Assembly: GCF_040267685.1 (NCBI RefSeq)
Contig: NZ_CP158367.1
Location: 2,542,001 to 2,606,000, forward strand
Source of the DNA: Proteinivorax tanatarense
GTDB taxonomy: Bacteria; Bacillota; Proteinivoracia; Proteinivoracales; Proteinivoracaceae
Direction: 5' to 3'
Length of the DNA stretch: 64,000 bases
The notes under the pieces were generated by a model. That model was not told the origin of the DNA. It saw only the letters and a list, made by a program, of their open reading frames with translations, and did no database searches. Position numbers and translations under genes: made by a program. Numbering within the stretch: position 1 is the stretch's first letter; every line of letters begins with the position of its first letter. This document shows, piece by piece, positions 1 through 64,000 of this stretch.

Positions 1-10
1 TATGTTTGCA

Positions 11-221
11 GGATCACCCCCGCTTGCGCGGGAAAGACTAAGACAAAAAGACAGCGGTTTTCAGCTTGTCAGGATCACCCCCGCTTGCGCGGGAAAGACA
101 ACGCTTACTTCCTTTATCGAACAAGAGTTTTAGGATCACCCCCGCTTGCGCGGGAAAGACTTAAGCCATGAAGCATGACCAGAAGCACCAGCGGGATCAC
201 CCCCGCTTGCGCGGGAAAGAC
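11..221 (-). CRISPR. Type I-E CRISPR array, leader-proximal end
   Basis: Four identical 28-bp repeats lie at 11-38, 72-99, 133-160 and 194-221, separated by three 33-bp spacers (39-71, 100-132, 161-193), giving a 61-bp period. Read on the minus strand the repeat begins GTCTTTCCCGCG and ends GGGGGTGATCC, with a CGCG/GC-rich palindrome typical of I-E repeats. The array is therefore transcribed leftward, in line with the cas operon, and its leader side is at 222 onward, only 23 bp from the cas2 stop codon. The 10 bases before the first repeat look like the end of another spacer, so the array continues beyond the left edge. No spacer match to the rest of the window was found by eye. Confidence 0.97.
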
Positions 222-244
222 ACTTAAAGATCCCTTTAATAATC

Positions 245-1147
245 CTATTCTTTATTTATTATTTTTAAAAATTTGTTCACTTTGGTCGATAATTGATAAA
301 TAAGTTTGGCATCTGCTAAAGCTCTGTGAGGTACTCTATCCCCTATTTTATAAGCTGATAAAACAGTATCTAATTTATAATTTTTAAGATTTATTTTTTC
401 TCTTTTGACAAATTTATTCAAATCAAAAACCTTATTAGTTAGGATTTGCATGTTTGATTCACTTAATGTCCTATTTAAAAAGCGAAGATCAAAATCTACT
501 TCAAATCCAACTAAATCGAAGTCCTCTATAAAATCAATAAATTCCTTTAATCCTCGCTCCATTGATATACCTTCTTTTTCTAACAACTTCTGAGTTATGC
601 CGGTAAGTTTGGTAATTTCTGCTGGTATATTTTTTTCGTATTCGATCAGTCGCTGAAAGTGCGAAATTTTATCACCTTCAGCTTTAACTGCCCCAATTTC
701 AATGATTTGATTTTCTTTATAATTCAACCCATCCGTCTCTATATCAATTACTACATAATTAAGACTTTCTATTGGACCCTTTGCTTTTGGAGCAAATTTC
801 TTTGCTTTCCGAAATTTTGCCGCATTACTATATCCCTTCTTATGTTCATTTTCTTCTATAACCTGATTTATTTTAGGTAATGCTACTAGTGGGATGCCAT
901 CATATTCAACAACTTGTCGCTGAGCATTTAACGTTTCAAAATGATACCCTATTTCATTTTGAATGGCATAGCTCATTGTCGCTTCACCAGTACTAGAACT
1001 TTGAACAACTCGCTCCCAAAGTTGTGCGCGAATTTTCGTATTAAAGTTTCCTACATAAACACCTGTTGCAATCTCTTGCATCCATTTGCTTAAGTCACCC
1101 CGAAGTGAAGGCGGAACCTTTTTCAAAGTGATTACAGTAAGTGGCAT
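245..1147 (-). CDS. cas2: Cas2e fused to a DEDDh (DnaQ-like) 3'-5' exonuclease
   Basis: Spacer-acquisition protein of the I-E system. Residues 1-95 or so match Cas2e (PLTVITLKKVPPSLRGDLSK, then a GVYVGNFNTKIRAQLWERV segment). After a lysine/proline linker, residues 130-300 form a DEDDh exonuclease: DIETDGL gives the first Asp and Glu, GFEVDFDLRFL an Asp, and HRALADAK the His and last Asp. Stand-alone Cas2e is about 95 residues, so the 300-residue length is due to the fusion. In characterised Cas2-DnaQ fusions the exonuclease trims prespacer ends before integration; that role is inferred here. It is the last gene of the operon, 2 bp after cas1, and directly abuts the array. Confidence 0.95.
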   Translation of the reverse strand: MPLTVITLKKVPPSLRGDLSKWMQEIATGVYVGNFNTKIRAQLWERVVQSSSTGEATMSYAIQNEIGYHFETLNAQRQVVEYDGIPLVALPKINQVIEENEHKKGYSNAAKFRKAKKFAPKAKGPIESLNYVVIDIETDGLNYKENQIIEIGAVKAEGDKISHFQRLIEYEKNIPAEITKLTGITQKLLEKEGISMERGLKEFIDFIEDFDLVGFEVDFDLRFLNRTLSESNMQILTNKVFDLNKFVKREKINLKNYKLDTVLSAYKIGDRVPHRALADAKLIYQLSTKVNKFLKIINKE

Positions 1148-1149
1148 CG

Positions 1150-2094
<945 letters not shown>

Positions 2095-2730
2095 CTACAC
2101 CTCTGGAATAACAGTCATCATGCCAAATCCATATGCTTTTTTCTTGCCAAACCCCTTTGTTAATGTACTTCTAAAAATCTCCACATCGCCAATTGTCAGT
2201 ACACCTTCATATGTCGCCTTACTTAACCGTAGACTTTTTTTATGTGATCTTTTTAAAATTTCAAAACTTCTATCTGAAATATAGAAATTTCCTTCATCTA
2301 AAGTAAACCCATTTTTTTCTCCTCGTGCTAGTAAATAATTTAGTTGATCCTGTTCTGATATGCATGGCAAGACACGACCTCTCTTATTTAAACCATTAGA
2401 CAATGAAATAGTTGGATTGAGGGTTGTCTTAAATCGCGCTTTCATACCATTTTCCAACTTGTTTAAGAAACTATCATATGGTTTTGTGCGGGCGCTATCT
2501 TCAATACCATATGTTTCTAATAAATGTAGGTCAGGCTTGTTTTCACTTACAATTAATAAATATTGCTTTCCACCTAATTGATCGATTCGCCACAACTTTC
2601 TAGATCTGATTTCAGTGGAAATTTCATTTGGAAAGCTTTTTTCCACCCAATTATGATAGGCTCCCAAATGTGTCAAGTCTCGTATTTTCCGACGATTATT
2701 CGTATCAATTTCTACCCGGGATAAATACAT
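2095..2730 (-). CDS. cas6e: Cas6e (CasE) crRNA-processing endoribonuclease
   Basis: Cuts the repeat hairpin of the precursor crRNA and stays bound as the Cascade head subunit. The 211-residue protein starts MYLSRVEID, the usual Cas6e beginning, and near its end has the glycine-rich segment TKGFGKKKAYGFGMM characteristic of RAMP proteins (G-loop of the second ferredoxin fold). A His in the N-terminal part (LGAYHNWVE) fits the catalytic His position. A GGAGG site overlaps the end of cas5e and sets the ATG at 2730. Confidence 0.95.
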   Translation of the reverse strand: MYLSRVEIDTNNRRKIRDLTHLGAYHNWVEKSFPNEISTEIRSRKLWRIDQLGGKQYLLIVSENKPDLHLLETYGIEDSARTKPYDSFLNKLENGMKARFKTTLNPTISLSNGLNKRGRVLPCISEQDQLNYLLARGEKNGFTLDEGNFYISDRSFEILKRSHKKSLRLSKATYEGVLTIGDVEIFRSTLTKGFGKKKAYGFGMMTVIPEV

Positions 2731-2731
2731 G

Positions 2732-3451
2732 TTAACCTCCTATCGAGTCAAAGGCGTTGTGTTCTTCCATATTGTCTAAACTCGTTTCATTATTGGTATT
2801 GACAGATATTTCAATTCTCCTTTCTCCTCTATAACCAAACTCACGGCTTCTTTGAGAAAATGATTTAACTCTATCATGCCGCATTCCAGTGGAACCTTCT
2901 GTTAATAAGTCTGAATCTACATAGGCTGTCAGGGTGCTTGAGTTTGATCTTTGATACCAGTTTGCCGCTTGCCAATCTATTTTTTTTAGGCTCTCCTCTA
3001 TGTCAGTTTTGGTACTCCCTAAAAAGAAGTCTGCTGCTAAAGGTGCAGATCTTCTCCCCAAAAATTGTTGAAAATAAGGACGCTTCAAGCCTTCCTCTAT
3101 CATGTTCATAAATTGATGATTTTTATGTCCAACTGCAACAACAAATACCGCATCTTCTAAATAATAGCGATTTGTGACATAAGTACGCTTTAGTTCACCG
3201 GTTTTATTGTATTTTTTTGCTATTTGATAGTCCTGCATAGATACTCCAGTTTGATCAATACGTACACCAAAATTTAAATCATTTAGTTTTTGAATGTTTT
3301 GAGTTTCCTCTCGACGATACCCTAAGCTTGCTGCAATCATCCCTATAACAGCACTTTTTGAAGGGTAGCGATCCGTTTGTCTTGTCTCAAAGTGGGAAGT
3401 CGTTCCCCATGACTGCAATGGGCCAGAAAACTTCAATAAAATGGTTTTCAT
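2732..3451 (-). CDS. cas5e: Cas5e (CasD) Cascade subunit
   Basis: Binds the 5' handle of the crRNA in Cascade. The start MKTILLKFSGPLQSWGTTS is the diagnostic Cas5e N-terminus, with SWG followed by a TRQTDRYPSKSAVIGMIAAS segment that matches the family's PTKSGVIGLLAAALG. The end carries GYRGERRIEI. I chose the ATG at 3451; an earlier in-frame ATG at 3460 overlaps the cas7e stop and would add three residues. The length of about 239 residues is normal. Confidence 0.94.
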   Translation of the reverse strand: MKTILLKFSGPLQSWGTTSHFETRQTDRYPSKSAVIGMIAASLGYRREETQNIQKLNDLNFGVRIDQTGVSMQDYQIAKKYNKTGELKRTYVTNRYYLEDAVFVVAVGHKNHQFMNMIEEGLKRPYFQQFLGRRSAPLAADFFLGSTKTDIEESLKKIDWQAANWYQRSNSSTLTAYVDSDLLTEGSTGMRHDRVKSFSQRSREFGYRGERRIEISVNTNNETSLDNMEEHNAFDSIGG

Positions 3452-3452
3452 A

Positions 3453-4538
3453 TTACTCATCCAGTTCTTCAGTAAATAATTTGTTTACTCGTACAGCAAA
3501 GCTATCTAGTAGATCTCTTAAACTCTCTTCTTCGAAGCCGTCTTCTGATAACTTGTCAAACTTATCTACTGCAATGTAGAGTGTAAATTCCGGTTTGTCT
3601 GCAAATTTTTCAACTTTCCTTAGTTCATCAAATAGCTTTTTAATCGACTCTGAGACGTTTCCACATGAAGAATTCACCGGTTTTTCAAAAGCAGTAATTA
3701 GGTTAACTGGCCGATCAGTGCGCAGGCTTACTACTAAAGCTTGAGGTAAGGTTTGGTTAGCATAAGAATTTATCTTCCCAGTTGGCAGTGAATTAGAGAA
3801 GGATTCGATAAATAATTTTAAGGTATTCAAAACAGCCTCTTTACTATCAAGTTGTTTTATCAATTCATGAACAGCTACGTTCCCATAACGATACAATGTT
3901 GAAGAGTTGAATTCTAGTGTGCCTAACATCCCTGCTCCCGCATTATCCTCCGGCGCTAAATCGTCTAATGCTGTATAAAAATCAAATTCAGTTTGAACTG
4001 CGTGTGTAGAAATCGCATGAGCAATCTGAGAAGAAGCATCTTCATTTAATGTAGGATCGTCTGCTACCATTCGCCCAAATAAAGCAATATCAATTGCTGG
4101 ATTATCTTTTAGAATTTGTTGCAACTCTTTTTTATCTTCATTTCCATTGATAGCAGCTTCTGCCAATTTTTTAGCCTGCGTGTCCCCAAGGAAGAATAGA
4201 GCCTTAGCTCGTTGATCTTTTGTCTTAATTTTGGCTGCATTCAAAACTTTTTCAGCTAGGTTCATAGCCTCCTCATTATCCATAGAAGAATCAATTGCTT
4301 GGATTTTTTCTGCTACATATTTTACTATTTCTAAAGTTCGAATACCGACATTGGTTTCTGCACTATTATCATGAAAATAAGTGCGCATAGCCCTTTTCCA
4401 CGATTGCGAACTTACTCGTGCCCTACGCACGCCTCCATATTGAGCAGTTTTAGGACTTCCAGTGTCGTCCCGATTAATATTTGAAGGCGGCACTGTTTGG
4501 ATGGCATGAATATCTAAAAATAAACGTTGATTAGTCAT
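3453..4538 (-). CDS. cas7e: Cas7e (CasC/Cse4) Cascade backbone
   Basis: Polymerises along the crRNA spacer to form the Cascade backbone. Starts MTNQRLFLDIHAIQTVPPSN, matching the family's LDIHxIQTxPPSNxNRDDTGSPK opening, followed by a GGVRRARVSSQSWKRAMR segment typical of Cas7e. Further on are TEFDFYTALDD and PTGKINSYANQTLP, also family marks. AAGGAG lies ahead of the ATG at 4538; the GTG-type start nine bases earlier is less likely. The start overlaps the end of cse2, indicating translational coupling. Confidence 0.96.
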   Translation of the reverse strand: MTNQRLFLDIHAIQTVPPSNINRDDTGSPKTAQYGGVRRARVSSQSWKRAMRTYFHDNSAETNVGIRTLEIVKYVAEKIQAIDSSMDNEEAMNLAEKVLNAAKIKTKDQRAKALFFLGDTQAKKLAEAAINGNEDKKELQQILKDNPAIDIALFGRMVADDPTLNEDASSQIAHAISTHAVQTEFDFYTALDDLAPEDNAGAGMLGTLEFNSSTLYRYGNVAVHELIKQLDSKEAVLNTLKLFIESFSNSLPTGKINSYANQTLPQALVVSLRTDRPVNLITAFEKPVNSSCGNVSESIKKLFDELRKVEKFADKPEFTLYIAVDKFDKLSEDGFEEESLRDLLDSFAVRVNKLFTEELDE

Positions 4539-5142
4539 TGCTCTCATCTCCTTTTTCTGTATTTTCTAGCTTACTATAAAAGGCTTTTGCCCAACTTAAT
4601 CGCACATTTTCCTCTTGATTTCTTAAATACCAAAATAAGTCATTTGCTAATCTTGCATAAACTATTTTTTCATTTTGTTTTTTGGCCTTTAAAATTCTAA
4701 CAAGTTGTCTAAGATGATGAATTAATTCTTCAAAAGTAGTGGATGTTATCATTGTATTGAATCTGCTATCGATAGCTATGGTATCTTCTCCATTTCTTAG
4801 TGCTTTTAATGATATACCGATATTGTTCCACTTTTCTTTTTCAGTTCTTTTGTTGACATTTACACTTTGTCCTTGCTGATGTAAGGCATAAATTTGCAAG
4901 GTCGTTAAAATCGCTTTTTCTTCGCTAGTCAACTTACCATTTTTACTCAAAAAATGCTCTGGCATTTGTTCAAATACGATCGGCCATACATCAATCGTTT
5001 CACTGAGTGGCCGACCTATAGAATTTCGCAAGTTAGCTAAGGCGGCTTTACCAGAGCTATAATCACGAATTTCTTCTAACCGCCCGAGTATTCTTCCAGT
5101 AACGGTAAAAACATTGTCTTTGTCTAAAACGTGCTCTTTCAT
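4531..5142 (-). CDS. cse2: Cse2 (CasB) Cascade small subunit
   Basis: Small alpha-helical subunit, two copies of which stabilise the target/non-target strands in type I-E Cascade. The 203 residues are within the family range (160-230). Support comes from the position between cse1 and cas7e, the segment SSGKAALANLRNSIGRPLS (family: GxRAxLRRxxG) and the C-terminal FYSKLEN. RBS GGATTCC-type spacing precedes the ATG at 5142. The end overlaps the start of cas7e. Confidence 0.92.
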   Translation of the reverse strand: MKEHVLDKDNVFTVTGRILGRLEEIRDYSSGKAALANLRNSIGRPLSETIDVWPIVFEQMPEHFLSKNGKLTSEEKAILTTLQIYALHQQGQSVNVNKRTEKEKWNNIGISLKALRNGEDTIAIDSRFNTMITSTTFEELIHHLRQLVRILKAKKQNEKIVYARLANDLFWYLRNQEENVRLSWAKAFYSKLENTEKGDESND

Positions 5143-5160
5143 TGGAATCCTCCTTTTCTT

Positions 5161-6843
5161 CTATTGTTTATTTAGAAAATATTTAAATTTATTGTATGCT
5201 GTAATAATATTTGCCCCCTTATTTTCTTGATCTTCAGATTTTATGCCTATATAATCTCTGTATGTTGCATTTTCCAAAACCTTTTCCGCGTGGTTATCCA
5301 CTATTTTATCTAGAGAATTGTACCATTGAGAAATTTTCTCTCTTTTAGAATCAGTCGGCTTTATTGAAGAGAGCCATTCCCTAAACGGTTGATCAATTGC
5401 ATAGTATAAATCTTCCACCCCCCTATTAACAAACTGATGATTTGAATCAAGCTTTCTAATATTTCGAACATCTACCAAAAACCTTCGATAAGTCCCCCCA
5501 ATAACCTCTTTTGTACGGTCAACCGCTTCATTAATTCGTATTAACCAGCCATCATCTGCTGAATCCGTTAATACTAAGTCATTGATCTTTAAAGAGTCGT
5601 AAATTTCATCTACAGGCAGCCAGGATATTGGCTTTCCATCATGTTTCATGCTGACAGATTCTATAGTCATATCAAAGTTATTTATGCTCTCGCTGATATT
5701 ATCTATCCAATTAATAATGCTTGGACGCTCTTGATCTTCTTTGTAGGAATTCGGTAGGGTAATTAACCCAAAAGATCTCCACACGGACTGTTCCGCTTGA
5801 TGTTTTCTTGGTGTATGTTTGCCCTTGTTTTCGCCACTTTTATTGTAGCGCCAAATGGTCATCGGTTCTAAAAACTGATCCTGGTGGTCAATATCTGTCA
5901 ACTTTACAGTATTAAAAGAAAAAGCTTTGCTTATATCTGTTTCAGGGTCAATATAGATTGCTCTGCTCCAATTTGTATATAATTCAGCAATATTATTTAC
6001 CTTGTTAATTGAAAAAGAACGATCAACTATATCTTGACTGCTGTATTCCCAACATGGTTTTTGTTTATATCCTATGTATTCGCTTTTAGGATGGACAAGT
6101 ACAAGGTTTAATAATAAAGTTTCGCATAAATTGTTACCTTTTAAAAAGACTCCTCCAATATCAAACAACCATCCTTTAGAAGACTTATATTTTTCTTTTC
6201 CGAAGATCGCTTTATCTGACAGTCCCGAATATCCCTGATAAGTTACCAACCAACGAGCAATTTCAGGTGCAGTCAATATCTCTTTGTTTGAACTATGCTT
6301 AGGTGAAAATAAAGCTATTTTATTTTTATTTCCACTTTCTGAAACTAAACGGTTTATCGTTTTGCCGGAAACGAAACTTGCCTTTTTTCTACTGATTTTA
6401 TCTGGTGCAATGACTGCTTCTGTCACTTGATAAAATGGAAGTTTATCATCAAACAGATAAAAGCGATCATGCCAAATATTTAAATATTGATAAATGATAT
6501 CTGCAAATTCTTTGTTTTGCCACATTTGATTCCAATTTCTGTATAAATCTTCCGAATAATCTTCTACATCTTCTTCATCTATAGTGGAAATTTGCCGCAA
6601 ACGATCATCTATTTTAAAATAATGATAGGGCTGGCCATCTGCATCAAATCTAGAAAACACAGTATGCAAAATAGCTAATAACACTCGAAGAACAGCAAAG
6701 TTCTGAGTTGGCGAATCACCGGCTAGATCTTTGTATTGATTGGCATTTTCAAATAAATCGATTAGAGAAACTTCTTTTGTAGTCCCTTTTTCATCCGTCA
6801 AAACAGATATCCAAGGTTCTTCAATCAAATTAAACTTTCCCAT
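5161..6843 (-). CDS. cse1: Cse1 (CasA) Cascade large subunit
   Basis: Recognises the PAM and recruits Cas3. The 560-residue protein opens FNLIEEPWISVL, the family signature. It also contains SPTQNFAVLRVLLAILH and GQPYHYFKIDDR near the start, and later QSVWRSFGLITLP, matching the WR..L.L segment of CasA proteins. AAGGAG is placed 7 bp ahead of the ATG. It is separated from cas3 by only 4 bp and from cse2 by 18 bp, so it is part of the same operon. Confidence 0.95.
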   Translation of the reverse strand: MGKFNLIEEPWISVLTDEKGTTKEVSLIDLFENANQYKDLAGDSPTQNFAVLRVLLAILHTVFSRFDADGQPYHYFKIDDRLRQISTIDEEDVEDYSEDLYRNWNQMWQNKEFADIIYQYLNIWHDRFYLFDDKLPFYQVTEAVIAPDKISRKKASFVSGKTINRLVSESGNKNKIALFSPKHSSNKEILTAPEIARWLVTYQGYSGLSDKAIFGKEKYKSSKGWLFDIGGVFLKGNNLCETLLLNLVLVHPKSEYIGYKQKPCWEYSSQDIVDRSFSINKVNNIAELYTNWSRAIYIDPETDISKAFSFNTVKLTDIDHQDQFLEPMTIWRYNKSGENKGKHTPRKHQAEQSVWRSFGLITLPNSYKEDQERPSIINWIDNISESINNFDMTIESVSMKHDGKPISWLPVDEIYDSLKINDLVLTDSADDGWLIRINEAVDRTKEVIGGTYRRFLVDVRNIRKLDSNHQFVNRGVEDLYYAIDQPFREWLSSIKPTDSKREKISQWYNSLDKIVDNHAEKVLENATYRDYIGIKSEDQENKGANIITAYNKFKYFLNKQ

Positions 6844-6847
6844 TTTC

Positions 6848-9586
6848 TCACTCCTTCTCGTAAGTTAGACCATACTTAGTATCATAAGTTAACAAATAGC
6901 CATTTAAACGATATTGATTATGTTCATCAAACACTATTCCAAGTGACCCTCGCAGCCATAAATGATCCTGCCAGTCTTTAAGGTGTCTTAAATTTTCGGT
7001 TTCTAAATCCTTAATTGTTGTATCAATTTTTGGGGGAGAGCTTAAAGCATATGGCAACCTTAGAGTCTGCTGAGCAATTTCTTTTGAAGTTTCAAGGTTA
7101 TCTATTTGGCTAGATAGGTTTACTCCTTTTCCAAATATCCCATAGCCATTCTCGGTTTTCTTAAGAGCAATAACTTCAATCGTTTCATTACTATCGCGAA
7201 CTTGCGCATAAGCGCGCTCCTCCCCTTGATCTGCTACACTTAAATTTAACCATCCAATTAAAGTTTTTTTGCGACTTGTTTTTTGAGCAGGGCGATCAAT
7301 TCTAAATTTTTTAGCTTTCAGCTCTTTCTTTTTAAGCAAATCTTCGCTATCTTGCTTCATCTTGTTATATTTGTCTTGCAATTCTGTTTGAAGCTCTATT
7401 TCACCACTTCCGTACACTTTTTGTACCAAAGGAGATATGTCATTGGGCAGCATTAAGGAATTACTTAAAAAATACTGCGTTCGAGCTAACAAATATCCAC
7501 CATATACATGTTTTGCCCCTTCCTCAAATTCTAATTGTTCACTAGCCCCTATTATATATAAACAGGGTTTTTCGTGGTATGTCGGGCGAATAATTTTATG
7601 ACGGTGAAGTCTCCCAACGCGTTGGAGTAAAAGATCCATTGGTGCAAGGTCACTGATTAAAACATCAAAGTCTATATCTAAGGACTGCTCAATTACTTGA
7701 GTACCTATAATAATCTTTTGCTTCGGACGTTCTGCTCCTTTTCCAATCATATTTATAAGATTATTTTCTTTTTTCACTCGGTCTTGCGCAATAAAATTCG
7801 AATGCAACAATTCAACTTTATCATCACCATACTTAGCAACACAGTATTTAGCCAATTTTTGCGCTCTCTTTACGGTATTGACGATAATCCCAATAATTCC
7901 ATTATGCTCACTTAGAGCATCAATTAATTGATAGAAATCTTCCTCAGCAACTTTTTCCACTGTCACTACTTGGTTTTCGGTTTTTTCAAAATCTAAGACC
8001 TGTTTGACTTGATCGCCGTCCGTATACGTAATCAAAGGGTATGCATCCGTTTGAAATACTTTTTCTTGATTTTGATTTTTATTTACTCTACTTCCTTTCC
8101 CCCGGATATAACTATCAATTAACTTTTTTCTCATATCAGCAGCTAATGTAGCAGATAAGACGATAACGGGTACGCCATAAGCTCCCATCCACTGTAATGC
8201 CCTCTGTAAATACTGCCCCATATACACATCGTAGGAATGAACTTCATCAATAACCACTATCTTTTTGGAAAAACCTAGGTGTCTTAAAGATAAATGTTTT
8301 TGTTTTAAAGCAAGCAACAAGAATTGGTCAACTGTCCCTACTACAAAATCATCTAAAGCTGTTGTTTTTCTCCCTGAAAACCACTCATTTACGAAAACAC
8401 TGCCATTTTCTTCAGCATCTATATTTATATTTCTTGCCAAACTAGTGAACTCTTCATTTAATGCCGCTTTTCCATGTGCTAAGCGAATGGGCAAATTATC
8501 GCCAAGTTCTTCTTGAATGCTTTTCAACCATACATTTATTCTTGGGAAGATGCCGTTAGATGTTGCTTGCGTGGGTAAGCCAAAAAAAAGCCCACTGCGA
8601 CCAGTTTTTCTCGCTAACTGCTCTACTCCAACCAGTGCCGCTTCAGTTTTCCCAATTCCCATTGGGGCCTCCAAAACATAGATTCCAGGATCATCCGATT
8701 GCTCAATCACATCTGATAAGGATTGTTGCACATTGCGAGGCTCATCAAAACGAAAGCGCTTAGCGTATAGCTCCTTAGGATCGGAGTAATAGTTCGCTTC
8801 CCATTGATAGCTTTTAAACCATTTTTTCCAACCATTTAAAAACCTAGTTTCTTGGTCCTCTACTTCCATGTCATCAATTTCAATAAGGGGAAAGTATTCT
8901 TCATTACTTGCAATCCAATCTGCCATAATCAGAAGTCCTGATAAGATGGCTTGACCCGATTGAGACACTTTAGGTAAGTCTTCTGGACTTAAAAACCCTG
9001 ATGCCTCAAGTGCCCATTGAATCAAATCATCTTGTGAGCTTTTCCATTTTTGGTAAATATTTTTATTTGATGATTCCTCTTGGAAGTAATTTTCTGTATA
9101 AGCTGATTGATTTTCATATTGTTTTTTATAATCAACCGGTTTACCATGATGCGCCCCAATAATTGTTCCAATGTCATCACCAAACCCACGCCAAGACAGC
9201 ATAGCTTGTCCTGCAAGAGCATGCGGACTCTCCTTTGAGGAGGGAAGACAAAACCGAGAAATTCCAATAAAGCCTCCTTTTTCTAACCGTTCTAATAGTC
9301 GAAGATCCAATTCATAAGGGAAGCCTTTTTTAATTTGAAAAGCGACACTATTCTTGCCACAATCGTGTACGGCTGCCAAAAATTGAACAAGTTGCTTAGC
9401 GATTGCTTCACTTGGTTCACTTAATGAGTCGATAATAAGCTGTCGTTGCCCGTTGTTTAGCCACAACTCCCATAGCCTTTCAGAGACACGAAGGGTATCT
9501 TCTAGGTGTTGGTTTAAAGGCAACCAGAAATATCTTCCATACTTTTCACTCTTCTTCGCCCATAAATACGGATTAACAGTTGGTAT
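6848..9586 (-). CDS. cas3: Cas3 HD nuclease-helicase, type I-E
   Basis: Degrades target DNA recruited by Cascade. The HD nuclease part has AAVHDCGKNS, SPHALAGQAML and IGAHHGKP (metal-binding His/Asp residues). The SF2 helicase has Walker A EAPMGIGKTEAAL, the DEVH box VVIDEVHSYD, VLSATL and, in the C-terminal half, the motif LLLQRVGRLHRH. Coding similarity to Cas3 N-termini continues upstream of the first usable start: the codons from 9586 to 9524 read IPTVNPYLWAKK and GRYFWLPL, which belongs to the family. No ATG, GTG or TTG occurs in frame there. A GAGGTGAT site sits 7 bp before an ATA at 9584-9586, so I take that as the start; the alternative is TTG at 9523, which would remove conserved residues. 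Confidence 0.93.
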   Translation of the reverse strand: MPTVNPYLWAKKSEKYGRYFWLPLNQHLEDTLRVSERLWELWLNNGQRQLIIDSLSEPSEAIAKQLVQFLAAVHDCGKNSVAFQIKKGFPYELDLRLLERLEKGGFIGISRFCLPSSKESPHALAGQAMLSWRGFGDDIGTIIGAHHGKPVDYKKQYENQSAYTENYFQEESSNKNIYQKWKSSQDDLIQWALEASGFLSPEDLPKVSQSGQAILSGLLIMADWIASNEEYFPLIEIDDMEVEDQETRFLNGWKKWFKSYQWEANYYSDPKELYAKRFRFDEPRNVQQSLSDVIEQSDDPGIYVLEAPMGIGKTEAALVGVEQLARKTGRSGLFFGLPTQATSNGIFPRINVWLKSIQEELGDNLPIRLAHGKAALNEEFTSLARNINIDAEENGSVFVNEWFSGRKTTALDDFVVGTVDQFLLLALKQKHLSLRHLGFSKKIVVIDEVHSYDVYMGQYLQRALQWMGAYGVPVIVLSATLAADMRKKLIDSYIRGKGSRVNKNQNQEKVFQTDAYPLITYTDGDQVKQVLDFEKTENQVVTVEKVAEEDFYQLIDALSEHNGIIGIIVNTVKRAQKLAKYCVAKYGDDKVELLHSNFIAQDRVKKENNLINMIGKGAERPKQKIIIGTQVIEQSLDIDFDVLISDLAPMDLLLQRVGRLHRHKIIRPTYHEKPCLYIIGASEQLEFEEGAKHVYGGYLLARTQYFLSNSLMLPNDISPLVQKVYGSGEIELQTELQDKYNKMKQDSEDLLKKKELKAKKFRIDRPAQKTSRKKTLIGWLNLSVADQGEERAYAQVRDSNETIEVIALKKTENGYGIFGKGVNLSSQIDNLETSKEIAQQTLRLPYALSSPPKIDTTIKDLETENLRHLKDWQDHLWLRGSLGIVFDEHNQYRLNGYLLTYDTKYGLTYEKE

Positions 9587-9766
9587 AAGATCACCTCATT
9601 ATTTTTATAACTTTTTATAGATAACATATAAGCTTGATAATTACTTAAATTTGTAACGTGATTCAATTTTAAGCTAACCCCTATGTGTTAGGATAGTTGT
9701 CGTATAGAAAATAAATGCAATGATGAAGCTACGACACTAAACCTAAAGGAGATAAAACGGAAACTT

Positions 9767-9803
9767 CAGTCAGTGGGAGTTTTCGTCCTTCTCACACTGA
9801 TTG
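9767..9803. other. Imperfect hairpin, possible decayed IS200/IS605-type end
   Basis: The arms CAGTCAGTGGGAG and CTCACACTGATTG pair with two mismatches around an 11-base loop. Similar short CTTCAGTCAGTGGGAG-type hairpins are found at ends of IS200/IS605-family elements in Clostridia, but no transposase or TnpB reading frame is next to it. The stretch 9587-9940 otherwise shows no gene. Confidence 0.25.
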
Positions 9804-9941
9804 TTAGTTGAGTGAATCAGGACATTAGCATCCGTTATCAACATCTGTTGTCGATTTTTTTATCTATTTTAAGGCGGAAGTTTTACGGACGGTTATCTGA
9901 GATAAATCCATGTAATTCTATGTAAGTCTAAGTCACAATCA

Positions 9942-10326
9942 CGAAATTGTGTCCAATAAGCTGAGAATTCTCTTTTTTTATCCCCCCCTTTCTTTGGACA
10001 AATTAGAAGTTAATTAAAGTAATTCTACACAAGGAAATCTTTTCCTGCCTTATTCTGAGAATATTATAATATAAACTTTTGGCAACATCATGTCACAAAA
10101 ATATATTTTTTTACGCAGGACATCACTCTAAACTGTGTACAGATTAAAAGTTGACATGATTATGATAGAACCTAAGAAAGTATAGGAAAAAAGGGGTCTA
10201 GTGGCGCTTTGGGATCAGGCCTTTGATATTTCAATACAGGGAAATAAACCAATTAAAGAACCTACCCAAAATTTTGGGTAGGTTCTTTAATCATCCTTAG
10301 TCAGTAGACAGACGTTTTCTACATGT
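9942..10326. repeat. Repeat A, left part: copy of the DNA downstream of rumA plus its last codons
   Basis: Positions 9942-10179 match 16868-17115, and 10220-10326 match 17488-17597, in the same order and orientation. The second block holds a perfect 32-bp palindromic terminator (10256-10287) and, on the minus strand, the last codons of the uracil methyltransferase (HVENVCLLTKDD and stop). Identity stops exactly at the HVE codons at 10326. This looks like a displaced gene 3' end left by site-specific integration. Confidence 0.8.
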
Positions 10327-10997
10327 GTTGAATTGACAACGTCAACAAATTAAAAGGGATAGTTTTGGCTAATATTTACTTTAGTAAAAGGGTCACTTAG
10401 TGTCCAGTTGACTTTGAGTTGAATTGGGCGTGTTATATTTTTTATAAAACTGAGTATAGCTCTGCTGGATTCCCTGCATAGTCTAAAATAAAGATGTTTG
10501 GCCAGTTTCAACAAAGAGGTGACATAAATATCCATAGAACAACATGCATATAGGTTAAAGATGTAAGAACAAGCAAAAACCGGGGCAGGCTTCTGATATT
10601 CTGATTCTCCTTTTAAAGTACTCTAAACTAGAACGGAGTATAAAAGTTGATAGATACTTGCTTGATGAAAAGAAAGTTTACTCAAAACTACAAGACCTAC
10701 AAGAAGAAGTAGTTATCACTATCAATGATGCGGATGCAGACATCTACAGTATTATTAATGTTGTTTGTGAGAAGGCCAGGGGTGAGAAAAGACGATATAA
10801 GTAAAAAGACTAAAAAGCCTATTTATGTACATTAAGTTTACGTTATACTAATGCAAGTAATAATGAGTTGTGTAAAAAACTAAACATTTCACCTCCCGCA
10901 GTTTCAGGGATAAATGCAGAAGATAAGTTGGGTAAAGACGTAGCCATTTTGATAAAAGAAACGGAAGAAACGTTGAGAATCAGAATATCAAAGCCTG
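9993..10997. repeat. Direct repeat A, about 1 kb (partner 14181-15189)
   Basis: Nearly identical to 14181-15189 apart from scattered substitutions and a few short indels. It is composite: a segment shared with the rumA downstream region, the displaced rumA 3' end, about 250 bp of unknown sequence (10327-10581), and a 420-bp terminal-inverted-repeat element. Repeats A and B are in direct orientation, with starts 4.19 kb apart, so unequal recombination between them would delete the secreted-protein gene and the IS256 remnant. Confidence 0.9.
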
Positions 10998-11001
10998 CCC
11001 C
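10582..11001 (+). mobile_element. Decayed transposon remnant with terminal inverted repeats (possible REP-associated tyrosine transposase type)
   Basis: The ends GGGGCAGGCTTCTGATATTC and (reverse complement) GGGGCAGGCTTTGATATTC form 27-28-bp inverted repeats continuing to GATTCTC. Inside, plus-strand fragments read like the C-terminal part of a transposase: LDEKKVYSKLQDLQEE, then after stops NNELCKKLNISPPAVSGINA, a helix-turn-helix-like segment seen in Firmicute Y1 (RAYT) transposases. The assignment is inference; the catalytic HUH domain is gone. The copy at 14773-15189 has one more stop and has lost its right tip. Confidence 0.5.
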
Positions 11002-11146
11002 CCCTTCCAAGTTTTAAAATTATTAAAATTTGAAGAATAAAATAAAGGAATACTATTATCCATATAGAAGGTGTTTTAAAAGGGGGGTGTAATTCGTAAG
11101 TTATAGTAAGGATTTTGTTTTTTAAAAACTTAAAAGAGGAATGGAT

Positions 11147-12274
11147 ATGTTAAAAAAAATGATTTGTTTTGCTTTATGTTTGTTATTTGTTGTAGGAACT
11201 ATGTCTGTGACAAACTGCTTATCATCCGCAGAAAACAAGCAAAAAGACCATGAGCTTGTCAAATTTTCAAAGGATAACATTGACGCCTTAGAAATTGAGG
11301 ATAGCTATGGTTTAAATATTGTAATTGATGAAAGTATTACAAGTTTAAACCAATTTAGTGATGAAATAGAAGCATTGTATCGAAATGGACACTATATAAT
11401 ACTGACAAGCAAGGAACACATAAAACAAGGAGCAGATATCTTAGGTATAGACACCACAAAAATTGCTGCATCTCAGTCAAAAATAGAGCAAGTGCAAGCT
11501 AAAAGACAACAAGATATAGAAAAAGAGAAAAATGTGGTTATTCCTAAAAGAGTTGGAGCTATAGTTTATAGAACCCAAAGAGGACCGGCATTAACTAATA
11601 TATCCGTTGGAAAAGACTATCAAAAAGGGATAGAGAACGCCTTTAAAAACTCATCAAAGCATATAGCTGGCAAAGTGTTAGAGCCTAATTCCTCAGAGAA
11701 ATATAGCCTTTCAGGAGGCATAGAATGGGAAAACGCTGTACCACAAAGATCAAACCATATATATACTGACCACTTTACAGCTTATACTAGACAAAGTATA
11801 TTACAACCGATCACAAACCCTATTGATGGAATTTATCAAGCTCAAAATGAACTAGAAGTAGAGATTGAAAGTACTGGGGGTTTTAATTATATTGAGGAAG
11901 TGAATACAAGGCTTTATCCTGCTTTAGACATAGAAACGCCAATCCTTGGCTATTATCCAAAAGACAGCACTAATATACAAGAGTACACAATTTCATACCC
12001 CTGGGGTATAAGCACCACTTTTGACTTCGGTATAAATCTTGACACCAACATTGTTAATTGGCCGCCTTCAGATATGTTAGAAATTAACTATTCAATTGGA
12101 GGGATAGGTTCACGGACACAGGAGCTATTTGACATCATATCTGGATATGAATACAATCAAACTAATGATAATTTTGTAAACGAAGCTTGGATGGATGTTA
12201 GCACAGTTTATGACTTCCCTCTAGAAGATCCTGTTTATGATGAGTCAACTGTGTTTATCGACTATTTAGATTAA
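11147..12274 (+). CDS. Secreted protein of unknown function
   Basis: Not recognised. The protein begins MLKKMICFALCLLFVVGTMS, a clear signal peptide (lysines, then a hydrophobic run, cleavage probably near the Ser-Ala after residue 26). The mature part of about 350 residues has a charged segment rich in Lys/Glu (QVQAKRQQDIEKEKN), no Cys-rich or transmembrane region and no known catalytic motif. I prefer the ATG at 11147 because AAGAGG lies 7 bp upstream; the ATG at 11141 is too close to it. A strong terminator follows. It stands alone on the plus strand between repeats A and B, so it may be cargo of a former mobile element. Confidence 0.75.
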   Translation: MLKKMICFALCLLFVVGTMSVTNCLSSAENKQKDHELVKFSKDNIDALEIEDSYGLNIVIDESITSLNQFSDEIEALYRNGHYIILTSKEHIKQGADILGIDTTKIAASQSKIEQVQAKRQQDIEKEKNVVIPKRVGAIVYRTQRGPALTNISVGKDYQKGIENAFKNSSKHIAGKVLEPNSSEKYSLSGGIEWENAVPQRSNHIYTDHFTAYTRQSILQPITNPIDGIYQAQNELEVEIESTGGFNYIEEVNTRLYPALDIETPILGYYPKDSTNIQEYTISYPWGISTTFDFGINLDTNIVNWPPSDMLEINYSIGGIGSRTQELFDIISGYEYNQTNDNFVNEAWMDVSTVYDFPLEDPVYDESTVFIDYLD

Positions 12275-12324
12275 TAATAGTAATAGATGTGGGAACTTAA
12301 CCCTAACTTCAAGTAAAGGTAAAA

Positions 12325-12382
12325 AAAGCACTGTAAAGAGGTGAGAAGTTGCTAACTTTTCTACCATTACAGTGCTTTTTTG
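12325..12382 (+). terminator. Rho-independent terminator of the secreted-protein gene
   Basis: The stem AGCACTGTAA ... TTACAGTGCT, extended inside by a second pairing (GAGAAGTT/AACTTTTC), is followed by TTTTTT. Runs of A on the left side could allow function on the other strand too. Confidence 0.85.
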
Positions 12383-12474
12383 TGTTATAACATCGGGCAA
12401 AGCCGCTAAAAAAACTGTTTCACATCAGCTACCAAAAGAAGTAGCCCCAGCTGAGCAACTTATGAAAAAAAGAA

Positions 12475-12511
12475 AAACTAGACGTCTCTTAATTGAGGCG
12501 TCTAGTTTTAT
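12475..12511. terminator. Bidirectional terminator hairpin
   Basis: AAAACTAGACG(T/C)CTC pairs with its mirror GAGGCGTCTAGTTTT around a TTAATT loop, giving a 10-11-bp stem bounded by A and T tracts on both sides. Confidence 0.75.
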
Positions 12512-12551
12512 GCTCTCGGGTAAAACGGGGGCGAATTTTAAGGAAGGGAAA

Positions 12552-12725
12552 ATGATTGAAGTAAAAATTGGCAAAGAAATACGAGTAGATGGCAGAGAAT
12601 TAAACGGAGCTGTGTTAAGGCAAATTAGGATGGAACTCATTATTAAAAACCCTAAGTACAATCAGGGAGACCAAAAGAACGAGCATATTCGTCAAGTAAA
12701 GCAGCAGGGATATACGCATAGCTAG
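12552..12725 (+). pseudogene. Short fragment, possibly the N-terminus of a phage-type helicase
   Basis: An ATG preceded by AAGGAAGGGA opens 57 codons beginning MIEVKIGKEIRVDG and containing RMELIIKNPKYNQG. This resembles the N-terminal xVxxGN...LxxxNPxY segment of DEAD/DEAH helicases in Firmicute phages, but the remainder of such a protein is missing. The longer open frame from 12372 runs through two terminators and is not a credible start. Function is not claimed. Confidence 0.35.
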
Positions 12726-12876
12726 ATGCGGAACTGGAGGTTCTTCTTTTATAGCTGCAGATGCAACAAATGTAAAAACTTCCACAGGTTACTTTGGAGA
12801 CCATTCAAGTTCACATGATGGGTATGATGGAGAAGTAGATAATTTAAACGAATGGAATAGGGACATGGAAAAGTAG
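12721..12876 (+). pseudogene. C-terminal fragment of an unknown protein
   Basis: A 51-codon open stretch with no start codon reads RCGTGGSSFIAADATN and ends NEWNRDMEK before TAG. The Gly/Ser/Asp-rich composition suggests the end of an extracellular protein. It overlaps the preceding fragment by 5 bp in another frame and sits just left of the IS256 remnant, so it is likely debris. Confidence 0.3.
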
Positions 12877-13027
12877 TTATCAGACCTGCCACAAAAAGTT
12901 AAGTCAATAAAACATTCGTAAGGGAGTATAAATAATTTTGAGTAATTGGATTTTTACTGTTTCAGAATATCTAGAGTTTTATCAGCTATATTTTTCCTAT
13001 GCGTGGGTAAAATATTCATAGCTCTTA

Positions 13028-13128
13028 CTTACTAGGAGGATAAGGCACTACTGAAGAGTAACCTGAGCGCCTAGTAAGTTTCTGCCGAAGATAAAGGGAG
13101 GCTTTCTCTCTTTATCTTTTTTTATCTT
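13028..13128. other. Structured non-coding segment with terminator, next to the IS256 remnant
   Basis: A perfect 10-bp inverted repeat, ACTTACTAGG (13028-13037) and CCTAGTAAGT (13070-13079), encloses about 32 bases. It is followed by GATAAAGGGAG...CTCTCTTTATC with a T tract (to about 13122), a rho-independent terminator. This arrangement resembles a cis-regulatory leader or a small RNA on the plus strand, but it matches no riboswitch I can recognise. Confidence 0.4.
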
Positions 13129-13171
13129 CGGGAGAACAAAGCGTTAAACTCCTGGGCGATAGCCCAGCTGC

Positions 13172-13926
13172 TTATATCGCTAATTCTGAGTCAAGTCTGT
13201 CATCAAAATATATTGCCAGTTGTGAAATGCACTGTCTCCAAAATCTAAGTGGCTGAGTCCACTTTTTAGAAATATCCATAGTAGCTAAATATATAATTTT
13301 TTCTAATGCCTCATCATTAGGGTACGAAGTTTTAGTTTTAGTAACTTTTCTAAGTTGTCTATGATAGACTTCTATGGTGTTAGTAGTATATTTTAGCTTA
13401 CGAATCTCGTTAGGATACTTAAAGTAGGCAGTTAGTTCATCCCAATTTTTCTCCCATGATTTTATAATTATGGGATGTTTTTTACCCCACTTTTCCTTGA
13501 ATTCTTCAAAAGCATATTCAGCTTCATTTAAGGTTAAAGCTTGATAAACTTTCTTTAAGTCCTTGGTTAGTACTTTTCTTTCTTTATGTGCCACATACTT
13601 TAAAGAATTTCTAACTTGGTGAATAACACATAGCTACGATCCCTAGGGATATTCAATTCTGATTCGCCACATTTTGTTTTAACCGTCTTTTTGCTGTATC
13701 CGTTTCTGCTATTTCCAGAATGATCACCAACAGGTGAATGTTTCTCATAACCTAAGTGTTCATCCATTTCTGCTTCAAAAACTTCTTGCAGTGTGTCTTT
13801 AAACAAGTCTTTTAAACTTTCCTGAACCTCTTCAACACTATTACATTCTCTCGCTAACCTTTTAGCTAACTCTTTGTTTTTACTTTGCATAATTGGACCA
13901 TCTCCTTTAGTGGTAAGTTTATCCAA
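13172..13926 (-). pseudogene. IS256-family (mutator-type) transposase, internally deleted
   Basis: The N-terminal part (13600-13926) has the family's ...EAEMDEHLGYEKH and NSRNGYSKKTVKTKCGE segments and breaks off after NIPRDR. The C-terminal part (13172 to about 13620) resumes at CVIHQVRNSLKYVAHKER and continues through KYTTNTIEVYHRQLRKVTK to the end. About 130-150 residues holding the first catalytic Asp residues are missing, and the junction at about 13632 changes frame. The protein cannot be an active DDE transposase. Confidence 0.9.
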
Positions 13927-13977
13927 TTACACGCAAATTCTTACGCTCTCTATCAAAGCCTGAAAGTATAAAACATT

Positions 13978-14113
13978 GGGGTCAGGCTTTTGATATTTCA
14001 ATATAGGGAATAAGCCGTTTAAAAAACCTTGTTCAGTATGAAAAGAATAAGAAAAGGAGCAGGCTTATAAGTTGGGTGGGTGAAAAGTATTGAAATATCA
14101 AAAGCCTGACCCC
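13978..14113. repeat. 136-bp palindromic MITE-like element, copy 1
   Basis: Terminal inverted repeats of 26 bp are perfect (GGGGTCAGGCTTTTGATATT, continuing TCAATA). The centre (AGGGAATAAGCCGTTTAAAA and onward) has no reading frame. A second copy of the same length is at 16694-16829. The GGGGTCAGGCTTT end is also present in degenerate form at 10211 and 14399. The element has no transposase and would need one in trans. Confidence 0.85.
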
Positions 14114-14180
14114 CTTACTTCTATTGTAATAACCTATTATATTACATTCTTTTTTAATTAACGCATTTTGCAATTACCTA

Positions 14181-15189
14181 TTTGGAACAAATTAGAAGTT
14201 AATTAAAGTAATCCTACACAAGGAAATCTTTTCCTGCCTTATTCTGAGAATATTATAATATAAACTTTTAACAACACATGTCACAAAAATATATTTTTTT
14301 ACACAGGACATCACTCTAAACTGTGTACAGATTAAAAGTTGACATGATTATGATAGGACCTAAGAAAGTATAGGAAAAAAGGGGTCTAGTGGAGCTTTGG
14401 GATCAGACCTTTGATATTTCAATACAGGGAAATAAACCAATTAAAGAACCTACCCAAAATTTTGGGTAGGTTCTTCTTTAATCATCCTTAGTCAGTAGAC
14501 AGATGTTTTCTACATGTGTTGAATTGACAACGCCAACAAATTAAAAGGGATAGTTTTGGCTAATATTTACTTTAGTAAAAGGGTCACTTAGTGTCCAGTT
14601 GACTTTGAGTTGAATTGGGCGTGTAATATTTTTTATAAAACTGAGTATAGCTCTGCTGGATTCCTTGCATAGTCTAAAATAAAGGTGTTTGGCCAGTTTC
14701 AACAAAGAGGTGACATAAATATCCATAGAACAACATGCATATAAGTTAAAGATGTAAGAACAAGCAAAAGCCGGGGCAGGCTTCTGATATTCTGATTCTC
14801 CTTTTAAAGTACCCTAAACTAGAACGGAGTATAAAAGTTGATAGATACTTGCTTGATGAAAAGAAAGTTTACTCAAAACTACAAGACCTATAAGAAGAAG
14901 TAGTTATCACTATCAATGATGCGGATGCAGACATCTATAGTATTATTAATGTTGTTTGTGAGAAGGCCGGGGGTGAGAAAAGACGATATAAGTAAAAAGA
15001 CTAAAAAGCCTATTTATGTACATTAAGTTTACGTTATACTAATGCAAGTAATAATGAGTTGTGTAAAAAACTAAACATTTCACCTCCCGCAGTTTCAGGG
15101 ATAAATGCAGAAGATAAGTTGGGTAAAGACGTAGCCATTTTGATAAAAGAAACGGAAGAAAACGTTGAGAATCAGAATATCAAAGCCTG
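14181..15189. repeat. Direct repeat B, about 1 kb (partner 9993-10997)
   Basis: Same composite structure as repeat A: the shared segment, the 32-bp palindromic terminator (14444-14475), the displaced methyltransferase 3' end (to 14517), the unknown 250 bp, and the transposon remnant (14773-15189). Copy B is closer than A to the real rumA 3' end (TTCTTCTTTAATC and CAGATG are shared), which suggests B is the younger duplicate or has been converted more recently. Confidence 0.9.
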
Positions 15190-15506
15190 AACATCCCGTA
15201 TGTTTTGTCAAGCTTCTTTATAAAATGATGAAAATCTCTTGTAGACCAATACCAATTTTCATCAAAATAGTCTTTAAAAGTCAACCCTTCAAGCGTGTCT
15301 GATAGCATATCTTGATAGATTTTATTGTCATCCGGATTATTCAAATCAATAAAAACATACCCTGGTTCTCCCTCATACCTTTTCTCTCGTGTGGTATATT
15401 CTGTAATTTGATTGTATCCTTTTTTATTAAGTAATTTGCAATTTCACTTTTTCCACTTCTAGATTCACCAGTAATGCAAATAATAACTTCTCCCTCCAAC
15501 TATGTA
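15190..15506 (-). pseudogene. Nucleotide-kinase-like pseudogene (P-loop, guanylate-kinase-like)
   Basis: The minus strand begins IICITGESRSGKSEIANYL, a Walker A P-loop, then after a one-base frameshift near 15430 continues GYNQITEYTTREKR and YVFIDLNN, resembling the T-T-R-x-x-R segment of guanylate kinases. GGAGGG lies at the right distance from an ATT where an ATG would be expected, so the start codon also appears lost. The 3' end is cut by repeat B at 15189. It is broken in three ways. Confidence 0.65.
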
Positions 15507-15744
15507 CAATAATATACTAATTAAAACTGCTTCAAATCAATTTTTTATTTCTATATAGCTAACAAAAGAATATATTCTTCCTTCATCCTGAACATGTATG
15601 TATGTTTCCAAACAGACCAAACACTTTTAGTAAAATATAGTTTTCAACGTTTGGACAAAAATATATGCCTCCTTAAGAAACACCCTCCAAAAGTAAACTC
15701 ATCAACTTTTTACATTCAAATTCCAGTTTTGGACTACATATACT

Positions 15745-16638
15745 TTAAGTCTGTCTTATTAATTCAAACTCTATACCGCTGTTATAACAAGCAGATCTCA
15801 ATATTTCAATTGATTTGATAATACTTTCTATTGGTGTGGATGCTCCGCCAACTAATGCCAATGAAGATACATTTTCGATGATCGTAAGATCAATTTCTGA
15901 CTCTATTTGAACATGTTGAGTTTTATTACAGTATTCAGATGCAATTTCAAATAATTTAATAGAATTCGAACTTTTTTTCCCCCCTATTACAATAATACAA
16001 TCTACCTGTTGCGCTAAATTTCTAACTTCAATCTGCCTATTCGCAGTATCATTACAGATAGTATCATGACACTCTACAAATGGTAACAAAGTTAAACAAT
16101 ACTTTTGAATCTCGTCATATGCCATCTTATTATAAGTTGTTTGCACAACCATACAAACACCTGTAGAACTAACATTACTGTAAGGAACTTTTTCTTTTGC
16201 AGAAATCATATCTTTTATTGTAATTACATTTGTTTTAGCCCAACCTTTTATACCAACAACTTCTGGATGATTTGGATCTCCTACAATAATAATATCAAGA
16301 CCTTTAGATGAAGCATCTTTTACTATTTTATGTATTTTTTTCACCTTTGGACATGTTTTGTCAATGTAATTTACATTATTATCTTCTAAATAATCAATTG
16401 TTTTTTTGGGAACTCCATGAGCTCTTATAAGTAACTTTGAATTTCGTGTATCTTTCATTTTAGTAATGTCATTTACTATTTTAGCTCCCTTAGAGCACAA
16501 ATCCGCAGTTATAACTGGATTATTAATTACATCTCCATATAAAAACAAGGAATCACTTAAATGTTCATATGCTGCCTCAACCGCTGATGATGCACCAAAA
16601 CAAAGACTATTGTATTTCGAAACATAGCATTTTATCAT
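15745..16638 (-). CDS. ispH: IspH/LytB-like 4-hydroxy-3-methylbut-2-enyl diphosphate reductase
   Basis: Homologue of the last enzyme of the MEP isoprenoid pathway, an Fe-S protein that reduces HMBPP to IPP and DMAPP. The three cluster cysteines are visible in SLCFGASSAVE, DKTCPKVKKIH and HDTICNDTANRQ. GDPNHPEVVGI carries the conserved His and Glu, SSNS binds the diphosphate, and GGASTP closes the fold. Length (297) is normal. GGAG lies 8 bp before the ATG at 16638; a GTG nine bases earlier is weaker. It stands alone inside the degraded repeat region, away from any isoprenoid genes, so it is probably an additional, horizontally moved copy; a housekeeping copy elsewhere is expected but not shown here. 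Confidence 0.88.
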   Translation of the reverse strand: MIKCYVSKYNSLCFGASSAVEAAYEHLSDSLFLYGDVINNPVITADLCSKGAKIVNDITKMKDTRNSKLLIRAHGVPKKTIDYLEDNNVNYIDKTCPKVKKIHKIVKDASSKGLDIIIVGDPNHPEVVGIKGWAKTNVITIKDMISAKEKVPYSNVSSTGVCMVVQTTYNKMAYDEIQKYCLTLLPFVECHDTICNDTANRQIEVRNLAQQVDCIIVIGGKKSSNSIKLFEIASEYCNKTQHVQIESEIDLTIIENVSSLALVGGASTPIESIIKSIEILRSACYNSGIEFELIRQT

Positions 16639-16652
16639 CTTAATCACTCCTT

Positions 16653-16711
16653 ATATAAAACATTGGGGTCAGGCTTTTGATATATAAAACATTGGGGTCA
16701 GGCTTTTGATA
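16653..16711. repeat. Tandem duplication of a MITE end
   Basis: TATATAAAACATTGGGGTCA followed by GGCTTTTGA occurs twice in tandem (about 29 bp each), the second copy leading into the full MITE at 16694. A matching 26-bp tandem duplication (CCCCCTTCCTTCCTTCCGAA...) is found just beyond the other end at 16826-16876. Confidence 0.8.
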
Positions 16712-16829
16712 TTTCAATATAGGGAATAAGCCGTTTAAAAAACCTTGTTCAGTATGAAAAGAATAAGAAAAGGAGCAGGCTTATAAGTTGGGTGGGTGAA
16801 AAGTATTGAAATATCAAAAGCCTGACCCC
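16694..16829. repeat. 136-bp palindromic MITE-like element, copy 2
   Basis: Same length as the copy at 13978-14113 and the same 26-bp terminal inverted repeats. It lies between the IspH gene and the rumA downstream segment, and its ends are the site of short tandem duplications. Confidence 0.85.
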
Positions 16830-16867
16830 CTTCCTTCCTTCCGAAATTGGACCCCCTTCCTTCCTTC

Positions 16868-17115
16868 CGAAATTGTGTCCAAAAAACTGAGAATCCTCTT
16901 TTTTATCCCCTCTTTTCAGTTGGAACAAATTAGAAGTTAATTAAAGTAGTTCTACACGATGAAATCTTTTCCTGCCTTATTCTGAGAATATTATAAATAT
17001 AAACTTTTGACAACATCATGTCATAAAAAAATATTTTCTGATTTTCCACAGGACATCACTCTAAACTGTGTACAGATTAAAAGTTGACATGATTAGTATG
17101 ACAGGACCTAAGAAA
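16868..17115. repeat. Segment C, third copy of the left part of repeats A and B
   Basis: Matches 9942-10179 and (from 16922) 14184-14370, then diverges at the AGGACCTAAGAAA block. It contains TTGACATGAT about 15 bp from that divergence. In A and B this segment is joined directly to the rumA 3' end, whereas here about 370 bp intervene, so A and B behave like shortened copies of this locus. Confidence 0.8.
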
Positions 17116-17132
17116 ACTGCATGCTTTTGTTG

Positions 17133-17264
17133 CTATCTATTCAAAGATAACAGAGTCGCCCCTACCAAGTGATATACAAGGGGAATTTCTTTCGTTGCTT
17201 TATCCATATCTACAGTACCATCTTCTTTTGTGTGTTTTTCTATTATTGCTTTTATCCACTCCAT
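17133..17264 (-). pseudogene. Fragment of a phage scaffold (GP20-like) protein
   Basis: AGGAGG precedes an ATG opening MEWIKAIIEKHTKEDG and VDMDKATKEI, which resembles the N-terminus of the phage minor structural/scaffold GP20 family (W-I-K-x-I-I-x-K-H-T...D-G-x-V-D). After residue 28 the similarity is lost and the frame ends at 43 codons. It is a remnant, consistent with former prophage DNA next to the methyltransferase gene. Confidence 0.5.
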
Positions 17265-17523
17265 TTCTTCATTCCTCCTATAGTATCCATAGCATATTTA
17301 TAGAGGTCGTTTCCTCTCTGAATATACCGTCATCTCGGTAATGGCATTAGTTTTTTTCATAATTTTAGGACATAAAGATAGGCCGTTATTTTAACCACCG
17401 TAACTTCATAAAAGCAAACCCTACCATCGACCACGTATGCTAAGGAAGGCCTTTATTTCGATAGTTGAGTAGAAAAAAGGAGTTAGGACTTTGATGTTTC
17501 AATATATGGAAATAAACCAATTA

Positions 17524-17555
17524 AAGAACCTACCCAAAATTTTGGGTAGGTTCTT
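17524..17555 (-). terminator. Palindromic terminator of the methyltransferase gene
   Basis: A perfect 32-bp palindrome (AAGAACCTACCCAAAA and its mirror) starts 2 bp after the stop codon of the gene at 17558 and is followed on the minus strand by TTTAATT. The same palindrome is carried in repeats A and B. Confidence 0.8.
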
Positions 17556-17557
17556 CT

Positions 17558-18954
17558 TTAATCATCCTTAGTCAGTAGACAGATGTTTTCTACATGTAAA
17601 GTATGAGGAAACATATCTACTGGTTGTATTTCTTTTACCTTATATCCATGCTTAATTAAAAACTTAATATCTCTTGCTTGGGTTATGGGATTGCAGGATA
17701 TGTATATTACCTTTTTGGGGCTTATTTTTACTAGTGACGATAGAAACCTTTCGTCGCTGCCACTTCTTGGTGGATCCATTACTACTACGTCTAGTTTTTG
17801 CCCTTCTTCTTTCATGTGGAGCATAAATTCTCCGGCATCTCCCTCGTAAAAGCGAGCGTTTTGGACTTTGTTTAGTTTGGCATTTTTTATTGAGTCTTTT
17901 ACTGCATCTTTGTTAAGCTCTACTCCTATTACGGATTTTACTTTCTCGCTTAGGATTATTCCTATTGTTCCGATGCCGGAGTAAGCATCCATGACCACTT
18001 CGTTTCCTTTAAAGTCTGCCATTTCTATTGCTTTACCGTATAGTTTTTCTGTTTGGGTGGGGTTTACTTGGTAGAAGGATTTTGATGATATATTAAAGGT
18101 GTATCCGCATAATGTGTCCTTTATGGTTCCTTTGCCGTAAAGGACTTTTTCTCTGTTTCCTAACACCATGCTGGTTCTTTTGCTGTTTATGTTTTGGATG
18201 ATTGTTGTTATTTCAGGGTGCTTTTTACGGAGTGCTTTTATAAAGTTATTTTTTGATGGAAACATGGGGCCTATTGTAACTAGTACTACCATTACTTCCT
18301 TTGTGGCAAATCCTACTTTAACTAGCACGTGTCTTATAAGTCCTGTGTCTCTTTCTTCGTCATAAGCTTTCAATTTAAAGGATTTCATAAGTTCTCTTAT
18401 GGTTTTGTTTATCTCATCTGCCTTGCTGCTTTGAATGAGGCACCTTTCAACAGGGATTACTCTGTGACTTTGCTCTTCGTAAAAACCCGATACTATCTCT
18501 TTGTTTTTGTAGGAGTATGTAGCGTGTATTTTGTTGCGATAGTCATAGGGGTTGTCCATCTTAATGATAAGGTTTGCTTTGCCAAAGGGTTCATTAATCT
18601 TTCTACCAAACTCTGTTTTAGCTGGGCTTGATCGTCATATGATATGTGCTGGAGCTGACATCCTCCACATTTTTCATAGTGTTTGCATTTGGCTTTAATT
18701 CTTTTGGGGGACGGTTTTATAACCTTTAAAATCTTTCCTATGATGAATTTCCCTTTTTTAATAATTTCAATTTTTGCAGTTTCACCTTTTAGAAGGTTGG
18801 GGATGGGTATCTGTTGATTGTTGTAAGATATGATGCCTTTTCCTTCTGAATCATAGTCTATACAGTTGGCTTCTATTGTTTCTTTTTTTAAGGAGGGTTT
18901 GTGTCCTCTTTTTTTGTTGTTGTAGTTTTTGTTGGAGTTTCTTGTTTTCTTCAT
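17558..18954 (-). pseudogene. rlmD: 23S rRNA/tRNA uracil-5-methyltransferase (RumA/RlmD/TrmA family) with one frameshift
   Basis: SAM-dependent RNA m5U methyltransferase. The N-terminal part (18493-18954) has a TRAM domain (residues about 25-80) and the Fe-S cysteines of CKHYEKCGGCQLQ. The C-terminal part (17558 to about 18610) carries the fourth cysteine in ERCLIQ, the SAM motif DAYSGIGTIG, DPPRSG, the catalytic Cys in SCNP and the catalytic Glu in HVEN. The frame changes near 18590: the first frame reads LVERLMN, the second continues EPFGKANLIIKMDNPYDYRN. Everything else is intact, so this may be a recent mutation or a sequencing error. RlmD, RlmCD and TrmA cannot be separated from this sequence. 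Its 3' end is the sequence repeated elsewhere in the window. Confidence 0.88.
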
Positions 18955-19086
18955 TTTATTTCATCCTTTATACTGATATTATGGGTAGCCATATACTGAC
19001 GGGTTGACACTCAAGGTCAACCCTACCTCTGCGGGGGAGTTCCTTTCTGCTGCTTACACTGGCTTGCCTGCCCCCTTTCCTATGCT

Positions 19087-19187
19087 TTAAATTTTCTCTA
19101 TCAACATCACGCACTCTACATGGCTTGAGTTGATAGCATTGATGTCAGAAGGCGATTTTTAACCCCAGCATATGGGGGAACATATCA
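19087..19187 (-). other. Split copy of the rumA 3' end (integration scar 1)
   Basis: On the minus strand GATATGTTCCCCCATAT (D-M-F-P-H-M) is followed by 47 bases and then HVECVMLIEKI and a stop. In the real gene DMFPHT and HVE are separated by a single codon. The 47-base insert (GGGGTTAAAAATCGCCTTCT, then GACATCAATG and further) is almost the same as in scar 2. I read this as an attachment-site junction. The rest of 18955-19374 contains only a short hairpin (GGGTTGAC/GTCAACCC at 19000-19022). Confidence 0.65.
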
Positions 19188-19374
19188 AATAAAAGCTTAT
19201 TAATACCGATTATAGACTCATAGTATAACTCACCAAAATAACCTACAAGATGTATGTCTAAAAGACTATTAAATCTATCCGTTTAAAATTTATAGTTTTA
19301 GGTCAAAACACCCACTACTTCAAAGGTTGTATTAGTACATAAAGAAAGTACGCTTCTCTACTTTTTTCTTGAAA

Positions 19375-20328
19375 TCACTCCACCATATTATCTAAAAAAT
19401 CTAAGAGTTCCTCTATAACAATCTCAGGTTCATATAATAAAAACATATGACTCCCTTCAACCATCTTCTGCTTACTATTTGTCGACCATTCTAAGAGACT
19501 TTTTTGATCTTCCATAAAGAGTTCATCTCTTTCTATATCATGATGTTTAGGTTCACTCTCACTAGCTGTTAAAAGCAATAAAGGAATATCCCCAAGATTT
19601 TTCCCTAGTTCTTTATTTTTAGGAAGCTGCTTTATTTCTTCTAAAGCATTTCGGTTGCATAATCTATTGTAGAACATCATCATAGATAGGTCTCTTACTT
19701 CTTCTGACTTTGGAAGACTCCCTTCTAAAATAGATGGCTTTAATTTATCCATAACATAAGTTTCAAATCTAAGTATTCCTGTAAATCTTGAGAACCTAAT
19801 TATATTGGTAGACCAAGAGAGTGGAGGTTCTTGCTTATGATAATTTACAGAACCTGCATCCAACATCACTACACCAGCTACTAATTCAGGGTAACGTTGT
19901 GCAAATTGTAATACTTCTGTACCCCCTATAGAGTGCCCAACTAATACATACGGTCCTGTTTCACCTGACTTATCTAGCAACTCATATAAATCTTTGTTAA
20001 TTTGTTCAAGTGTTCTAGGTCTAGATGTTGATTCGCTCCAGCCATAGCCAGGTCTATCATAAGCCACAACCCTATTTTCCTTAGCCAACTCATTAAATGC
20101 CTCATAAAAATGACCATAAGTGAAACCACTTCCACCACTTGTAAAAACTATAGTAAGATCACCTTCTCCCTTTCCATAAATGTGCATTTTATCCTCACCT
20201 ATTTTTATCATCTCTCCTGGAGGTGGATTTTGTTTGAACTCTATTTTTTTACGCACTTGGTGATAAATGGTACTTGCTATTAATATAATCAATATCACTA
20301 ATATTATTTTAATTATCACTTTTTTCAT
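19375..20328 (-). CDS. Alpha/beta-fold hydrolase with N-terminal membrane anchor
   Basis: Residues 1-25 are a lysine-flanked hydrophobic helix (VIIKIILVILIILIASTIYH), an anchor or uncleaved signal. The hydrolase core has the oxyanion strand TSGGSGFTYG, the nucleophile elbow GHSIGG (Ser), DAGSVNY and a C-terminal GSHMFLL with the catalytic His; the acid is probably in the intervening ASESEP region. Substrate is unknown. I take the ATG at 20328; the frame also allows a TTG at 20337. The sequence GAATTGGAAAGGATGA is duplicated around the start. The gene is monocistronic. Confidence 0.82.
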   Translation of the reverse strand: MKKVIIKIILVILIILIASTIYHQVRKKIEFKQNPPPGEMIKIGEDKMHIYGKGEGDLTIVFTSGGSGFTYGHFYEAFNELAKENRVVAYDRPGYGWSESTSRPRTLEQINKDLYELLDKSGETGPYVLVGHSIGGTEVLQFAQRYPELVAGVVMLDAGSVNYHKQEPPLSWSTNIIRFSRFTGILRFETYVMDKLKPSILEGSLPKSEEVRDLSMMMFYNRLCNRNALEEIKQLPKNKELGKNLGDIPLLLLTASESEPKHHDIERDELFMEDQKSLLEWSTNSKQKMVEGSHMFLLYEPEIVIEELLDFLDNMVE

Positions 20329-20493
20329 CCTTTCCAATTCTCAACTCATCCTTTCCAATTCGCAACCTTTTAATTTGCAAAAATACATTTTTTTGACGAA
20401 TTACTTAATAGTAAACTGATACCTCTTTGAGCATAACCACACAGACAAAAACGAAATGCATTTATATCATGTTTATATGTCTTCTATACTTTT

Positions 20494-21132
20494 TTACTTC
20501 TTCTCCGTTTTGTTAATGCTAAACAAGACAGAGTGCGCCTTCTTGCCAGAAGCGGGCTTTTTATACTTAGAAAAAATTTCCTGCATTTCTTTTTGGAGCA
20601 TTTCTTCATCCTCTGTAGACAAGTACACCATAAAGTCAAGTAACAGATGTAGCTTACTTTCCTTTTGAACTCCAGTCTGCTCTTCCTTCATGATCTGGTG
20701 TAAAGAACTAATAAAATCATCACGAAATGTATCAAAAGTTTTACGAAGAAGGAGCAGTTTTTGTTTGGTAAAAGCATCATCTATTTCATTTAAAAAATCC
20801 TCATCCAAGATAAAATAGTCTGCCGTCGCCTCGTAATATCGAGCAGTAATACCATTAACTACCTCAGTGTGGCTTTGTTTGACTGCTCCAATTTTTTCTA
20901 GCTTTTTTAAATGGAAGTGTGCAGACGCAGGTTTAACTCCTAAGCGATCGCCAATCTCTTTCCCATGCAAGGGAACACCCTCCATATTTAATAGCTTGAA
21001 GATACGCTGTCGTTGAGGCGACGACATAACTTGAACATCCTCTTCCGATGATACTATCAATACTCTGCTGCCCTCGTGCATAACTATTCTACCCTTATCT
21101 GTTACTTTTGTATTTTCTGTCACCGCAACCAT
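20494..21132 (-). CDS. ArsR-like winged-helix transcriptional regulator
   Basis: Residues 35-105 form a winged helix: MSSPQRQRIFKLLNMEG, then GKEIGDRLGVKPASAHFHLK (recognition helix) and a wing ending ARYYEA. This is the helix-turn-helix layout of ArsR/HTH_20 regulators. The C-terminal 100 residues are helical and without metal-binding cysteines, so an effector cannot be named. AAAGGAGAG precedes the ATG. It is 18 bp after the M23 peptidase gene and probably cotranscribed with it from the palindromic promoter at 21873. Confidence 0.82.
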   Translation of the reverse strand: MVAVTENTKVTDKGRIVMHEGSRVLIVSSEEDVQVMSSPQRQRIFKLLNMEGVPLHGKEIGDRLGVKPASAHFHLKKLEKIGAVKQSHTEVVNGITARYYEATADYFILDEDFLNEIDDAFTKQKLLLLRKTFDTFRDDFISSLHQIMKEEQTGVQKESKLHLLLDFMVYLSTEDEEMLQKEMQEIFSKYKKPASGKKAHSVLFSINKTEKK

Positions 21133-21150
21133 CTCTCCTTTGATCGTCTT

Positions 21151-21840
21151 TTATTCCAACCTAAGTCTATCTTTGTTCGATGGGACACCATCCTTTACCG
21201 ATAACCATTTGCCGTTATCGAATATCTCATAATTGCTAAAGGCACAGGGAATTCCTTTAGCAATGGACATATCTGCACTGTCCATCAACTGAAAGTGAAG
21301 ATGTGGAGCTGTGGAATTACCCGAATGACCAACACGCCCCAAAATATCTCCCTTCTTCACATACTGTCCTTCCACCACTTCAATAGAATCCGTCTGCAAG
21401 TGCGCGAAAAGTGCGTAAATCTGTTCTCCACACATAATTATAACGTAATTACCTACAACAGTTTGGATATCATGTTTAGCAGGATTGAATAAAAACGCGT
21501 TTTTTAGTGCAATTGACAAGTCTCTTACCAAGTGAACCCTGTTGCGTTCAATTATTACATCTTTTACAGTAATAACTCTGCCGTCACAGTGAGCATATAC
21601 TTCTCGCCCCCAACCATAACATTCTTTTAGTGTTACCCCAAGCGTATAGTATTGCAGGCTACTCCCATGATAGAAAGGTCTGCCTTTGCGAACCCAATCC
21701 ACCATTACAAAATCATACGCGTATCGTTGACCCAGCATATCAGTACCATGACTTGGAATAACATTTGCTGGTGTGTTGCACGCCCACCACTCTCCTCTTA
21801 GCGGGAAATCAACGATAATTGAATTGGTTAGTTCATTCAT
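21151..21840 (-). CDS. M23-family (LytM-like) metallopeptidase without signal peptide
   Basis: The zinc site of M23 peptidases is visible: SHGTDMLGQRYAYDF (His and Asp), LFAHLQ, and APHLHFQL (HxH). These enzymes usually cut peptidoglycan cross-links outside the cell, yet this protein starts MNELTNSIIVDFPLRGEWWA with no signal peptide or membrane segment, so a cytoplasmic role or a non-classical export route would be needed. GGAG is placed before the ATG. It heads a two-gene operon with an ArsR-like regulator. Confidence 0.85.
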   Translation of the reverse strand: MNELTNSIIVDFPLRGEWWACNTPANVIPSHGTDMLGQRYAYDFVMVDWVRKGRPFYHGSSLQYYTLGVTLKECYGWGREVYAHCDGRVITVKDVIIERNRVHLVRDLSIALKNAFLFNPAKHDIQTVVGNYVIIMCGEQIYALFAHLQTDSIEVVEGQYVKKGDILGRVGHSGNSTAPHLHFQLMDSADMSIAKGIPCAFSNYEIFDNGKWLSVKDGVPSNKDRLRLE

Positions 21841-21872
21841 ATTCGATCGACTCCTAGTTTACATTCTTAACG

Positions 21873-21904
21873 TTATATTGTATTTAACGTTAGATACAAT
21901 ATAA
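21873..21904 (-). promoter_or_regulatory. 32-bp palindromic operator overlapping the M23/ArsR promoter
   Basis: TTATATTGTATTTAACG is followed by its near-perfect mirror ending ATACAATATAA, with a single mismatched pair. On the minus strand it contains TTGTAT and ATATAA spaced like -35 and -10 boxes, about 35 bp ahead of the M23 start. The regulator encoded in the same operon is the obvious candidate to bind it. Confidence 0.65.
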
Positions 21905-21922
21905 CATGAGCCAAATTTACTT

Positions 21923-22550
21923 TCAAGTGTTTTTTCTACAATTATTTCGTGTCGTAGCAATTACCGTAGCTTTAACATCACACTCAACACCTGACTTAAA
22001 TTCAACCTTAAACTTCTCTTCAAAAATCGTCACTTTCTCAATGAGTCTTCTTACCAGTTGCTCATCATACTCTTCCAATTCTCCTGGCTGCTCACCTAAG
22101 AATTCGGCCATTTCAATAATTCGTTGCCTTTTACCTTCATGCTCTACATTTTCAACCAAGACACTTTGCTTCAATTCTCTAGGGCGACAGATCTCACCCG
22201 CTACACCCTCATAATTTTCTTTGGAATTGGCCAGTCTTAATAATTCTTTTTGAAGAGTGGCCAGTTTTTCATCAATGCTTTTTGTAGCCTTGTCGCTATC
22301 TTCATTTACAACGGCGGCGATGTTCTCTTTTAAGACTACAGGGAAAGTGTCTTTTTCAGCCAATACCTCATTCATTGCTTTTACAACCGCAGTCTTTAGA
22401 ACTTTTTCGTTGAGGGTTGGAGAAGAGCAGGCAGAACCTTTTTCTTCAAGGAGGCTGACGCATCGCCAGACAATGGGTCTGCATCCTCGATTATTCCAGC
22501 GGACTCTTTTGGGGGACTCATCTATTCTTTCTTTTCAACCTATACGTTAT
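21923..22550 (-). pseudogene. Large serine recombinase, C-terminal remnant
   Basis: The open frame reads RWNNRGCRPIVWRCVSLLEE, then the coiled-coil and [20 protein letters not shown], closely matching the C-terminal third of the recombinase at 27375-28940. The catalytic domain, the recombinase domain and the first zinc-ribbon cysteines are absent, and the C-terminus is extended past the intact protein's end (after KSGVE). It lies between scar 1 and scar 2, so it marks a decayed integrative element. Confidence 0.88.
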
Positions 22551-22606
22551 CTAGTCTATCAACTCAACCTTATCTGTTTTTAGTCCCAAATTTTGCACAA
22601 AAGAAA

Positions 22607-22643
22607 CCCTTGATATGTTCCCCAAGCACATATCAAGGGTTTT
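22607..22643. terminator. Hairpin terminator at the edge of the decayed element
   Basis: A perfect 12-bp stem CCCTTGATATGT/ACATATCAAGGG with a 9-base loop is followed by TTTT on the plus strand; the minus strand also ends in T-rich sequence. The left arm and loop contain GATATGTTCCCC, the same bases as the DMFP codons of the methyltransferase. Confidence 0.6.
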
Positions 22644-22704
22644 AGTCGAATTGACAGATTTACTTTCAATCTATGAAATTCAGTAATTTCAATACTTTTC
22701 GGCT

Positions 22705-22847
22705 TTACATTTTAGACATCATACAGACCGTCTCAACATGGCTTGAGTTGATGGCATTGATGTCAGAAGTTGATTTTTAACCCCGACGTATGGGGGAACA
22801 TATCCATAACATTTTTAGAACTATCGGTAGTGGGGAACATATCTACT
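22705..22847 (-). other. Split and partly duplicated copy of the rumA 3' end (integration scar 2)
   Basis: On the minus strand GTAGATATGTTCCCC (V-D-M-F-P) occurs at 22833-22847, then a second GATATGTTCCCCCATAC (D-M-F-P-H-T) at about 22789-22805, then 47 inserted bases and HVETVCMMSKM with a stop at 22705. The 47-base insert is nearly the same as in scar 1. Two successive DMFP copies suggest two integration events. The element carrying mcrBC and the prophage begins immediately to the right. Confidence 0.65.
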
Positions 22848-22854
22848 TAATAGC

Positions 22855-23631
22855 CTACTCCTCTATTAGTCCAATTTTATGTCTCACTTCGGTAACAGTA
22901 TTAAGTATTACTTCCGTAGGTACAATCTCTGAGATATCGCTTAAATCTTCTATGTCAAATGTGTAATGATCTTCTACAGTTTTATTTAAAACTAAAAACC
23001 GATACTCTTGTTGGTGCTCATACTTTTTTCGTTTCCAAAAAGCTATGCGTCTATAATCTTCTGCTACTTCTTGAAAGTGCTGTAGAATATTCTTATTATA
23101 ATACTTAACTCTATCTCGTGAGAAACTGGCTTTATCGGCAACTAACCCTCTTTCCATTCTTTCAAAGAATTCTTGAGTGTTCTTAATTAATAAAACGCTG
23201 TCTCCAAACTTTGATATCCTTTCCTTTTGCTCGTCTGTAAAGGTAAATTCAATGGATAATATATCATCATTTAAATCCGCATTAGTAAAATTTCTATAAT
23301 CTAAAATATACATACACATAACCGGCGATTTCTTTAATCCTAAATTCATAGTCGCCATATTAGCTTTAAATTTATGTATTGGTTCATTAGTTTCCGGATT
23401 GAGAATGCTTATATCAAGATCATGTATAGGCATTAGTCCATCAAATTTATCCCCAACATCCTCATTAGAAGTTTCATTCTCCAAATTGATGTAATAATCT
23501 AAATTCTTCATATATACTTTGCCTTGCTGGAGCTTTTCCAAGTTTTCCTTAGAACCAAACTTCATAAGTATAAAAAAGGAATCTGTAGCTTGTTTTATCA
23601 ACTCATCCTTATTACTAATTTTCTCATCCAT
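22855..23631 (-). CDS. Unknown protein in the McrBC locus
   Basis: Not recognised. The 258 residues are soluble and charged, starting near MDEKISNKDELIKQATDSFF. A segment FGSKENLEKLQQGKVYMKNL followed by DYYINLE recalls small proteins of defence islands that open with 'gxxxxLxxLxxGxixxnxLxYF', but I cannot name a domain. The C-terminal half contains RIAFWKRKKYEHQQEYRFLV, a conserved-looking basic/aromatic patch. AAGGAGGGG precedes the ATG. It is 95 bp downstream of mcrC on the same strand, so it may be a third component or an accessory effector. Confidence 0.7.
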   Translation of the reverse strand: MDEKISNKDELIKQATDSFFILMKFGSKENLEKLQQGKVYMKNLDYYINLENETSNEDVGDKFDGLMPIHDLDISILNPETNEPIHKFKANMATMNLGLKKSPVMCMYILDYRNFTNADLNDDILSIEFTFTDEQKERISKFGDSVLLIKNTQEFFERMERGLVADKASFSRDRVKYYNKNILQHFQEVAEDYRRIAFWKRKKYEHQQEYRFLVLNKTVEDHYTFDIEDLSDISEIVPTEVILNTVTEVRHKIGLIEE

Positions 23632-23726
23632 TAAAATCCCCTCCTTAAATCACCTAGCATTCAGTTTTTCTGCTAAAAGTCGTGTAATTGTTTTTAATCT
23701 CAAATGAAATCTTATTCTCTATACTT

Positions 23727-24776
23727 TTAGATTACTAGCGATAGCAATCTGTCTGTTATATCTTGCCATTCTGCATTTAAATTTAAGGTTCTTGCCTCTA
23801 TATTTTTACCACCAACGGGGAATACAGCATTAATTTCTTTTTCTATTGTGGGATACAATAGCATTCCTTTTTTACTTCCTAAAAAATCGCTATTACAAAC
23901 ATAGGCAAAAATCTGATATAAATGACCTGTTCGAACCTTTTCAATATCTGCCCAATTGCTTGTAACTAGTGTCTGTGCATAGTATTTAGTATCAATTATT
24001 GTTTGGGTATTCTTAACCCTATTTTCAACTACTATATCTGTTCTCATTTCTGGAAGAAGTGACATGTATTCTTCATTAATTTCTTCGTCAAGATTCCATT
24101 TTAATTTAGGGGCATGTACATTATAGACTGTCTCATCCAAATGGGTTTTATAAAAGTTTAAAACAAACTTCTCATAAAGCTTTGCCATCTGATTGTCTCT
24201 TACAAAATCTGAAAATGAAAATTTTTTATCTTCCTCATTGGTAATTAATCCTTGATAGATTAATTCACTAATATTTATTAACATGCGATAGTGATAGTTA
24301 TTTTTATTATATCGAAGGGACGAAAACAATGTTTTAGAAAGTCTAATATCTTTAATCTCAGAAAAATGTAATCTAATTTTTAATAGTTTCTTTCTTAATT
24401 CTGCATCTAGATATGGTGATTTTATTAATATATTAGTTGTAGTTTTAATAATTTGGTTTAACGTAATATCCTTAGAAAATTCATCGAACTGGCACACCAG
24501 ACTCCCGTATGAGAAAGACTGTTGATTTATAGAGTCTGAAATGTTTATCTTTCCTTTTAGAGTTGATGTCGCTTTATTTTCTTGAATATAGTATCTATTA
24601 AACCCTCTTTTAATTAAACTACTTGTCCCATTAATGTAGATCCTTGCAAATAAGTTGTATATATTATCAAACTTTTCGCTCCCTAAAAAAATATTATCTG
24701 ATTGATCAAGTACATTCCAGGCATAACAAAGCATATAGTATATATTTTTTATTGGTATTTTCGGGTTACCATCCAT
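23727..24776 (-). CDS. mcrC: McrC-like subunit of a type IV restriction endonuclease
   Basis: Nuclease partner of McrB. The family layout is visible: N-terminal IPIKNIYYMLCYAWNVL, central FDEFSKDITLNQIIKTT, and the PD-(D/E)xK nuclease in the C-terminal third with PEMRTDIVVEN and TIIDTKYY (D...D-x-K). The length of about 350 residues is normal. ATG 24776 has GGTGA ahead of it; the frame could start at a GTG at 24785, overlapping the mcrB stop. Coupling to mcrB is expected. The complex cleaves modified DNA (for example methylcytosine); the exact modification read here is unknown. Confidence 0.92.
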   Translation of the reverse strand: MDGNPKIPIKNIYYMLCYAWNVLDQSDNIFLGSEKFDNIYNLFARIYINGTSSLIKRGFNRYYIQENKATSTLKGKINISDSINQQSFSYGSLVCQFDEFSKDITLNQIIKTTTNILIKSPYLDAELRKKLLKIRLHFSEIKDIRLSKTLFSSLRYNKNNYHYRMLINISELIYQGLITNEEDKKFSFSDFVRDNQMAKLYEKFVLNFYKTHLDETVYNVHAPKLKWNLDEEINEEYMSLLPEMRTDIVVENRVKNTQTIIDTKYYAQTLVTSNWADIEKVRTGHLYQIFAYVCNSDFLGSKKGMLLYPTIEKEINAVFPVGGKNIEARTLNLNAEWQDITDRLLSLVI

Positions 24777-24781
24777 CACGA

Positions 24782-27085
24782 TCACCTTAACAGTTCTTCA
24801 ACAAAATTATTTGCTTTTTCCTCTTCATCAAACCAATACTCTTTTATAAGAGGCTGTATTTCATATTTAATTATCTCTTCATACCATTTATCAGATTCAG
24901 AGTAATTACAAAAATAGCTATGCCCAATTCTAAAACCTTTGCCTAAATTTACATCTTTTTCAATCTCTAGATTTATACTTCCAACTCTCATTTTTATCTT
25001 ATTTATCAGTTCCTCACTGGCACCCTGTAACGATAGGTGGTTTTTAAAAGAATCTGTTTCAAACGCAGGTTCTAACTCAACAAATGAGAACCTTCTTCTT
25101 AAAGCATAATCAATTATCGCTAAACTTCTATCGGCAGTATTCATCATACCGATAATATACAAATTTTCTGGTACATAAAAAGGTTCTTTTGAATAGGTAA
25201 GTATTATTTCTTCTCCTCGCTTATCACCCTCAATTAACATCAATAACTCTCCGAATACCTTACTCATATTACCTCGATTAATTTCATCTATAATAAAAAA
25301 GTAATCTTCATCTAAATTTTCTGATGCTAATTTACAAAACTGATAAAAAGGCCCCTCCTTTAATTCAAACCCTGTTCCGTTAGGCCTATATCCCATTATG
25401 AAATCTTCATAAGCATAACTCTGATGGAATTGAAGCATCTTTATTCTTGCTTCATCTTTTTTACCAATTATAGAATAAGCTAATCTTTTAGCTGCGTATG
25501 TCTTGCCTACACCAGGTGCTCCTTGTAATATTAGATTCTTTTTTCTTTTTAACAGTGACTTTATTGTTTGATATTTTTCTTCACTAATAAAAACATCAGA
25601 TAAGAAGTCCTCTTTTGTATAGGCTTTATATTCTATTTGAGTTGTAACATCAACATCAGGTATGGTTGCTTTTACTGTAGTTTCGATTTCACCACTCCAA
25701 GCCTTATATGATAGTTCTGGAAAAGAATGAACCGGGTAATTCCCCTCATCAAACTTTTCTTTCATCAACTCAACCAATCTAATATAATCAGCCCCAGCAC
25801 AAGTCTTTTTTGAAGAATTACGTGGTATTTTAATCTTTAGTTTCTCCGTTAAAGCCGTTCTTGTATTGTTGTCTAGGGTTAAGTAATCCCAAGGCCTTAC
25901 CCAGTATAATCCAAATGTAATATTCCATTGAATACCATGCTGCTGAATTACCTTATCGTATATATTTATAAAGAGTTTTTTGTTTGCCTCTGTATAATTT
26001 CCCGATAAAATTATAGCCACCTCGAATAATTCCCATAGATTATCAATATCTTCCTCCTTTCTATGCTCCTCATCACCGAAGAACCAAGACTTCATATTAT
26101 TCAATACAGGAATACCTTCAAATGAAGTTGGAACTTTTTCTTCTATACCAAGGAAGTTGGAAAGCTCCTCCATTATTAAGATTCTGTTTTTATCTGTAAT
26201 ACCTTTGTTGAATAGTCCAAATATTGTAAAAGGGCAAACATCCCTTAATATCTCTTCTGTCCCATCAGCTAATTTTTTCGTCAATGGATTCTTCATACCT
26301 ATCCTATTAAATATTTCATTTACTCCATCTATTAATTTTAAACGATCATCTTTATATTTTAATAAAACCTTAGCTGTTTTTTCGTAGAACCCCGTCCATT
26401 CATATTTGCTCTCTTTCCTTTTTTCATCACTTTGTATCGATAAACTTACTGGATTTCTTTCTGCTAAAAAATCACTATATTTTATCATTCCTGCAGAAAG
26501 TTGACCGTTCCCAAATTTTTGATTAACTCGCCCAAAATCATTATTATTTCTTATTTTTTCTTCTACACTTTTAAACTCTGCTAAGGATGTAATAGTAAAT
26601 AAATCACTATCCTCTATATCTAGGTTTTCAATTTCACTACATGCCTTCTCAAGAGAATAAATATAACCTTTTTGTGTATGAGTCGAATACGGTCTTCCAT
26701 TGCCCTGTACCTGTTCACTAATCCATCTTTCAAACTCACTTTTTAAATAAATGCTTTTTAAGATTTTGTTTTCTTTTGTGTCCATATTATTATCTTCGCT
26801 AACAGCCATTATAAACTGTCTATAGTGCTCCAAAGCTGAACTCCATCTCCTGTTAGAAGATGTGTTTTTTTCAAGATAAGTTTCTGTTGATTCAAGTACA
26901 TTAATTACTTCATTTAATACTGCAACATCTTTAATTTCATAAATATCCTGATGAATAATACCTTCCTTTAGCCCAAAACTACTAGCACTTGTTATAGCAG
27001 AACTATATGAATTTATAGTCCCGTTTACTAAGTTTGTAGTTTCTTTTAGCCATTTTTCGAATAACTCTCTACTCAATTCTCCCAC
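24782..27085 (-). CDS. mcrB: McrB-like AAA+ GTPase with N-terminal DNA-recognition region
   Basis: Motor and specificity subunit of the McrBC system. The AAA+ module is in residues 500-700: Walker A GAPGVGKTYAAKRLA, Walker B FFIIDEINRGN, and the McrB-specific NTP-binding loop MNTADRS, with ALRRRFSF after it. The first 200 residues contain two related helical modules, each with a W...STI/THxxxxxxY pattern (FEKWLKETTNLVNGTINSY and FERWISEQVQ...THTQKGY). The first in-frame start is GTG at 27085; a TTG at 27076 also has plausible spacing. Confidence 0.92.
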   Translation of the reverse strand: MGELSRELFEKWLKETTNLVNGTINSYSSAITSASSFGLKEGIIHQDIYEIKDVAVLNEVINVLESTETYLEKNTSSNRRWSSALEHYRQFIMAVSEDNNMDTKENKILKSIYLKSEFERWISEQVQGNGRPYSTHTQKGYIYSLEKACSEIENLDIEDSDLFTITSLAEFKSVEEKIRNNNDFGRVNQKFGNGQLSAGMIKYSDFLAERNPVSLSIQSDEKRKESKYEWTGFYEKTAKVLLKYKDDRLKLIDGVNEIFNRIGMKNPLTKKLADGTEEILRDVCPFTIFGLFNKGITDKNRILIMEELSNFLGIEEKVPTSFEGIPVLNNMKSWFFGDEEHRKEEDIDNLWELFEVAIILSGNYTEANKKLFINIYDKVIQQHGIQWNITFGLYWVRPWDYLTLDNNTRTALTEKLKIKIPRNSSKKTCAGADYIRLVELMKEKFDEGNYPVHSFPELSYKAWSGEIETTVKATIPDVDVTTQIEYKAYTKEDFLSDVFISEEKYQTIKSLLKRKKNLILQGAPGVGKTYAAKRLAYSIIGKKDEARIKMLQFHQSYAYEDFIMGYRPNGTGFELKEGPFYQFCKLASENLDEDYFFIIDEINRGNMSKVFGELLMLIEGDKRGEEIILTYSKEPFYVPENLYIIGMMNTADRSLAIIDYALRRRFSFVELEPAFETDSFKNHLSLQGASEELINKIKMRVGSINLEIEKDVNLGKGFRIGHSYFCNYSESDKWYEEIIKYEIQPLIKEYWFDEEEKANNFVEELLR

Positions 27086-27132
27086 CCCTTAGTATTATTA
27101 CTATCCACACCTATGCTCAAAGTCTATTGACT

Positions 27133-27228
27133 CTATTTTTTTGATTCTCCTTTTTTGTGCCTCTGCTGATTAGAAACTGTCTTTTCTATAGGCTTCAAAC
27201 TTCCCTCCATCTTATTTACACCTTTCAT
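27133..27228 (-). CDS. Possible small basic protein downstream of the recombinases
   Basis: A 31-codon frame, MKGVNKMEGSLKPIEKTVSN followed by a basic tail ending GESKK, has TAGGAGTGG 5 bp ahead of the ATG. There is no known family. It lies between the recombinase operon and mcrB, in a 290-bp gap that otherwise holds only a hairpin at 27321-27358. Confidence 0.3.
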   Translation of the reverse strand: MKGVNKMEGSLKPIEKTVSNQQRHKKGESKK

Positions 27229-27320
27229 GTTGTCCACTCCTAAACAATCTCAATATCAACAGCATTGTTAATATAATTATATACTTCATGGCATCAATAT
27301 TCAATTAACTTCAGACAAAG

Positions 27321-27358
27321 GACCACCAATCAAGCTCTGTCTCTTGATTGGTGGTCAG
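27321..27358. terminator. Strong hairpin after the recombinase operon
   Basis: GACCACCAATCAAG pairs with its mirror CTTGATTGGTGGTC around a short loop. The stem is 14 bp and perfect. Neither side has a long T tract, so it may be a terminator of modest strength or an mRNA end. Confidence 0.6.
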
Positions 27359-27374
27359 CTAAAAGCGCTATTTT

Positions 27375-28940
27375 TTATACCTCAATCTCAACACCTGATT
27401 TAAATTCAACCTTAAACTTCTCTTCAAAAATCGTCACTTTCTCAATGAGTCTTCTTACCAGCTGCTCATCATATCCTTCCAACTCTTCTGTTTGCTCATC
27501 TATAAACTCAGCCATCTCAGCGATACGTTGCCTTTTTCCTTCACGCTCTGCATTGTCAACCATCGCACTTTGCTTCAATTCTCTAAGGCGGTATATCTCG
27601 TCCGCCACATCCTCATATTTCTCTTTGGAGTTGGCCCGCCTTAATAGTTCTTTTTGAAGTTCCTCCAGTTTTTCATCAATGTCTACTGTGGCTTTGTCGC
27701 TACCTTCACTCAAAACGGTGGCAATATTCTCTTTCAAGACTGCTAGGAAAGTTTCTTTCCCGCTTAACACTTCATTCATCGCTTTTACAACCGCTGCTTT
27801 TAGAACCTCTTCATTAATAGTTGGGGAAGAGCAGTCGGAGCCTTTTTCTTCTAGACGGCTGACGCATCTCCAGACTATGGACCTGCATCCTCGATTGTTC
27901 CAATGGACCCTTCTGTATATTTCGCCACATTCTGAGCAGTAAACAATGCTGGATAGAGCGTACTTACTGCTGTAAACTCGCTTTTTTCCACTCTTTCCTG
28001 TATAAAGGTTGGTCCTTCTTACAAGTTCTTCCTGCACCTGCATGAAAATTTCACGCGGGATGATGGGCTCGTGGCTGTTCTCAACATAGTATTGTGGAAC
28101 AATGCCGCTATTGACAACTCGCTTCTTGGAAAGGAAATCGACGGTATATGTTTTTTGTAGCAAGGCATCACCGATGTACTTTTCATTTTGCAAGATTTTC
28201 TTAATAGTTTCTGGTCGCCATTTTTTCTTGTTTGCAGCAGTCAGTATTTCGTCCGCTTCCAATCCTCGTGCGATTTGAAGTAAGCTTGCCCCTTCAAGGT
28301 ATTCTCGGTATATACGCTTTACCACCTCTGCTCCTATCGGTTCGATAACCAGACGCTTGTTTTCATCTTTGGTATAGCCGAGGAAACGGTTGTGGTTAAC
28401 CTGAATTTCACCTTGCTGGTATCGATGCTGAATACCCAACCTCACGTTTTGGCTTAATGATTGGCTCTCTTGCTGGGCCAGGGAAGCCATGATGGTCAGC
28501 ATAATCTCACCCTTGGAGTCCATGGTGTTGATGTTTTCTTTCTCAAAAAATACAGCAATACCTTTATCCTTTAGCTTCCGGATGTACTTTAAACAGTCCA
28601 GAGTATTTCTGGCAAATCGGCTGATGGATTTGGTAATGATCATATCGATGTTTCCTGCCATGCAGGCTTCAATCATCCGATTAAACTCTTCACGCTTTTT
28701 TGTGTTAGTTCCTGAAATCCCGTCATCTGCGAAGATTCCAGCAAATTCCCACTCAGTGTTCCCTTCAATATAAGAAGTATAATGCTGTACCTGCACATCA
28801 TAACTGGATGCTTGCTCTTCACTATCTGTTGATACTCTACAATAAGCCGCTACTTTTAGTTTTGGTTTTTCTTCTTGTTTTTCTCCAGTTCGATTTCGGG
28901 CACGTGCCGGTATAACCGTAACGCTTCTATTCATTGCCAT
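27375..28940 (-). CDS. Large serine recombinase (second of the recombinase cluster)
   Basis: Site-specific DNA recombinase. The N-terminal resolvase domain holds the catalytic Ser in AAYCRVSTD and the Arg residues of [11 protein letters not shown]-type sequence ([15 protein letters not shown]). The central recombinase domain includes [14 protein letters not shown] and [16 protein letters not shown]. The zinc ribbon (YCSECGEIY, then CRSIVWRC and C) and a long C-terminal coiled coil follow, ending [15 protein letters not shown]. Length is 521 residues. ATG 28940 has GAGG 9 bp upstream; a TTG at 28946 also exists. The start overlaps the preceding small gene. Its C-terminus is almost the same as the remnant at 21923. 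Confidence 0.95.
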
Positions 28941-29358
28941 CTTCAATCACCTCGCTTTCTATCAGGCTATAAACATACTCTGCTTGCTTAAAAGGATCAT
29001 CGTAAAGCTGTTCTGGTTTTTCCATAGAGAACGAATATTTTTTTAGGCTCTTTTTCTTCCCCACACCCTCTCTGATTCTCCCTAGCATTTTGGCTCGCCT
29101 TAACCTTTCAGCTTCAGCCTGTTCAAATGTACCTTTATCAATAATCTGTGGATAATAACCGTCTCCAAGATACCGCTTATTTGTAAGCATCTTTGCAATT
29201 GTTGAATGGTATCCCTTTATCCCTGCTTCTTTGGCAGCATTACTTAGAGAAAGGCCCGAGAGGTAAATGCGGTAAAGTTCCTTAACTCTTGCTGAAGCTT
29301 CTTGGTCAATAACCGCTGCGCCTTTTTCGATTTTATATCCATAAGGTATGTGTGGCAT
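28927..29358 (-). CDS. Small recombinase-domain protein lacking the catalytic domain
   Basis: 143 residues matching only the central 'recombinase' domain: [38 protein letters not shown] and [16 protein letters not shown]. The resolvase domain with the nucleophilic Ser is absent, as is a zinc ribbon, so it cannot cut DNA itself. Starts immediately after the upstream recombinase stop and overlaps the next one, so the three are made together. Such a catalytically empty middle protein is known beside Clostridial prophage recombinases; a DNA-binding or directionality role is inferred. Confidence 0.88.
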
Positions 29359-30924
29359 TTATCTTTTCATCCTTTCTCTCAGTGTAATGCCGCATTTTAG
29401 CTCAAAACCTATTTCAGTTGGTGAAAAGGCAATAATTTTATCAACAAACTGTTCAAATCGGTCCTCATCAAATTCTAGGATGGTATCAGTTTTTGAAACA
29501 TATTTTATAAGCTGTTCCAGCTCGGTCACTCTATTTACTTCACCATTGATTGACCGATAGAGCATATCCTTTTTCTCTTTTAGATTTTTGGCTTCTTCGA
29601 TTAGCTCATTCTTTTGACTATTAAAAAGAGCAGGCTCCAGATACCCTTTCGTCATAAGATTTACTAGCACTTTAAGCTGTTCAGCGTTTTCTTCGATTTT
29701 TGACTCAATTGCCTGCGCTTGATTAATATTAACCGCATAATCTGTGGACTTTAAACTTTGAAGAAGTGGTCTTAGCATTACTTTATAGGAGTAGATCAGT
29801 TTATTCATCATTAGTATAAAAGCTTCATGAATTCTGTCTTCTCTAATGTAAATCATGGAACATTTTTCAATATTTGAGATATGTTTGGAACAGCACCATG
29901 CGATATACTTATTTCTTTTTGAACTGTGAATTCTTCTTTTGAAGGTGCTGCCACATTCACCGCATATAACTTTTGTTGAAAGAGGATAGCGGTTTAAATA
30001 TTTACTGCAGTCTTTTTTGACCCCTTTTTCTTTTCCCCGCTGTTTGATTGCTTCATTTGCAGCTTCAAAATCAGTATGACTGATGATGGCTTCGTGGTGG
30101 TTTTCTATAAAGTACTGATCCAATTCACCTTTGTTTCTTCGCCTGGTAAAAGTCTCATCGGTATAAGTTTTTTGCATGAGCAAATCTCCAGTATACTTTT
30201 CATTTTGAAGAATGCCCCGGATCGTGTTTGCTCTCCATTGGCCACCCTTTTTTGTGGGCACCCCATCAGAATTTAGTTCTTGAGCGATCCGTTCAGTACC
30301 CTTTCCCGATAACGCATCTGTAAAGATTCGTTTGACGACCTCAGCCTGCTTTTGATTTACGACGATGCTTCCATCTACACAGTCATACCCATAGGGCGGG
30401 TAGGAAATCTTATAGGTTCCATCTTTAAACCTTCTTTTAATGGCCCATTTGCTATTCTCTGAAATTGAGATTGATTCGTTTTCTGCTAGGCTACTTAAAA
30501 TGCTTAGCATCAACTCGCTGTCCATATACTGTGTATTGATGTTTTCCTTCTCGAAATAAATAAACACCCCAATGTTAGTCAACTTTCTGACAAGCTCTAA
30601 GCAATCCGTTGTGTTTCTTGCAAATCTACTAACTGATTTCGTTATGATGAAGTCAATTTTTCGGTCCTCACAATCTTTAATGAGTCTCTGAAGCTCTGCT
30701 CGGTTATCCTTTTTAGTTCCTGAAATACCTTCATCGTAATATATCCCTACAAAATCCCAGTCAGAGTTTGCTTTAATATAAGTTTCATAGTGGTGCTTTT
30801 GCACATCAAGGCTGACCAGCTGTTTTACATTGTCTGTTGAGACCCTGGCATAGGCCGCAACACGAAGCTTGTTTTTTTTAGCCGCCACACTTTCGTTTCC
30901 TTGTATTTTTGTCACCTTTCTCAC
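29359..30924 (-). CDS. Large serine recombinase (first of the recombinase cluster)
   Basis: 521 residues. Catalytic domain: AAYARVSTDN (Ser), YYDEGISGTK, and ITKSVSRFARNT. Recombinase domain: SYPPYGYDCVDGS and LQNEKYTGDLLMQKTYTDE. Zinc ribbon: CGECGSTFKRR and CCSKH...C. The coiled coil and TEIGFELKCGITLRERMKR complete the protein. I chose GTG 30924 with AAAGGAGG 8 bp upstream, although a GTG at 30933 is also in frame. It differs clearly from the recombinase at 27375, so the pair may act as a heteromer or on different ends. Confidence 0.95.
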   Translation of the reverse strand: MRKVTKIQGNESVAAKKNKLRVAAYARVSTDNVKQLVSLDVQKHHYETYIKANSDWDFVGIYYDEGISGTKKDNRAELQRLIKDCEDRKIDFIITKSVSRFARNTTDCLELVRKLTNIGVFIYFEKENINTQYMDSELMLSILSSLAENESISISENSKWAIKRRFKDGTYKISYPPYGYDCVDGSIVVNQKQAEVVKRIFTDALSGKGTERIAQELNSDGVPTKKGGQWRANTIRGILQNEKYTGDLLMQKTYTDETFTRRRNKGELDQYFIENHHEAIISHTDFEAANEAIKQRGKEKGVKKDCSKYLNRYPLSTKVICGECGSTFKRRIHSSKRNKYIAWCCSKHISNIEKCSMIYIREDRIHEAFILMMNKLIYSYKVMLRPLLQSLKSTDYAVNINQAQAIESKIEENAEQLKVLVNLMTKGYLEPALFNSQKNELIEEAKNLKEKKDMLYRSINGEVNRVTELEQLIKYVSKTDTILEFDEDRFEQFVDKIIAFSPTEIGFELKCGITLRERMKR

Positions 30925-30977
30925 CTGATTCACCTCCTTTAAGGTATGTTACATATTACCTCTGAACGCCCACTATA

Positions 30978-31208
30978 TCAAGGTTTATCAGGCATTAGCT
31001 GTGCTAAAATAGGGGAGTAAGATTTCCGATTTAAAAGCATAATTTTACTAAATTCTTCTTGGGATATAAGCTCCTTTTCTAGCATCTTACGAAGAACTTT
31101 TTCAGCCCGATGATAATCAAATTCTCTTTGAAGCTGTTCATGACTAATAGGCTTTCGACCTGAAACCGCCAGTGGGTTTTGCTCTTTAGTAATCTTTGTA
31201 ATTTCCAT
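30978..31208 (-). CDS. SHOCT-like small protein heading the recombinase operon
   Basis: 76 residues, MEITKITKEQNPLAVSGRKP, then a helical segment AEKVLRKMLEKELISQEEFSKIM, which is the short C-terminal SHOCT-type oligomerisation motif, and a tail ending LAQLMPDKP. Very similar small genes precede recombinase clusters in Clostridial prophages; the role is unknown, perhaps control of excision. ACGGAGGT precedes the ATG, and both lie in a potential stem (31206-31251). Confidence 0.8.
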   Translation of the reverse strand: MEITKITKEQNPLAVSGRKPISHEQLQREFDYHRAEKVLRKMLEKELISQEEFSKIMLLNRKSYSPILAQLMPDKP

Positions 31209-31251
31209 ATAGGTAACCTCCGTTTCTACAGGAAACCCCTGTACCTATATG
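31206..31251 (-). promoter_or_regulatory. Nested inverted repeat that would enclose the start codon of the recombinase-operon leader gene
   Basis: On the minus-strand mRNA CATATAGGTA (31242-31251) is the exact complement of TACCTATATG (31206-31215), the latter containing the AUG of the 76-residue gene. Inside, TACAGG/CCTGTA forms a second hairpin ahead of the GGAGG. The fold would block initiation, so it may serve as an operator or as a translational switch. Confidence 0.55.
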
Positions 31252-31287
31252 CGAAAATTTAAAGAAAATCGAACCCCTAAAAAGGCA

Positions 31288-31325
31288 TAAAAATAACCCG
31301 AAGAGCTTTTACACTCCTCGGGTAA
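31288..31325 (-). terminator. Terminator after the amidase gene
   Basis: ACCCGAGGAG and CTCTTCGGGT form the stem on the minus strand, followed by TATTTTTAT. It separates the prophage lysis genes from the recombinase operon. Confidence 0.85.
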
Positions 31326-31340
31326 TTAATACTGTTGAAT

Positions 31341-32309
31341 TTATTCATACCTCATATACGCATCAAACCCTGCTTTTTGCAAGCGGCCCATTAACGCCTT
31401 TGCATTTTCCTCTTTGCCAAAAGCACCCACTTGAACTCGATATAGTTTTTCCGGTGCTGCCCCTTTTTCTTCTTTTTCCACATCCACCAGTTCTAAAATC
31501 TCTTTATCAACCCATGTCATAATGCCCGGTGATTCGTCCCCTGTACGCTTGTGGATTTTCTTTCCTAGCAGTACCGCCTTTCTACCACCTCTTAAGACTG
31601 TTTTTCCGTTCGAGCGATTTTGGGTGATTTTATGATTCGTGCTTTTTACCCAAGACGGAATTTGGGGCCCGTTAGGATAATAACGATTTGCAGCGTCTTT
31701 GATTTTCACAATATCTCCTACATAAAAATCTTCATTTTTAGGATTTTTTAACCCTATCTTCACAGCAGCTCTAAAACTGTCCATACTCTCTCCATGCTTA
31801 GGAAACCAATGATCGGGGTCTGCATGATTGCTGGCAATCCCCTTCCTGTGACCTTCAGCGTGACCAATGATATCTTTTTCAGTTAAGCCGTACTTTTTGC
31901 ATAAAAATACACATAAGTCTACTGCATTTTTCCAAGCAGCTCTAAAATAAGCTTCATTTTTCTTTACGTCATAGCCAACCATGGTAGCACCTCGAAATGA
32001 ATGCCCTGCAGGTTCACAAATCTCAAAACCAATGTGGGTATTATTCGCAGCTCCTCCTGCATGCCAGCCCCTATGGTTCCAAGGCAGGTACTGCCATATC
32101 TCTTTATCATCTAAAAAGGCATGGACACAAACCTGCCTGTTAATCTCTCCGGCTCTGTAGGATTTATTCCACCTACTAAACCAGGAACCTGCCATCACTC
32201 CCGGTGTTACTGTAGAATGAACCATGATACCTTTCGGTGTAATGGTTCTACCTGCTGTATAGCAATCATTTCTAGTCATAAATTTAGTTTTTAAATTACT
32301 TAACGTCAT
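31341..32309 (-). CDS. N-acetylmuramoyl-L-alanine amidase with C-terminal SPOR domain (endolysin)
   Basis: Phage lysin cutting the amide bond between muramic acid and the peptide stem. Amidase_2 (PGRP-like) domain in residues 1-170: GIMVHSTV holds the first zinc His, GWHAGG and HIGFEICEP are family marks, and NHADPDHWFPKHG gives the later ligands. An SH3-like part (FYVGDIVKIKDAA and onward) follows, and the end YRVQVGAFGKEENAKALMG is a SPOR peptidoglycan-binding domain. ATG 32309 has GGGAGG 6 bp ahead; the frame overlaps the holin end. Confidence 0.94.
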   Translation of the reverse strand: MTLSNLKTKFMTRNDCYTAGRTITPKGIMVHSTVTPGVMAGSWFSRWNKSYRAGEINRQVCVHAFLDDKEIWQYLPWNHRGWHAGGAANNTHIGFEICEPAGHSFRGATMVGYDVKKNEAYFRAAWKNAVDLCVFLCKKYGLTEKDIIGHAEGHRKGIASNHADPDHWFPKHGESMDSFRAAVKIGLKNPKNEDFYVGDIVKIKDAANRYYPNGPQIPSWVKSTNHKITQNRSNGKTVLRGGRKAVLLGKKIHKRTGDESPGIMTWVDKEILELVDVEKEEKGAAPEKLYRVQVGAFGKEENAKALMGRLQKAGFDAYMRYE

Positions 32310-32712
32310 CCTCATCCTCCCCTTCTTTAAGTTGTTCTAAGACCTCTACCAGTTTTTCTGGTACTGGCAAACCAAGTCTTGTTGCATTTTCTGTGATGCT
32401 AATTCCTTCATTGGAAAGATAAAAAAAGATGACAGCCGTGCGGATAGCACCTCCATCACCAATTACGTTGCTGTCGATTACATTGGCAATCCCTACAAGT
32501 ACAAAAATAACTACCTTTTGAAATATCCCCTTAGCACCTATATCGCTTGAGAGATGCCTTTCGACTATAGCGCACATCACACCTAAAATATAATCCACAA
32601 CTACAAAGGCTATTAAGGCATACAAAAAGCCATCAACTCCCCCTAAAAACCACCCGATATAACCGCCGACTGCAGCAAATGCGATTTGAGCGTAGGTCAG
32701 TATTTCCTTCAT
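32296..32712 (-). CDS. Phage holin (phage_holin_4 / TcdE-type)
   Basis: 138 residues with three or four membrane segments: AQIAFAAVGGYIGWFLGG, FLYALIAFVVVDYILGVMC, VVIFVLVGIANVIDS and AVIFFYLSNEG. The segment VVDYILGVMCAIVERHLSS is the family signature, and the charged tail ends EGEDEDDVK. It makes the membrane pores that release the adjacent amidase. AGGGAAG precedes the ATG, and a terminator lies just upstream, so holin and amidase may have their own promoter or depend on read-through. Confidence 0.92.
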   Translation of the reverse strand: MKEILTYAQIAFAAVGGYIGWFLGGVDGFLYALIAFVVVDYILGVMCAIVERHLSSDIGAKGIFQKVVIFVLVGIANVIDSNVIGDGGAIRTAVIFFYLSNEGISITENATRLGLPVPEKLVEVLEQLKEGEDEDDVK

Positions 32713-32748
32713 TAACTTCCCTCACTTTCTTTTTAATTTATCTATATA

Positions 32749-32800
32749 AAAAGGCGCTTTATGGTAAAAAGGTAGTTAGCCTTTAAATCATAAGCGCCTT
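32749..32800 (-). terminator. Terminator between tail genes and holin
   Basis: On the minus strand AAGGCGCTTATG and CATAAAGCGCCTT form an imperfect stem, followed by TTTTATATAG. It lies in the 100-bp gap between the last tail gene and the holin. Confidence 0.75.
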
Positions 32801-32811
32801 AGTTTATATCA

Positions 32812-34170
32812 CTAATCCTCATCATAAATTCTGCTGCTAGATTTATGTTGAGTTATTTTACTTATATAATCTGTTAGTCTACCTTGGCCGATTTGGCCTC
32901 CACTATCTACTGTAAATTCAGTAGAAAAACCTCCTTTTCCAAACCTGTGCCTTATTTGAGTTATAAGGCCTAAATTATCGGCATCTTTTTCATCTATAAT
33001 CACAGCTTCATCTCCAATTAGAAGATAGGGTCTAAAGGGCCCTGTGAAGGTTTCAACCTTCCCGACGTATTCTAACTGTTTAGCTATATTATCTGCATAG
33101 TTTTGTGCATCGTCTTTAGTTGTTCCTTCAGGTATAGTTACATACAGAGTTTTATTTCCTCTTAGGTTCCAGCCTTGATAGACTTTTACATCTTTATAAA
33201 TTTGAATATCAAACCCTCCGTTATGGACACAAACCCTTCTGTAAGAATCCATATCATCTCGAACTATGCTTCTTGAAAAAACCTCACTGCCTCTTTGAAA
33301 TTGGTAGATGCTTCTCGTATCAAAAGCTCCATAACTATTGTTTCCTGCTACAAGCCTTCCATCTACTAACTCTTCTATCTTCCAGTTGTCTTCACTTTTT
33401 AAAATGTCTTTTATTCCGCTAAGATAATCCATATTAGGGTCAAATTCATAGCCTGCTTTAACGTTAGATGCTTGTACCACTATGTTATATGGGCTGACCC
33501 CAGCTAAAATTAAAATATCTTTTATATGCTCATGGATGTATTTATAACTTAAAACTGTATTTTCATCAAAGGACTGATCTTTTAGTGCTTTTCCCATTAA
33601 GTTTCTGCCGTTACAAGCGGCAGCGTGATCTAATAGTCTGTAATTAGATCTATCAATATAAAATCTTCCTAAATCGTAAAAATCACTATCTCCCATCTTA
33701 AAGCTAAAGTTTATCCTTGAGCCTGGGGTAAGGTATGACTCATGCTCTGAAATTCCTACATTTCCTTGCTTTTCAGGGTCAGGGTTTTTAACATTTTCTA
33801 CACTTAATTCAAAGCTAGATACCGGGCTATTTATATCATACTGAATACTTGCATTTTCTAAATATGGGCTTAAATCTATCTCAAGCTCATAGATTAAAAG
33901 CTTATGGATATCACCGGTCTTGTAAGCTCCAACCGCACCAAAGCCACCTAAAAGGTTAATACCAAAATACTTTATATCATCATCTACAGATATATCCACC
34001 TTTTGTTCAAACTTCCTTTGGCTCCAAGTACCTAAAGGTGTTTTTGTTGCCTTCCCATAAAGTCTTCCCTTTTCTATAGATATTACTTGAGCCTCATTGT
34101 CATAAAAATGGAGAAGGTCAGGACTTTTACCCTGACCAACTTTTTGTACCTTTTCAAATTCTAAACGCAT
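32812..34170 (-). CDS. Phage tail/baseplate hub-like protein
   Basis: About 452 residues. The segment FELSVENVKNPDPE with LTPGSRINFSFKMG and FYDLGRFYIDRSNY resembles tail hub proteins (gp27/gpD/Dit-associated, two beta-barrel start), as does LIGDEAVIIDEKD and GLITQIRHRFGKGGFSTEF near the C-terminus, the usual 'late control D' ending. The family call is moderate. The first start GTG 34179 is too near the GAGG site, so ATG 34170 is preferred. It is last of the tail cluster before the lysis genes. Confidence 0.7.
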   Translation of the reverse strand: MRLEFEKVQKVGQGKSPDLLHFYDNEAQVISIEKGRLYGKATKTPLGTWSQRKFEQKVDISVDDDIKYFGINLLGGFGAVGAYKTGDIHKLLIYELEIDLSPYLENASIQYDINSPVSSFELSVENVKNPDPEKQGNVGISEHESYLTPGSRINFSFKMGDSDFYDLGRFYIDRSNYRLLDHAAACNGRNLMGKALKDQSFDENTVLSYKYIHEHIKDILILAGVSPYNIVVQASNVKAGYEFDPNMDYLSGIKDILKSEDNWKIEELVDGRLVAGNNSYGAFDTRSIYQFQRGSEVFSRSIVRDDMDSYRRVCVHNGGFDIQIYKDVKVYQGWNLRGNKTLYVTIPEGTTKDDAQNYADNIAKQLEYVGKVETFTGPFRPYLLIGDEAVIIDEKDADNLGLITQIRHRFGKGGFSTEFTVDSGGQIGQGRLTDYISKITQHKSSSRIYDED

Positions 34171-34188
34171 CCTATCCACCTCACATAT

Positions 34189-35640
34189 TTAACCTTCCCC
34201 AAACTGTATCTCAAAGGAAACATCTAACACATAATCCTCTGTCTTAGGTATATAAGGCACCGTATAATCTGCTGTAATCGTGGCACCTTCATTAGGAGGC
34301 GTGTTAAAAACAACTGTTGGAGTTTTATAGTTTTCGTTTAGCATCCTAACAGAATGGATGGTAGATGTTGAGCTATCGTGGCCTGAAAATCTAAACCGTA
34401 GATATTCATATGGCTCCTCTATAGTGTAGGTATAGGTGCTGGGGTCCCATCCTCTATCTGAAGCTGAGTAGATTTGTTCAAATTCTTCCCCATCATTTGA
34501 GCCATCTACATATACATAGGCCCGTCTTGCGCTAAAAGAGTATTCCCCTTCAAGGACAAACTCTAATGTCTTACCTACTATATTAGTTGGTTCTACCTTT
34601 ACTACAGTTGTCGGCAAAAGCTCGGCATACTCAGGCTTTCCGTTAAAGGGACTTGAAAATATATTAGGGTTATTTGGGTTTAATGATAAATCTATGGCCT
34701 TCCAAAGAGGAAGTCTTTCTCGATGCGCCCCACTATCTATATTCTTTAATGTAATGTTTTCAGCCTTTTGCCCATCAACTTTTATATCTACATCAAAGAT
34801 ATCATATCTTTTTAAGTCAAATTCAGTAGTTTCCCCATCCCCAACTCCAATATTTTGCTCTTCTAATCTAAAAGGCTGCCATTTAGTTGAGTTTATTAAG
34901 CTAGCCCTACACAAATCTGAAAGGGCTACTTCATAGATATCATAGTTTCCTTCGTCGGTGTTAAGCCTGGTTGAGAAGGTAACTTTGCGATTTTGCTCGT
35001 CGGCTGCGGAAGTTAAAAACCTACAGTATATATAGTTTCCTACATCACCGGTTTGGGTCGTCTCACCTATGTCACCTATAACAAGTCTAGGGTTAGAAAA
35101 ATCATCACCTGTAAGGTATGAGATCAATCTATTTTGAGTTCCCTTCTGAAAAAAGTCAATATCAGGGTTAGAATTATCTAGCTCTATAAAAACTGTGGCA
35201 TATATAGTTATAATATCGACGTCGGTTTTGTTGATGGTTAAGAGGTTCCCTTCCGCATCTTTAATTAAAGCGTGGGTGTTTACACTTACGTTATGGTTAC
35301 TAATACCAACTTCAGTTATCGACTCTCCTACGTATTCATCAGCTTCTAACCTGATGCTTTTTGTCCAAGAGCTAACAGGAAAGTCTCGGACAACTTCTTC
35401 TGTTGTAGCTCTTTTTCTATCAATCCTATCAAAAAGGGATGTGCGGGTAGGCTCTGGGGTTCCTGTGCCTTTTCCAAACACAATATTATCAAAATAGCTT
35501 TCAAACTCTACTAACCGACTATACATACGATTTAAAATAATATTTTCTGCCTGCCCCTTTATCTTTAGTTTATTTGTTTTAGCATCTCTAACTTCAATAT
35601 CAAAGCGGTTATGGATTTTTGCTTTTGTTTTAACCTTCAT
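34189..35640 (-). CDS. Phage tail fibre/receptor-binding-type protein
   Basis: 483 residues, no membrane segment. The opening KIHNRFDIEVRDAKTNK with QAENIILNRMYSRL and FGKGTGTPEPTRTSLFDRI is a recurrent N-terminal module of Firmicute phage tail proteins. The middle contains an insertion-rich region with FRFSGHDSST, like a carbohydrate-binding jelly roll. It probably contacts the host surface. AAAGAGGTG precedes the ATG. Confidence 0.65.
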   Translation of the reverse strand: MKVKTKAKIHNRFDIEVRDAKTNKLKIKGQAENIILNRMYSRLVEFESYFDNIVFGKGTGTPEPTRTSLFDRIDRKRATTEEVVRDFPVSSWTKSIRLEADEYVGESITEVGISNHNVSVNTHALIKDAEGNLLTINKTDVDIITIYATVFIELDNSNPDIDFFQKGTQNRLISYLTGDDFSNPRLVIGDIGETTQTGDVGNYIYCRFLTSAADEQNRKVTFSTRLNTDEGNYDIYEVALSDLCRASLINSTKWQPFRLEEQNIGVGDGETTEFDLKRYDIFDVDIKVDGQKAENITLKNIDSGAHRERLPLWKAIDLSLNPNNPNIFSSPFNGKPEYAELLPTTVVKVEPTNIVGKTLEFVLEGEYSFSARRAYVYVDGSNDGEEFEQIYSASDRGWDPSTYTYTIEEPYEYLRFRFSGHDSSTSTIHSVRMLNENYKTPTVVFNTPPNEGATITADYTVPYIPKTEDYVLDVSFEIQFGEG

Positions 35641-35656
35641 TTATAACACCTCTTTT

Positions 35657-37516
35657 CTATGGGTTAATCACATCTATATGGATAAAGTCTAAATCTAAGT
35701 TTATCGCCTTTGCTGTTATTGTTTCTTTCTCTGCAGGCACACCTTTATACTTAACTTTAATAAATTCAAGGAAATAGTCTGTTGATACATTTATATTTTC
35801 AGTGAGATTAGGGTTTGAGAGGGGCTTTAAACCTTCTGGCTTAAAGTTTTCAGTAAAACTTTCAACACTTCCAAACTCGCCTGTTAAATTACCTTTTGAA
35901 GCGTCATATGAAACTGTAAGCTCACCCTTAACATTTTGAAATCTTTCTGTGCTTAAATCCTTAGTTTCTAAAACTATCTTTAAGTTATCAGCTAAAGCAG
36001 TACTTTTTAGAGTTGGTGTAATCAAAGTTTTTTCTGTAGATAAGATAAACTTTAAATAAAAGGTTTTGTCATCTATTACTTCGCCGCTATTTATAGGTTG
36101 CCAGTTAGTTTTGTCAAAAGAGATAAAAGAGTCTACCTTTGTATTTTCCGGCTCACTTTTTTCTATCTTAAACATACAGGGGTGTTCAGATTCTATCGCC
36201 TTTGTCTGTACTTCTTTAGTAGGCTTGTACACTCCATCGCCTTCTAAAAATGAGATGTGATCAAAGGTTTTTCTTCCTGTGGAGGTAAAGTAACCTATAC
36301 CAAACTTGCCTTTTTCATATTGATCATCTTCAGCTTCTAACATCCAGCTATCAGGCTCTTCTTTTTTATCTGGCCAAACTTTAGCTCTTAGCTTATCCCC
36401 CATTGCTTGAAATCTAACCCAGTAATAAGTGTCTGTATCCCAGGGGTAATCCATAGAAGCTAAAGTGGCAAAGCTAGGCCTATAACAAGCTATGCGAATG
36501 ATATCATCTCCACCGTAAATCTCTACAAAATATCCTTGTTCACCATTTGAGTTATCTTTTGTTCTTAAGTGTGCCCTTATTTGACTATTAGATTTACTTT
36601 GCGTCTTTACCTTAATTAAAATTTCTCCGTCTTTAAATTCTTTAGGATTTGTTAAGACGCATCTTCCTGAGTCTCTTGTGCTAACAATGAGTTGACCTTG
36701 GCTGTTTATATAATAAGAAAAAGAGCCCCAAAAAGGCTCAAAAACGTTATAATACCATGTTGGTCTATCTATAACCCCATCGTTATTGTTTATAAGATCA
36801 AAAGCTGTGTCACCTGCTTCTTCATCAATCTTCCAGTGACCAACTTTAGTGTCATTTGTCCAGATTTCAACATCTGAGATTATGCCATCAAAGTAGTTAC
36901 CGTCATCACGTTTACCGATTTCAATTCCGGTTGTAGGCTTTAATACTTTGTTAGTAGTGGTAAAGGAATATACTTTTTCACCGTCAAAGAATATATCCAC
37001 TTCACCCTTTTTGTAACTAAACTCTATATCATGAAATTTGTAGCGCTTGAAGTAGTCCCCATTTGGTCCACCATGTTGCTCGCCATATATGTTTACTCTA
37101 GGTTGACCGTTAAATATATAAAGCGCCCAAGCATTATCATTTGGTGTATTTACTATTCTTTGGTTTCCGCTAGTTGTGTTTGTCATAATGCGAGCCTTAA
37201 CCCTTAGGTTGTCAGAACTGTATTTTTCAATAAAGGGGATGCTGATATGGTTGTTTCCTTGAAAAAATAGTGATTTTTCTTCTTTATGGGGATTTTCCTC
37301 TAAGCTTACATTTTCTTTTGACCATAATGGTACAGCGTCAACTTTTTTAAGTGGATAATCTTTGTCAATCAGTGGACCGTTTACGTGCTTATGCTCTGAT
37401 CCTGTTATAGTAAAAGCATCATTGTTTAGGGTTTTATCTTTAAATTCATTTGTAAGGGCTTTATCAAACTTTATAACCACAAACTTGCCGTCTGATTTTT
37501 CCCATTTTCTACTCAT
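35657..37516 (-). CDS. Phage tail protein with LamG/concanavalin-like domain
   Basis: 619 residues. Residues about 80-240 fit a LamG-like jelly roll (LRVKARIMTNTTSGNQRIVN, then FHDIEFSYKKGEVDIFFDGE and TTGIEIGKRDDGNYFDGIIS, and DVEIWTND). A second beta-rich part, WVRFQAMGDKLRAKVWPD, is also of the LamG type, followed by two Ig-like segments. Such domains bind glycans, suggesting host recognition. The start overlaps the upstream gene by 8 bp. Confidence 0.7.
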   Translation of the reverse strand: MSRKWEKSDGKFVVIKFDKALTNEFKDKTLNNDAFTITGSEHKHVNGPLIDKDYPLKKVDAVPLWSKENVSLEENPHKEEKSLFFQGNNHISIPFIEKYSSDNLRVKARIMTNTTSGNQRIVNTPNDNAWALYIFNGQPRVNIYGEQHGGPNGDYFKRYKFHDIEFSYKKGEVDIFFDGEKVYSFTTTNKVLKPTTGIEIGKRDDGNYFDGIISDVEIWTNDTKVGHWKIDEEAGDTAFDLINNNDGVIDRPTWYYNVFEPFWGSFSYYINSQGQLIVSTRDSGRCVLTNPKEFKDGEILIKVKTQSKSNSQIRAHLRTKDNSNGEQGYFVEIYGGDDIIRIACYRPSFATLASMDYPWDTDTYYWVRFQAMGDKLRAKVWPDKKEEPDSWMLEAEDDQYEKGKFGIGYFTSTGRKTFDHISFLEGDGVYKPTKEVQTKAIESEHPCMFKIEKSEPENTKVDSFISFDKTNWQPINSGEVIDDKTFYLKFILSTEKTLITPTLKSTALADNLKIVLETKDLSTERFQNVKGELTVSYDASKGNLTGEFGSVESFTENFKPEGLKPLSNPNLTENINVSTDYFLEFIKVKYKGVPAEKETITAKAINLDLDFIHIDVINP

Positions 37517-38795
37517 TGTAGATCTCCTCCACTTTAGGTAAAGGTAGTGATTCTGGCACTAAATTTTTAGGGTAAAACTTTTGCTTAAATGGCTCATAAA
37601 CATCACCCACTCCATTTTCCGTTTCATTTGCTCTAAATCTTAAAACCCCTTCTTCACCTACGTCATTAAAGTTTGTAAATGTAAGCTTATACGTTTTTTT
37701 ATCTATCTTTTCAATGCTTTCAGGATAGTACTTTCTATTAAAGTTATCCTCAATTTCAAAGTCAGATTCTTTGTAGTTATAAAGTTCATTTTTCACCCTA
37801 ACTATTAAAATCTTGCCCCAGTTTTCTTCAGCGTCTGGCATGTTTTCGATATGCATAAAGCTATTGTCTGTGCTGGCATACAAAAGCTTTAAATTTACTT
37901 TGTCAGGTTTTATATTTATTGTTTCTTTTAAAGCCGATAAATCTAGGTAATCAATAGGGATAAAGTTTATATTTAAAGTATGTGGCCTAACATGAATCTT
38001 TTCAGGTGAAATTGCCATGCCAGCCCAATTTCTTTTAGTTATAGCCCAGCTTATGGTTTCATTTTCATCTTCGATAATAAAGCCTAAGCGATAGTCGTTT
38101 GTTAAAAAGAGGTTTATATTTTGGGCTTTTTTAGCAAACTCTGAAACGGCCCGTTCATTTTCCCATACAAAATTGTTATCTTCTTGCTCTGAATAGTTTC
38201 TATAATAAACCTTTCCATCTGTCTTAATGTAAGCTGCTACTACTCCATGGTCATGAACTGGCACAGCTACACTTTTCCAGCCCCGTATGGCCGTAACTTT
38301 TTTTACACCTTCTGCTAGCTTTTGTTTTGTGTTATGTGCATCCCACCTTTGGGTATACAAAGCGCCGCTATTATCTACCCAAAATATATAAGGCTTTTCA
38401 TAGGTCTTTATATTCCATAGGTTTCTTTGGTTTAACTCCCACCTACCATCAAAGGCAATTGCTACAGACTTTGCTTTTCCTACTTCGAATTGATTAATAA
38501 ATCCGTCGCCTTTTTTATCTGGGTATGCTCTTTTTGAAGTTTTAGCTATACCGTTATCTATATGGATCTCATAAATACCAGTTGGCCTTCCTAAAGGGGC
38601 TAGTCTTTGAGGTGTAACTGCTATATCTGATATTCCTTCCTTTTCCCTTATAATTTCTGTATTAAAATAGGTGGTATCTTGGATTGAGGAGCGAGGTCTT
38701 GAGATAGTTACTTCTATCTTGGGGTCTGTATTTTTATACTTAGTATACTTTTTACTTGCAAGTTTTTCTTTTAAGGAAGGTGGTATTTTTCTCAT
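37509..38795 (-). CDS. Phage tail/baseplate protein of unknown role
   Basis: 428 residues starting MRKIPPSLKEKLASKKYTKY. Beta-rich; segments such as PYIFWVDNSGALYTQRWD, GWKSVAVPVHDHGVVAAYIK and TDGKVYYRNYS recur at regular spacing like blades of a propeller. No enzymatic motif. Overlaps both neighbours (ATGA junction with the upstream 125-residue gene), so it is part of the tail operon. Confidence 0.6.
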   Translation of the reverse strand: MRKIPPSLKEKLASKKYTKYKNTDPKIEVTISRPRSSIQDTTYFNTEIIREKEGISDIAVTPQRLAPLGRPTGIYEIHIDNGIAKTSKRAYPDKKGDGFINQFEVGKAKSVAIAFDGRWELNQRNLWNIKTYEKPYIFWVDNSGALYTQRWDAHNTKQKLAEGVKKVTAIRGWKSVAVPVHDHGVVAAYIKTDGKVYYRNYSEQEDNNFVWENERAVSEFAKKAQNINLFLTNDYRLGFIIEDENETISWAITKRNWAGMAISPEKIHVRPHTLNINFIPIDYLDLSALKETINIKPDKVNLKLLYASTDNSFMHIENMPDAEENWGKILIVRVKNELYNYKESDFEIEDNFNRKYYPESIEKIDKKTYKLTFTNFNDVGEEGVLRFRANETENGVGDVYEPFKQKFYPKNLVPESLPLPKVEEIYNE

Positions 38796-39169
38796 TTGTA
38801 TTTTTCCTCATCTAAGATGTTTAACTTTACATCCCCTTTAAAAAGCCTGCGGTTTCTATCTTTAAACCCCACCGTAATCCTTGACCACATAATAGGCCCA
38901 TCTATTTCTCCAATAAAACTTTTATCGTACTCTATTAGCCTTATATATTCGGCTTTGGATTCAATTTCATCTATTATCTCAACCTGCCCTTGATTGGCTA
39001 TCACTTTAAAGCTAATACTTTTTTGAGGGTCACCTATAACTTGGGTGTGGTAACTTCCATCTAACAGTTGGTTTGTTATTTTAATACTTCTATATTTTGG
39101 CGGATAGACTTTTTTAACAATTTCACTAAGGCGTACTTTTTCCATGCTTTCAATTCTAATATCATCCAT
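38792..39169 (-). CDS. Small phage tail protein
   Basis: 125 residues beginning MDDIRIESMEKVRLSEIVKK. Position directly after the tape measure gene and before the larger baseplate genes is that of a distal-tail or connector subunit, but the sequence is not one I recognise. It overlaps the tape-measure stop by one base. Confidence 0.6.
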   Translation of the reverse strand: MDDIRIESMEKVRLSEIVKKVYPPKYRSIKITNQLLDGSYHTQVIGDPQKSISFKVIANQGQVEIIDEIESKAEYIRLIEYDKSFIGEIDGPIMWSRITVGFKDRNRRLFKGDVKLNILDEEKYK

Positions 39170-42100
39170 TAGCCTCTAGCCTCCTGACGTAGCCTATCCA
39201 TGATAATATCAACTGTTTCATAAAGTTCGTTTTGATTGCTTACCCCTACCACTTTAATTGTTCCTGTGTGGTTGATATCGGCTTTTTTATCTAGAATCTG
39301 CTCTGTGTGGTAATCGTTATATATCTTAGAGCCCCTGGGCAGTTCAACAAGCTCTGGACCTAGCTCTCCTACCATAGTTAGCCCACCTTGAAAAAAGCTT
39401 GTCCCTTGAAAGTTTCTTTGAAATGGAGATGGCACCCTACTTGTAATATTTTCTGTTATGTTTTGAACTCTTTGAGTAATGGTAACTTCCTTATCTTCTA
39501 TCCTTTGCTCGTTCCAGCTTCTAAGGCGGTCGATACCACTTTGTATGGAATCGCCAATATTTGAAAACGACTCTGATACTTTATCCGCCATAGAAGAAAA
39601 CCTTCCACCGGTTAAGTCGTCCATAGCAGTTAGGCTATTTTCCCAATCTTTTCTATACCTATTTGTAAAGGTTCTAATTGTTCCTTGTATTCCACCACCG
39701 TTTTCGCTAATAGTGTCTCGCATGTTCTGCCAAGACTCTGAGGTATTAGATTTTAAGTCATCCCAAGTTTTAGTCGTTGTGTTTTTAACGTTGTTCCAAG
39801 AGTTACTTATACTATCTCCTATTTCCCTTGACCTTTCGGCGATGCTGTTTTTCATAACTCCCCACCTAGATAGAACTTCACCTGTTTGCCAATCCACTTG
39901 ATCTACATGCTCGTTTGCCTGAATTTTTGCCTCTGAAATAACACTATCGTGCATCTCTTTAGCGTTTTTGATAGACTCTTCCTTCTGTCTAGCTGCCTCC
40001 TGAATCAAACGATCGGCTTGCTCTTTTGTGATACTCCCTGCTTCATCCCGTTGACGTATGATTTCACGGATGACCTCATCATGCTGGTCCTTAGCCGCTT
40101 CAATAGCACCTTCTTTTTGCTCTGTGCTGTTTTGCACCACTTCAGCCGCCTGTAAGGCACTCAACTCTCCCGCTTGAGCTCTCATTCGTTCCATAATGAC
40201 TTTTGATTCTAGCTCACTTTCAGATAAGGCTTGTATGCCTGTTTCCACCATTTCTTGTTGGATAGCATTGATTTCTTCCTGCTCCGATTTAGTTAGAGCT
40301 CTTTTTTCTTCAGACGCTGTATCTAGGATTTCTTTTATCCTCGCCTCTCCATCAGCTATAGCCTGTTTTCTATTTTCATAGCCTGTTTGCATATTCTCTA
40401 AAACTTCCTGCTGCTCTTGTTCTGACATTTCTGCACTGTTACTGACAAAGTCTTGCATCTTTGCTAAAGATTCTTCATGATGTTCATCAAGACCAGCTTG
40501 GACTTGTTCTGCCATCTGTGTAAAGTTTGATGTGATTCCTTCGGCCATTTCTTCGGTTACCGTCTGACCACTCCATGAAAGCTGGTTAAGAGCAATAGTC
40601 GCCTCTTCGTTAAGCTCCATAAATCCACCTACCGCTTCCTCCGTGGATGCAGATACTTCATCACCGAATAAGTCAACAGCGGGAATGCTGTCCTCTCTTA
40701 AATGTCTAGCAAGGGCAATTCCGCCTACGGTTAGCGCTGCTACCGCTGCTACGGCAAGGCCAATGGGGCCTGTTAGGACGGTCGCTGCTGTTGCCAGTGC
40801 CCCTTTTGCTGCAACCAGTCCTCCTGTTGCGGCAGTAGCTGTTCCTGCGGCTGCTGTTTTACCGGCAATGGCGATGGAAATTTTAGAAAAGGCTCCAATA
40901 ATCGCTCCAGCGCCAGATACGATTTTCCCACCGATAATAAGAAGTGGACCAATAGCAGCTACAAGGGCTGCGACTTTAATAATGGTCTCTTGGGTACTCT
41001 CATCAAGGTTTGAAAACCAAGCTACTGCATTTTGAAGGCTCGCCACAAGTGTATTTAAGTGAGGGACCAATACCTCAAAGATCTGAATGGCCACCCCTTC
41101 AAGCGCAGATTTTAATTTGGTCAGTTCCCCTTGAAGATTATCCTGCATAGTGGAAGCCATATCACCTGCTGCACCATCAGAACCTCGAATGGCTGCCTCC
41201 AACTCTGTATATTTCTCTGAGCCTTCTGCCAGCATAATGTTAACACCACGCATAGCTTGCTCGCCAAATATAGCTCCAAGGGCGGCGTCTCTTTGGGCAT
41301 CAGACATCCCTTTTGTCGCGGCTTCAACATCTGCCATAATACTGCCAAGGTCTCTCATATTCCCTTCAGCGTCATAGACGGCTACGGCTGTTTCACCAAT
41401 TGCAATTGACCCATCTTCAGCACTATTTCTGATATCCCTTAGCACAGCTGCAAAAGTAGTTCCTGCCTGCGACCCTTTAATACCTGAATCGGCAAAGATA
41501 GCAAGAGCAGTGTTTGTATGCACCAGATCCATTCCTGCAGCATTAGCCGAAGCACCGGCATACCTCATGGCTTCTCCAAGCTGACGTACGTCCGTGTTCG
41601 ATTTAGAAGAAGTCGCTGCAAAGATATCTACCGCTGTTTCAGCTTCTTTAGCTTCCATTTGAAAAGCACTCATAGTGTCTGTGACGATATCTGAAGCCTG
41701 TGCTAAATTCATATTAGCAGCGGCTGCGAGGTCAAGGACTCCAGGAAGGGCTGCTACCATCTCTTTTGTATCCCATCCTGCAAGGGCCATATATTTAAGC
41801 CCTTCTGCTGACTGAGTAGCAGAAAATTTAGTGGTAGAACCCATTTCTTTGGCGATATCCTCTAGGGCTTTTATTTCATCACCAGTAGCGCCACTAATGG
41901 CTTGTACTTCACTCATTCCTGCCTGAAAATCAGAACCTACTTTAACCGCTGCCGTACCAATTCCCACTAAGGGGAGAGTTACTTTTTTTGTGAGGTTTTT
42001 ACCCACATCGCCCATCTGTTTCCCTACGGCCTGCATTTTCTGCCCAACTGGTTCTAAAGCTTTTCCCATCTGATACCAGGAGGTGGACTGTTTAGCTATT

Positions 42101-42465
42101 TCTCTATTGACGTTTTTTAAATCTTGCTCCATGTAATTAAGTCTAGTCTGGGCTTGATTTAGTTTGATTTCTAAATTTTGTGTAGCTTTAGCATCGGCCC
42201 CCTTGGTCTCTACCGACCTTTGATGGGCCTGTCTTAAAGCTTCTACCTTTCTGCTTTGCAATGCCTTTTGATTAGTTAAGGTATCTGACTTTGCCCTTAA
42301 CTTATCCAGCTCACCGCCATGCTTTCCAATCTCGGAGCTTGCCAACTTAAACTCTGACTGTACTTTTCTAAGTTGTTGATTAATGTTGGATATGCCATTT
42401 TGAAAGCCAGTGGCATCAAGCCCCACTCGAACATTTAAACTTCCTACCTCTGCCAATTTATCCAC
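39169..42465 (-). CDS. Phage tail tape measure protein, TP901 family
   Basis: 1098 residues; sets tail length (about 3.3 kb of gene). N-terminal coiled coil to residue 150, then the TP901 core VKVGSDFQAGMSEVQAISGA with GSTTKFSATQSAEGLKYMAL and the hydrophobic stretch around 500-580 (TIIKVAALVAAIGPLLIIGG, then alanine/glycine-rich helices). Long charged coiled coils with many E/Q/K residues at 620-900 follow. The start is a GTG (42465) after AAAGGGGG. No lytic domain was seen. Confidence 0.95.
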   Translation of the reverse strand: MDKLAEVGSLNVRVGLDATGFQNGISNINQQLRKVQSEFKLASSEIGKHGGELDKLRAKSDTLTNQKALQSRKVEALRQAHQRSVETKGADAKATQNLEIKLNQAQTRLNYMEQDLKNVNREIAKQSTSWYQMGKALEPVGQKMQAVGKQMGDVGKNLTKKVTLPLVGIGTAAVKVGSDFQAGMSEVQAISGATGDEIKALEDIAKEMGSTTKFSATQSAEGLKYMALAGWDTKEMVAALPGVLDLAAAANMNLAQASDIVTDTMSAFQMEAKEAETAVDIFAATSSKSNTDVRQLGEAMRYAGASANAAGMDLVHTNTALAIFADSGIKGSQAGTTFAAVLRDIRNSAEDGSIAIGETAVAVYDAEGNMRDLGSIMADVEAATKGMSDAQRDAALGAIFGEQAMRGVNIMLAEGSEKYTELEAAIRGSDGAAGDMASTMQDNLQGELTKLKSALEGVAIQIFEVLVPHLNTLVASLQNAVAWFSNLDESTQETIIKVAALVAAIGPLLIIGGKIVSGAGAIIGAFSKISIAIAGKTAAAGTATAATGGLVAAKGALATAATVLTGPIGLAVAAVAALTVGGIALARHLREDSIPAVDLFGDEVSASTEEAVGGFMELNEEATIALNQLSWSGQTVTEEMAEGITSNFTQMAEQVQAGLDEHHEESLAKMQDFVSNSAEMSEQEQQEVLENMQTGYENRKQAIADGEARIKEILDTASEEKRALTKSEQEEINAIQQEMVETGIQALSESELESKVIMERMRAQAGELSALQAAEVVQNSTEQKEGAIEAAKDQHDEVIREIIRQRDEAGSITKEQADRLIQEAARQKEESIKNAKEMHDSVISEAKIQANEHVDQVDWQTGEVLSRWGVMKNSIAERSREIGDSISNSWNNVKNTTTKTWDDLKSNTSESWQNMRDTISENGGGIQGTIRTFTNRYRKDWENSLTAMDDLTGGRFSSMADKVSESFSNIGDSIQSGIDRLRSWNEQRIEDKEVTITQRVQNITENITSRVPSPFQRNFQGTSFFQGGLTMVGELGPELVELPRGSKIYNDYHTEQILDKKADINHTGTIKVVGVSNQNELYETVDIIMDRLRQEARG

Positions 42466-42470
42466 CCCCT

Positions 42471-42937
42471 TTACAATATTTCATCAATATAAGTTTGCTC
42501 CTGCCCCAGCTTTCTTCGCATTAGTTTGAGGTAGTACACGATGTCCATGTTGTCTATTTCATGCAGTTTCCAACCCTGCTCTAATAAATTCAGGTACAAC
42601 TTATCTATAAACTCTTGGGGAGAAATCACACTCCCCTTTAGCCGTTTTTTTCATCACCTGCTGTTACATCTTCTACACTTCCTGTGACTTCCTGAATACA
42701 GCAGGTAATGGTGGAGAATAATTTATCTGAGGAAAGCCCATCATAGACTTCATCTACCGTAAATTGATGTTCAAAGATCTCCACTACAAAGGCCACCAGT
42801 GTATCTAACTCTTTTACACTGATGTTATCGAAATTCGTATTTTGAGATACTTCAATGGTTCTTCTTACCATACGAGCAGAGATAAAATCTGTAGTAAAGA
42901 TCTTATCCTTGCCCTTTATTTTAAGTGCGATCTGCAT
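42471..42937 (-). CDS. Tail assembly chaperone gpGT, made by -1 ribosomal frameshift
   Basis: The upstream 99-residue gpG frame ends ...AGDEKNG, and the sequence A AAA AAC (42644-42650) lies 2 codons before its stop. A slip of -1 there continues ...DEKKRLKGSVISPQEF and on through LHEIDNMDIVYYLKLMRRKL to TAA at 42471, with no start codon of its own. This is the known G/GT arrangement in tailed phages, with the T part needed for tape measure assembly. The slip itself is inferred from the heptamer and the conserved position. Confidence 0.85.
42638..42937 (-). CDS. Tail assembly chaperone gpG
   Basis: 99 residues, acidic, beginning MQIALKIKGKDKIFTTDFIS. It lies between the major tail protein and the tape measure gene, the usual place, and contains ISVKELDTLVAFVVEIFEHQ, the hydrophobic helix of Firmicute gpG proteins. 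Its last codons contain the slippery site described for gpGT. Confidence 0.88.
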   Translation of the reverse strand: MQIALKIKGKDKIFTTDFISARMVRRTIEVSQNTNFDNISVKELDTLVAFVVEIFEHQFTVDEVYDGLSSDKLFSTITCCIQEVTGSVEDVTAGDEKNG

Positions 42938-42952
42938 TTAATCACCTCCAAT

Positions 42953-43513
42953 TTAGTCTTGAGTCATATCGCCAGGTACGGATTCAAACCAGTCCTCTGC
43001 CTCTGTAAACTCTGGGCTTCCTTCATCGGCAGTGTGCTTCCACTGTCCATCGTGAGATCTTGGCATAAAAACAAATCGCAGCTTTGGTGTTCTATGTTCC
43101 ACGTTGTCCCTTTTTGTCGAATAATCCTCTGCCATAGGTTGAGCTACTCCTTTTAAAAGCCAGATGTAGCGATACTTACCATCGGACTTTTGGCTTTTAA
43201 ACCCTAGGGCAATGTGTGGTGGTACATCTCCTGCTTTTTCAATTAATACTCCGTTAACGATTTTGCTCCCTGTAAGGGTAGCCCTCGTTTTTAAGGGAAG
43301 ATCAGCTGTCTCAATCTCCACGTCAATCTTTCCAAGGGCTGACACCGACTCCCAAAGCTGATCATCAGCATAAAGTTCCTGAGTATTTACTGTTGGATTA
43401 ATAGTGGCGTTTATGGCTCCTGCCAACTCCTCAGTCTCATCATATAAAAGGCTTTCCGCTGTATCTTCTAGCACTTTTGCAAAATGTAGTTCTTTTAATC
43501 CTACTTGTGCCAT
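42953..43513 (-). CDS. Major tail protein (phi13 type)
   Basis: 186 residues forming the tail tube. Visible family segments are QVGLKELHFAKVLEDTAESL at the start and YDETEELAGAINATINPT, then GVAQPMAEDYSTKRDNVE-type text after IWLLK. It sits between the connector genes and the chaperone. GGAGGAGAATT precedes the ATG. Confidence 0.9.
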   Translation of the reverse strand: MAQVGLKELHFAKVLEDTAESLLYDETEELAGAINATINPTVNTQELYADDQLWESVSALGKIDVEIETADLPLKTRATLTGSKIVNGVLIEKAGDVPPHIALGFKSQKSDGKYRYIWLLKGVAQPMAEDYSTKRDNVEHRTPKLRFVFMPRSHDGQWKHTADEGSPEFTEAEDWFESVPGDMTQD

Positions 43514-43834
43514 TTAATTCTCCTCCTTCTTATATCGCATGACCTTATGATAAATTTTTAAGTCCTTCTCATAGAGGTCATAGAAATTTAATTTAATAAA
43601 TCCTGCTTCTTTCATGTTTTTGTGTACTTCTTTTACTAACTCCGTATAATCTCCCTTAGACCAGATGTCCAGCTGAATATACTGGCCGGTAATGAGTTCA
43701 TCATCGTCAGCATAAATTTCGGTTTTATCCAGGTAGGTAAAAAAGGTAATATAGGTTTCAGCATTTCCGCTATAGGTTTGAAAAGCTACGGGAGCCCTTA
43801 AAGAAGATAGGGCCGATAAAATGGTTTTATTCAT
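43514..43834 (-). CDS. Tail completion/terminator protein (DUF3168-like)
   Basis: 106 residues from ATG 43834: MNKTILSALSSLRAPVAFQT, then ITFFTYLDKTEIYADDDELI and YIQLDIWSKGDYTELVKEV, the pattern of small tail-tube terminators between HK97-gp10 and the major tail protein. The longer frame to 43864 would overlap gp10 by 34 bp. ATGA-type overlap with the upstream stop. Confidence 0.85.
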   Translation of the reverse strand: MNKTILSALSSLRAPVAFQTYSGNAETYITFFTYLDKTEIYADDDELITGQYIQLDIWSKGDYTELVKEVHKNMKEAGFIKLNFYDLYEKDLKIYHKVMRYKKEEN

Positions 43835-44205
43835 CTTAGCCCCAGCCCTTTCTTTAGCTCCCATGAGATTTTCTCCATGGCTTTATCTTTGGACTGCTCA
43901 TAACCTCTCGACATAAAGGGGTTGGCTTTCGTGTAGACGGTTCCAAATTCCAAAAACTTAGCGTACCAGCCGGCATTACCTGGTCCTATCTGCACATGCT
44001 TCATCCCTTCTTTGGTTCTAACACCGGAGCGTCTAATACTTCTCTTTAATGTCCCAGTTCGTTCAGGTGCTTCTTCTACAATGGCATTTTGAATTACGTC
44101 TCCTGCTTCTCGAAGTGCCTTATTTTCAATCCTCTCCCCGGCTTTTCCCATCTTCTCAACGGCACTAATTAATTCCTCCATCCCTTCCAGTTCCATCTTA
44201 GCCAC
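43831..44205 (-). CDS. HK97 gp10-like head-tail joining protein
   Basis: About 124 residues. VAKMELEGMEELISAVEKMG at the start, APERTGTLKRSIRR in the middle (family: P-x-x-T-G-x-L-x-x-S-I) and GWYAKFLEFGTVYTKANPFM (family: Y-A-x-x-x-E-F-G-T). The start is GTG 44205 with AGGAGG 9 bp away; ATG 44196 is the alternative. The frame continues to 44292, but this overlaps the preceding gene and is unlikely. Confidence 0.9.
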   Translation of the reverse strand: MAKMELEGMEELISAVEKMGKAGERIENKALREAGDVIQNAIVEEAPERTGTLKRSIRRSGVRTKEGMKHVQIGPGNAGWYAKFLEFGTVYTKANPFMSRGYEQSKDKAMEKISWELKKGLGLR

Positions 44206-44524
44206 TTTGCACCACCTCCTGCGCCCGAATTTCCACCCACTTATTTCTGTATTTGATGTTATCAATGGCGATGATGTTATAGCGTTTGTCACGAAATAAA
44301 ATCTCCATAGAAGGGTCCAGCTTCGGAATATACCTAATCGTAAACTTTACCGTATGCTCTGCCTGCACTTGAGCTGCCTGATAAAACTCTCTCCCATGAA
44401 GGTGACTGACATATGCCCATACTGTTTTCACATCTTCCATTGTTTCTACTTCAAAGCCATTTTCATTGACGGTGGTGATTTTCTTTTGAAAAGTGATCCG
44501 GTGTCTTAAATCTCCAATCTTCAT
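44198..44524 (-). CDS. Phage head closure protein (SPP1 gp16-like)
   Basis: 108 residues: MKIGDLRHRITFQKKITTVN, VWAYVSHLHGREFYQAAQVQ and ending KWVEIRAQEVVQ, the pattern of the head-tail adaptor family (G-x-L-x-x-R-I-x-x-Q). It follows the gp6-like connector and overlaps gp10. Confidence 0.92.
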   Translation of the reverse strand: MKIGDLRHRITFQKKITTVNENGFEVETMEDVKTVWAYVSHLHGREFYQAAQVQAEHTVKFTIRYIPKLDPSMEILFRDKRYNIIAIDNIKYRNKWVEIRAQEVVQSG

Positions 44525-44528
44525 CCCA

Positions 44529-44801
44529 TCACCAGCTCTCCTTTCGATAAGGGCTTAGGAGATTTTTCAAGGTTTCGAAGGTAGATTTAATGCCATCTCC
44601 TTCCCGGTTTTCATACATGGAAGCGGTGGCAAAGAGTACAGCGTTCTTAACAAGCTCCGGAACTTCTTCAAACTCTGTGAGTGGATATCTTAGGATCCCT
44701 TCGCATAGTTCCGTGGATGCTGTAAGTAGTGAGGCAATGAGGGCATCTTCCTCATCACCTTCTACTCTCAAATAAAGCTTTACTTCTTCTAAAGTAATCA
44801 T
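44529..44801 (-). CDS. Head-tail connector, gp6-like
   Basis: 90 residues, MITLEEVKLYLRVEGDEEDA, then LIASLLTASTELCEGILRY and a final SPYRKESW (family: L...L-x-x-Y-R). It forms a ring below the portal. It is 4 bp from the closure gene. Confidence 0.9.
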   Translation of the reverse strand: MITLEEVKLYLRVEGDEEDALIASLLTASTELCEGILRYPLTEFEEVPELVKNAVLFATASMYENREGDGIKSTFETLKNLLSPYRKESW

Positions 44802-44817
44802 GCCCTCACCATCCTTT

Positions 44818-45036
44818 CTACTTCATCAGCCCTGCAGCTTTTAATTTCACAAGAAGTTCGTTGAAATCATCTCTTAAAGCAGCAACAGTAGTGGCATTGC
44901 TTTCTTCCTGAGATTCTATTAAGGTTCCTCCAGTGAATGGTTTTCCTTCCACTAAAAAAGAGGCCCCTTCTTTTATCTCAAGAGTGCCTCCTACGACCCA
45001 TTTATCGCCGCCATTTTCTTTATAGTTTTGACTCAT
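44818..45036 (-). CDS. Head fibre / decoration-like small protein
   Basis: 72 residues with WVVGGTLEIKEGASFLVEGK and, at the end, ATTVAALRDDFNELLVKLKA, the pattern of 'head fibre' proteins (phi29 gp8.5-like) that follow the capsid gene in many Firmicute phages. It probably sits on the capsid surface. Confidence 0.8.
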   Translation of the reverse strand: MSQNYKENGGDKWVVGGTLEIKEGASFLVEGKPFTGGTLIESQEESNATTVAALRDDFNELLVKLKAAGLMK

Positions 45037-45045
45037 TCAATTCAC

Positions 45046-46230
45046 CTACGCTTTCATCTGTAGTACTTTTACGGCTTCAGGAAGAATGAGCTTACCATCC
45101 ACACGCTGAGTCGCTTTAAATCCAACTTGCCCGGTTGCAGCATAAAGTTCATTCAGTCTTTGGAAAGATCTCCCCTGTCTATCGGCAATCCAATAGTAGG
45201 AGGTATCACCAAAGGCAATAGGCTTTGAAGCCGCCTCAATTATTGGAACATGGCTGGAAGTTTTTACAGGTCGATTTAAAATCGTATCAGGTTCTCCTGC
45301 TCTAACAGATGGTTGCCATAAATACTGACCATTTCCATCTTTAAGCTTCCTAATCTCTTTAATGGTTGCATCATTAGTTATAAAGGTCGCTTTCTTTCTA
45401 TATGGTGACTTTAGGGAATAAAAGAGATCCATTAAGTCATCAAACTTTAGGGTAGCAGCTGTTGTTGTGTGTCCAAGCTCAGCACTTCCAAAGAGCCCTG
45501 TTGGTTTCCCGTTCCCGTCTCCGGTAATAAAGGCTTCTTCTTCTCGTTGACCGATACGTCTTGCAAACTCTTTTGCAATATAGGTGCCTAGATTAAACAC
45601 ACTGTCTTGTAAGAGCTCTTCTGATACCTTAATCATGGTAGCTAGCTTATAAGCACCAATAGACATAATCCCAAAGCTATCGTCAGATTCTGGAATTGGT
45701 CCTTCTTCATCTACCCAAGAAGCCGTCCCTTTAGATGCCACAACTGGGATTTTCCTATCCCCTGAGGAAGTTTTTATGATTTTTGCAATGCTTCTCATTA
45801 GGTTTTCTTCTTCCAAAGCTTCAATGAGAGTTCTTCCAAATTCATCTGGCGCAAGGTATCCGCCCTCACTGTCTTCTCCAATCTTTAAGGTGTTTCTTGC
45901 AGATTCCGTCGTTTGGCGTCTCATAGCATTCCAAAAGGCTCTGTCATACTCCCTTGATGCTCTACCTTGTTTTTCAGGATCGTTTTTATTCTCCGGCGTG
46001 TTTCTTATAGCATTGGTAGTGGCTTTTGATAACTCTAAATCAAGGACTGATTGCCTTTCTAGTCTTTCTACCTCTTTTCCAAGGGCCACCACTTCAGCTT
46101 CCATCTTTTCATAAGTGGCGGTGTCCTCTGGAGATAAAATCCCATTTTCACCACTTTTTTCATCTAAGAATTTCTTAGCCTGATCCCACACTTTCGCTCG
46201 TTTTTCTCGAAGTTCTAATACCTTATCCAT
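45046..46230 (-). CDS. Major capsid protein, HK97 fold
   Basis: 394 residues. The N-terminal 90 residues are a coiled-coil scaffold (REKRAKVWDQAKKFLDEKSG, LELSKATTNAIRNTPEN), then ESARNTLKIGEDSEGGYLAP and the capsid core with EDSFGIMSIGAYKLATMIKV-type text and REEEAFITGDGNGKPTGLFG. The coiled-coil domain is presumably removed by the neighbouring protease. AGGAGG precedes ATG 46230. Confidence 0.95.
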   Translation of the reverse strand: MDKVLELREKRAKVWDQAKKFLDEKSGENGILSPEDTATYEKMEAEVVALGKEVERLERQSVLDLELSKATTNAIRNTPENKNDPEKQGRASREYDRAFWNAMRRQTTESARNTLKIGEDSEGGYLAPDEFGRTLIEALEEENLMRSIAKIIKTSSGDRKIPVVASKGTASWVDEEGPIPESDDSFGIMSIGAYKLATMIKVSEELLQDSVFNLGTYIAKEFARRIGQREEEAFITGDGNGKPTGLFGSAELGHTTTAATLKFDDLMDLFYSLKSPYRKKATFITNDATIKEIRKLKDGNGQYLWQPSVRAGEPDTILNRPVKTSSHVPIIEAASKPIAFGDTSYYWIADRQGRSFQRLNELYAATGQVGFKATQRVDGKLILPEAVKVLQMKA

Positions 46231-46243
46231 TTTCACATTCCTC

Positions 46244-46945
46244 CTATTTGATTAATTCCAGCCGCTTGGCCAGTTGACTTACATCAGTTCCTTCTACTTT
46301 TTCTTTACTTTTGGTTGTAGGTTTTGATTTATTTAACCTGCCAATAAAATGATTGGTCACCGTCATCTTGTCAAAGAGAAAGCCATTTACAACCGCATCC
46401 GGCACTTTCTTTTCGGTATAAAGCACTTCATCACAAAAGCCTAACTCTAGAGCTTTTCCAGCACTCATCCATGTTTCTTTGTCCATCATGGTTGATATTT
46501 TTTGTCTAGTGAGCCCTGCTTTTGACTCATAAGCATTGATAATACTTTCTTTGACTTCTGATAAGACTTCAATGCCTCTTTTCATATCCAATACCTCGCC
46601 CCATACGATGGTAGCCGGGTTGTGGATCATAAGCATTGCTGTGGGAGACATAAGAACTTCATCTCCTGCCATAGCGATAACCGAGGCGGCACTGGCGGCA
46701 ATCCCATCAATCTTAACAGTGACCTTGCCCTCGTATTCCTTTAGCATGGTATAAATCCTGCTTGCAGCAAAACAGTCTCCCCCTGGGGAGTTGATAAACA
46801 GGGTGATATCTCCCCTTTCTGCTTCAAGTTCCTCTTTAAAAATCTTAGGCGTTACATCATCTTCAAACCAGCTTTCCTCTGCAATATATCCATCAAGGTA
46901 AAGTGTCCTCCCTTCTTCTGTCTTAGCAAAATTCCAAAACTTCAT
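46244..46945 (-). CDS. ClpP-like prohead protease
   Basis: 233 residues of the S14 family. The oxyanion region FINSPGGDCFAAS, the nucleophile in IAASAASVIAMAGD (Ser), the His in MLMIHNPATIVWG and the Asp in MDKETWMSAGKALELGFCDE complete the triad. It processes the capsid scaffold in HK97-like phages. It lies between portal and capsid, and its start is directly behind the portal stop. Confidence 0.94.
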   Translation of the reverse strand: MKFWNFAKTEEGRTLYLDGYIAEESWFEDDVTPKIFKEELEAERGDITLFINSPGGDCFAASRIYTMLKEYEGKVTVKIDGIAASAASVIAMAGDEVLMSPTAMLMIHNPATIVWGEVLDMKRGIEVLSEVKESIINAYESKAGLTRQKISTMMDKETWMSAGKALELGFCDEVLYTEKKVPDAVVNGFLFDKMTVTNHFIGRLNKSKPTTKSKEKVEGTDVSQLAKRLELIK

Positions 46946-48169
46946 CTATCCCTCACTTCCTTTCTTATCTTTTTTAACATAAGCACCTATATCTTCGAGT
47001 TTTAGCATGTTTCCATTCACAGCATAGACATCCCCATGCTCAATAGGATTTAGGTCTTCCAGTTCCCTCACATCGTTGGGACTTAAAAAACCATTTTGAA
47101 TACCAATGCTGTAACCTTCCATTCTAGTCTTATAGTCCCCCCTAAGAAGGCCCTCCACATTCATCTTGAAGAAATAGTCCTTCTGTTCCGATGGTGACAG
47201 CAGGGTCTTTTTCATAGCCATTTCCCAGCGCGAGAGCCAAGGTGTCAGTGTGTATTTCACAAACTCCAAACTCTGCTGCTCAATGTTTGAAAAGCTGGAC
47301 CTCTCCAAATCCCCAATCATATGTGGCGGAATACGAAATATCCTAGCAATTTCATTAATCTGAAACTTACGTGTCTGGAGAAACTGGCTCTGCTCCGGTG
47401 GAATGGTAATGGGTTTAAAGGAAAGCCCCTCTTCTAAGACAGCCACTCGATTGGCATTATTACTGCCCCCATAAACGCTATTCCAGCTATCCCTTACCTT
47501 CCCCGGATCCTTTAGTATACCGGGATGTTCTAATACACCACCGGGGTTTGCACCATTTTTAAAGTAGGTGGCGCCGTATTCCTCTGTGGCGATAGCCATT
47601 CCTATTGCTTGCTTTGCCATGGCAATGGGAGAATGTCCCACCAGTCCATCAAAACCAAGCCCCGGGATGTGAAGCACTTCATAACTTCTTAAGATATTCT
47701 CTTCACTGTCTTTTTGATAGCTATAGTAAATCTCACCACTCTCACTTCGTTTCACCGTCATTTTGTCCGGCATCAGTGGATAAAGTGCCATCACTTTCCC
47801 TCTGCCGTCTCGAATTATCTGGGCATATGCATTTCCCCATAATAAAAGATGGCTCATCAGCGTTTCTCTAAACACAAAGGAGGTCATCTCATCGTTTGGT
47901 GCATCATGGAGCAAAGTGTATAAAGGATGGTCGATTGCTTTTTCTTTTCCCTTATCTGTTCGGACATAGGTGTGAAGCGGTAGTGATGCTATGGTCTCAG
48001 ATAGAATTCTTACACAGGCATAAACAGCAGATGTTTGCATGGCAGTTCGCTCGTCTACATGCTTTCCACTACTGGTTGGACCAAAGAAAAAGCTGTAGGC
48101 ACTCTCCCACATGCTGTTCTTTGGATCAGCTCTTGAATTAAATAACTTTGATATTATCGGTATTTTCAA
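46946..48169 (-). CDS. Phage portal protein, HK97 family
   Basis: 407 residues. Typical text includes VYACVRILSETIASLPLHTY, LLHDAPNDEMTSFVFRETLM, LLWGNAYAQIIRDGRGKVMA, PGGVLEHPGIL and FRIPPHMIGDLERSSFSNIE. It forms the dodecameric DNA channel. The start is a TTG after AGGAGGTGATCAAGT. Confidence 0.95.
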   Translation of the reverse strand: MKIPIISKLFNSRADPKNSMWESAYSFFFGPTSSGKHVDERTAMQTSAVYACVRILSETIASLPLHTYVRTDKGKEKAIDHPLYTLLHDAPNDEMTSFVFRETLMSHLLLWGNAYAQIIRDGRGKVMALYPLMPDKMTVKRSESGEIYYSYQKDSEENILRSYEVLHIPGLGFDGLVGHSPIAMAKQAIGMAIATEEYGATYFKNGANPGGVLEHPGILKDPGKVRDSWNSVYGGSNNANRVAVLEEGLSFKPITIPPEQSQFLQTRKFQINEIARIFRIPPHMIGDLERSSFSNIEQQSLEFVKYTLTPWLSRWEMAMKKTLLSPSEQKDYFFKMNVEGLLRGDYKTRMEGYSIGIQNGFLSPNDVRELEDLNPIEHGDVYAVNGNMLKLEDIGAYVKKDKKGSEG

Positions 48170-48230
48170 ACTTGATCACCTCCTAAAAATGGGCATGAAA
48201 AAAGCATCTAATTTTTATAGATGCCTAAAT

Positions 48231-49445
48231 TTAAGTGGTTCCGCTTTCTATTATTTCGTAAAACAGCTTTCTATATGATAAACCAAGGGATGTACTAACA
48301 ACTTTACACCATGTTTCTTCGCTAATGTTAATGTTTTCTACACACCAAATTTTATAATGACACTCTTTAGTAGTATAATAATCTATCTTAATGTCGCTAT
48401 TAGTATCTTGATATTTAATCCTATAATCATTATGTTCATATTGGTTCTTAGTAAAGTCAATGTGCTTAAATGTTCTTTTATTAGGATAATACTTTCCATG
48501 AATAAAAGTTACATAGACTGGATCCCTGACGCTATCTTCCTGTACATAAGGCAGCTCCTCTATTTCAATGTGCCAAAACTCTTCGTCACGTTCTCTATCA
48601 TAATCTTTCTTAATGACCATTAACAGTTTATTTAAATTTTCTGAGTCTATATGAACAATAATATTTTTATTATTTTCAAGTTGCGTATTATTAAAGTTAA
48701 AATTCAATCCTCTAAATTTCTCAAAACAAAGCAATCGTCTGGTTTTAGCCTCTAACAATGGTATGGACAATCTCTCATCTAATCTCATAAAAAAGTCAGC
48801 TTTTTCTAGTATGACCTCTTCAGATAAAATCTTAAATACAGCCGGCATCTTGTCTGAAAATTCTAATTTTTCTCTATTAACAAAGATGCTGTATAAGTAA
48901 TATTTTTCATCATAAATAAAGCCATCAGAACAAAATTTAATACCCTTAACCTTAGTTAGTTTATAATCTGTGGTGTTATATTGAAATCGCTCTCTGGAAC
49001 AAATTAATCTAAGATCCGATCTATCAAAACGGTATGTGTCTAGTACATAAGCCGCAATAGCACAGCAGATTTTTTCTCTGCTTATGACCACCTCTTCCGG
49101 CATCTTTGTTTCAGAAGATAAAATCTCATGTATTTCTTGTTCATTTAATTTTTTCCCTATATTAGCATTCAATAAGTTTCTGCAAACAAAGAAATACGAA
49201 CTTCTTTCTGTACAGTTGGCTAAATACAGCAGGATTTCTTCAATTGTAATGGAATTGTTTTGCAATATGCACTCTATTTCATTGCAAAACTCCTGCAGAT
49301 AAAAAGGTATCCCTTCCCACTGACCACTAAATAGTCTCCAAAGAGAAAACTTAGGATGAAGATGAAGAGCATAATAACTCAAATCCTCATAATTTTCAAG
49401 ATCTTTAATTTCATCTATTACTATTCCTACTTTTTTAAAGTTCAA
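48231..49445 (-). CDS. Unknown AT-rich protein inserted between terminase and portal (moron)
   Basis: 404 residues starting at a TTG (MNFKKVGIVIDEIKDLEN) after GGGTGGAG. Not recognised. Mostly soluble, with aromatic and acidic residues (HLHPKFSLWRLFSGQWEG, ILLYLANCTERSSYFFV and CYKIWC-like regions). It interrupts the TerL-portal pair that is normally contiguous and is more AT-rich than its neighbours. A minus-strand extended -10 box (TGATATAAT at 49470-49478) lies ahead of it, so it is likely expressed on its own in the lysogen. A defence or exclusion role is a guess. Confidence 0.7.
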   Translation of the reverse strand: MNFKKVGIVIDEIKDLENYEDLSYYALHLHPKFSLWRLFSGQWEGIPFYLQEFCNEIECILQNNSITIEEILLYLANCTERSSYFFVCRNLLNANIGKKLNEQEIHEILSSETKMPEEVVISREKICCAIAAYVLDTYRFDRSDLRLICSRERFQYNTTDYKLTKVKGIKFCSDGFIYDEKYYLYSIFVNREKLEFSDKMPAVFKILSEEVILEKADFFMRLDERLSIPLLEAKTRRLLCFEKFRGLNFNFNNTQLENNKNIIVHIDSENLNKLLMVIKKDYDRERDEEFWHIEIEELPYVQEDSVRDPVYVTFIHGKYYPNKRTFKHIDFTKNQYEHNDYRIKYQDTNSDIKIDYYTTKECHYKIWCVENINISEETWCKVVSTSLGLSYRKLFYEIIESGTT

Positions 49446-49465
49446 TCATCTCCACCCCCAATTAG

Positions 49466-49500
49466 TTATATTATATCATAGCTATATCGTTAATTCATGG
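49466..49500 (-). promoter_or_regulatory. Likely promoter of the moron gene
   Basis: Minus strand: TGATATAAT is an extended -10 hexamer with perfect TATAAT. About 18 bp upstream lies a weak -35-like hexamer. No other prophage structural gene has a promoter like this. Confidence 0.5.
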
Positions 49501-49515
49501 GAAATAGATGATATA

Positions 49516-51072
49516 TCAAAACACCAAAACACCCCGTTCATCATAAACCGACTTCCCACCATGATTTCCGTCATTTCTAATAGCCCTGTCAAGTGCCATA
49601 ATCATTGCCACAGCACCATCTATTTTTTCACTAGATTTTGCTTTATCTGGCTTGATATTTCCAGCAGGGTCCGTTCTGATATGAATGTTGTCCATCATCC
49701 AGCTAAGCACTGGATGCCCTCCATGGGCTATTCTTTTCTCTAACGCCAGTTTCATTAACTCTCTTGTGGGCGGCGACATATCTTTAAATCCTTGTCCAAA
49801 AGGCACCACAGTGAAACCTGCTCCTTCTAAGTTTTGAACCATCTGCACTGCTCCCCAGCGATCAAATGCGATTTCCTGTATATTAAACCGAGTTCCTAAG
49901 TCCTCAATGAATTTTTCTATAAAACCATAGTGTATGACATTGCCTTCAGTCGTCTCAATATGACCTTCTCTTTCCCAAATATCGTAAGGGACATGATCTC
50001 TACGTACTCTTAAATCCATGTTATCCTCTGGAATCCAAAGGTATGGCAATACATAGTATTTATCATCTTCTTCCGTTGGTGGAAATACCAATACAAAAGC
50101 GGTAATGTCCGTAGAGCTTGATAAGTCCAACCCACCGTAGCAGATTCTACCCTTTAGTTTCTCAGGCTCTACTGGGATGCTACACTTCTCCCAAGTTTCC
50201 ACAGGCATCCACTTGATATTTTGCTTAAGCCACATATTCAGTCGCAGCTGCTTAAATAGAGCTTCTTCTGCTGGGTCCTGTTTGGCCTGCTGGAAGTGTT
50301 CCCTAACTCTTTCTATTTTGATGGTGTGGCCAAGGCTTGGATTGGCTTTATACCAGTTCTTTTCATCCTCCCAGTCATCACCTTCATCAAGGCCATAAAT
50401 AATTGGTAAGAATGTATCGTCTATCCTTTTGCCATTTAAAATGTCTTTCGCCTTTTGGTGCATCTCCCAGCCATAACCTCTTAGCTTATCTCCTGCTGTA
50501 GTAAGATAAATAAAGAGCGGCTCTTCTCTAGCATCTCCTGAGCCGGTAGTAAGCATCCTAGCAAGGTCAGCATTAGGATAGGTCCAAATCTCATCTAGTA
50601 TTACACAAGAAACATTCAGCCCCGATTTGGATTTTACATCGGAACTTAGAACTTGATAAAAACTCCCAGTTCTCGGATAGACAATTCTTTTCGTGGACAT
50701 TACTGTTTTAGTTACATTCGATAAGGTCTGGTTCCCTTCTACAAAGTTTACGCTGGTATTGAAGATGATGCTTGCTTGCTGACGATCACAAGCGGCAACA
50801 TAGACCTCTGCGTTGGATTCACCATCAGCAAGGAGCATGTAAAGGGCAATGGCTGCGGCGATTTCACTTTTGCCCGATTTTTTAGGAATTTCCACATACA
50901 CCGTGCGATACTGCCTAGTTCCATCTTTCCTTACCGTTCCAAAAGCTTTTTTTATTAAATCAATCTCCCAAGGAAGTAGCTTAAAAGGTTTTCCCGCCCA
51001 TTTCCCTTTGGTAAGTTTTAACTGCTCAATAAACTTAATAACTCTATTGGCTTTTTCTTCAGAGTAAGGCAT
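49516..51072 (-). CDS. terL: Terminase large subunit
   Basis: 518 residues. The packaging ATPase has YVEIPKKSGKSEIAAAIALY (Walker A-like, SGKS), VILDEIW (Walker B) and LTTAGD. The nuclease part starts at CYGGLDLSSSTDITAFVLVF with the first Asp, and FDRWGAVQMVQ contains another. It cuts and packages DNA together with TerS and the HNH protein. Start: ATG 51072 with GGGAGG 8 bp upstream. Confidence 0.95.
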   Translation of the reverse strand: MPYSEEKANRVIKFIEQLKLTKGKWAGKPFKLLPWEIDLIKKAFGTVRKDGTRQYRTVYVEIPKKSGKSEIAAAIALYMLLADGESNAEVYVAACDRQQASIIFNTSVNFVEGNQTLSNVTKTVMSTKRIVYPRTGSFYQVLSSDVKSKSGLNVSCVILDEIWTYPNADLARMLTTGSGDAREEPLFIYLTTAGDKLRGYGWEMHQKAKDILNGKRIDDTFLPIIYGLDEGDDWEDEKNWYKANPSLGHTIKIERVREHFQQAKQDPAEEALFKQLRLNMWLKQNIKWMPVETWEKCSIPVEPEKLKGRICYGGLDLSSSTDITAFVLVFPPTEEDDKYYVLPYLWIPEDNMDLRVRRDHVPYDIWEREGHIETTEGNVIHYGFIEKFIEDLGTRFNIQEIAFDRWGAVQMVQNLEGAGFTVVPFGQGFKDMSPPTRELMKLALEKRIAHGGHPVLSWMMDNIHIRTDPAGNIKPDKAKSSEKIDGAVAMIMALDRAIRNDGNHGGKSVYDERGVLVF

Positions 51073-51087
51073 CGCCATCACCTCCCT

Positions 51088-51561
51088 CTAGTTTTTTACC
51101 CTTAACAGTTCCGCCATTGGATCTTCTTTAGCTGCTTCTTCTATATCCATTCTGATACGGGTCCTTGCAGCAGGGGTAAGTCCAAACTCAGAACAAAAGT
51201 CTTTCATCACTTTAAGATAAGTCTGAGCAATAGACACCTGTGGTACCTGCTGAATATATCCGGATGGGGTCTTAAATATGGTCCCATGTTTCGATAGAAA
51301 TTCCTCCGCTTCCTTCCATCTAGCATAGGCCTGACAATATCCTGAAAACGCAGTCATATCTACCTTAGTGAGAATTCCCATAGACTCTAGAACCTTCGCC
51401 ATTCGCTTCCACTCTTTCTTTGCTTCCGGCTCCAGCCATGACGGGCATTTAGGTGCTCTTTTTTCTGGCTTTGGTTCTTGGTCATTTAGGGGTTTTCTTC
51501 CTGGGTTGCCTTCCAGTATTTTCAGTTCTGTTGGTTTTGGTTTTCTACCTCTTTGGGTCAT
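51088..51561 (-). CDS. terS: Terminase small subunit, P27 family
   Basis: 157 residues: RGRKPKPTELKILEGNPGRK at the start is the P27-family signature, followed by PSWLEPEAKKEWKRMAKVLE and AFSGYCQAYARWKEAEEFL. It binds the phage packaging site. AAGGAGG precedes ATG 51561. Confidence 0.94.
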   Translation of the reverse strand: MTQRGRKPKPTELKILEGNPGRKPLNDQEPKPEKRAPKCPSWLEPEAKKEWKRMAKVLESMGILTKVDMTAFSGYCQAYARWKEAEEFLSKHGTIFKTPSGYIQQVPQVSIAQTYLKVMKDFCSEFGLTPAARTRIRMDIEEAAKEDPMAELLRVKN

Positions 51562-51621
51562 GGCTTTCACCTCCTTAAATAACCAGAAAAAGAGCCTATG
51601 ATGGCCCTTCTTCTTATAATT

Positions 51622-51828
51622 TTATCCTCTTATCCCTTTGAAATTGTAATTACCTTTTTTCACTTCTTCCAGTTCTTCCTTCACAGCCCGTTCATACTCT
51701 GGATCTTCTTTTTCCTTTTCGCTGCAGGGGATACAAATACAATCGGTGTTAAAGCGGGACATGGTCCTTCCACCTTTAAGTTCTCCCTTGCAGCGGCCGC
51801 AGTGGCTTTGGGTGAAAAACTTATCCAT
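51622..51828 (-). CDS. Small zinc-ribbon-like phage protein
   Basis: 68 residues with two CxxC pairs, HCGRCKGEL and CICIPCSEK, then a charged helix and YNFKGIRG. Likely a zinc-bound fold. Its start overlaps the end of the cyclotransferase gene by 8 bp, and it precedes terS. The function is unknown. Confidence 0.75.
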   Translation of the reverse strand: MDKFFTQSHCGRCKGELKGGRTMSRFNTDCICIPCSEKEKEDPEYERAVKEELEEVKKGNYNFKGIRG

Positions 51829-52288
51829 CCTGTTTCCCTCCCTTTTGGCTAATCTCTAAAGCCTCACCAAGGTACCGATTAGGAAGTCCAAACTCTTTAT
51901 AACCTTCCTGCACGATGTTTAGGTAATGGTGACTGGGAGGGCTTAGGTGAATCCGCTCTGGAATCTTATCCGTCATAACATACACCATGGTAGTTACGAT
52001 TTCACCACTATCAAGTTCTACTGGAACCATCTCTTTTCCGTAGAAACTGGGGTAGCCTTCATAGCGGTCCAGTGCATTTTCATCTTCCGGCTCCAGCTCC
52101 CAAAGCACCACTGGCACTTTGCTACCCTTCTTCGGTTCAATGGTGAGATAAGCGTTTCCCGGTGCGCCTTTAAAGAGTAGCTGGTAGTCATGAATCACCC
52201 CAGTTCCATACACTTTGGCGGTAGGGCACCGCATTGCCATTTGCCTAAGATTGAGATTACTGCCATAGGCGGCGTTGATTATTTGCAT
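51821..52288 (-). CDS. Gamma-glutamylcyclotransferase-like protein
   Basis: 155 residues. AAYGSNLNLRQMAMRCP carries the YGSNL substrate loop of the GGCT/AIG2 family, and ALDRYEGYPSFYGK carries the catalytic Glu. Such enzymes cyclise gamma-glutamyl peptides to 5-oxoproline. In phage genomes they are linked to amidoligase genes (Iyer and colleagues), as here with the amidoligase at 52431. It probably reverses or trims a gamma-glutamyl modification; the substrate is unknown. Confidence 0.88.
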   Translation of the reverse strand: MQIINAAYGSNLNLRQMAMRCPTAKVYGTGVIHDYQLLFKGAPGNAYLTIEPKKGSKVPVVLWELEPEDENALDRYEGYPSFYGKEMVPVELDSGEIVTTMVYVMTDKIPERIHLSPPSHHYLNIVQEGYKEFGLPNRYLGEALEISQKGGKQDG

Positions 52289-52430
52289 TTGCTTTCATCC
52301 TTTCCAAAAGGGCCTAATTTGCCCCCAGCTTCGCCTGTGTTGGCTTTTATCCGTCTAGGGGACCCCTTCTACCACCCTAAGAGGGGTTTCCCCCTCTGTG
52401 GCAGTTAGGCTCGCCGCTTTTTAGGTGTTT

Positions 52431-53357
52431 CTATGCGGCTCTTCGAAATCTCCAGGCTGCTGAGCCTTCTAGGTGCTTTACCAAATGCTCTCGGCAGTTT
52501 TTGAATTCTTCCCCTATAAGGCCTATGCGGTTTAGCCAAGTTCTCATGGCAAATTTAGGGTTCTCCACCTGTGGCTTTTTGGAGCTAGCATTCTTTTGGG
52601 TTAAGGCTTGGTGGTTCATGGCTAGAGCCAGTACTATGTAGCTTCTTATTTTTCCGGCATGAAGGTTTGGGTTGTTAAAACCCCTAAGCTCTACCGTTCC
52701 CACCCCGTTGAAAAATGAATGTAGGTTTGCGAAGCTATACCTGCTGTCATGGTATTTTCTCGTTCTTGGCCCTCTATAGTCTTCGTACCAAATGTCCTCG
52801 ATCCCCTTAAAGGTGGTAGGCTTTTGCGCTTTAATTTTCTCTACTAGCTTTTCATCCATCTTTTTGCAGTAGTACATCCTTGTTCTTTCAATCTGCAGGC
52901 TATCGTAAAGAAGATCGTTTCTAGCATGAATGATGTTCACAAAGTTTTTAAGGCTTCTTGGTGTGTGGTCCGCCCCGTCTAAGTGGATGTGAATTCCAGT
53001 GCAGTTATCTTTGGTGGAAAAAGCCCTCGCCTTTCTCAGCTTTCTTATCAGTTCCTGCAGGCTTTCGATGTCCTCGTCGTAGGTAAGGATTGGGCTTACC
53101 AGCTCTACGCTGTATTCTTTTCCTGCTGGTGTCCTTCTGCCCGCTACTCGCCTTTGGGTTCTGATGCTGCCATCGTAGGTAATTTTCCAAACTCGCCCGT
53201 CCCTAGTTCTAATCTCGTGGGTGTCGTTTTGGCCATAGGTGCGACTTAAAGTTCCTTCAAAGTGTTCTTTTACAACCTCTGCCGCTCTAACTCTGGTAAT
53301 TCCTGTCATTTCAATTTCAATGCCAAAATTTCTTTTTAAAAATGCTCGCTTATTCAT
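52431..53357 (-). CDS. Phage amidoligase (COOH-NH2 ligase type)
   Basis: 308 residues of the Amidoligase_2 family (glutamine-synthetase-like ATP-dependent ligase). NFGIEIEMTGI contains the E-x-E metal motif, GKEYSVELVSPILTYDED the next acidic strand, GIHIHLDGADHTPRSLKNFV the His and basic residues, and FNGVGTVELRGFNNPNLHAG the last conserved Arg/Glu. The C-terminal 40 residues (MRTWLNRIGLIGEEFKNCRE, then HLVKHLEG) match the end of the 262-residue protein at 53627. AAGGGGATAAGAA precedes the ATG. Confidence 0.9.
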   Translation of the reverse strand: MNKRAFLKRNFGIEIEMTGITRVRAAEVVKEHFEGTLSRTYGQNDTHEIRTRDGRVWKITYDGSIRTQRRVAGRRTPAGKEYSVELVSPILTYDEDIESLQELIRKLRKARAFSTKDNCTGIHIHLDGADHTPRSLKNFVNIIHARNDLLYDSLQIERTRMYYCKKMDEKLVEKIKAQKPTTFKGIEDIWYEDYRGPRTRKYHDSRYSFANLHSFFNGVGTVELRGFNNPNLHAGKIRSYIVLALAMNHQALTQKNASSKKPQVENPKFAMRTWLNRIGLIGEEFKNCREHLVKHLEGSAAWRFRRAA

Positions 53358-53451
53358 TTCTTATCCCCCTTCAGTGTATTTTTGCTTGTGTACATATATC
53401 ACTTAGAAAGGGGATAATAGCAAGTTAATTCTGCTGTATTTCTAAAGATTT

Positions 53452-53637
53452 CTACTCAACTTCTACATATTCCATCAGTACCTGAAGGGCCGCATCATAA
53501 CTCTTTGACTGAGTTATTTTTCCCACCATTTCGTCGGCTTGATCTTTCTTGCCAGCTTCCGTTAAAACTTTGCTTGCAATGCCCATCAGGTTAAAGATGT
53601 TTCCATTCTCACCAACCAGTTTTACTTTAGGCTTCAT
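53452..53637 (-). CDS. Small conserved phage protein of the amidoligase module
   Basis: 61 residues, starting MKPKVKLVGENGNIFNLMGI and ending LQVLMEYVEVE. GGGAGGAAG precedes the ATG, which overlaps the preceding gene's stop. No domain is recognised; its place between two genes with a shared C-terminal module and just before the amidoligase makes it a possible partner or substrate peptide. Confidence 0.75.
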   Translation of the reverse strand: MKPKVKLVGENGNIFNLMGIASKVLTEAGKKDQADEMVGKITQSKSYDAALQVLMEYVEVE

Positions 53638-54376
53638 GGGCTCTTCCTCCCTTGAAGGCGCCGTTGCCGGTGAGGTTCTTTAATAGTTCTCGCCTTGCAT
53701 CTTTATATTCCCCACCCACCATTCCTAATCGAAGTAGCCAGGTTCTAAAAGTGTACTTCTCATTAGTGATGGGTTTAGATTTATAGGACGCATGCTTTTG
53801 CTTTCTGGCCAGTTTATAGATTAGGGTAAAAAGTTCTTCTGCACCTGCAGTTTCTCTTGGAAGTTGGATTGTCATCTCATCCTTTAGAAAATCAAAAGTT
53901 ATGCCGGGAGTCTTGCCTCGTCCAATCTCTGTTACAAAGATCTTAAAATCCGCTAGCGTACTTATGTCAGTTTCATTGATGGCGGTAATAAAATCCTCTT
54001 CAATCAGCTTCTCTGAAAGCTCCAACGATTTATTTATCAGCGGCTGTTTGCTGTAAATCATATTTAGCATATTCCTTAGGGTCTTTCCGTCTTGCTCTTC
54101 TAGGGGAATACGTATTTTTGCTGCAGCTGAGGGCACGTCCTCTATAGCTTCAGTAGCTGCAATATGCACATCCTCTGCAGGCTCGTCCTCTCTTGGTTTT
54201 AACACGTCCCTCATCTCTGTTACTTGTCCTTGTTCATCCACAATCTTTCCCTCCTTGTCAATGGTATAAGTCTGCTCCTCTGTTTTTATTTCATATGCAA
54301 ATGTAGGAGCTGCTAGATATTTTGCCTTTACACCAAAGTGTTCACTTATTACTTTTACTAACTCTTTTCGATTCAT
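53627..54376 (-). CDS. Phage 'virulence-related' type protein sharing a C-terminal module with the amidoligase
   Basis: About 249 residues from ATG 54376, which follows AGGAGGGG at good spacing; the longer frame from 54415 has a poor site. Residues 1-60 include FGVKAKYLAAPTFAYEIKTE and a beta segment TYTIDKEGKIV. The last 37 residues (FRTWLLRLGMVGGEYKDARR, ELLKNLTG...) correspond to the end of the amidoligase: R-T-W-L, G, G-E, K, R, L, K, L, G are shared in register. Similar proteins occur beside amidoligases in other Clostridial prophages. The function is unknown. Confidence 0.8.
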   Translation of the reverse strand: MNRKELVKVISEHFGVKAKYLAAPTFAYEIKTEEQTYTIDKEGKIVDEQGQVTEMRDVLKPREDEPAEDVHIAATEAIEDVPSAAAKIRIPLEEQDGKTLRNMLNMIYSKQPLINKSLELSEKLIEEDFITAINETDISTLADFKIFVTEIGRGKTPGITFDFLKDEMTIQLPRETAGAEELFTLIYKLARKQKHASYKSKPITNEKYTFRTWLLRLGMVGGEYKDARRELLKNLTGNGAFKGGRAHEA

Positions 54377-54441
54377 CTTAACCCCTCCTATGATTTTGGT
54401 ATGTCTATACATCACTCAAAATCACGGAAATAGCAAGGGGT

Positions 54442-55680
54442 TTATTCAGTTACAACATCTTTATATTTCAACTTCTCACCATCTCTAATTAGAAATACAT
54501 CTTCGTCAGTTCCTGCAGCTTCGACATATCTTTTCACAATTACATCCACAAAACGTTCATCCAGTTCAATCCCATAGCAAATTCTATCTGTCTGTTCAGA
54601 GGCAATCCATGTACTACCAGATCCGCCGAAGGGTTCCAACACAATACTATTTGTTAAGCTTGAGTTTTTAATTGGGTAGGCTACTAAGGGGACTGGCTTC
54701 ATGGTGCTATGAAGTTCGCTTTTTGAAGGTTTGTCAAAATTCCAGACAGTGGTCTCTGCTCTTCCTGCGTACCACTTATGTTTTCCTTTTTTCTTCCAGC
54801 CAAATAAGCAAGGCTCATGCTTCCACTGGTACGGACTGCGACCTAATACCAAAGACTGTTTCACCCACTGGCAGACCCCAGAGAGGTAAAATTCTGCATC
54901 TTGAAAGGCCTTTCTAAAAATATGGCCTTTGGTATCTGCATGGAATACATAGATGGAAGCGTCATTGGCCATATGATTTTCCATGTTAGTAAAGGCGTCT
55001 AACAGAAATTTATAGAACTCCTCATCCTGTAGGTTGTCATTTTTGATAGTTCCTTGGCTTCCATCGTAGGAAACCCCGTACGGTGGGTCCGTCACCACCA
55101 GATTGGCTTTCTTCCCATCCATCAATTTTTCATAGGTTTCAGCTTTGGTGCTATCCCCACAAATGAGTCGGTGTCTGCCTAAGAGCCATATGTCACCTTG
55201 TTTAGATATAGTTTCTTCTTCTAAGGTTGCATCTACATCAAAGTCATCATCTTCCACTTCTTTATCGTGTATATTCGAGAATAGCTCATCAATCTCAGCA
55301 GCATTAAAGCCAGTAAGCTCCACATCGAAGTTCAGGTCTTTTAAATTTTCTAGTTCCACTGCTAAAAGTTCATCATCCCAGCCTGCTTCAAGGGCCAGTT
55401 TATTATCTGCGATGATATAGGCCTTCTTCTGTGCTTCAGTTAAGTGCTCCACCATCACACAAGGCACTTCTTTTATACCCTCTGCCTTTGCAGCTTCACA
55501 GCGACCATGCCCTGCTATAATATTTTTATCCTTGTCGATGAGTACTGGATTTACAAATCCAAACTCCCTAAGGCTACTGCGAATTTTATTAATCTGGTCC
55601 TTACTATGGGTCCTGGCATTGTTGGCATAAGGGATAAGTTTATCCACCGGGATGAGTTTCATTTCTTCCGTTGTTTTCAC
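54442..55680 (-). CDS. DNA adenine/cytosine-N4 methyltransferase with N-terminal ParB-like domain
   Basis: 412 residues. Residues 5-100 are a ParB/Srx-like nuclease fold (PVDKLIPYANNARTHSKDQI, AGHGRCEAAKAEGI). The methyltransferase has the catalytic VVTDPPYGVSYDG and, after circular order, VLEPFGGSGSTWIASE (SAM loop). Phage enzymes of this kind protect DNA from restriction or mark the packaging region. The start is GTG 55680 with GAGG 8 bp upstream; GTG 55689 overlaps the site. Confidence 0.93.
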   Translation of the reverse strand: MKTTEEMKLIPVDKLIPYANNARTHSKDQINKIRSSLREFGFVNPVLIDKDKNIIAGHGRCEAAKAEGIKEVPCVMVEHLTEAQKKAYIIADNKLALEAGWDDELLAVELENLKDLNFDVELTGFNAAEIDELFSNIHDKEVEDDDFDVDATLEEETISKQGDIWLLGRHRLICGDSTKAETYEKLMDGKKANLVVTDPPYGVSYDGSQGTIKNDNLQDEEFYKFLLDAFTNMENHMANDASIYVFHADTKGHIFRKAFQDAEFYLSGVCQWVKQSLVLGRSPYQWKHEPCLFGWKKKGKHKWYAGRAETTVWNFDKPSKSELHSTMKPVPLVAYPIKNSSLTNSIVLEPFGGSGSTWIASEQTDRICYGIELDERFVDVIVKRYVEAAGTDEDVFLIRDGEKLKYKDVVTE

Positions 55681-55710
55681 AAGCTTCACCTCTTTTTAAA
55701 TTTGGGTATA

Positions 55711-55757
55711 AAAAAACACCCTTAAACCCCACTATTTCTAAAGGTTTTACAGGTGTT
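55711..55757 (-). terminator. Terminator upstream of the methyltransferase gene
   Basis: On the minus strand AACACCTGTAAAACC pairs with GGTTTAAGGGTGTT across a 13-base loop and is followed by TTTTTTATA. It lies downstream of the cos-like segment and would limit read-through into the structural operon. Confidence 0.75.
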
Positions 55758-55800
55758 CGATTATTCTTAATTCTTGTTATATCAATGGCTCTAAAGGCCT

Positions 55801-55868
55801 GAAATGACCATTATACCCCCCTCTGGAATTTCTCGATTTTTCACACGAAGGGGGGCGGCGGTCCTGGT
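55801..55868. other. Likely phage cohesive-end (cos) / packaging segment
   Basis: On the minus strand GACCGCCGCCCCCCTTCG is followed by TGTGAAAAATCGAGAAATTC and CAGAGGGGGG. The same order (GACCG.CGCCCCC, AAATCG.GAAATTCCAGAGGGGGG) is known near cos sites of Gram-positive siphophages with HNH-TerS-TerL packaging modules. No gene lies in 55690-55968. The exact nick positions cannot be seen. Confidence 0.6.
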
Positions 55869-55968
55869 ACTACTGGGTTGTAGAGATTTAATGCCCCTAG
55901 GCTAGTGTCACTGCATCCGAACTCTGTAGGAGTGCTAGTTTTAATGCTATCCTAATTATCTTTGACCA

Positions 55969-56475
55969 TTAAATCTCCTTATAATTAAACTTTGTATTGA
56001 TGTATGATATTACAGCATACATTCTACGAGGTTCCAGAACATCAAACTCTTCAACGCTCTCATAAACTGTAACTTTTATTTTTATTTCTGGCATTTTTTC
56101 TTCTATTACTTCAATACTTCCTACATCTTCATTTTCATATATAACTCTCTTTACTTTTTCATCATTACCACCTTTAAGTTTCATTCCATCCAATAAGTTT
56201 TTATCTATAGTTTCAAACATTTTCCCTGTATCTTCTAATATCATATTAAATCTAATCTCTTTCAATTCTTTTAATGTTTGTTCAAGTGAGTCTATCTTCT
56301 CCTTGAATAATTTTTGCTTCGGTTTCAAAGATAACTCTAGCTGTTTTAACTTATACTTTATAGTTTTTATCTCTTCTATACCCTTTTTATTGTCTGCTAT
56401 ATCATCTCTTAAAGTAATAATTTCCTCAATCACTCTATTTATTGTAGTTATAATATTGTCTCTAAATTCTTCCAT
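55969..56475 (-). CDS. Coiled-coil protein next to the packaging segment
   Basis: 168 residues, nearly all heptad-rich helix in the first 110 (VIEEIITLRDDIADNKKGIE, LKQLELSLKPKQKLFKEKID and so on), then a beta-like C-terminal part (IEEKMPEIKIKVTVYESVEE). It is AT-rich compared with neighbours and placed between HNH and the cos segment, so it was perhaps added later. AGGAGG is 8 bp before ATG 56475; the frame extends to a GTG at 56484. Confidence 0.75.
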   Translation of the reverse strand: MEEFRDNIITTINRVIEEIITLRDDIADNKKGIEEIKTIKYKLKQLELSLKPKQKLFKEKIDSLEQTLKELKEIRFNMILEDTGKMFETIDKNLLDGMKLKGGNDEKVKRVIYENEDVGSIEVIEEKMPEIKIKVTVYESVEEFDVLEPRRMYAVISYINTKFNYKEI

Positions 56476-56544
56476 AGACAACACCTCCTACAATATAAAT
56501 ATTTAATCCTTATAAGATTATTACAGTTTTATTTCGAGTGATAA

Positions 56545-56886
56545 TTAATATTTATACTCTCGATACTGATCCTTGTTCCTTGTCTTTCTGTCATGACATC
56601 TTTTACAAAGAGCCTGCCAGTTGCTTTCATCCCAAAATAGAAGTTCATCCCCTCTATGAGGAATAATATGGTCCACAACGGTAGCTTTTATAAGCTTGCC
56701 TTCAGAATTGCATCTAACACAGAGGGGATGCACTTTTAAGAATCTCGCTCTAGCTTTCCTCCACCTACTGTCATAACCACGCTTAGCAGCACTGGGTCTG
56801 TCATCGGTATGTATATCACAGTACCTTTTACCCGTTAGATTTGGACAGCCTGGATGCTTGCATGGGCTCTTTGGTTTTCTTGGCAT
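56545..56886 (-). CDS. HNH endonuclease (phage packaging)
   Basis: 113 residues. ATVVDHIIPHRGDELLF gives the first H, NWQALCKRCHDRKT the N and last H, and CVRCNSEG plus CKRCH bind zinc. An N-terminal KHPGCPNLTGKRYC cluster is a second zinc knuckle. HNH proteins next to terminase genes in HK97-like phages are needed for cos cleavage. Preceded by the structured leader 56911-57034. Confidence 0.93.
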   Translation of the reverse strand: MPRKPKSPCKHPGCPNLTGKRYCDIHTDDRPSAAKRGYDSRWRKARARFLKVHPLCVRCNSEGKLIKATVVDHIIPHRGDELLFWDESNWQALCKRCHDRKTRNKDQYREYKY

Positions 56887-56910
56887 TTGTTATCAACTCC
56901 GTTTATTTTA

Positions 56911-57034
56911 AAAGGTATAGATAAAGCCCTCGGGATATTTATCCTTTGGGCTCTGGTGCTGCGTTTCCCGGGAGTCGTGGTCGATCTATCCCTTAGGCGT
57001 ATTCAGACAACACACCGTATTTTTCTATACCTTT
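56911..57034 (-). ncRNA. Candidate structured leader RNA of the prophage late genes
   Basis: A 10-bp perfect closing stem, AAAGGTATAG with CTATACCTTT, brackets 124 bases. Inside, AGCCC-AAA-GGATA-AA-TATCC-CGA-GGGCT is a two-part hairpin, and CCC/GGG-rich blocks allow further stems. It has no coding frame. It starts about 20 bp after a plausible promoter (57036-57075) and ends 24 bp before the HNH gene, so it would be the 5' leader of the HNH/packaging operon. No known RNA family is recognised. Confidence 0.5.
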
Positions 57035-57076
57035 GCATCTTATACTATAGCACATATTAGATATGACATTCACTGA
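57035..57076 (-). promoter_or_regulatory. Likely late-gene promoter with direct repeats
   Basis: Minus strand: TGTCAT, 18 bases, TATAAG (or TATAGT four bases earlier), followed by the structured leader. Just upstream the motif GTCAGTAAAT/GTCAGTGAAT is repeated with a 10-base period, suggesting a binding site for the adjacent regulator. Confidence 0.45.
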
Positions 57077-57079
57077 CAT

Positions 57080-57499
57080 TTACTGACGTTTTTTTATTTT
57101 TTCAATTTCTTTTAATGCTTTTCCGTGAGCCCTAAATGCCGTCCTTATATCAAACCCTATCTCTCTTGCAACCTCGTCCCAGCCCTTACCATTAATATAA
57201 CGTTGTTCCAGAATTATTTGGCTAATAGGGTCATCCACCTGGTTAATGGTCCCTGTGATTTCAGCCTTGACATCCACCAAACGGTCAATATCTTCGTTTA
57301 TTTCATTTTCCAAATCGACTATCTTTGCTACAGTATTTTCTACATGGCTTTTGATATTATTACCGCCGGACACTTTTTCTTCTGTAAGGTTAGCACCCAC
57401 TTTAGCAGCCAGAGCTCTTAGGGTATCTAGCTGTTCCAGTTTACTGTTTATTCTTTGATCAAGCCACATGGCCTGTGATAAATATTCCTTTGCGTTCAT
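57080..57499 (-). CDS. DUF1492-like / sigma-70 region-4-like phage regulator
   Basis: 139 residues. N-terminal helices AMWLDQRINSKLEQLDTLRA, then a C-terminal helix-turn-helix: ISQIILEQRYINGKGWDEVA followed by EIGFDIRTAFRAHGKALKEI, which matches the region 4-like fold of DUF1492/ArpU-type phage late regulators. It is placed directly ahead of the promoter and leader of the packaging operon. Starts with an ATGA overlap on the previous gene. Confidence 0.82.
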   Translation of the reverse strand: MNAKEYLSQAMWLDQRINSKLEQLDTLRALAAKVGANLTEEKVSGGNNIKSHVENTVAKIVDLENEINEDIDRLVDVKAEITGTINQVDDPISQIILEQRYINGKGWDEVAREIGFDIRTAFRAHGKALKEIEKIKKRQ

Positions 57500-57684
57500 T
57501 CGGCATCTCTCTCCCTTCTCAAATCTGCTATTAACTTTTCTCCATCAATGCTTGTCAGCACCCTAAACCACCCAGAACGAAAGAACCTCTCAATGCTGGC
57601 TCTATTGGATGGATGTTTTGAAGCCCTATAATCTTTAACTGATTGCAGTATGATGGCATTTGCTAAGGTTTCATAAGGATCCAT
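57496..57684 (-). CDS. Small phage protein
   Basis: 62 residues: MDPYETLANAIILQSVKDYR, then SNRASIERFFRSGWFRVLTS and LRRERDAE. A small conserved type found just before DUF1492 regulators in Clostridial phages; the role is unknown. I use ATG 57684; the frame also starts at GTG 57696 within the preceding gene. Confidence 0.75.
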   Translation of the reverse strand: MDPYETLANAIILQSVKDYRASKHPSNRASIERFFRSGWFRVLTSIDGEKLIADLRRERDAE

Positions 57685-57895
57685 CTTTACCACCACTGGC
57701 TATCCGTTCCTGGGTTTCGATATCTAGTGTTCGGATTTTAGCCATAGCTTTTTCCCGATCTGCTTTTACTTCCGCTGATGTTTTATAAAACCTACATCCA
57801 TCACAGTTTTTCTTCGTTAGAGCGATGCACTTATCAGGATGATATGCGAAGCAATCTGTTTTGTCTGGTTTAATCGTTTTACCGTGTCTCGTCAT
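57671..57895 (-). CDS. Small Cys-rich phage protein
   Basis: 74 residues with CFAYHPDKCIALTKKNCDGC, four Cys probably binding zinc, followed by a helix. It overlaps its upstream neighbour by one base. Function unknown. Confidence 0.75.
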   Translation of the reverse strand: MTRHGKTIKPDKTDCFAYHPDKCIALTKKNCDGCRFYKTSAEVKADREKAMAKIRTLDIETQERIASGGKDGSL

Positions 57896-58323
57896 TACTC
57901 CACCTCTTTTCTCTGTTTACATTGAACAGTAAAATATCTAATAGGTATCTTTAGGTCTTTAGCTTTCTTTATTTCAACATTCATACCTGAAGATATCCTA
58001 TCACCAAAGACCCATAACTCATGACACTTCCCAAGTAGTACCAAACCCATACCAAGCCCCAGCTGCCTCTCTTTTGGGTCGTTTTCTTTTAAAAACTGTG
58101 GGTACATCAAGTGTGGAATAATCGGTACAGCATTTTGGATTACAGCAAATCGTCCATATCTTTTGGCTCTTAGAATATTCCCCTCGATATCTCCGGCAAA
58201 GGGAGAACAGATAAAAACAATCTTTCTACGCTTTTTAGCTTTCTTTTCTTTTTCAATATTGGTTAATGCTTCATAAACCGTCGGGTCCAGATAACCTTCT
58301 GAATTATATAAATTTACACCCAT
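57895..58323 (-). CDS. DUF4406-like phage protein (nucleoside deoxyribosyltransferase-like fold)
   Basis: 142 residues from ATG 58323. KIVFICSPFAGDIEGNILRA, VIPIIPHLMYPQFL-like text and GLGMGLVLLGKCHELWVFGD match the DUF4406/DUF7768 pattern, related to nucleoside 2-deoxyribosyltransferases; SSGMNVEIKKAKDLKIPIRY ends the fold. The enzymatic activity is unproven. Overlaps the helicase stop. Confidence 0.8.
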   Translation of the reverse strand: MGVNLYNSEGYLDPTVYEALTNIEKEKKAKKRRKIVFICSPFAGDIEGNILRAKRYGRFAVIQNAVPIIPHLMYPQFLKENDPKERQLGLGMGLVLLGKCHELWVFGDRISSGMNVEIKKAKDLKIPIRYFTVQCKQRKEVE

Positions 58324-58325
58324 TG

Positions 58326-59693
58326 TCATTTTCCTCCTTTGATTTTTCTCACTCTCGCCTTTACTGCCTCTAGCAGTTCCAGCTGTCCTTTTTCTTTGTA
58401 CCTAAGTGCTTTCATTACATCTTCGTCAGCAGTGCCTTTAGCCACTAAATGATGGACGATGACATTTTCCTTTTGTCCTTGCCTATAGAGCCTGGCATTG
58501 GCTTGTCCATAGAGCTCTAAGCTCCAAGGGAGTCCAAACCATATGATGGTACTTCCTCCTGCTTGAAGGTTAAGACCGTGTCCCGCTGAAGCAGGATGTG
58601 CTAGTAAAACTTCTACCTTACCTTTATTCCAATCTTTTATATCCTCTGCTGTTTTAAGGACTCTGGCACTCTTAATGCACTTTTGAATCCTCTCAAAATC
58701 ATGCTTATAGGAATAAAACACAAGTACAGGTTTTCCGTTAGCCGCTTCTATGGTATCTTCCAGCGCCTTTAGCTTCTCTTTGTGTATCTCCTGTACTCCT
58801 CTATCCTCATCATAAACAGCACCACCCGCCATTTGGAGAAGTTTCCCCATTAGAACCGCTGCATTGCTGGCTACGATATCCTTATCCTCTATAGAAAGTA
58901 TCAGTTCCTTTTCCAACTTCTTGTATTTCTTAAGCTCTTCATCTTTTAAATTTATGGATAGCACATTCATCATTAGCTCCGGCATCTTCAGATAGTCTTC
59001 CGATTTCATGCTGATGCAGATATCATTGAGCTTTTGATAGATAGCTTCCTCTGCTCCTTCTTTTAGCTTATAGCTGAATATCACATGCTGGTTTCTTTTA
59101 TCCGGGAGAAAGTATCGCTCTCTGTAGCCGGTGATGGTTTTTCCTAGCCTCTCGCCACCGTCTAATAGATAAATCTGTGACCATAAATCCATCAATCCAT
59201 TAGGAGCAGGTGTTCCAGTAAGCCCTACAATTCTATTAATTAATGGTCTTGTTTTCTTTAATGCCCTGAACCGCTTAGCCCTTGGACTTTTGAAGCTAGA
59301 AAGTTCATCTATGACCAACATCTCAAATGGCCAGGTCTTCCTCTCAAAGTAGTCAATAATCCACTTAGTATTTTCCCTATTAATGACATACACCTCGGCT
59401 GGCTTATGAAGTGCAGCAATTCTCTCCTTCTCCGTTCCCAGCACTTTGGAGAGTCGGATATGCTCTAGGTGGTCCCATTTCTCCAGTTCTTCCTCCCAGG
59501 TGCTTTCTGCTACACGAAGGGGAGCAATTACTAGCACTTTAGATATTTCAAAGTAGTCGTAGAGTAGGTCATTAATGGCGGTGAGGGTGATAACACTTTT
59601 GCCGAGCCCCATTTCCAGCATCAGGGCTGACTTCTCTTTTCCAATAATCCACTGTCTAGCATACTCTTGATAGTCATAGGGTTTGTATTTCAC
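58326..59693 (-). CDS. SNF2-family helicase
   Basis: 455 residues. Motif I LEMGLGKSVITL, motif II VIDELSSFKSPRAK, motif III GLTGTPAPNGLMDLW, and in the second lobe LLAHPASAGHGLNLQAGGST and YGQANARLYRQGQ (motif VI). Phage proteins of this kind act in DNA replication or recombination. The start is GTG 59693 after GGGAGG, overlapping the VRR-NUC stop. Confidence 0.93.
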   Translation of the reverse strand: MKYKPYDYQEYARQWIIGKEKSALMLEMGLGKSVITLTAINDLLYDYFEISKVLVIAPLRVAESTWEEELEKWDHLEHIRLSKVLGTEKERIAALHKPAEVYVINRENTKWIIDYFERKTWPFEMLVIDELSSFKSPRAKRFRALKKTRPLINRIVGLTGTPAPNGLMDLWSQIYLLDGGERLGKTITGYRERYFLPDKRNQHVIFSYKLKEGAEEAIYQKLNDICISMKSEDYLKMPELMMNVLSINLKDEELKKYKKLEKELILSIEDKDIVASNAAVLMGKLLQMAGGAVYDEDRGVQEIHKEKLKALEDTIEAANGKPVLVFYSYKHDFERIQKCIKSARVLKTAEDIKDWNKGKVEVLLAHPASAGHGLNLQAGGSTIIWFGLPWSLELYGQANARLYRQGQKENVIVHHLVAKGTADEDVMKALRYKEKGQLELLEAVKARVRKIKGGK

Positions 59694-59968
59694 GCCATCA
59701 CCTCCCGTAAAAACAGCTCGATCCCTTTGTACGAATCTATGACATACACCTTAAAGCCCAATTCCTCTAATTGCTCTTTACGCTTTAGTTGCAGGGCTCT
59801 TAGCTTCTCCCCCGGTGCCTTTAGTTCTACAAAGAAGAGTCTGCCGTTAGAAAATAGCACCAATCTATCTGGCATTCCTGCCATACCGGGTGAGGTGAAC
59901 TTAAGACAAAACCCACCAATATCCTCCACATCTTTTTTAAGTTTTAGTTCCACTTCTCTTTCTTTCAC
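59690..59968 (-). CDS. VRR-NUC domain nuclease
   Basis: 92 residues. GMAGMPDRLVLF supplies the Asp, and LFFVELKAPGEKLRALQLKR the E-x-K of the PD-(D/E)xK fold, which matches the stand-alone VRR-NUC family that usually precedes an SNF2 helicase in phages, as here. Probably a structure-specific nuclease. Confidence 0.92.
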   Translation of the reverse strand: MKEREVELKLKKDVEDIGGFCLKFTSPGMAGMPDRLVLFSNGRLFFVELKAPGEKLRALQLKRKEQLEELGFKVYVIDSYKGIELFLREVMA

Positions 59969-60030
59969 TTTCAGTCACCCTTTCTTCAAACCTTGATTTA
60001 CAAGGCTTTAAGGCATCAATCTTATATGAG

Positions 60031-60132
60031 GGTGTTGGTCGGTGGACCCTATATATATAACTTTTATATATATATTTATTATTTTTTTCTACTATAGAAA
60101 AGTTCTATATATGCCCATCACCGACCATCACC
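60031..60132. repeat. Long imperfect inverted repeat around an AT-rich core (possible replication origin or terminator)
   Basis: GGTGTTGGTCGGTGG (60031-60045) and its near-mirror CATCACCGACCATCACC (60116-60132) enclose a 70-bp AT core. The pairing continues inside (ATATATAGAACTTTT with AAAAGTTATATATAT, one mismatch), giving about 35 bp of stem. It lies between the primase gene and the VRR-NUC gene, in the only sizeable gap of the replication module. Confidence 0.5.
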
Positions 60133-60147
60133 TTTAAGATAAATACA

Positions 60148-62388
60148 CTATTTTAGAAATTCTGATTTAAGCCTAAACCCTCTGACAATAACACCTTTCT
60201 TAGTCCTTTTCCTTTCAAAACCTAGTGAGTCTAATGCCGTATAAAAATCTGCAGTGCTCCTGGTAAACTCACCGGTTCTGATGCAAAAAGATCGATACTC
60301 ATCATAGACCTCTCCCGATTTTGCTGTATAGCTTTCATCAACCTCGCAGCATTCTTCCAAGAAATGGGCCATCCAATCGTTATTTTCCTTATAGCTTTTG
60401 ATGGCCTCTTTTACTTTCTTAGGAAGATCTATTTTGAAATCGTCTTTAATGACTTTTTCTGCTCCTTCTATAATCCACTTAAGGATAGCTCCACCCGCTT
60501 CTTTATAGAGATAATCTCCGTAATTCTTAATGTCACTGCTGCCTTCAATCTTGGCTTCAAAGGGAATAACAATAAGCCTTCTCCATGTCCCCTCATCAAT
60601 GGCCCCCACCTTTGGTAGGTGGTTGGTGTATAGCACTAGGGTATGAGTTGGTACATACCCAAAGGGGTCCTTATATTTCTTCTCTGCATAAATTTCATCT
60701 GTAGAGCAGAGTTGTTTGATATTAGAAGTGCTGAGCCTCATTCCTTCTTCAAGCTCTGCTGCAATTAACAGTCTTTTACCTTTAGCCTCTGCAAGCTCCG
60801 GTTTTACATTTCTTCTATTCCCAACGGTTAGAACATCTGCCGAGATGTTGCCGCTGTAACTTCCTAGCACTCTGGCGATGACATTCCAGAAGGTGGACTT
60901 ACCATTTCTCCCTTCACCGTAAGCTATAATCAGTGCTTCAATATACACCTTACCGATGGCTGCAAGTCCTGCCACCCTTTGAACATACTCGATTAATTCT
61001 TTGTCCTTTAAGAATGTGATGTTCAGCATATCCTGCCAAACAGACCTCCCGTTATCGCTTGGATCTACTGCGGTCTGCTTTGTTATAAAGTGTGAAGGAC
61101 TAGGCTCCATACTGATGCCTTTCTTTAAGTCATAGGTGGCACTTGGGGTATTGAGTAAAAACTCATCTGTGTCAAGGTCTTTTATATCTATAGACAGCAT
61201 AGGCTGTGCTTCTTTTAGGGTTGCTGCTATCTTTCTCGTATCTCTTCTTGAGATGGCATACTTTCTATAGGCCAGGGCATTTTCATATTTTTGGAATGAC
61301 CTCTCCTGCTCATTTGTAAATTTGTCCAGTGCTTTTTTGGCCCCTACTTCTTCCAGAACACCATCCGCACCATTTTTCACCATCTCGGCCATGATTTTTT
61401 GGGTCTCAATCTCTGCTTCTTCAAGTTGCCTCGTGGTTAACTCTTGGGATACAGCTTGTGCTTTTGGCTTTGACTCTTCCCAGTAGCTGCCGTTGTAGGC
61501 GATATAGTCCGTTGATGGTGAAAAACGAAGGACACCTTTATACTCATTAGCCAAAACCACTGCTTGACCTACATCAGAGAAATCCTCCGGTTTTAGTTTA
61601 AGTTCCTGATTGTAGGCCTCTGGTGGAATATAGCCTTCCTGCTTCACTACCTTTTTGCCAAAGCTTGACGCACTTTTCCAGATCAGTTTTAACTCACTTT
61701 CAGGAAGAGGCGGACTACATTTGTCTGCTTCTTTTAGGAAAATCTCGTAGGCTTTCTCTGTATCACCAAAGCGCTTGATGGCCCTTGCTGCATATCTAGA
61801 CATATGGTTATTCCGACTACCTTCCGGTACTACGTCCTTACGTTCTTCCCAGTTTTCAAACTCCGCTTCTTCCAAAAATTCAATAATGTCCTTATCTCCA
61901 TCATAGAACTCTACCTCTGGCTCCTCTGTACCAAAGAGAAACCTACCACTATCTAAAGCATTGTGGTCAAAATACGGGAATACTGCTGCTATTCTCTTTT
62001 TCAACTCACCGTATTTTGTAGCATCTTTAATCTCCGGTATCACAAAGTACACATGGAACCGGGGTCTAGCTGCCTTACTACCTTTAACCTTCATGTGATT
62101 TCTGCTATAAGCTGCTACAAATGGCACTCCAGCAAAAGAAATGGCCACGTCTAAAGGCTCCACCCAGTCCTTTGGATCATCTGAATGATCATTATCACAA
62201 TCAAGGGGAATGTTATCCGCCTTGATGAAGTTGGCGTTTTTTCTATAGTTATCTTTGTACTCAGCTGTCACATGGTCGAACTTTATTGCTTCTAGCATAG
62301 TAGCTTCATCTGTTACAACTACCTTCTTTGGATAGAGACAGTTTGATAAATTGCCCGTTGCATTTGATGCATATAAGGTAAACACCAT
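60148..62388 (-). CDS. Phage primase-helicase (AEP primase and D5/P4-type SF3 helicase)
   Basis: 746 residues. The N-terminal primase has the acidic pair in PLDCDNDHSDDP and RPRFHVYFVIPE (s-x-H). DUF5906/D5_N text follows, with the SF3 helicase: Walker A AYGEGRNGKSTFWN, Walker B RLLIAAELEEG, and LVLYTNHLPKVG (motif C, N). This starts replication of many Firmicute phages. The start overlaps the stop of the small gene upstream by one base (TAATG). Confidence 0.93.
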   Translation of the reverse strand: MVFTLYASNATGNLSNCLYPKKVVVTDEATMLEAIKFDHVTAEYKDNYRKNANFIKADNIPLDCDNDHSDDPKDWVEPLDVAISFAGVPFVAAYSRNHMKVKGSKAARPRFHVYFVIPEIKDATKYGELKKRIAAVFPYFDHNALDSGRFLFGTEEPEVEFYDGDKDIIEFLEEAEFENWEERKDVVPEGSRNNHMSRYAARAIKRFGDTEKAYEIFLKEADKCSPPLPESELKLIWKSASSFGKKVVKQEGYIPPEAYNQELKLKPEDFSDVGQAVVLANEYKGVLRFSPSTDYIAYNGSYWEESKPKAQAVSQELTTRQLEEAEIETQKIMAEMVKNGADGVLEEVGAKKALDKFTNEQERSFQKYENALAYRKYAISRRDTRKIAATLKEAQPMLSIDIKDLDTDEFLLNTPSATYDLKKGISMEPSPSHFITKQTAVDPSDNGRSVWQDMLNITFLKDKELIEYVQRVAGLAAIGKVYIEALIIAYGEGRNGKSTFWNVIARVLGSYSGNISADVLTVGNRRNVKPELAEAKGKRLLIAAELEEGMRLSTSNIKQLCSTDEIYAEKKYKDPFGYVPTHTLVLYTNHLPKVGAIDEGTWRRLIVIPFEAKIEGSSDIKNYGDYLYKEAGGAILKWIIEGAEKVIKDDFKIDLPKKVKEAIKSYKENNDWMAHFLEECCEVDESYTAKSGEVYDEYRSFCIRTGEFTRSTADFYTALDSLGFERKRTKKGVIVRGFRLKSEFLK

Positions 62389-62546
62389 TACTTCCTTGCC
62401 TCCTCTAGTTTCCTCTGAAGGCCTTTCTTGGCTCCTTCAAGATTTCCTGAAAGAGCCTGGCCTTTTAATGTTTTCAACGTTTGCCTAGGGAGCAATTCTC
62501 GATAACCTCCTAGGCTCTTAATAAAAAATTTTACAGCATCGTCCAT
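62388..62546 (-). CDS. Small conserved phage protein upstream of the primase
   Basis: 52 residues, MDDAVKFFIKSLGGYRELLP, then TLKTLKGQALSGNLEGAKKG. The segment L-K-G-Q-A-x-x-G-N/D-x-x-G-A-K-K-G-L is a recurring small phage protein in Firmicutes. It is coupled to the primase start by TAATG. Function unknown. Confidence 0.8.
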   Translation of the reverse strand: MDDAVKFFIKSLGGYRELLPRQTLKTLKGQALSGNLEGAKKGLQRKLEEARK

Positions 62547-62548
62547 CT

Positions 62549-63334
62549 TTACGCCGACTCCTGTCTTTCCACTAGTGGCAGCAGATTTTGCTCATTTTTG
62601 AGTAAATCGTAGAGAAATAGTCTCCCTTTCTGTGTCCAGTAGGTGTGCATCTTATTTCTATTCGCATCGATGGCGTGGGTCTTAGACTGGGTATATCCCA
62701 TATCTGCATAGTGCTGATACAGTAGCCATGTGCCATGCATCTTGTACTGGACCCCCAGCTCATGTAGTAACTTGTTTAAGGCTCTCCCACTCATACCATA
62801 ATCCTTAGCAATCACTGTTATAGGCACCACCGACTTGTTTTGCAATACCAAGTCGTAGTAGCTGGCCTTTGGCTTAAGCTCTCCAATCATCTGCCTATTT
62901 TTTGCATTTTCAAGTTCCAGTTCTTTTGCCTTTGCCTTGGCTTCCTTGTACTCAGTGAACATCTTAATGCCAAGGTCAGGATTTTTAAGGATATCATCCA
63001 ACAGCTTGTCCGCCATGTACACCCCGTGCTTTCTGATATCAGGTAGTACTTCATCAAAGATCCAACGTTCAAATCGTTCAGCTTCAGGAAGTTTAGATTT
63101 TACAATTAAGCGGTATAGATCGCCTTCAGGTATGAAGTTGATTTTCTGCTCGCCACCACTCGTAAGGACTCGGTGTTTTACCGACCCCTTTGTATGTCTG
63201 TTTACAGCATCATAAGGATCCACATAACCTAAAATTTTGGCGCACTCTGTTGCAGGGAAGTACTCCTTCCCATTTATGACTAACACCCCTATTTTCCCGA
63301 ACTCTGTATTGTTAAAAGTTTTCATTTCCTTCAT
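62549..63334 (-). CDS. Phage antirepressor (BRO-N and KilAC-type domains)
   Basis: 261 residues. The N-terminal BRO domain has VLVINGKEYFPATECAKILG and FERWIFDEVLPDIRKHGVYM. A coiled coil (residues about 125-150) follows, then the C-terminal ANT/KilAC domain with ITVIAKDYGMSGRALNKLLH and YTQSKTHAID. Such proteins bind repressors and favour lytic growth. GGAG is 7 bp before ATG 63334; GTG 63337 is possible. Confidence 0.92.
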   Translation of the reverse strand: MKEMKTFNNTEFGKIGVLVINGKEYFPATECAKILGYVDPYDAVNRHTKGSVKHRVLTSGGEQKINFIPEGDLYRLIVKSKLPEAERFERWIFDEVLPDIRKHGVYMADKLLDDILKNPDLGIKMFTEYKEAKAKAKELELENAKNRQMIGELKPKASYYDLVLQNKSVVPITVIAKDYGMSGRALNKLLHELGVQYKMHGTWLLYQHYADMGYTQSKTHAIDANRNKMHTYWTQKGRLFLYDLLKNEQNLLPLVERQESA

Positions 63335-63348
63335 CACAATTCTCCTCT

Positions 63349-64000
63349 CTAATCTTTCATATAGTATTCTGTTTCAAATCCATCTGCGTTCATCGGTAGC
63401 CCTTTTGCCCAAGGAATCCGCTCTGACATGATGCGGTTTATCTCATTAAGCGAGCTTTCACCCTTTGGGACATCTAGAACCACTTCATCATGGATATGGG
63501 CCACGATCTTAAAGCCTTTCTCATCCAGCCTTAGTAGGGCTTCTGCCAAACAGTCTCTTGCTGTCGCCTGAACAATATTTTCAACGAGACGACCTCCGTA
63601 TGTGCTTATGCGACCCCAAGCTCTAGTGGTCTGCTCCATGCCTTCATAGGTGAGCTTCTCCCTGTTAAACCGCTCATCCATCTCAATTCTTGGTTTTACA
63701 TACACAAGGTTTCTGCCTGAGGGTAGCTGGATAAAGAGCATTCCGCTTTTGTAGTAAAACTTCAGTCCGTGCCGCATAGTTACGAGTGTTCTTCCCTTGA
63801 CGGCTTTTATAGCTGCATCTTCTATCGCATACCAAGACTTCACAATGTTAGGATTGGCTTGTCTCCATGCGTCCACAATCCTTTTAAGCTCACTTTCACT
63901 AAGGCCCATTCTGTCAGCTCCCATAGCTTTCAGAGCTCCAACACTGCCCTGGTAGCCACAGGCCAAGGTTGCTATTTTACCTTTAGCCCTCAGCTCGTAC
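63349..64000 (-). CDS. Phage DNA polymerase I (family A), C-terminal part, cut by the window edge
   Basis: The frame is open to 64000; the first residues visible are YELRAKGKIATLACGYQG, the O-helix/motif B region. The palm's motif C is seen as IVAHIHDEVVLDVP. The upstream part with the exonuclease-like domain and motif A is outside the window. It belongs to the T7/phage-type family A enzymes that act with the primase-helicase downstream. Confidence 0.94.
   Translation of the reverse strand, partial: YELRAKGKIATLACGYQGSVGALKAMGADRMGLSESELKRIVDAWRQANPNIVKSWYAIEDAAIKAVKGRTLVTMRHGLKFYYKSGMLFIQLPSGRNLVYVKPRIEMDERFNREKLTYEGMEQTTRAWGRISTYGGRLVENIVQATARDCLAEALLRLDEKGFKIVAHIHDEVVLDVPKGESSLNEINRIMSERIPWAKGLPMNADGFETEYYMKD

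Follow-up and report, generated by a model that had tools for sequence, protein, structure and literature searches.

The window analyzed is a stretch of 64,000 nt from Proteinivorax tanatarense (NZ_CP158367.1, positions 2,542,001-2,606,000); the coordinates below are window positions, and every feature of the locus is carried on the minus strand. Reading along that strand, a gene for a 139-aa late transcriptional regulator of the RinA/Ltr/ArpU type (57499-57080) is followed by three 10-bp direct repeats (57087-57058), an extended -10 sequence TGCTATAGT (57052-57044), a structured leader RNA (57034-56911), and an HNH endonuclease gene (56886-56545; PF01844, E 8e-11; PHROG 144, E 4e-37), which is the first late gene. 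Then come a 171-aa ORF, a hairpin with a T7 tract (55756-55716), a late gene for a ParB/DNA-methyltransferase fusion (55689-54442; PF01555 and PF02195; PHROG 498, E 7e-192), and, further on, the genes for the terminase small subunit TerS (51570-51088) and large subunit TerL (51081-49516), with PF05119, PF20441, and PF03354 matched across both subunits. The features of a RinA/Ltr-type late promoter are present in the window, namely an upstream regulator of the family, direct repeats before the -10 sequence, and packaging and virion genes downstream.

The regulator matched PHROG 36, annotated as 'transcriptional regulator' (E 1e-28), and DUF1492 (E 1e-7); RinA of phage phi11 matched the same PHROG 36 (E 2e-38). 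No known Q family was matched by the window regulator, the real matches being only to DUF1492 and PHROG 36/248. A sequence-only reading of this DNA had described a promoter with 10-base repeats, and these were found as GTCAGTAAAT (57087-57078), which overlaps the end of the regulator gene, and GTCAGTGAAT (57077-57068); to them we add a degenerate third unit, GTCATATCTA (57067-57058), and the extended -10, the register of which is kept in nearly all aligned relatives. The repeats are presumed, from their sequence and from relatives, to be regulator sites, and transcription probably starts near 57037.

Among 26 distinct relatives, the 10-bp period of the promoter repeats appears as an identity of 0.71 at lag 10 compared to about 0.25 at other lags. 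The repeat words vary across phages and are common within one promoter (GTCAGT, GTCACT, GCGACT, GCCACT, GGCAGT, GAGACT, and GACACT). It was found that the word tracks the recognition helix of the regulator: Arg at one helix position goes with C as the third base, and Ser goes with G or A, the exceptions being L147 and the mixed promoter of L013. Because repeat word and recognition helix covary, the neighboring regulator appears to read the repeats, and we take this comparison of sequences as good evidence that it recognizes them. Across about 50 loci, the helix-turn-helix residues and the repeat words look like a simple specificity code that could be used to predict RinA-type sites. In a scan of the initially transcribed region for -10-like sigma-pause sequences, such as Q uses, some offsets were enriched, though only among sequences related to one another.

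The leader RNA is closed by a helix, P1, in which the 5′ strand (AAAGGTATAGAAAAA, 57034-57020) and the 3′ strand (TTTATCTATACCTTT, 56925-56911) form 14 of 15 possible pairs, an 11-bp perfect run included. The stretch 57045-56887 has a folding energy of -43.8 kcal/mol (z = -3.95), a stability that 0 of 200 shuffles attained. Within P1 lies the conserved core P3-P5 (57013-56956), delimited by alignment A1, the consensus fold, and pair counts, where P3 (GUGUUG/CAGCAC) leads into an internal loop with the conserved GGGAAACGCAG, then P4 (CC+GGGA/UCCC+GG) and the apical hairpin P5. The core is followed by P6 (56951-56926), a terminator-like hairpin (GCCC...GGGC, -9.5 kcal/mol), and then by the U-tract TTTATCTAT, which is part of the 3′ arm of P1. 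A covariance model made from 23 relatives with the window excluded (R1) recovered the window copy at 57033-56911 (68.9 bits, E about 5e-14). The 124-base, stem-closed segment that had been proposed here is real, given the P1 pairing, the z-score of the fold, and its independent recovery by R1.

The window copy is divergent in that P2 is lost and the U-tract is weaker than the usual TTTTTCTAT; because of this divergence, the single-sequence minimum-free-energy fold differs from the conserved fold inside P1. Judging from its sequence, the window P6 with its weak U-tract may terminate poorly. A promoter and terminator scan tool called zero terminators at the locus; it missed P6 because of the internal loop in that stem and the hairpin ending at 55716 because of its long loop.

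Relatives of the leader were found through an HNH protein search of viral contigs and a scan of viral and genome contigs for the conserved word RGGAAACGCAGCATTC, which gave about 45 occurrences with one layout, most of them then aligned. In the consensus, P1 is formed by GGUAUAGAAAAA with UUUUUCUAUGCC and encloses P2, a 7-nt bulge (ACACCAU), P3 (AUGCUG/CAGCAU), a nearly invariant internal loop (AUA.GCC and GGAAACG), P4, the small apical hairpin P5, and the G+C-rich hairpin P6, directly after which the U-tract doubles as the P1 3′ strand. In 23 sequences, 94% of cells pair, and 13 of the 39 pairs are changed on both sides, a value reached by 0 of 500 shuffles; sliding the partner by 1-3 columns lowers the pairing to 39-51%. 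In a larger alignment of 67 members (55 distinct), which was fitted to the model and hence leans towards it, 16 of the 39 pairs show compensatory changes (123 cells; 0 of 500 shuffles as high), helices 1 and 2, which make up P1, pair in 98 and 97% of cells, and three of the five pairs of the P6 helix (helix 8) are changed on both sides. The covariation check on homologues that had been suggested for this segment has thus been run, with compensatory changes present.

Neither the window copy nor a consensus-like member matched a family of Rfam 15 at the gathering threshold, and BLASTN in a phage collection returned one good match (PV036459.1) and one marginal match. Among 398 genomes of the phylum, 17, in 14 genera, had an R1 match at E 0.01, two of which were weak and discounted; G252 and G347 (E 0.004-0.005) are not members, being a plain terminator and a core-less hairpin. 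Many of the 119 genome-contig matches to a 16-base core word are also due to chance, as they fall in unrelated phyla and have no flanking structure. The named hosts of members include Tepidanaerobacter, Anaerotalea, Youngiibacter, Pelotomaculum, Alkalibacterium, and Clostridium tetanomorphum. The leader belongs to a family of structured RNAs that Rfam does not contain, a folded RNA of about 125 bases that is common to many phages of clostridia-like bacteria, and there is more to the observation than was reported earlier.

The position of the RNA is also conserved: in most members the RNA begins about 46 bp past the stop codon of the regulator gene, and the HNH, ParB-methyltransferase, TerS, and TerL genes then follow. 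On the regulator tree, presence of the RNA required 5 changes compared to 27.7 in label shuffles (few columns were used, and near-copies inflate the clustering), and so RNA and regulator subclade travel together. Separately, the gap between leader RNA and HNH gene is a hotspot for accessory genes (L282 7877-8809 and L281 6254-7174, both on the minus strand; L091, L094, L097, L108, L004, and L003; also L278 and L280), with products judged by eye to be Abi_2-like, SocA/Panacea-like, other toxin-antitoxin-like, HTH plus ImmA-like, and AbiEi/AbiEii-like. In a second prophage of the window's own genome, the RNA is followed by an Abi_2-like gene. In L275 (genome G308), a transposase-like gene of 570 aa has an identical copy of the RNA on either side (near 6355-6490 and 8540-8675), with no phage genes nearby; one copy has the full repeats, and the other has lost most of them.

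To ask how general a terminator behind the late promoter is, terminators were called by a simple rule combining energy and U-tract. A terminator-like hairpin occurs within 230 nt upstream of HNH relatives in 58 of 70 distinct loci and in 75 of 350 same-strand control windows (Fisher p = 2e-22, a value that ignores kinship and, because the loci are related, overstates certainty). The majority of the 58 terminator-bearing leaders are short and without the core, which an R1 search did not find in the short leaders. The stem ends 45 nt or less before the HNH gene in 29/58 of the short leaders, and in the window HNH starts 40 nt past the P6 stem. With the stem so near, a promoter could hardly fit behind it, if at all, and transcription must in general pass through the terminator. 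P1 was considered as a general trait of short leaders and rejected, since own and swapped strands did not differ (p = 0.31), although a few short leaders do pair well.

The same placement was found in three experimentally studied phages. Terminator-like hairpins lie behind rinA in phi11 (GGGTTGGCTGATTATAGCCAATCC TTTTTT, -13.2 kcal/mol with T6), behind ltr in phi13 (ACTCTCACATTAAGTGAGGGT TTTTATTTTTAT), and before terS in TP901-1 (AGGTTGTCCAGTGGGCAGCCT TTTATT). Among close relatives, a promoter-proximal terminator is present in 21/21 loci for RinA, 23/23 for phi13 Ltr, and 51/67 for Alt; after stricter removal of duplicates, the counts were 12/12, 19/19, and 56/61, respectively, with a wider window used for Alt. 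After this removal, each regulator group exceeded the controls from its own loci, with p-values from 2e-8 to 3e-29 that again ignore kinship. In the RinA set, terminators were counted by distance because the automatic call of the next gene was often a spurious ORF.

Several other elements were seen in these leaders. A second hairpin stands between terminator and HNH gene in L016 (2938-2975), L017, L021, L062, L070, L076, L080, and others; its loop, ATCCTTTCA, is conserved while the stem sequence changes, it has no Rfam match at the gathering threshold, and the loop is complementary to a GAAAGGA-type ribosome binding site just downstream, so that it could be a translation switch. The RinA-controlled leader of phi11 (L286, about 5415-5425) holds CTGCGTTTCCC, the exact reverse complement of GGGAAACGCAG, perhaps by chance. 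Between alt and terS of TP901-1 (L284, about 1130-1510), and in its relatives too, there are two or three sequences that resemble tRNAs and have arms of the GGTTCGA type.

Terminators are found beyond the leader as well. In loci with the RNA, 33 terminators were counted in 19.6 kb of late intergenic sequence compared to 3 in 10.4 kb of early, upstream intergenic sequence, and in loci of the short form, without the RNA, 45 in 19.3 kb compared to 9 in 11.6 kb. A late-region terminator is often right behind HNH. Hairpins of the form ACGCC..AAA..loop..GGCGT with T6-7 recur at that place in L013, L020, L050, L062, L065, L075, and the window (55756-55716), and their sequences suggest that they are possibly one family. 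Besides P6 and the operon end, the window late operon has three intergenic candidates. The first (55756-55716), cited earlier as a terminator at 55711, has a stem with an internal loop followed by T7 (-12.8 kcal/mol, U-tract score 5.0) and lies 27 nt upstream of the ParB-methyltransferase start; the second (48225-48203), GGCATCTA...TAGATGC with a T run, lies between ORFs 48231-49445 and 46946-48169; and the third (32799-32752) is a strong terminator-like hairpin (-17.8 kcal/mol) before ORF 32296-32712, which is holin-like by position. The operon ends in a terminator (31323-31296, -18.3 kcal/mol) behind an amidase-like gene (31341-32315). The region of this terminator (31353-31281, minus strand) is itself a weak R1 match (E 0.015); its outer stem is like P1, and its tail is TTTTTATGCC.

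In Gram-positive bacteria, intrinsic terminators within an operon have been taken as a sign of processive antitermination (PMC8955417), and in phi13 all late genes, even those with their own start sites, need Ltr and its promoter (PMC13123087). We consider antitermination of the prophage late operon, with a leader that has a built-in terminator, to be the best explanation of the locus and lean towards it with restrained confidence, because a promoter is followed by a terminator and then by genes with little room for another promoter, and because there are terminators inside the operon. The sequences show the RNA family with its structure and location, the repeats and how they fit the recognition helix, and the terminator-like hairpins; from this layout we infer the stop at P6, its bypass, and an agent of the bypass. 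The sequence-only reading had proposed a late-operon leader of this kind; the conserved structure behind the regulator and the downstream terminators needing passage agree with it, and the first terminator to be passed is P6 rather than the one near 55711.

In the proposed mechanism, the RinA/Ltr-type regulator encoded just upstream would bind the three 10-bp repeats and activate the extended -10 promoter. The nascent transcript would fold at once, with P6 and its U-tract acting as an intrinsic terminator. Polymerase not modified for late transcription would stop there, whether it had initiated leakily or had read from the early operon through the regulator gene. Once the prophage is induced, polymerases that start at the late promoter would be licensed for antitermination there or in the leader, and would in this way get past P6 and the terminators behind it. 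In phages with a long leader, the core P2-P5 is a candidate cis-acting antitermination element, working by itself or together with the regulator; where the leader is short, the regulator or another phage protein would supply antitermination. The strong conservation and covariation of the core, its co-inheritance with a regulator clade, and the precedents of put and conAn2 make the RNA a candidate agent. The short leaders indicate that the core is not required in general, and since coreless relatives also face a promoter-proximal terminator and further ones, antitermination there would come from something else, plausibly the regulator. These points could be reconciled if all of the phages load the regulator at the promoter and one clade has the RNA core as an aid to it or a substitute for it.

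Part of the same evidence could be read as a trans-acting small RNA, the stop at P6 freeing a compact molecule, about 130-140 nt long and paired at its ends, that would act on host or phage targets. The compact closed fold, the highly conserved core, and the terminator at the 3′ end fit such an RNA, as do a few copies away from phage late genes (beside toxin-antitoxin-like genes in G308; flanked by lipoprotein and radical-SAM genes in G054). Nearly all copies, however, stay between regulator and late genes, and transcription of HNH must still traverse P6. The pairing of P1 extends to bases past the U-tract, as would suit a read-through product and also a stable RNA, although a terminated RNA would keep that pairing only in part. 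We judge this reading unlikely, if still worth serious consideration.

It is rather improbable that the leader is an insulator only, in which P6 would stop early transcripts, a strong late promoter would leak past it, and the core would protect or tune the 5′ end of the late mRNA. Early genes, including the regulator gene, do lie just upstream on the same strand, and the window U-tract is weak. Nevertheless, the terminators are often strong, as in phi11 (-13.2 kcal/mol, T6), and more follow downstream, so that leakage would be compounded, and early intergenic regions are poor in terminators. A structural or packaging RNA like the phi29 pRNA, working with the neighboring HNH and terminase proteins, would account for a location nearly always before the packaging module and for the outline of P1 and the three-way junction, which resembles that of pRNA; given the lack of an Rfam match and the many related phages that have the same packaging module without the core, we think this very improbable. 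That the fold is due to chance or that the segment encodes a short protein, the alternative raised in the sequence-only reading, is refuted by the covariation, by member lengths that divide 20/16/14 modulo 3, and by the absence of a frame open in common, so that the element is non-coding and the 29-aa hypothetical protein annotated inside the leader of PV036459.1 (L090 2586-2675) is probably spurious.

Antitermination of the late operon may be compared with known systems. In phage lambda, the gene for the Q regulator lies upstream of the late promoter pR′, the Q site is in the promoter, the terminator tR′ follows shortly behind the start, and the late genes lie beyond it. The window locus has the same layout of regulator, promoter, terminator, and late genes, but its regulator is of another family (PHROG 36/DUF1492), its sites are 10-bp direct repeats, and its start and terminator are separated by a structured RNA. 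Closer at hand, RinA of phi11, Ltr of phi13, and Alt of TP901-1 all serve loci in which the first late gene is preceded by a terminator-like hairpin, whereas these phages are without the leader RNA core, and the PHROG 36 match that is strong for RinA (E 2e-38) is weak for Alt (E 0.005) and absent for phi13 Ltr (PHROG 1058).

The put RNAs of phage HK022 (putL and putR) are likewise phage-encoded folded RNAs, and putL is directly behind a phage promoter, upstream of the terminators to be passed (PMC9378689). The put RNAs differ in having about 70 nt and two stem-loops, in serving early operons with no dedicated protein, and in lacking a terminator end of their own. The leader RNA has about 125 nt, a three-way junction, a late operon behind it, and a terminator hairpin at its end, and so it does not resemble put in size or shape; put binds the zinc-binding domain of the RNA polymerase β′ subunit, and the leader RNA is known here from its sequence. 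The conAn2 RNA of pLS20-type conjugative plasmids, together with ConAn1, is also from a Gram-positive mobile element and stands at the start of a long terminator-bearing operon (PMC8955417). That layout, an RNA at the operon start with several intrinsic terminators inside, is present in the window operon; the likeness is one of layout, the conAn operon being a conjugation operon rather than a phage late operon, with the ConAn1 protein as processivity factor. The EAR RNA is an example of RNA-based processive antitermination in Firmicutes (PMC8955417), but it belongs to a chromosomal exopolysaccharide operon of bacilli, and the leader RNA has no Rfam match to EAR or any other family. The staphylococcal cabRNA (PMC10686824) was considered and set aside as not the same RNA, since it lies inside terS-terL and is not a leader.

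The usual account of late control in Gram-positive phages is that RinA/Ltr/ArpU/Alt proteins activate a promoter. RinA, Ltr, and Alt are called transcription activators in PMC13123087 and PMC9867676, which mention neither antitermination nor a leader terminator, although earlier mention elsewhere is possible. Most of the loci examined, those of three experimentally studied phages among them, have a terminator between late promoter and first late gene; it is absent from the picture given in these papers, and it makes an antitermination model directly testable. The switch-then-stop layout in Staphylococcus and Lactococcus phages too, as read from their sequences, suggests that an anti-stop step in late expression has been missed. 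More tentatively, and on balance doubtfully, the RinA/Ltr/Alt late 'activators' might be antitermination systems in which the late promoter fires into a terminator of its own and the regulator makes polymerase resistant to terminators over the whole operon, with a new class of processive antiterminator RNA aiding it or taking its place in one clade. The RNA core would add a covariance-supported family to the known phage RNAs and possibly a further RNA processive antiterminator beside put, EAR, and conAn.
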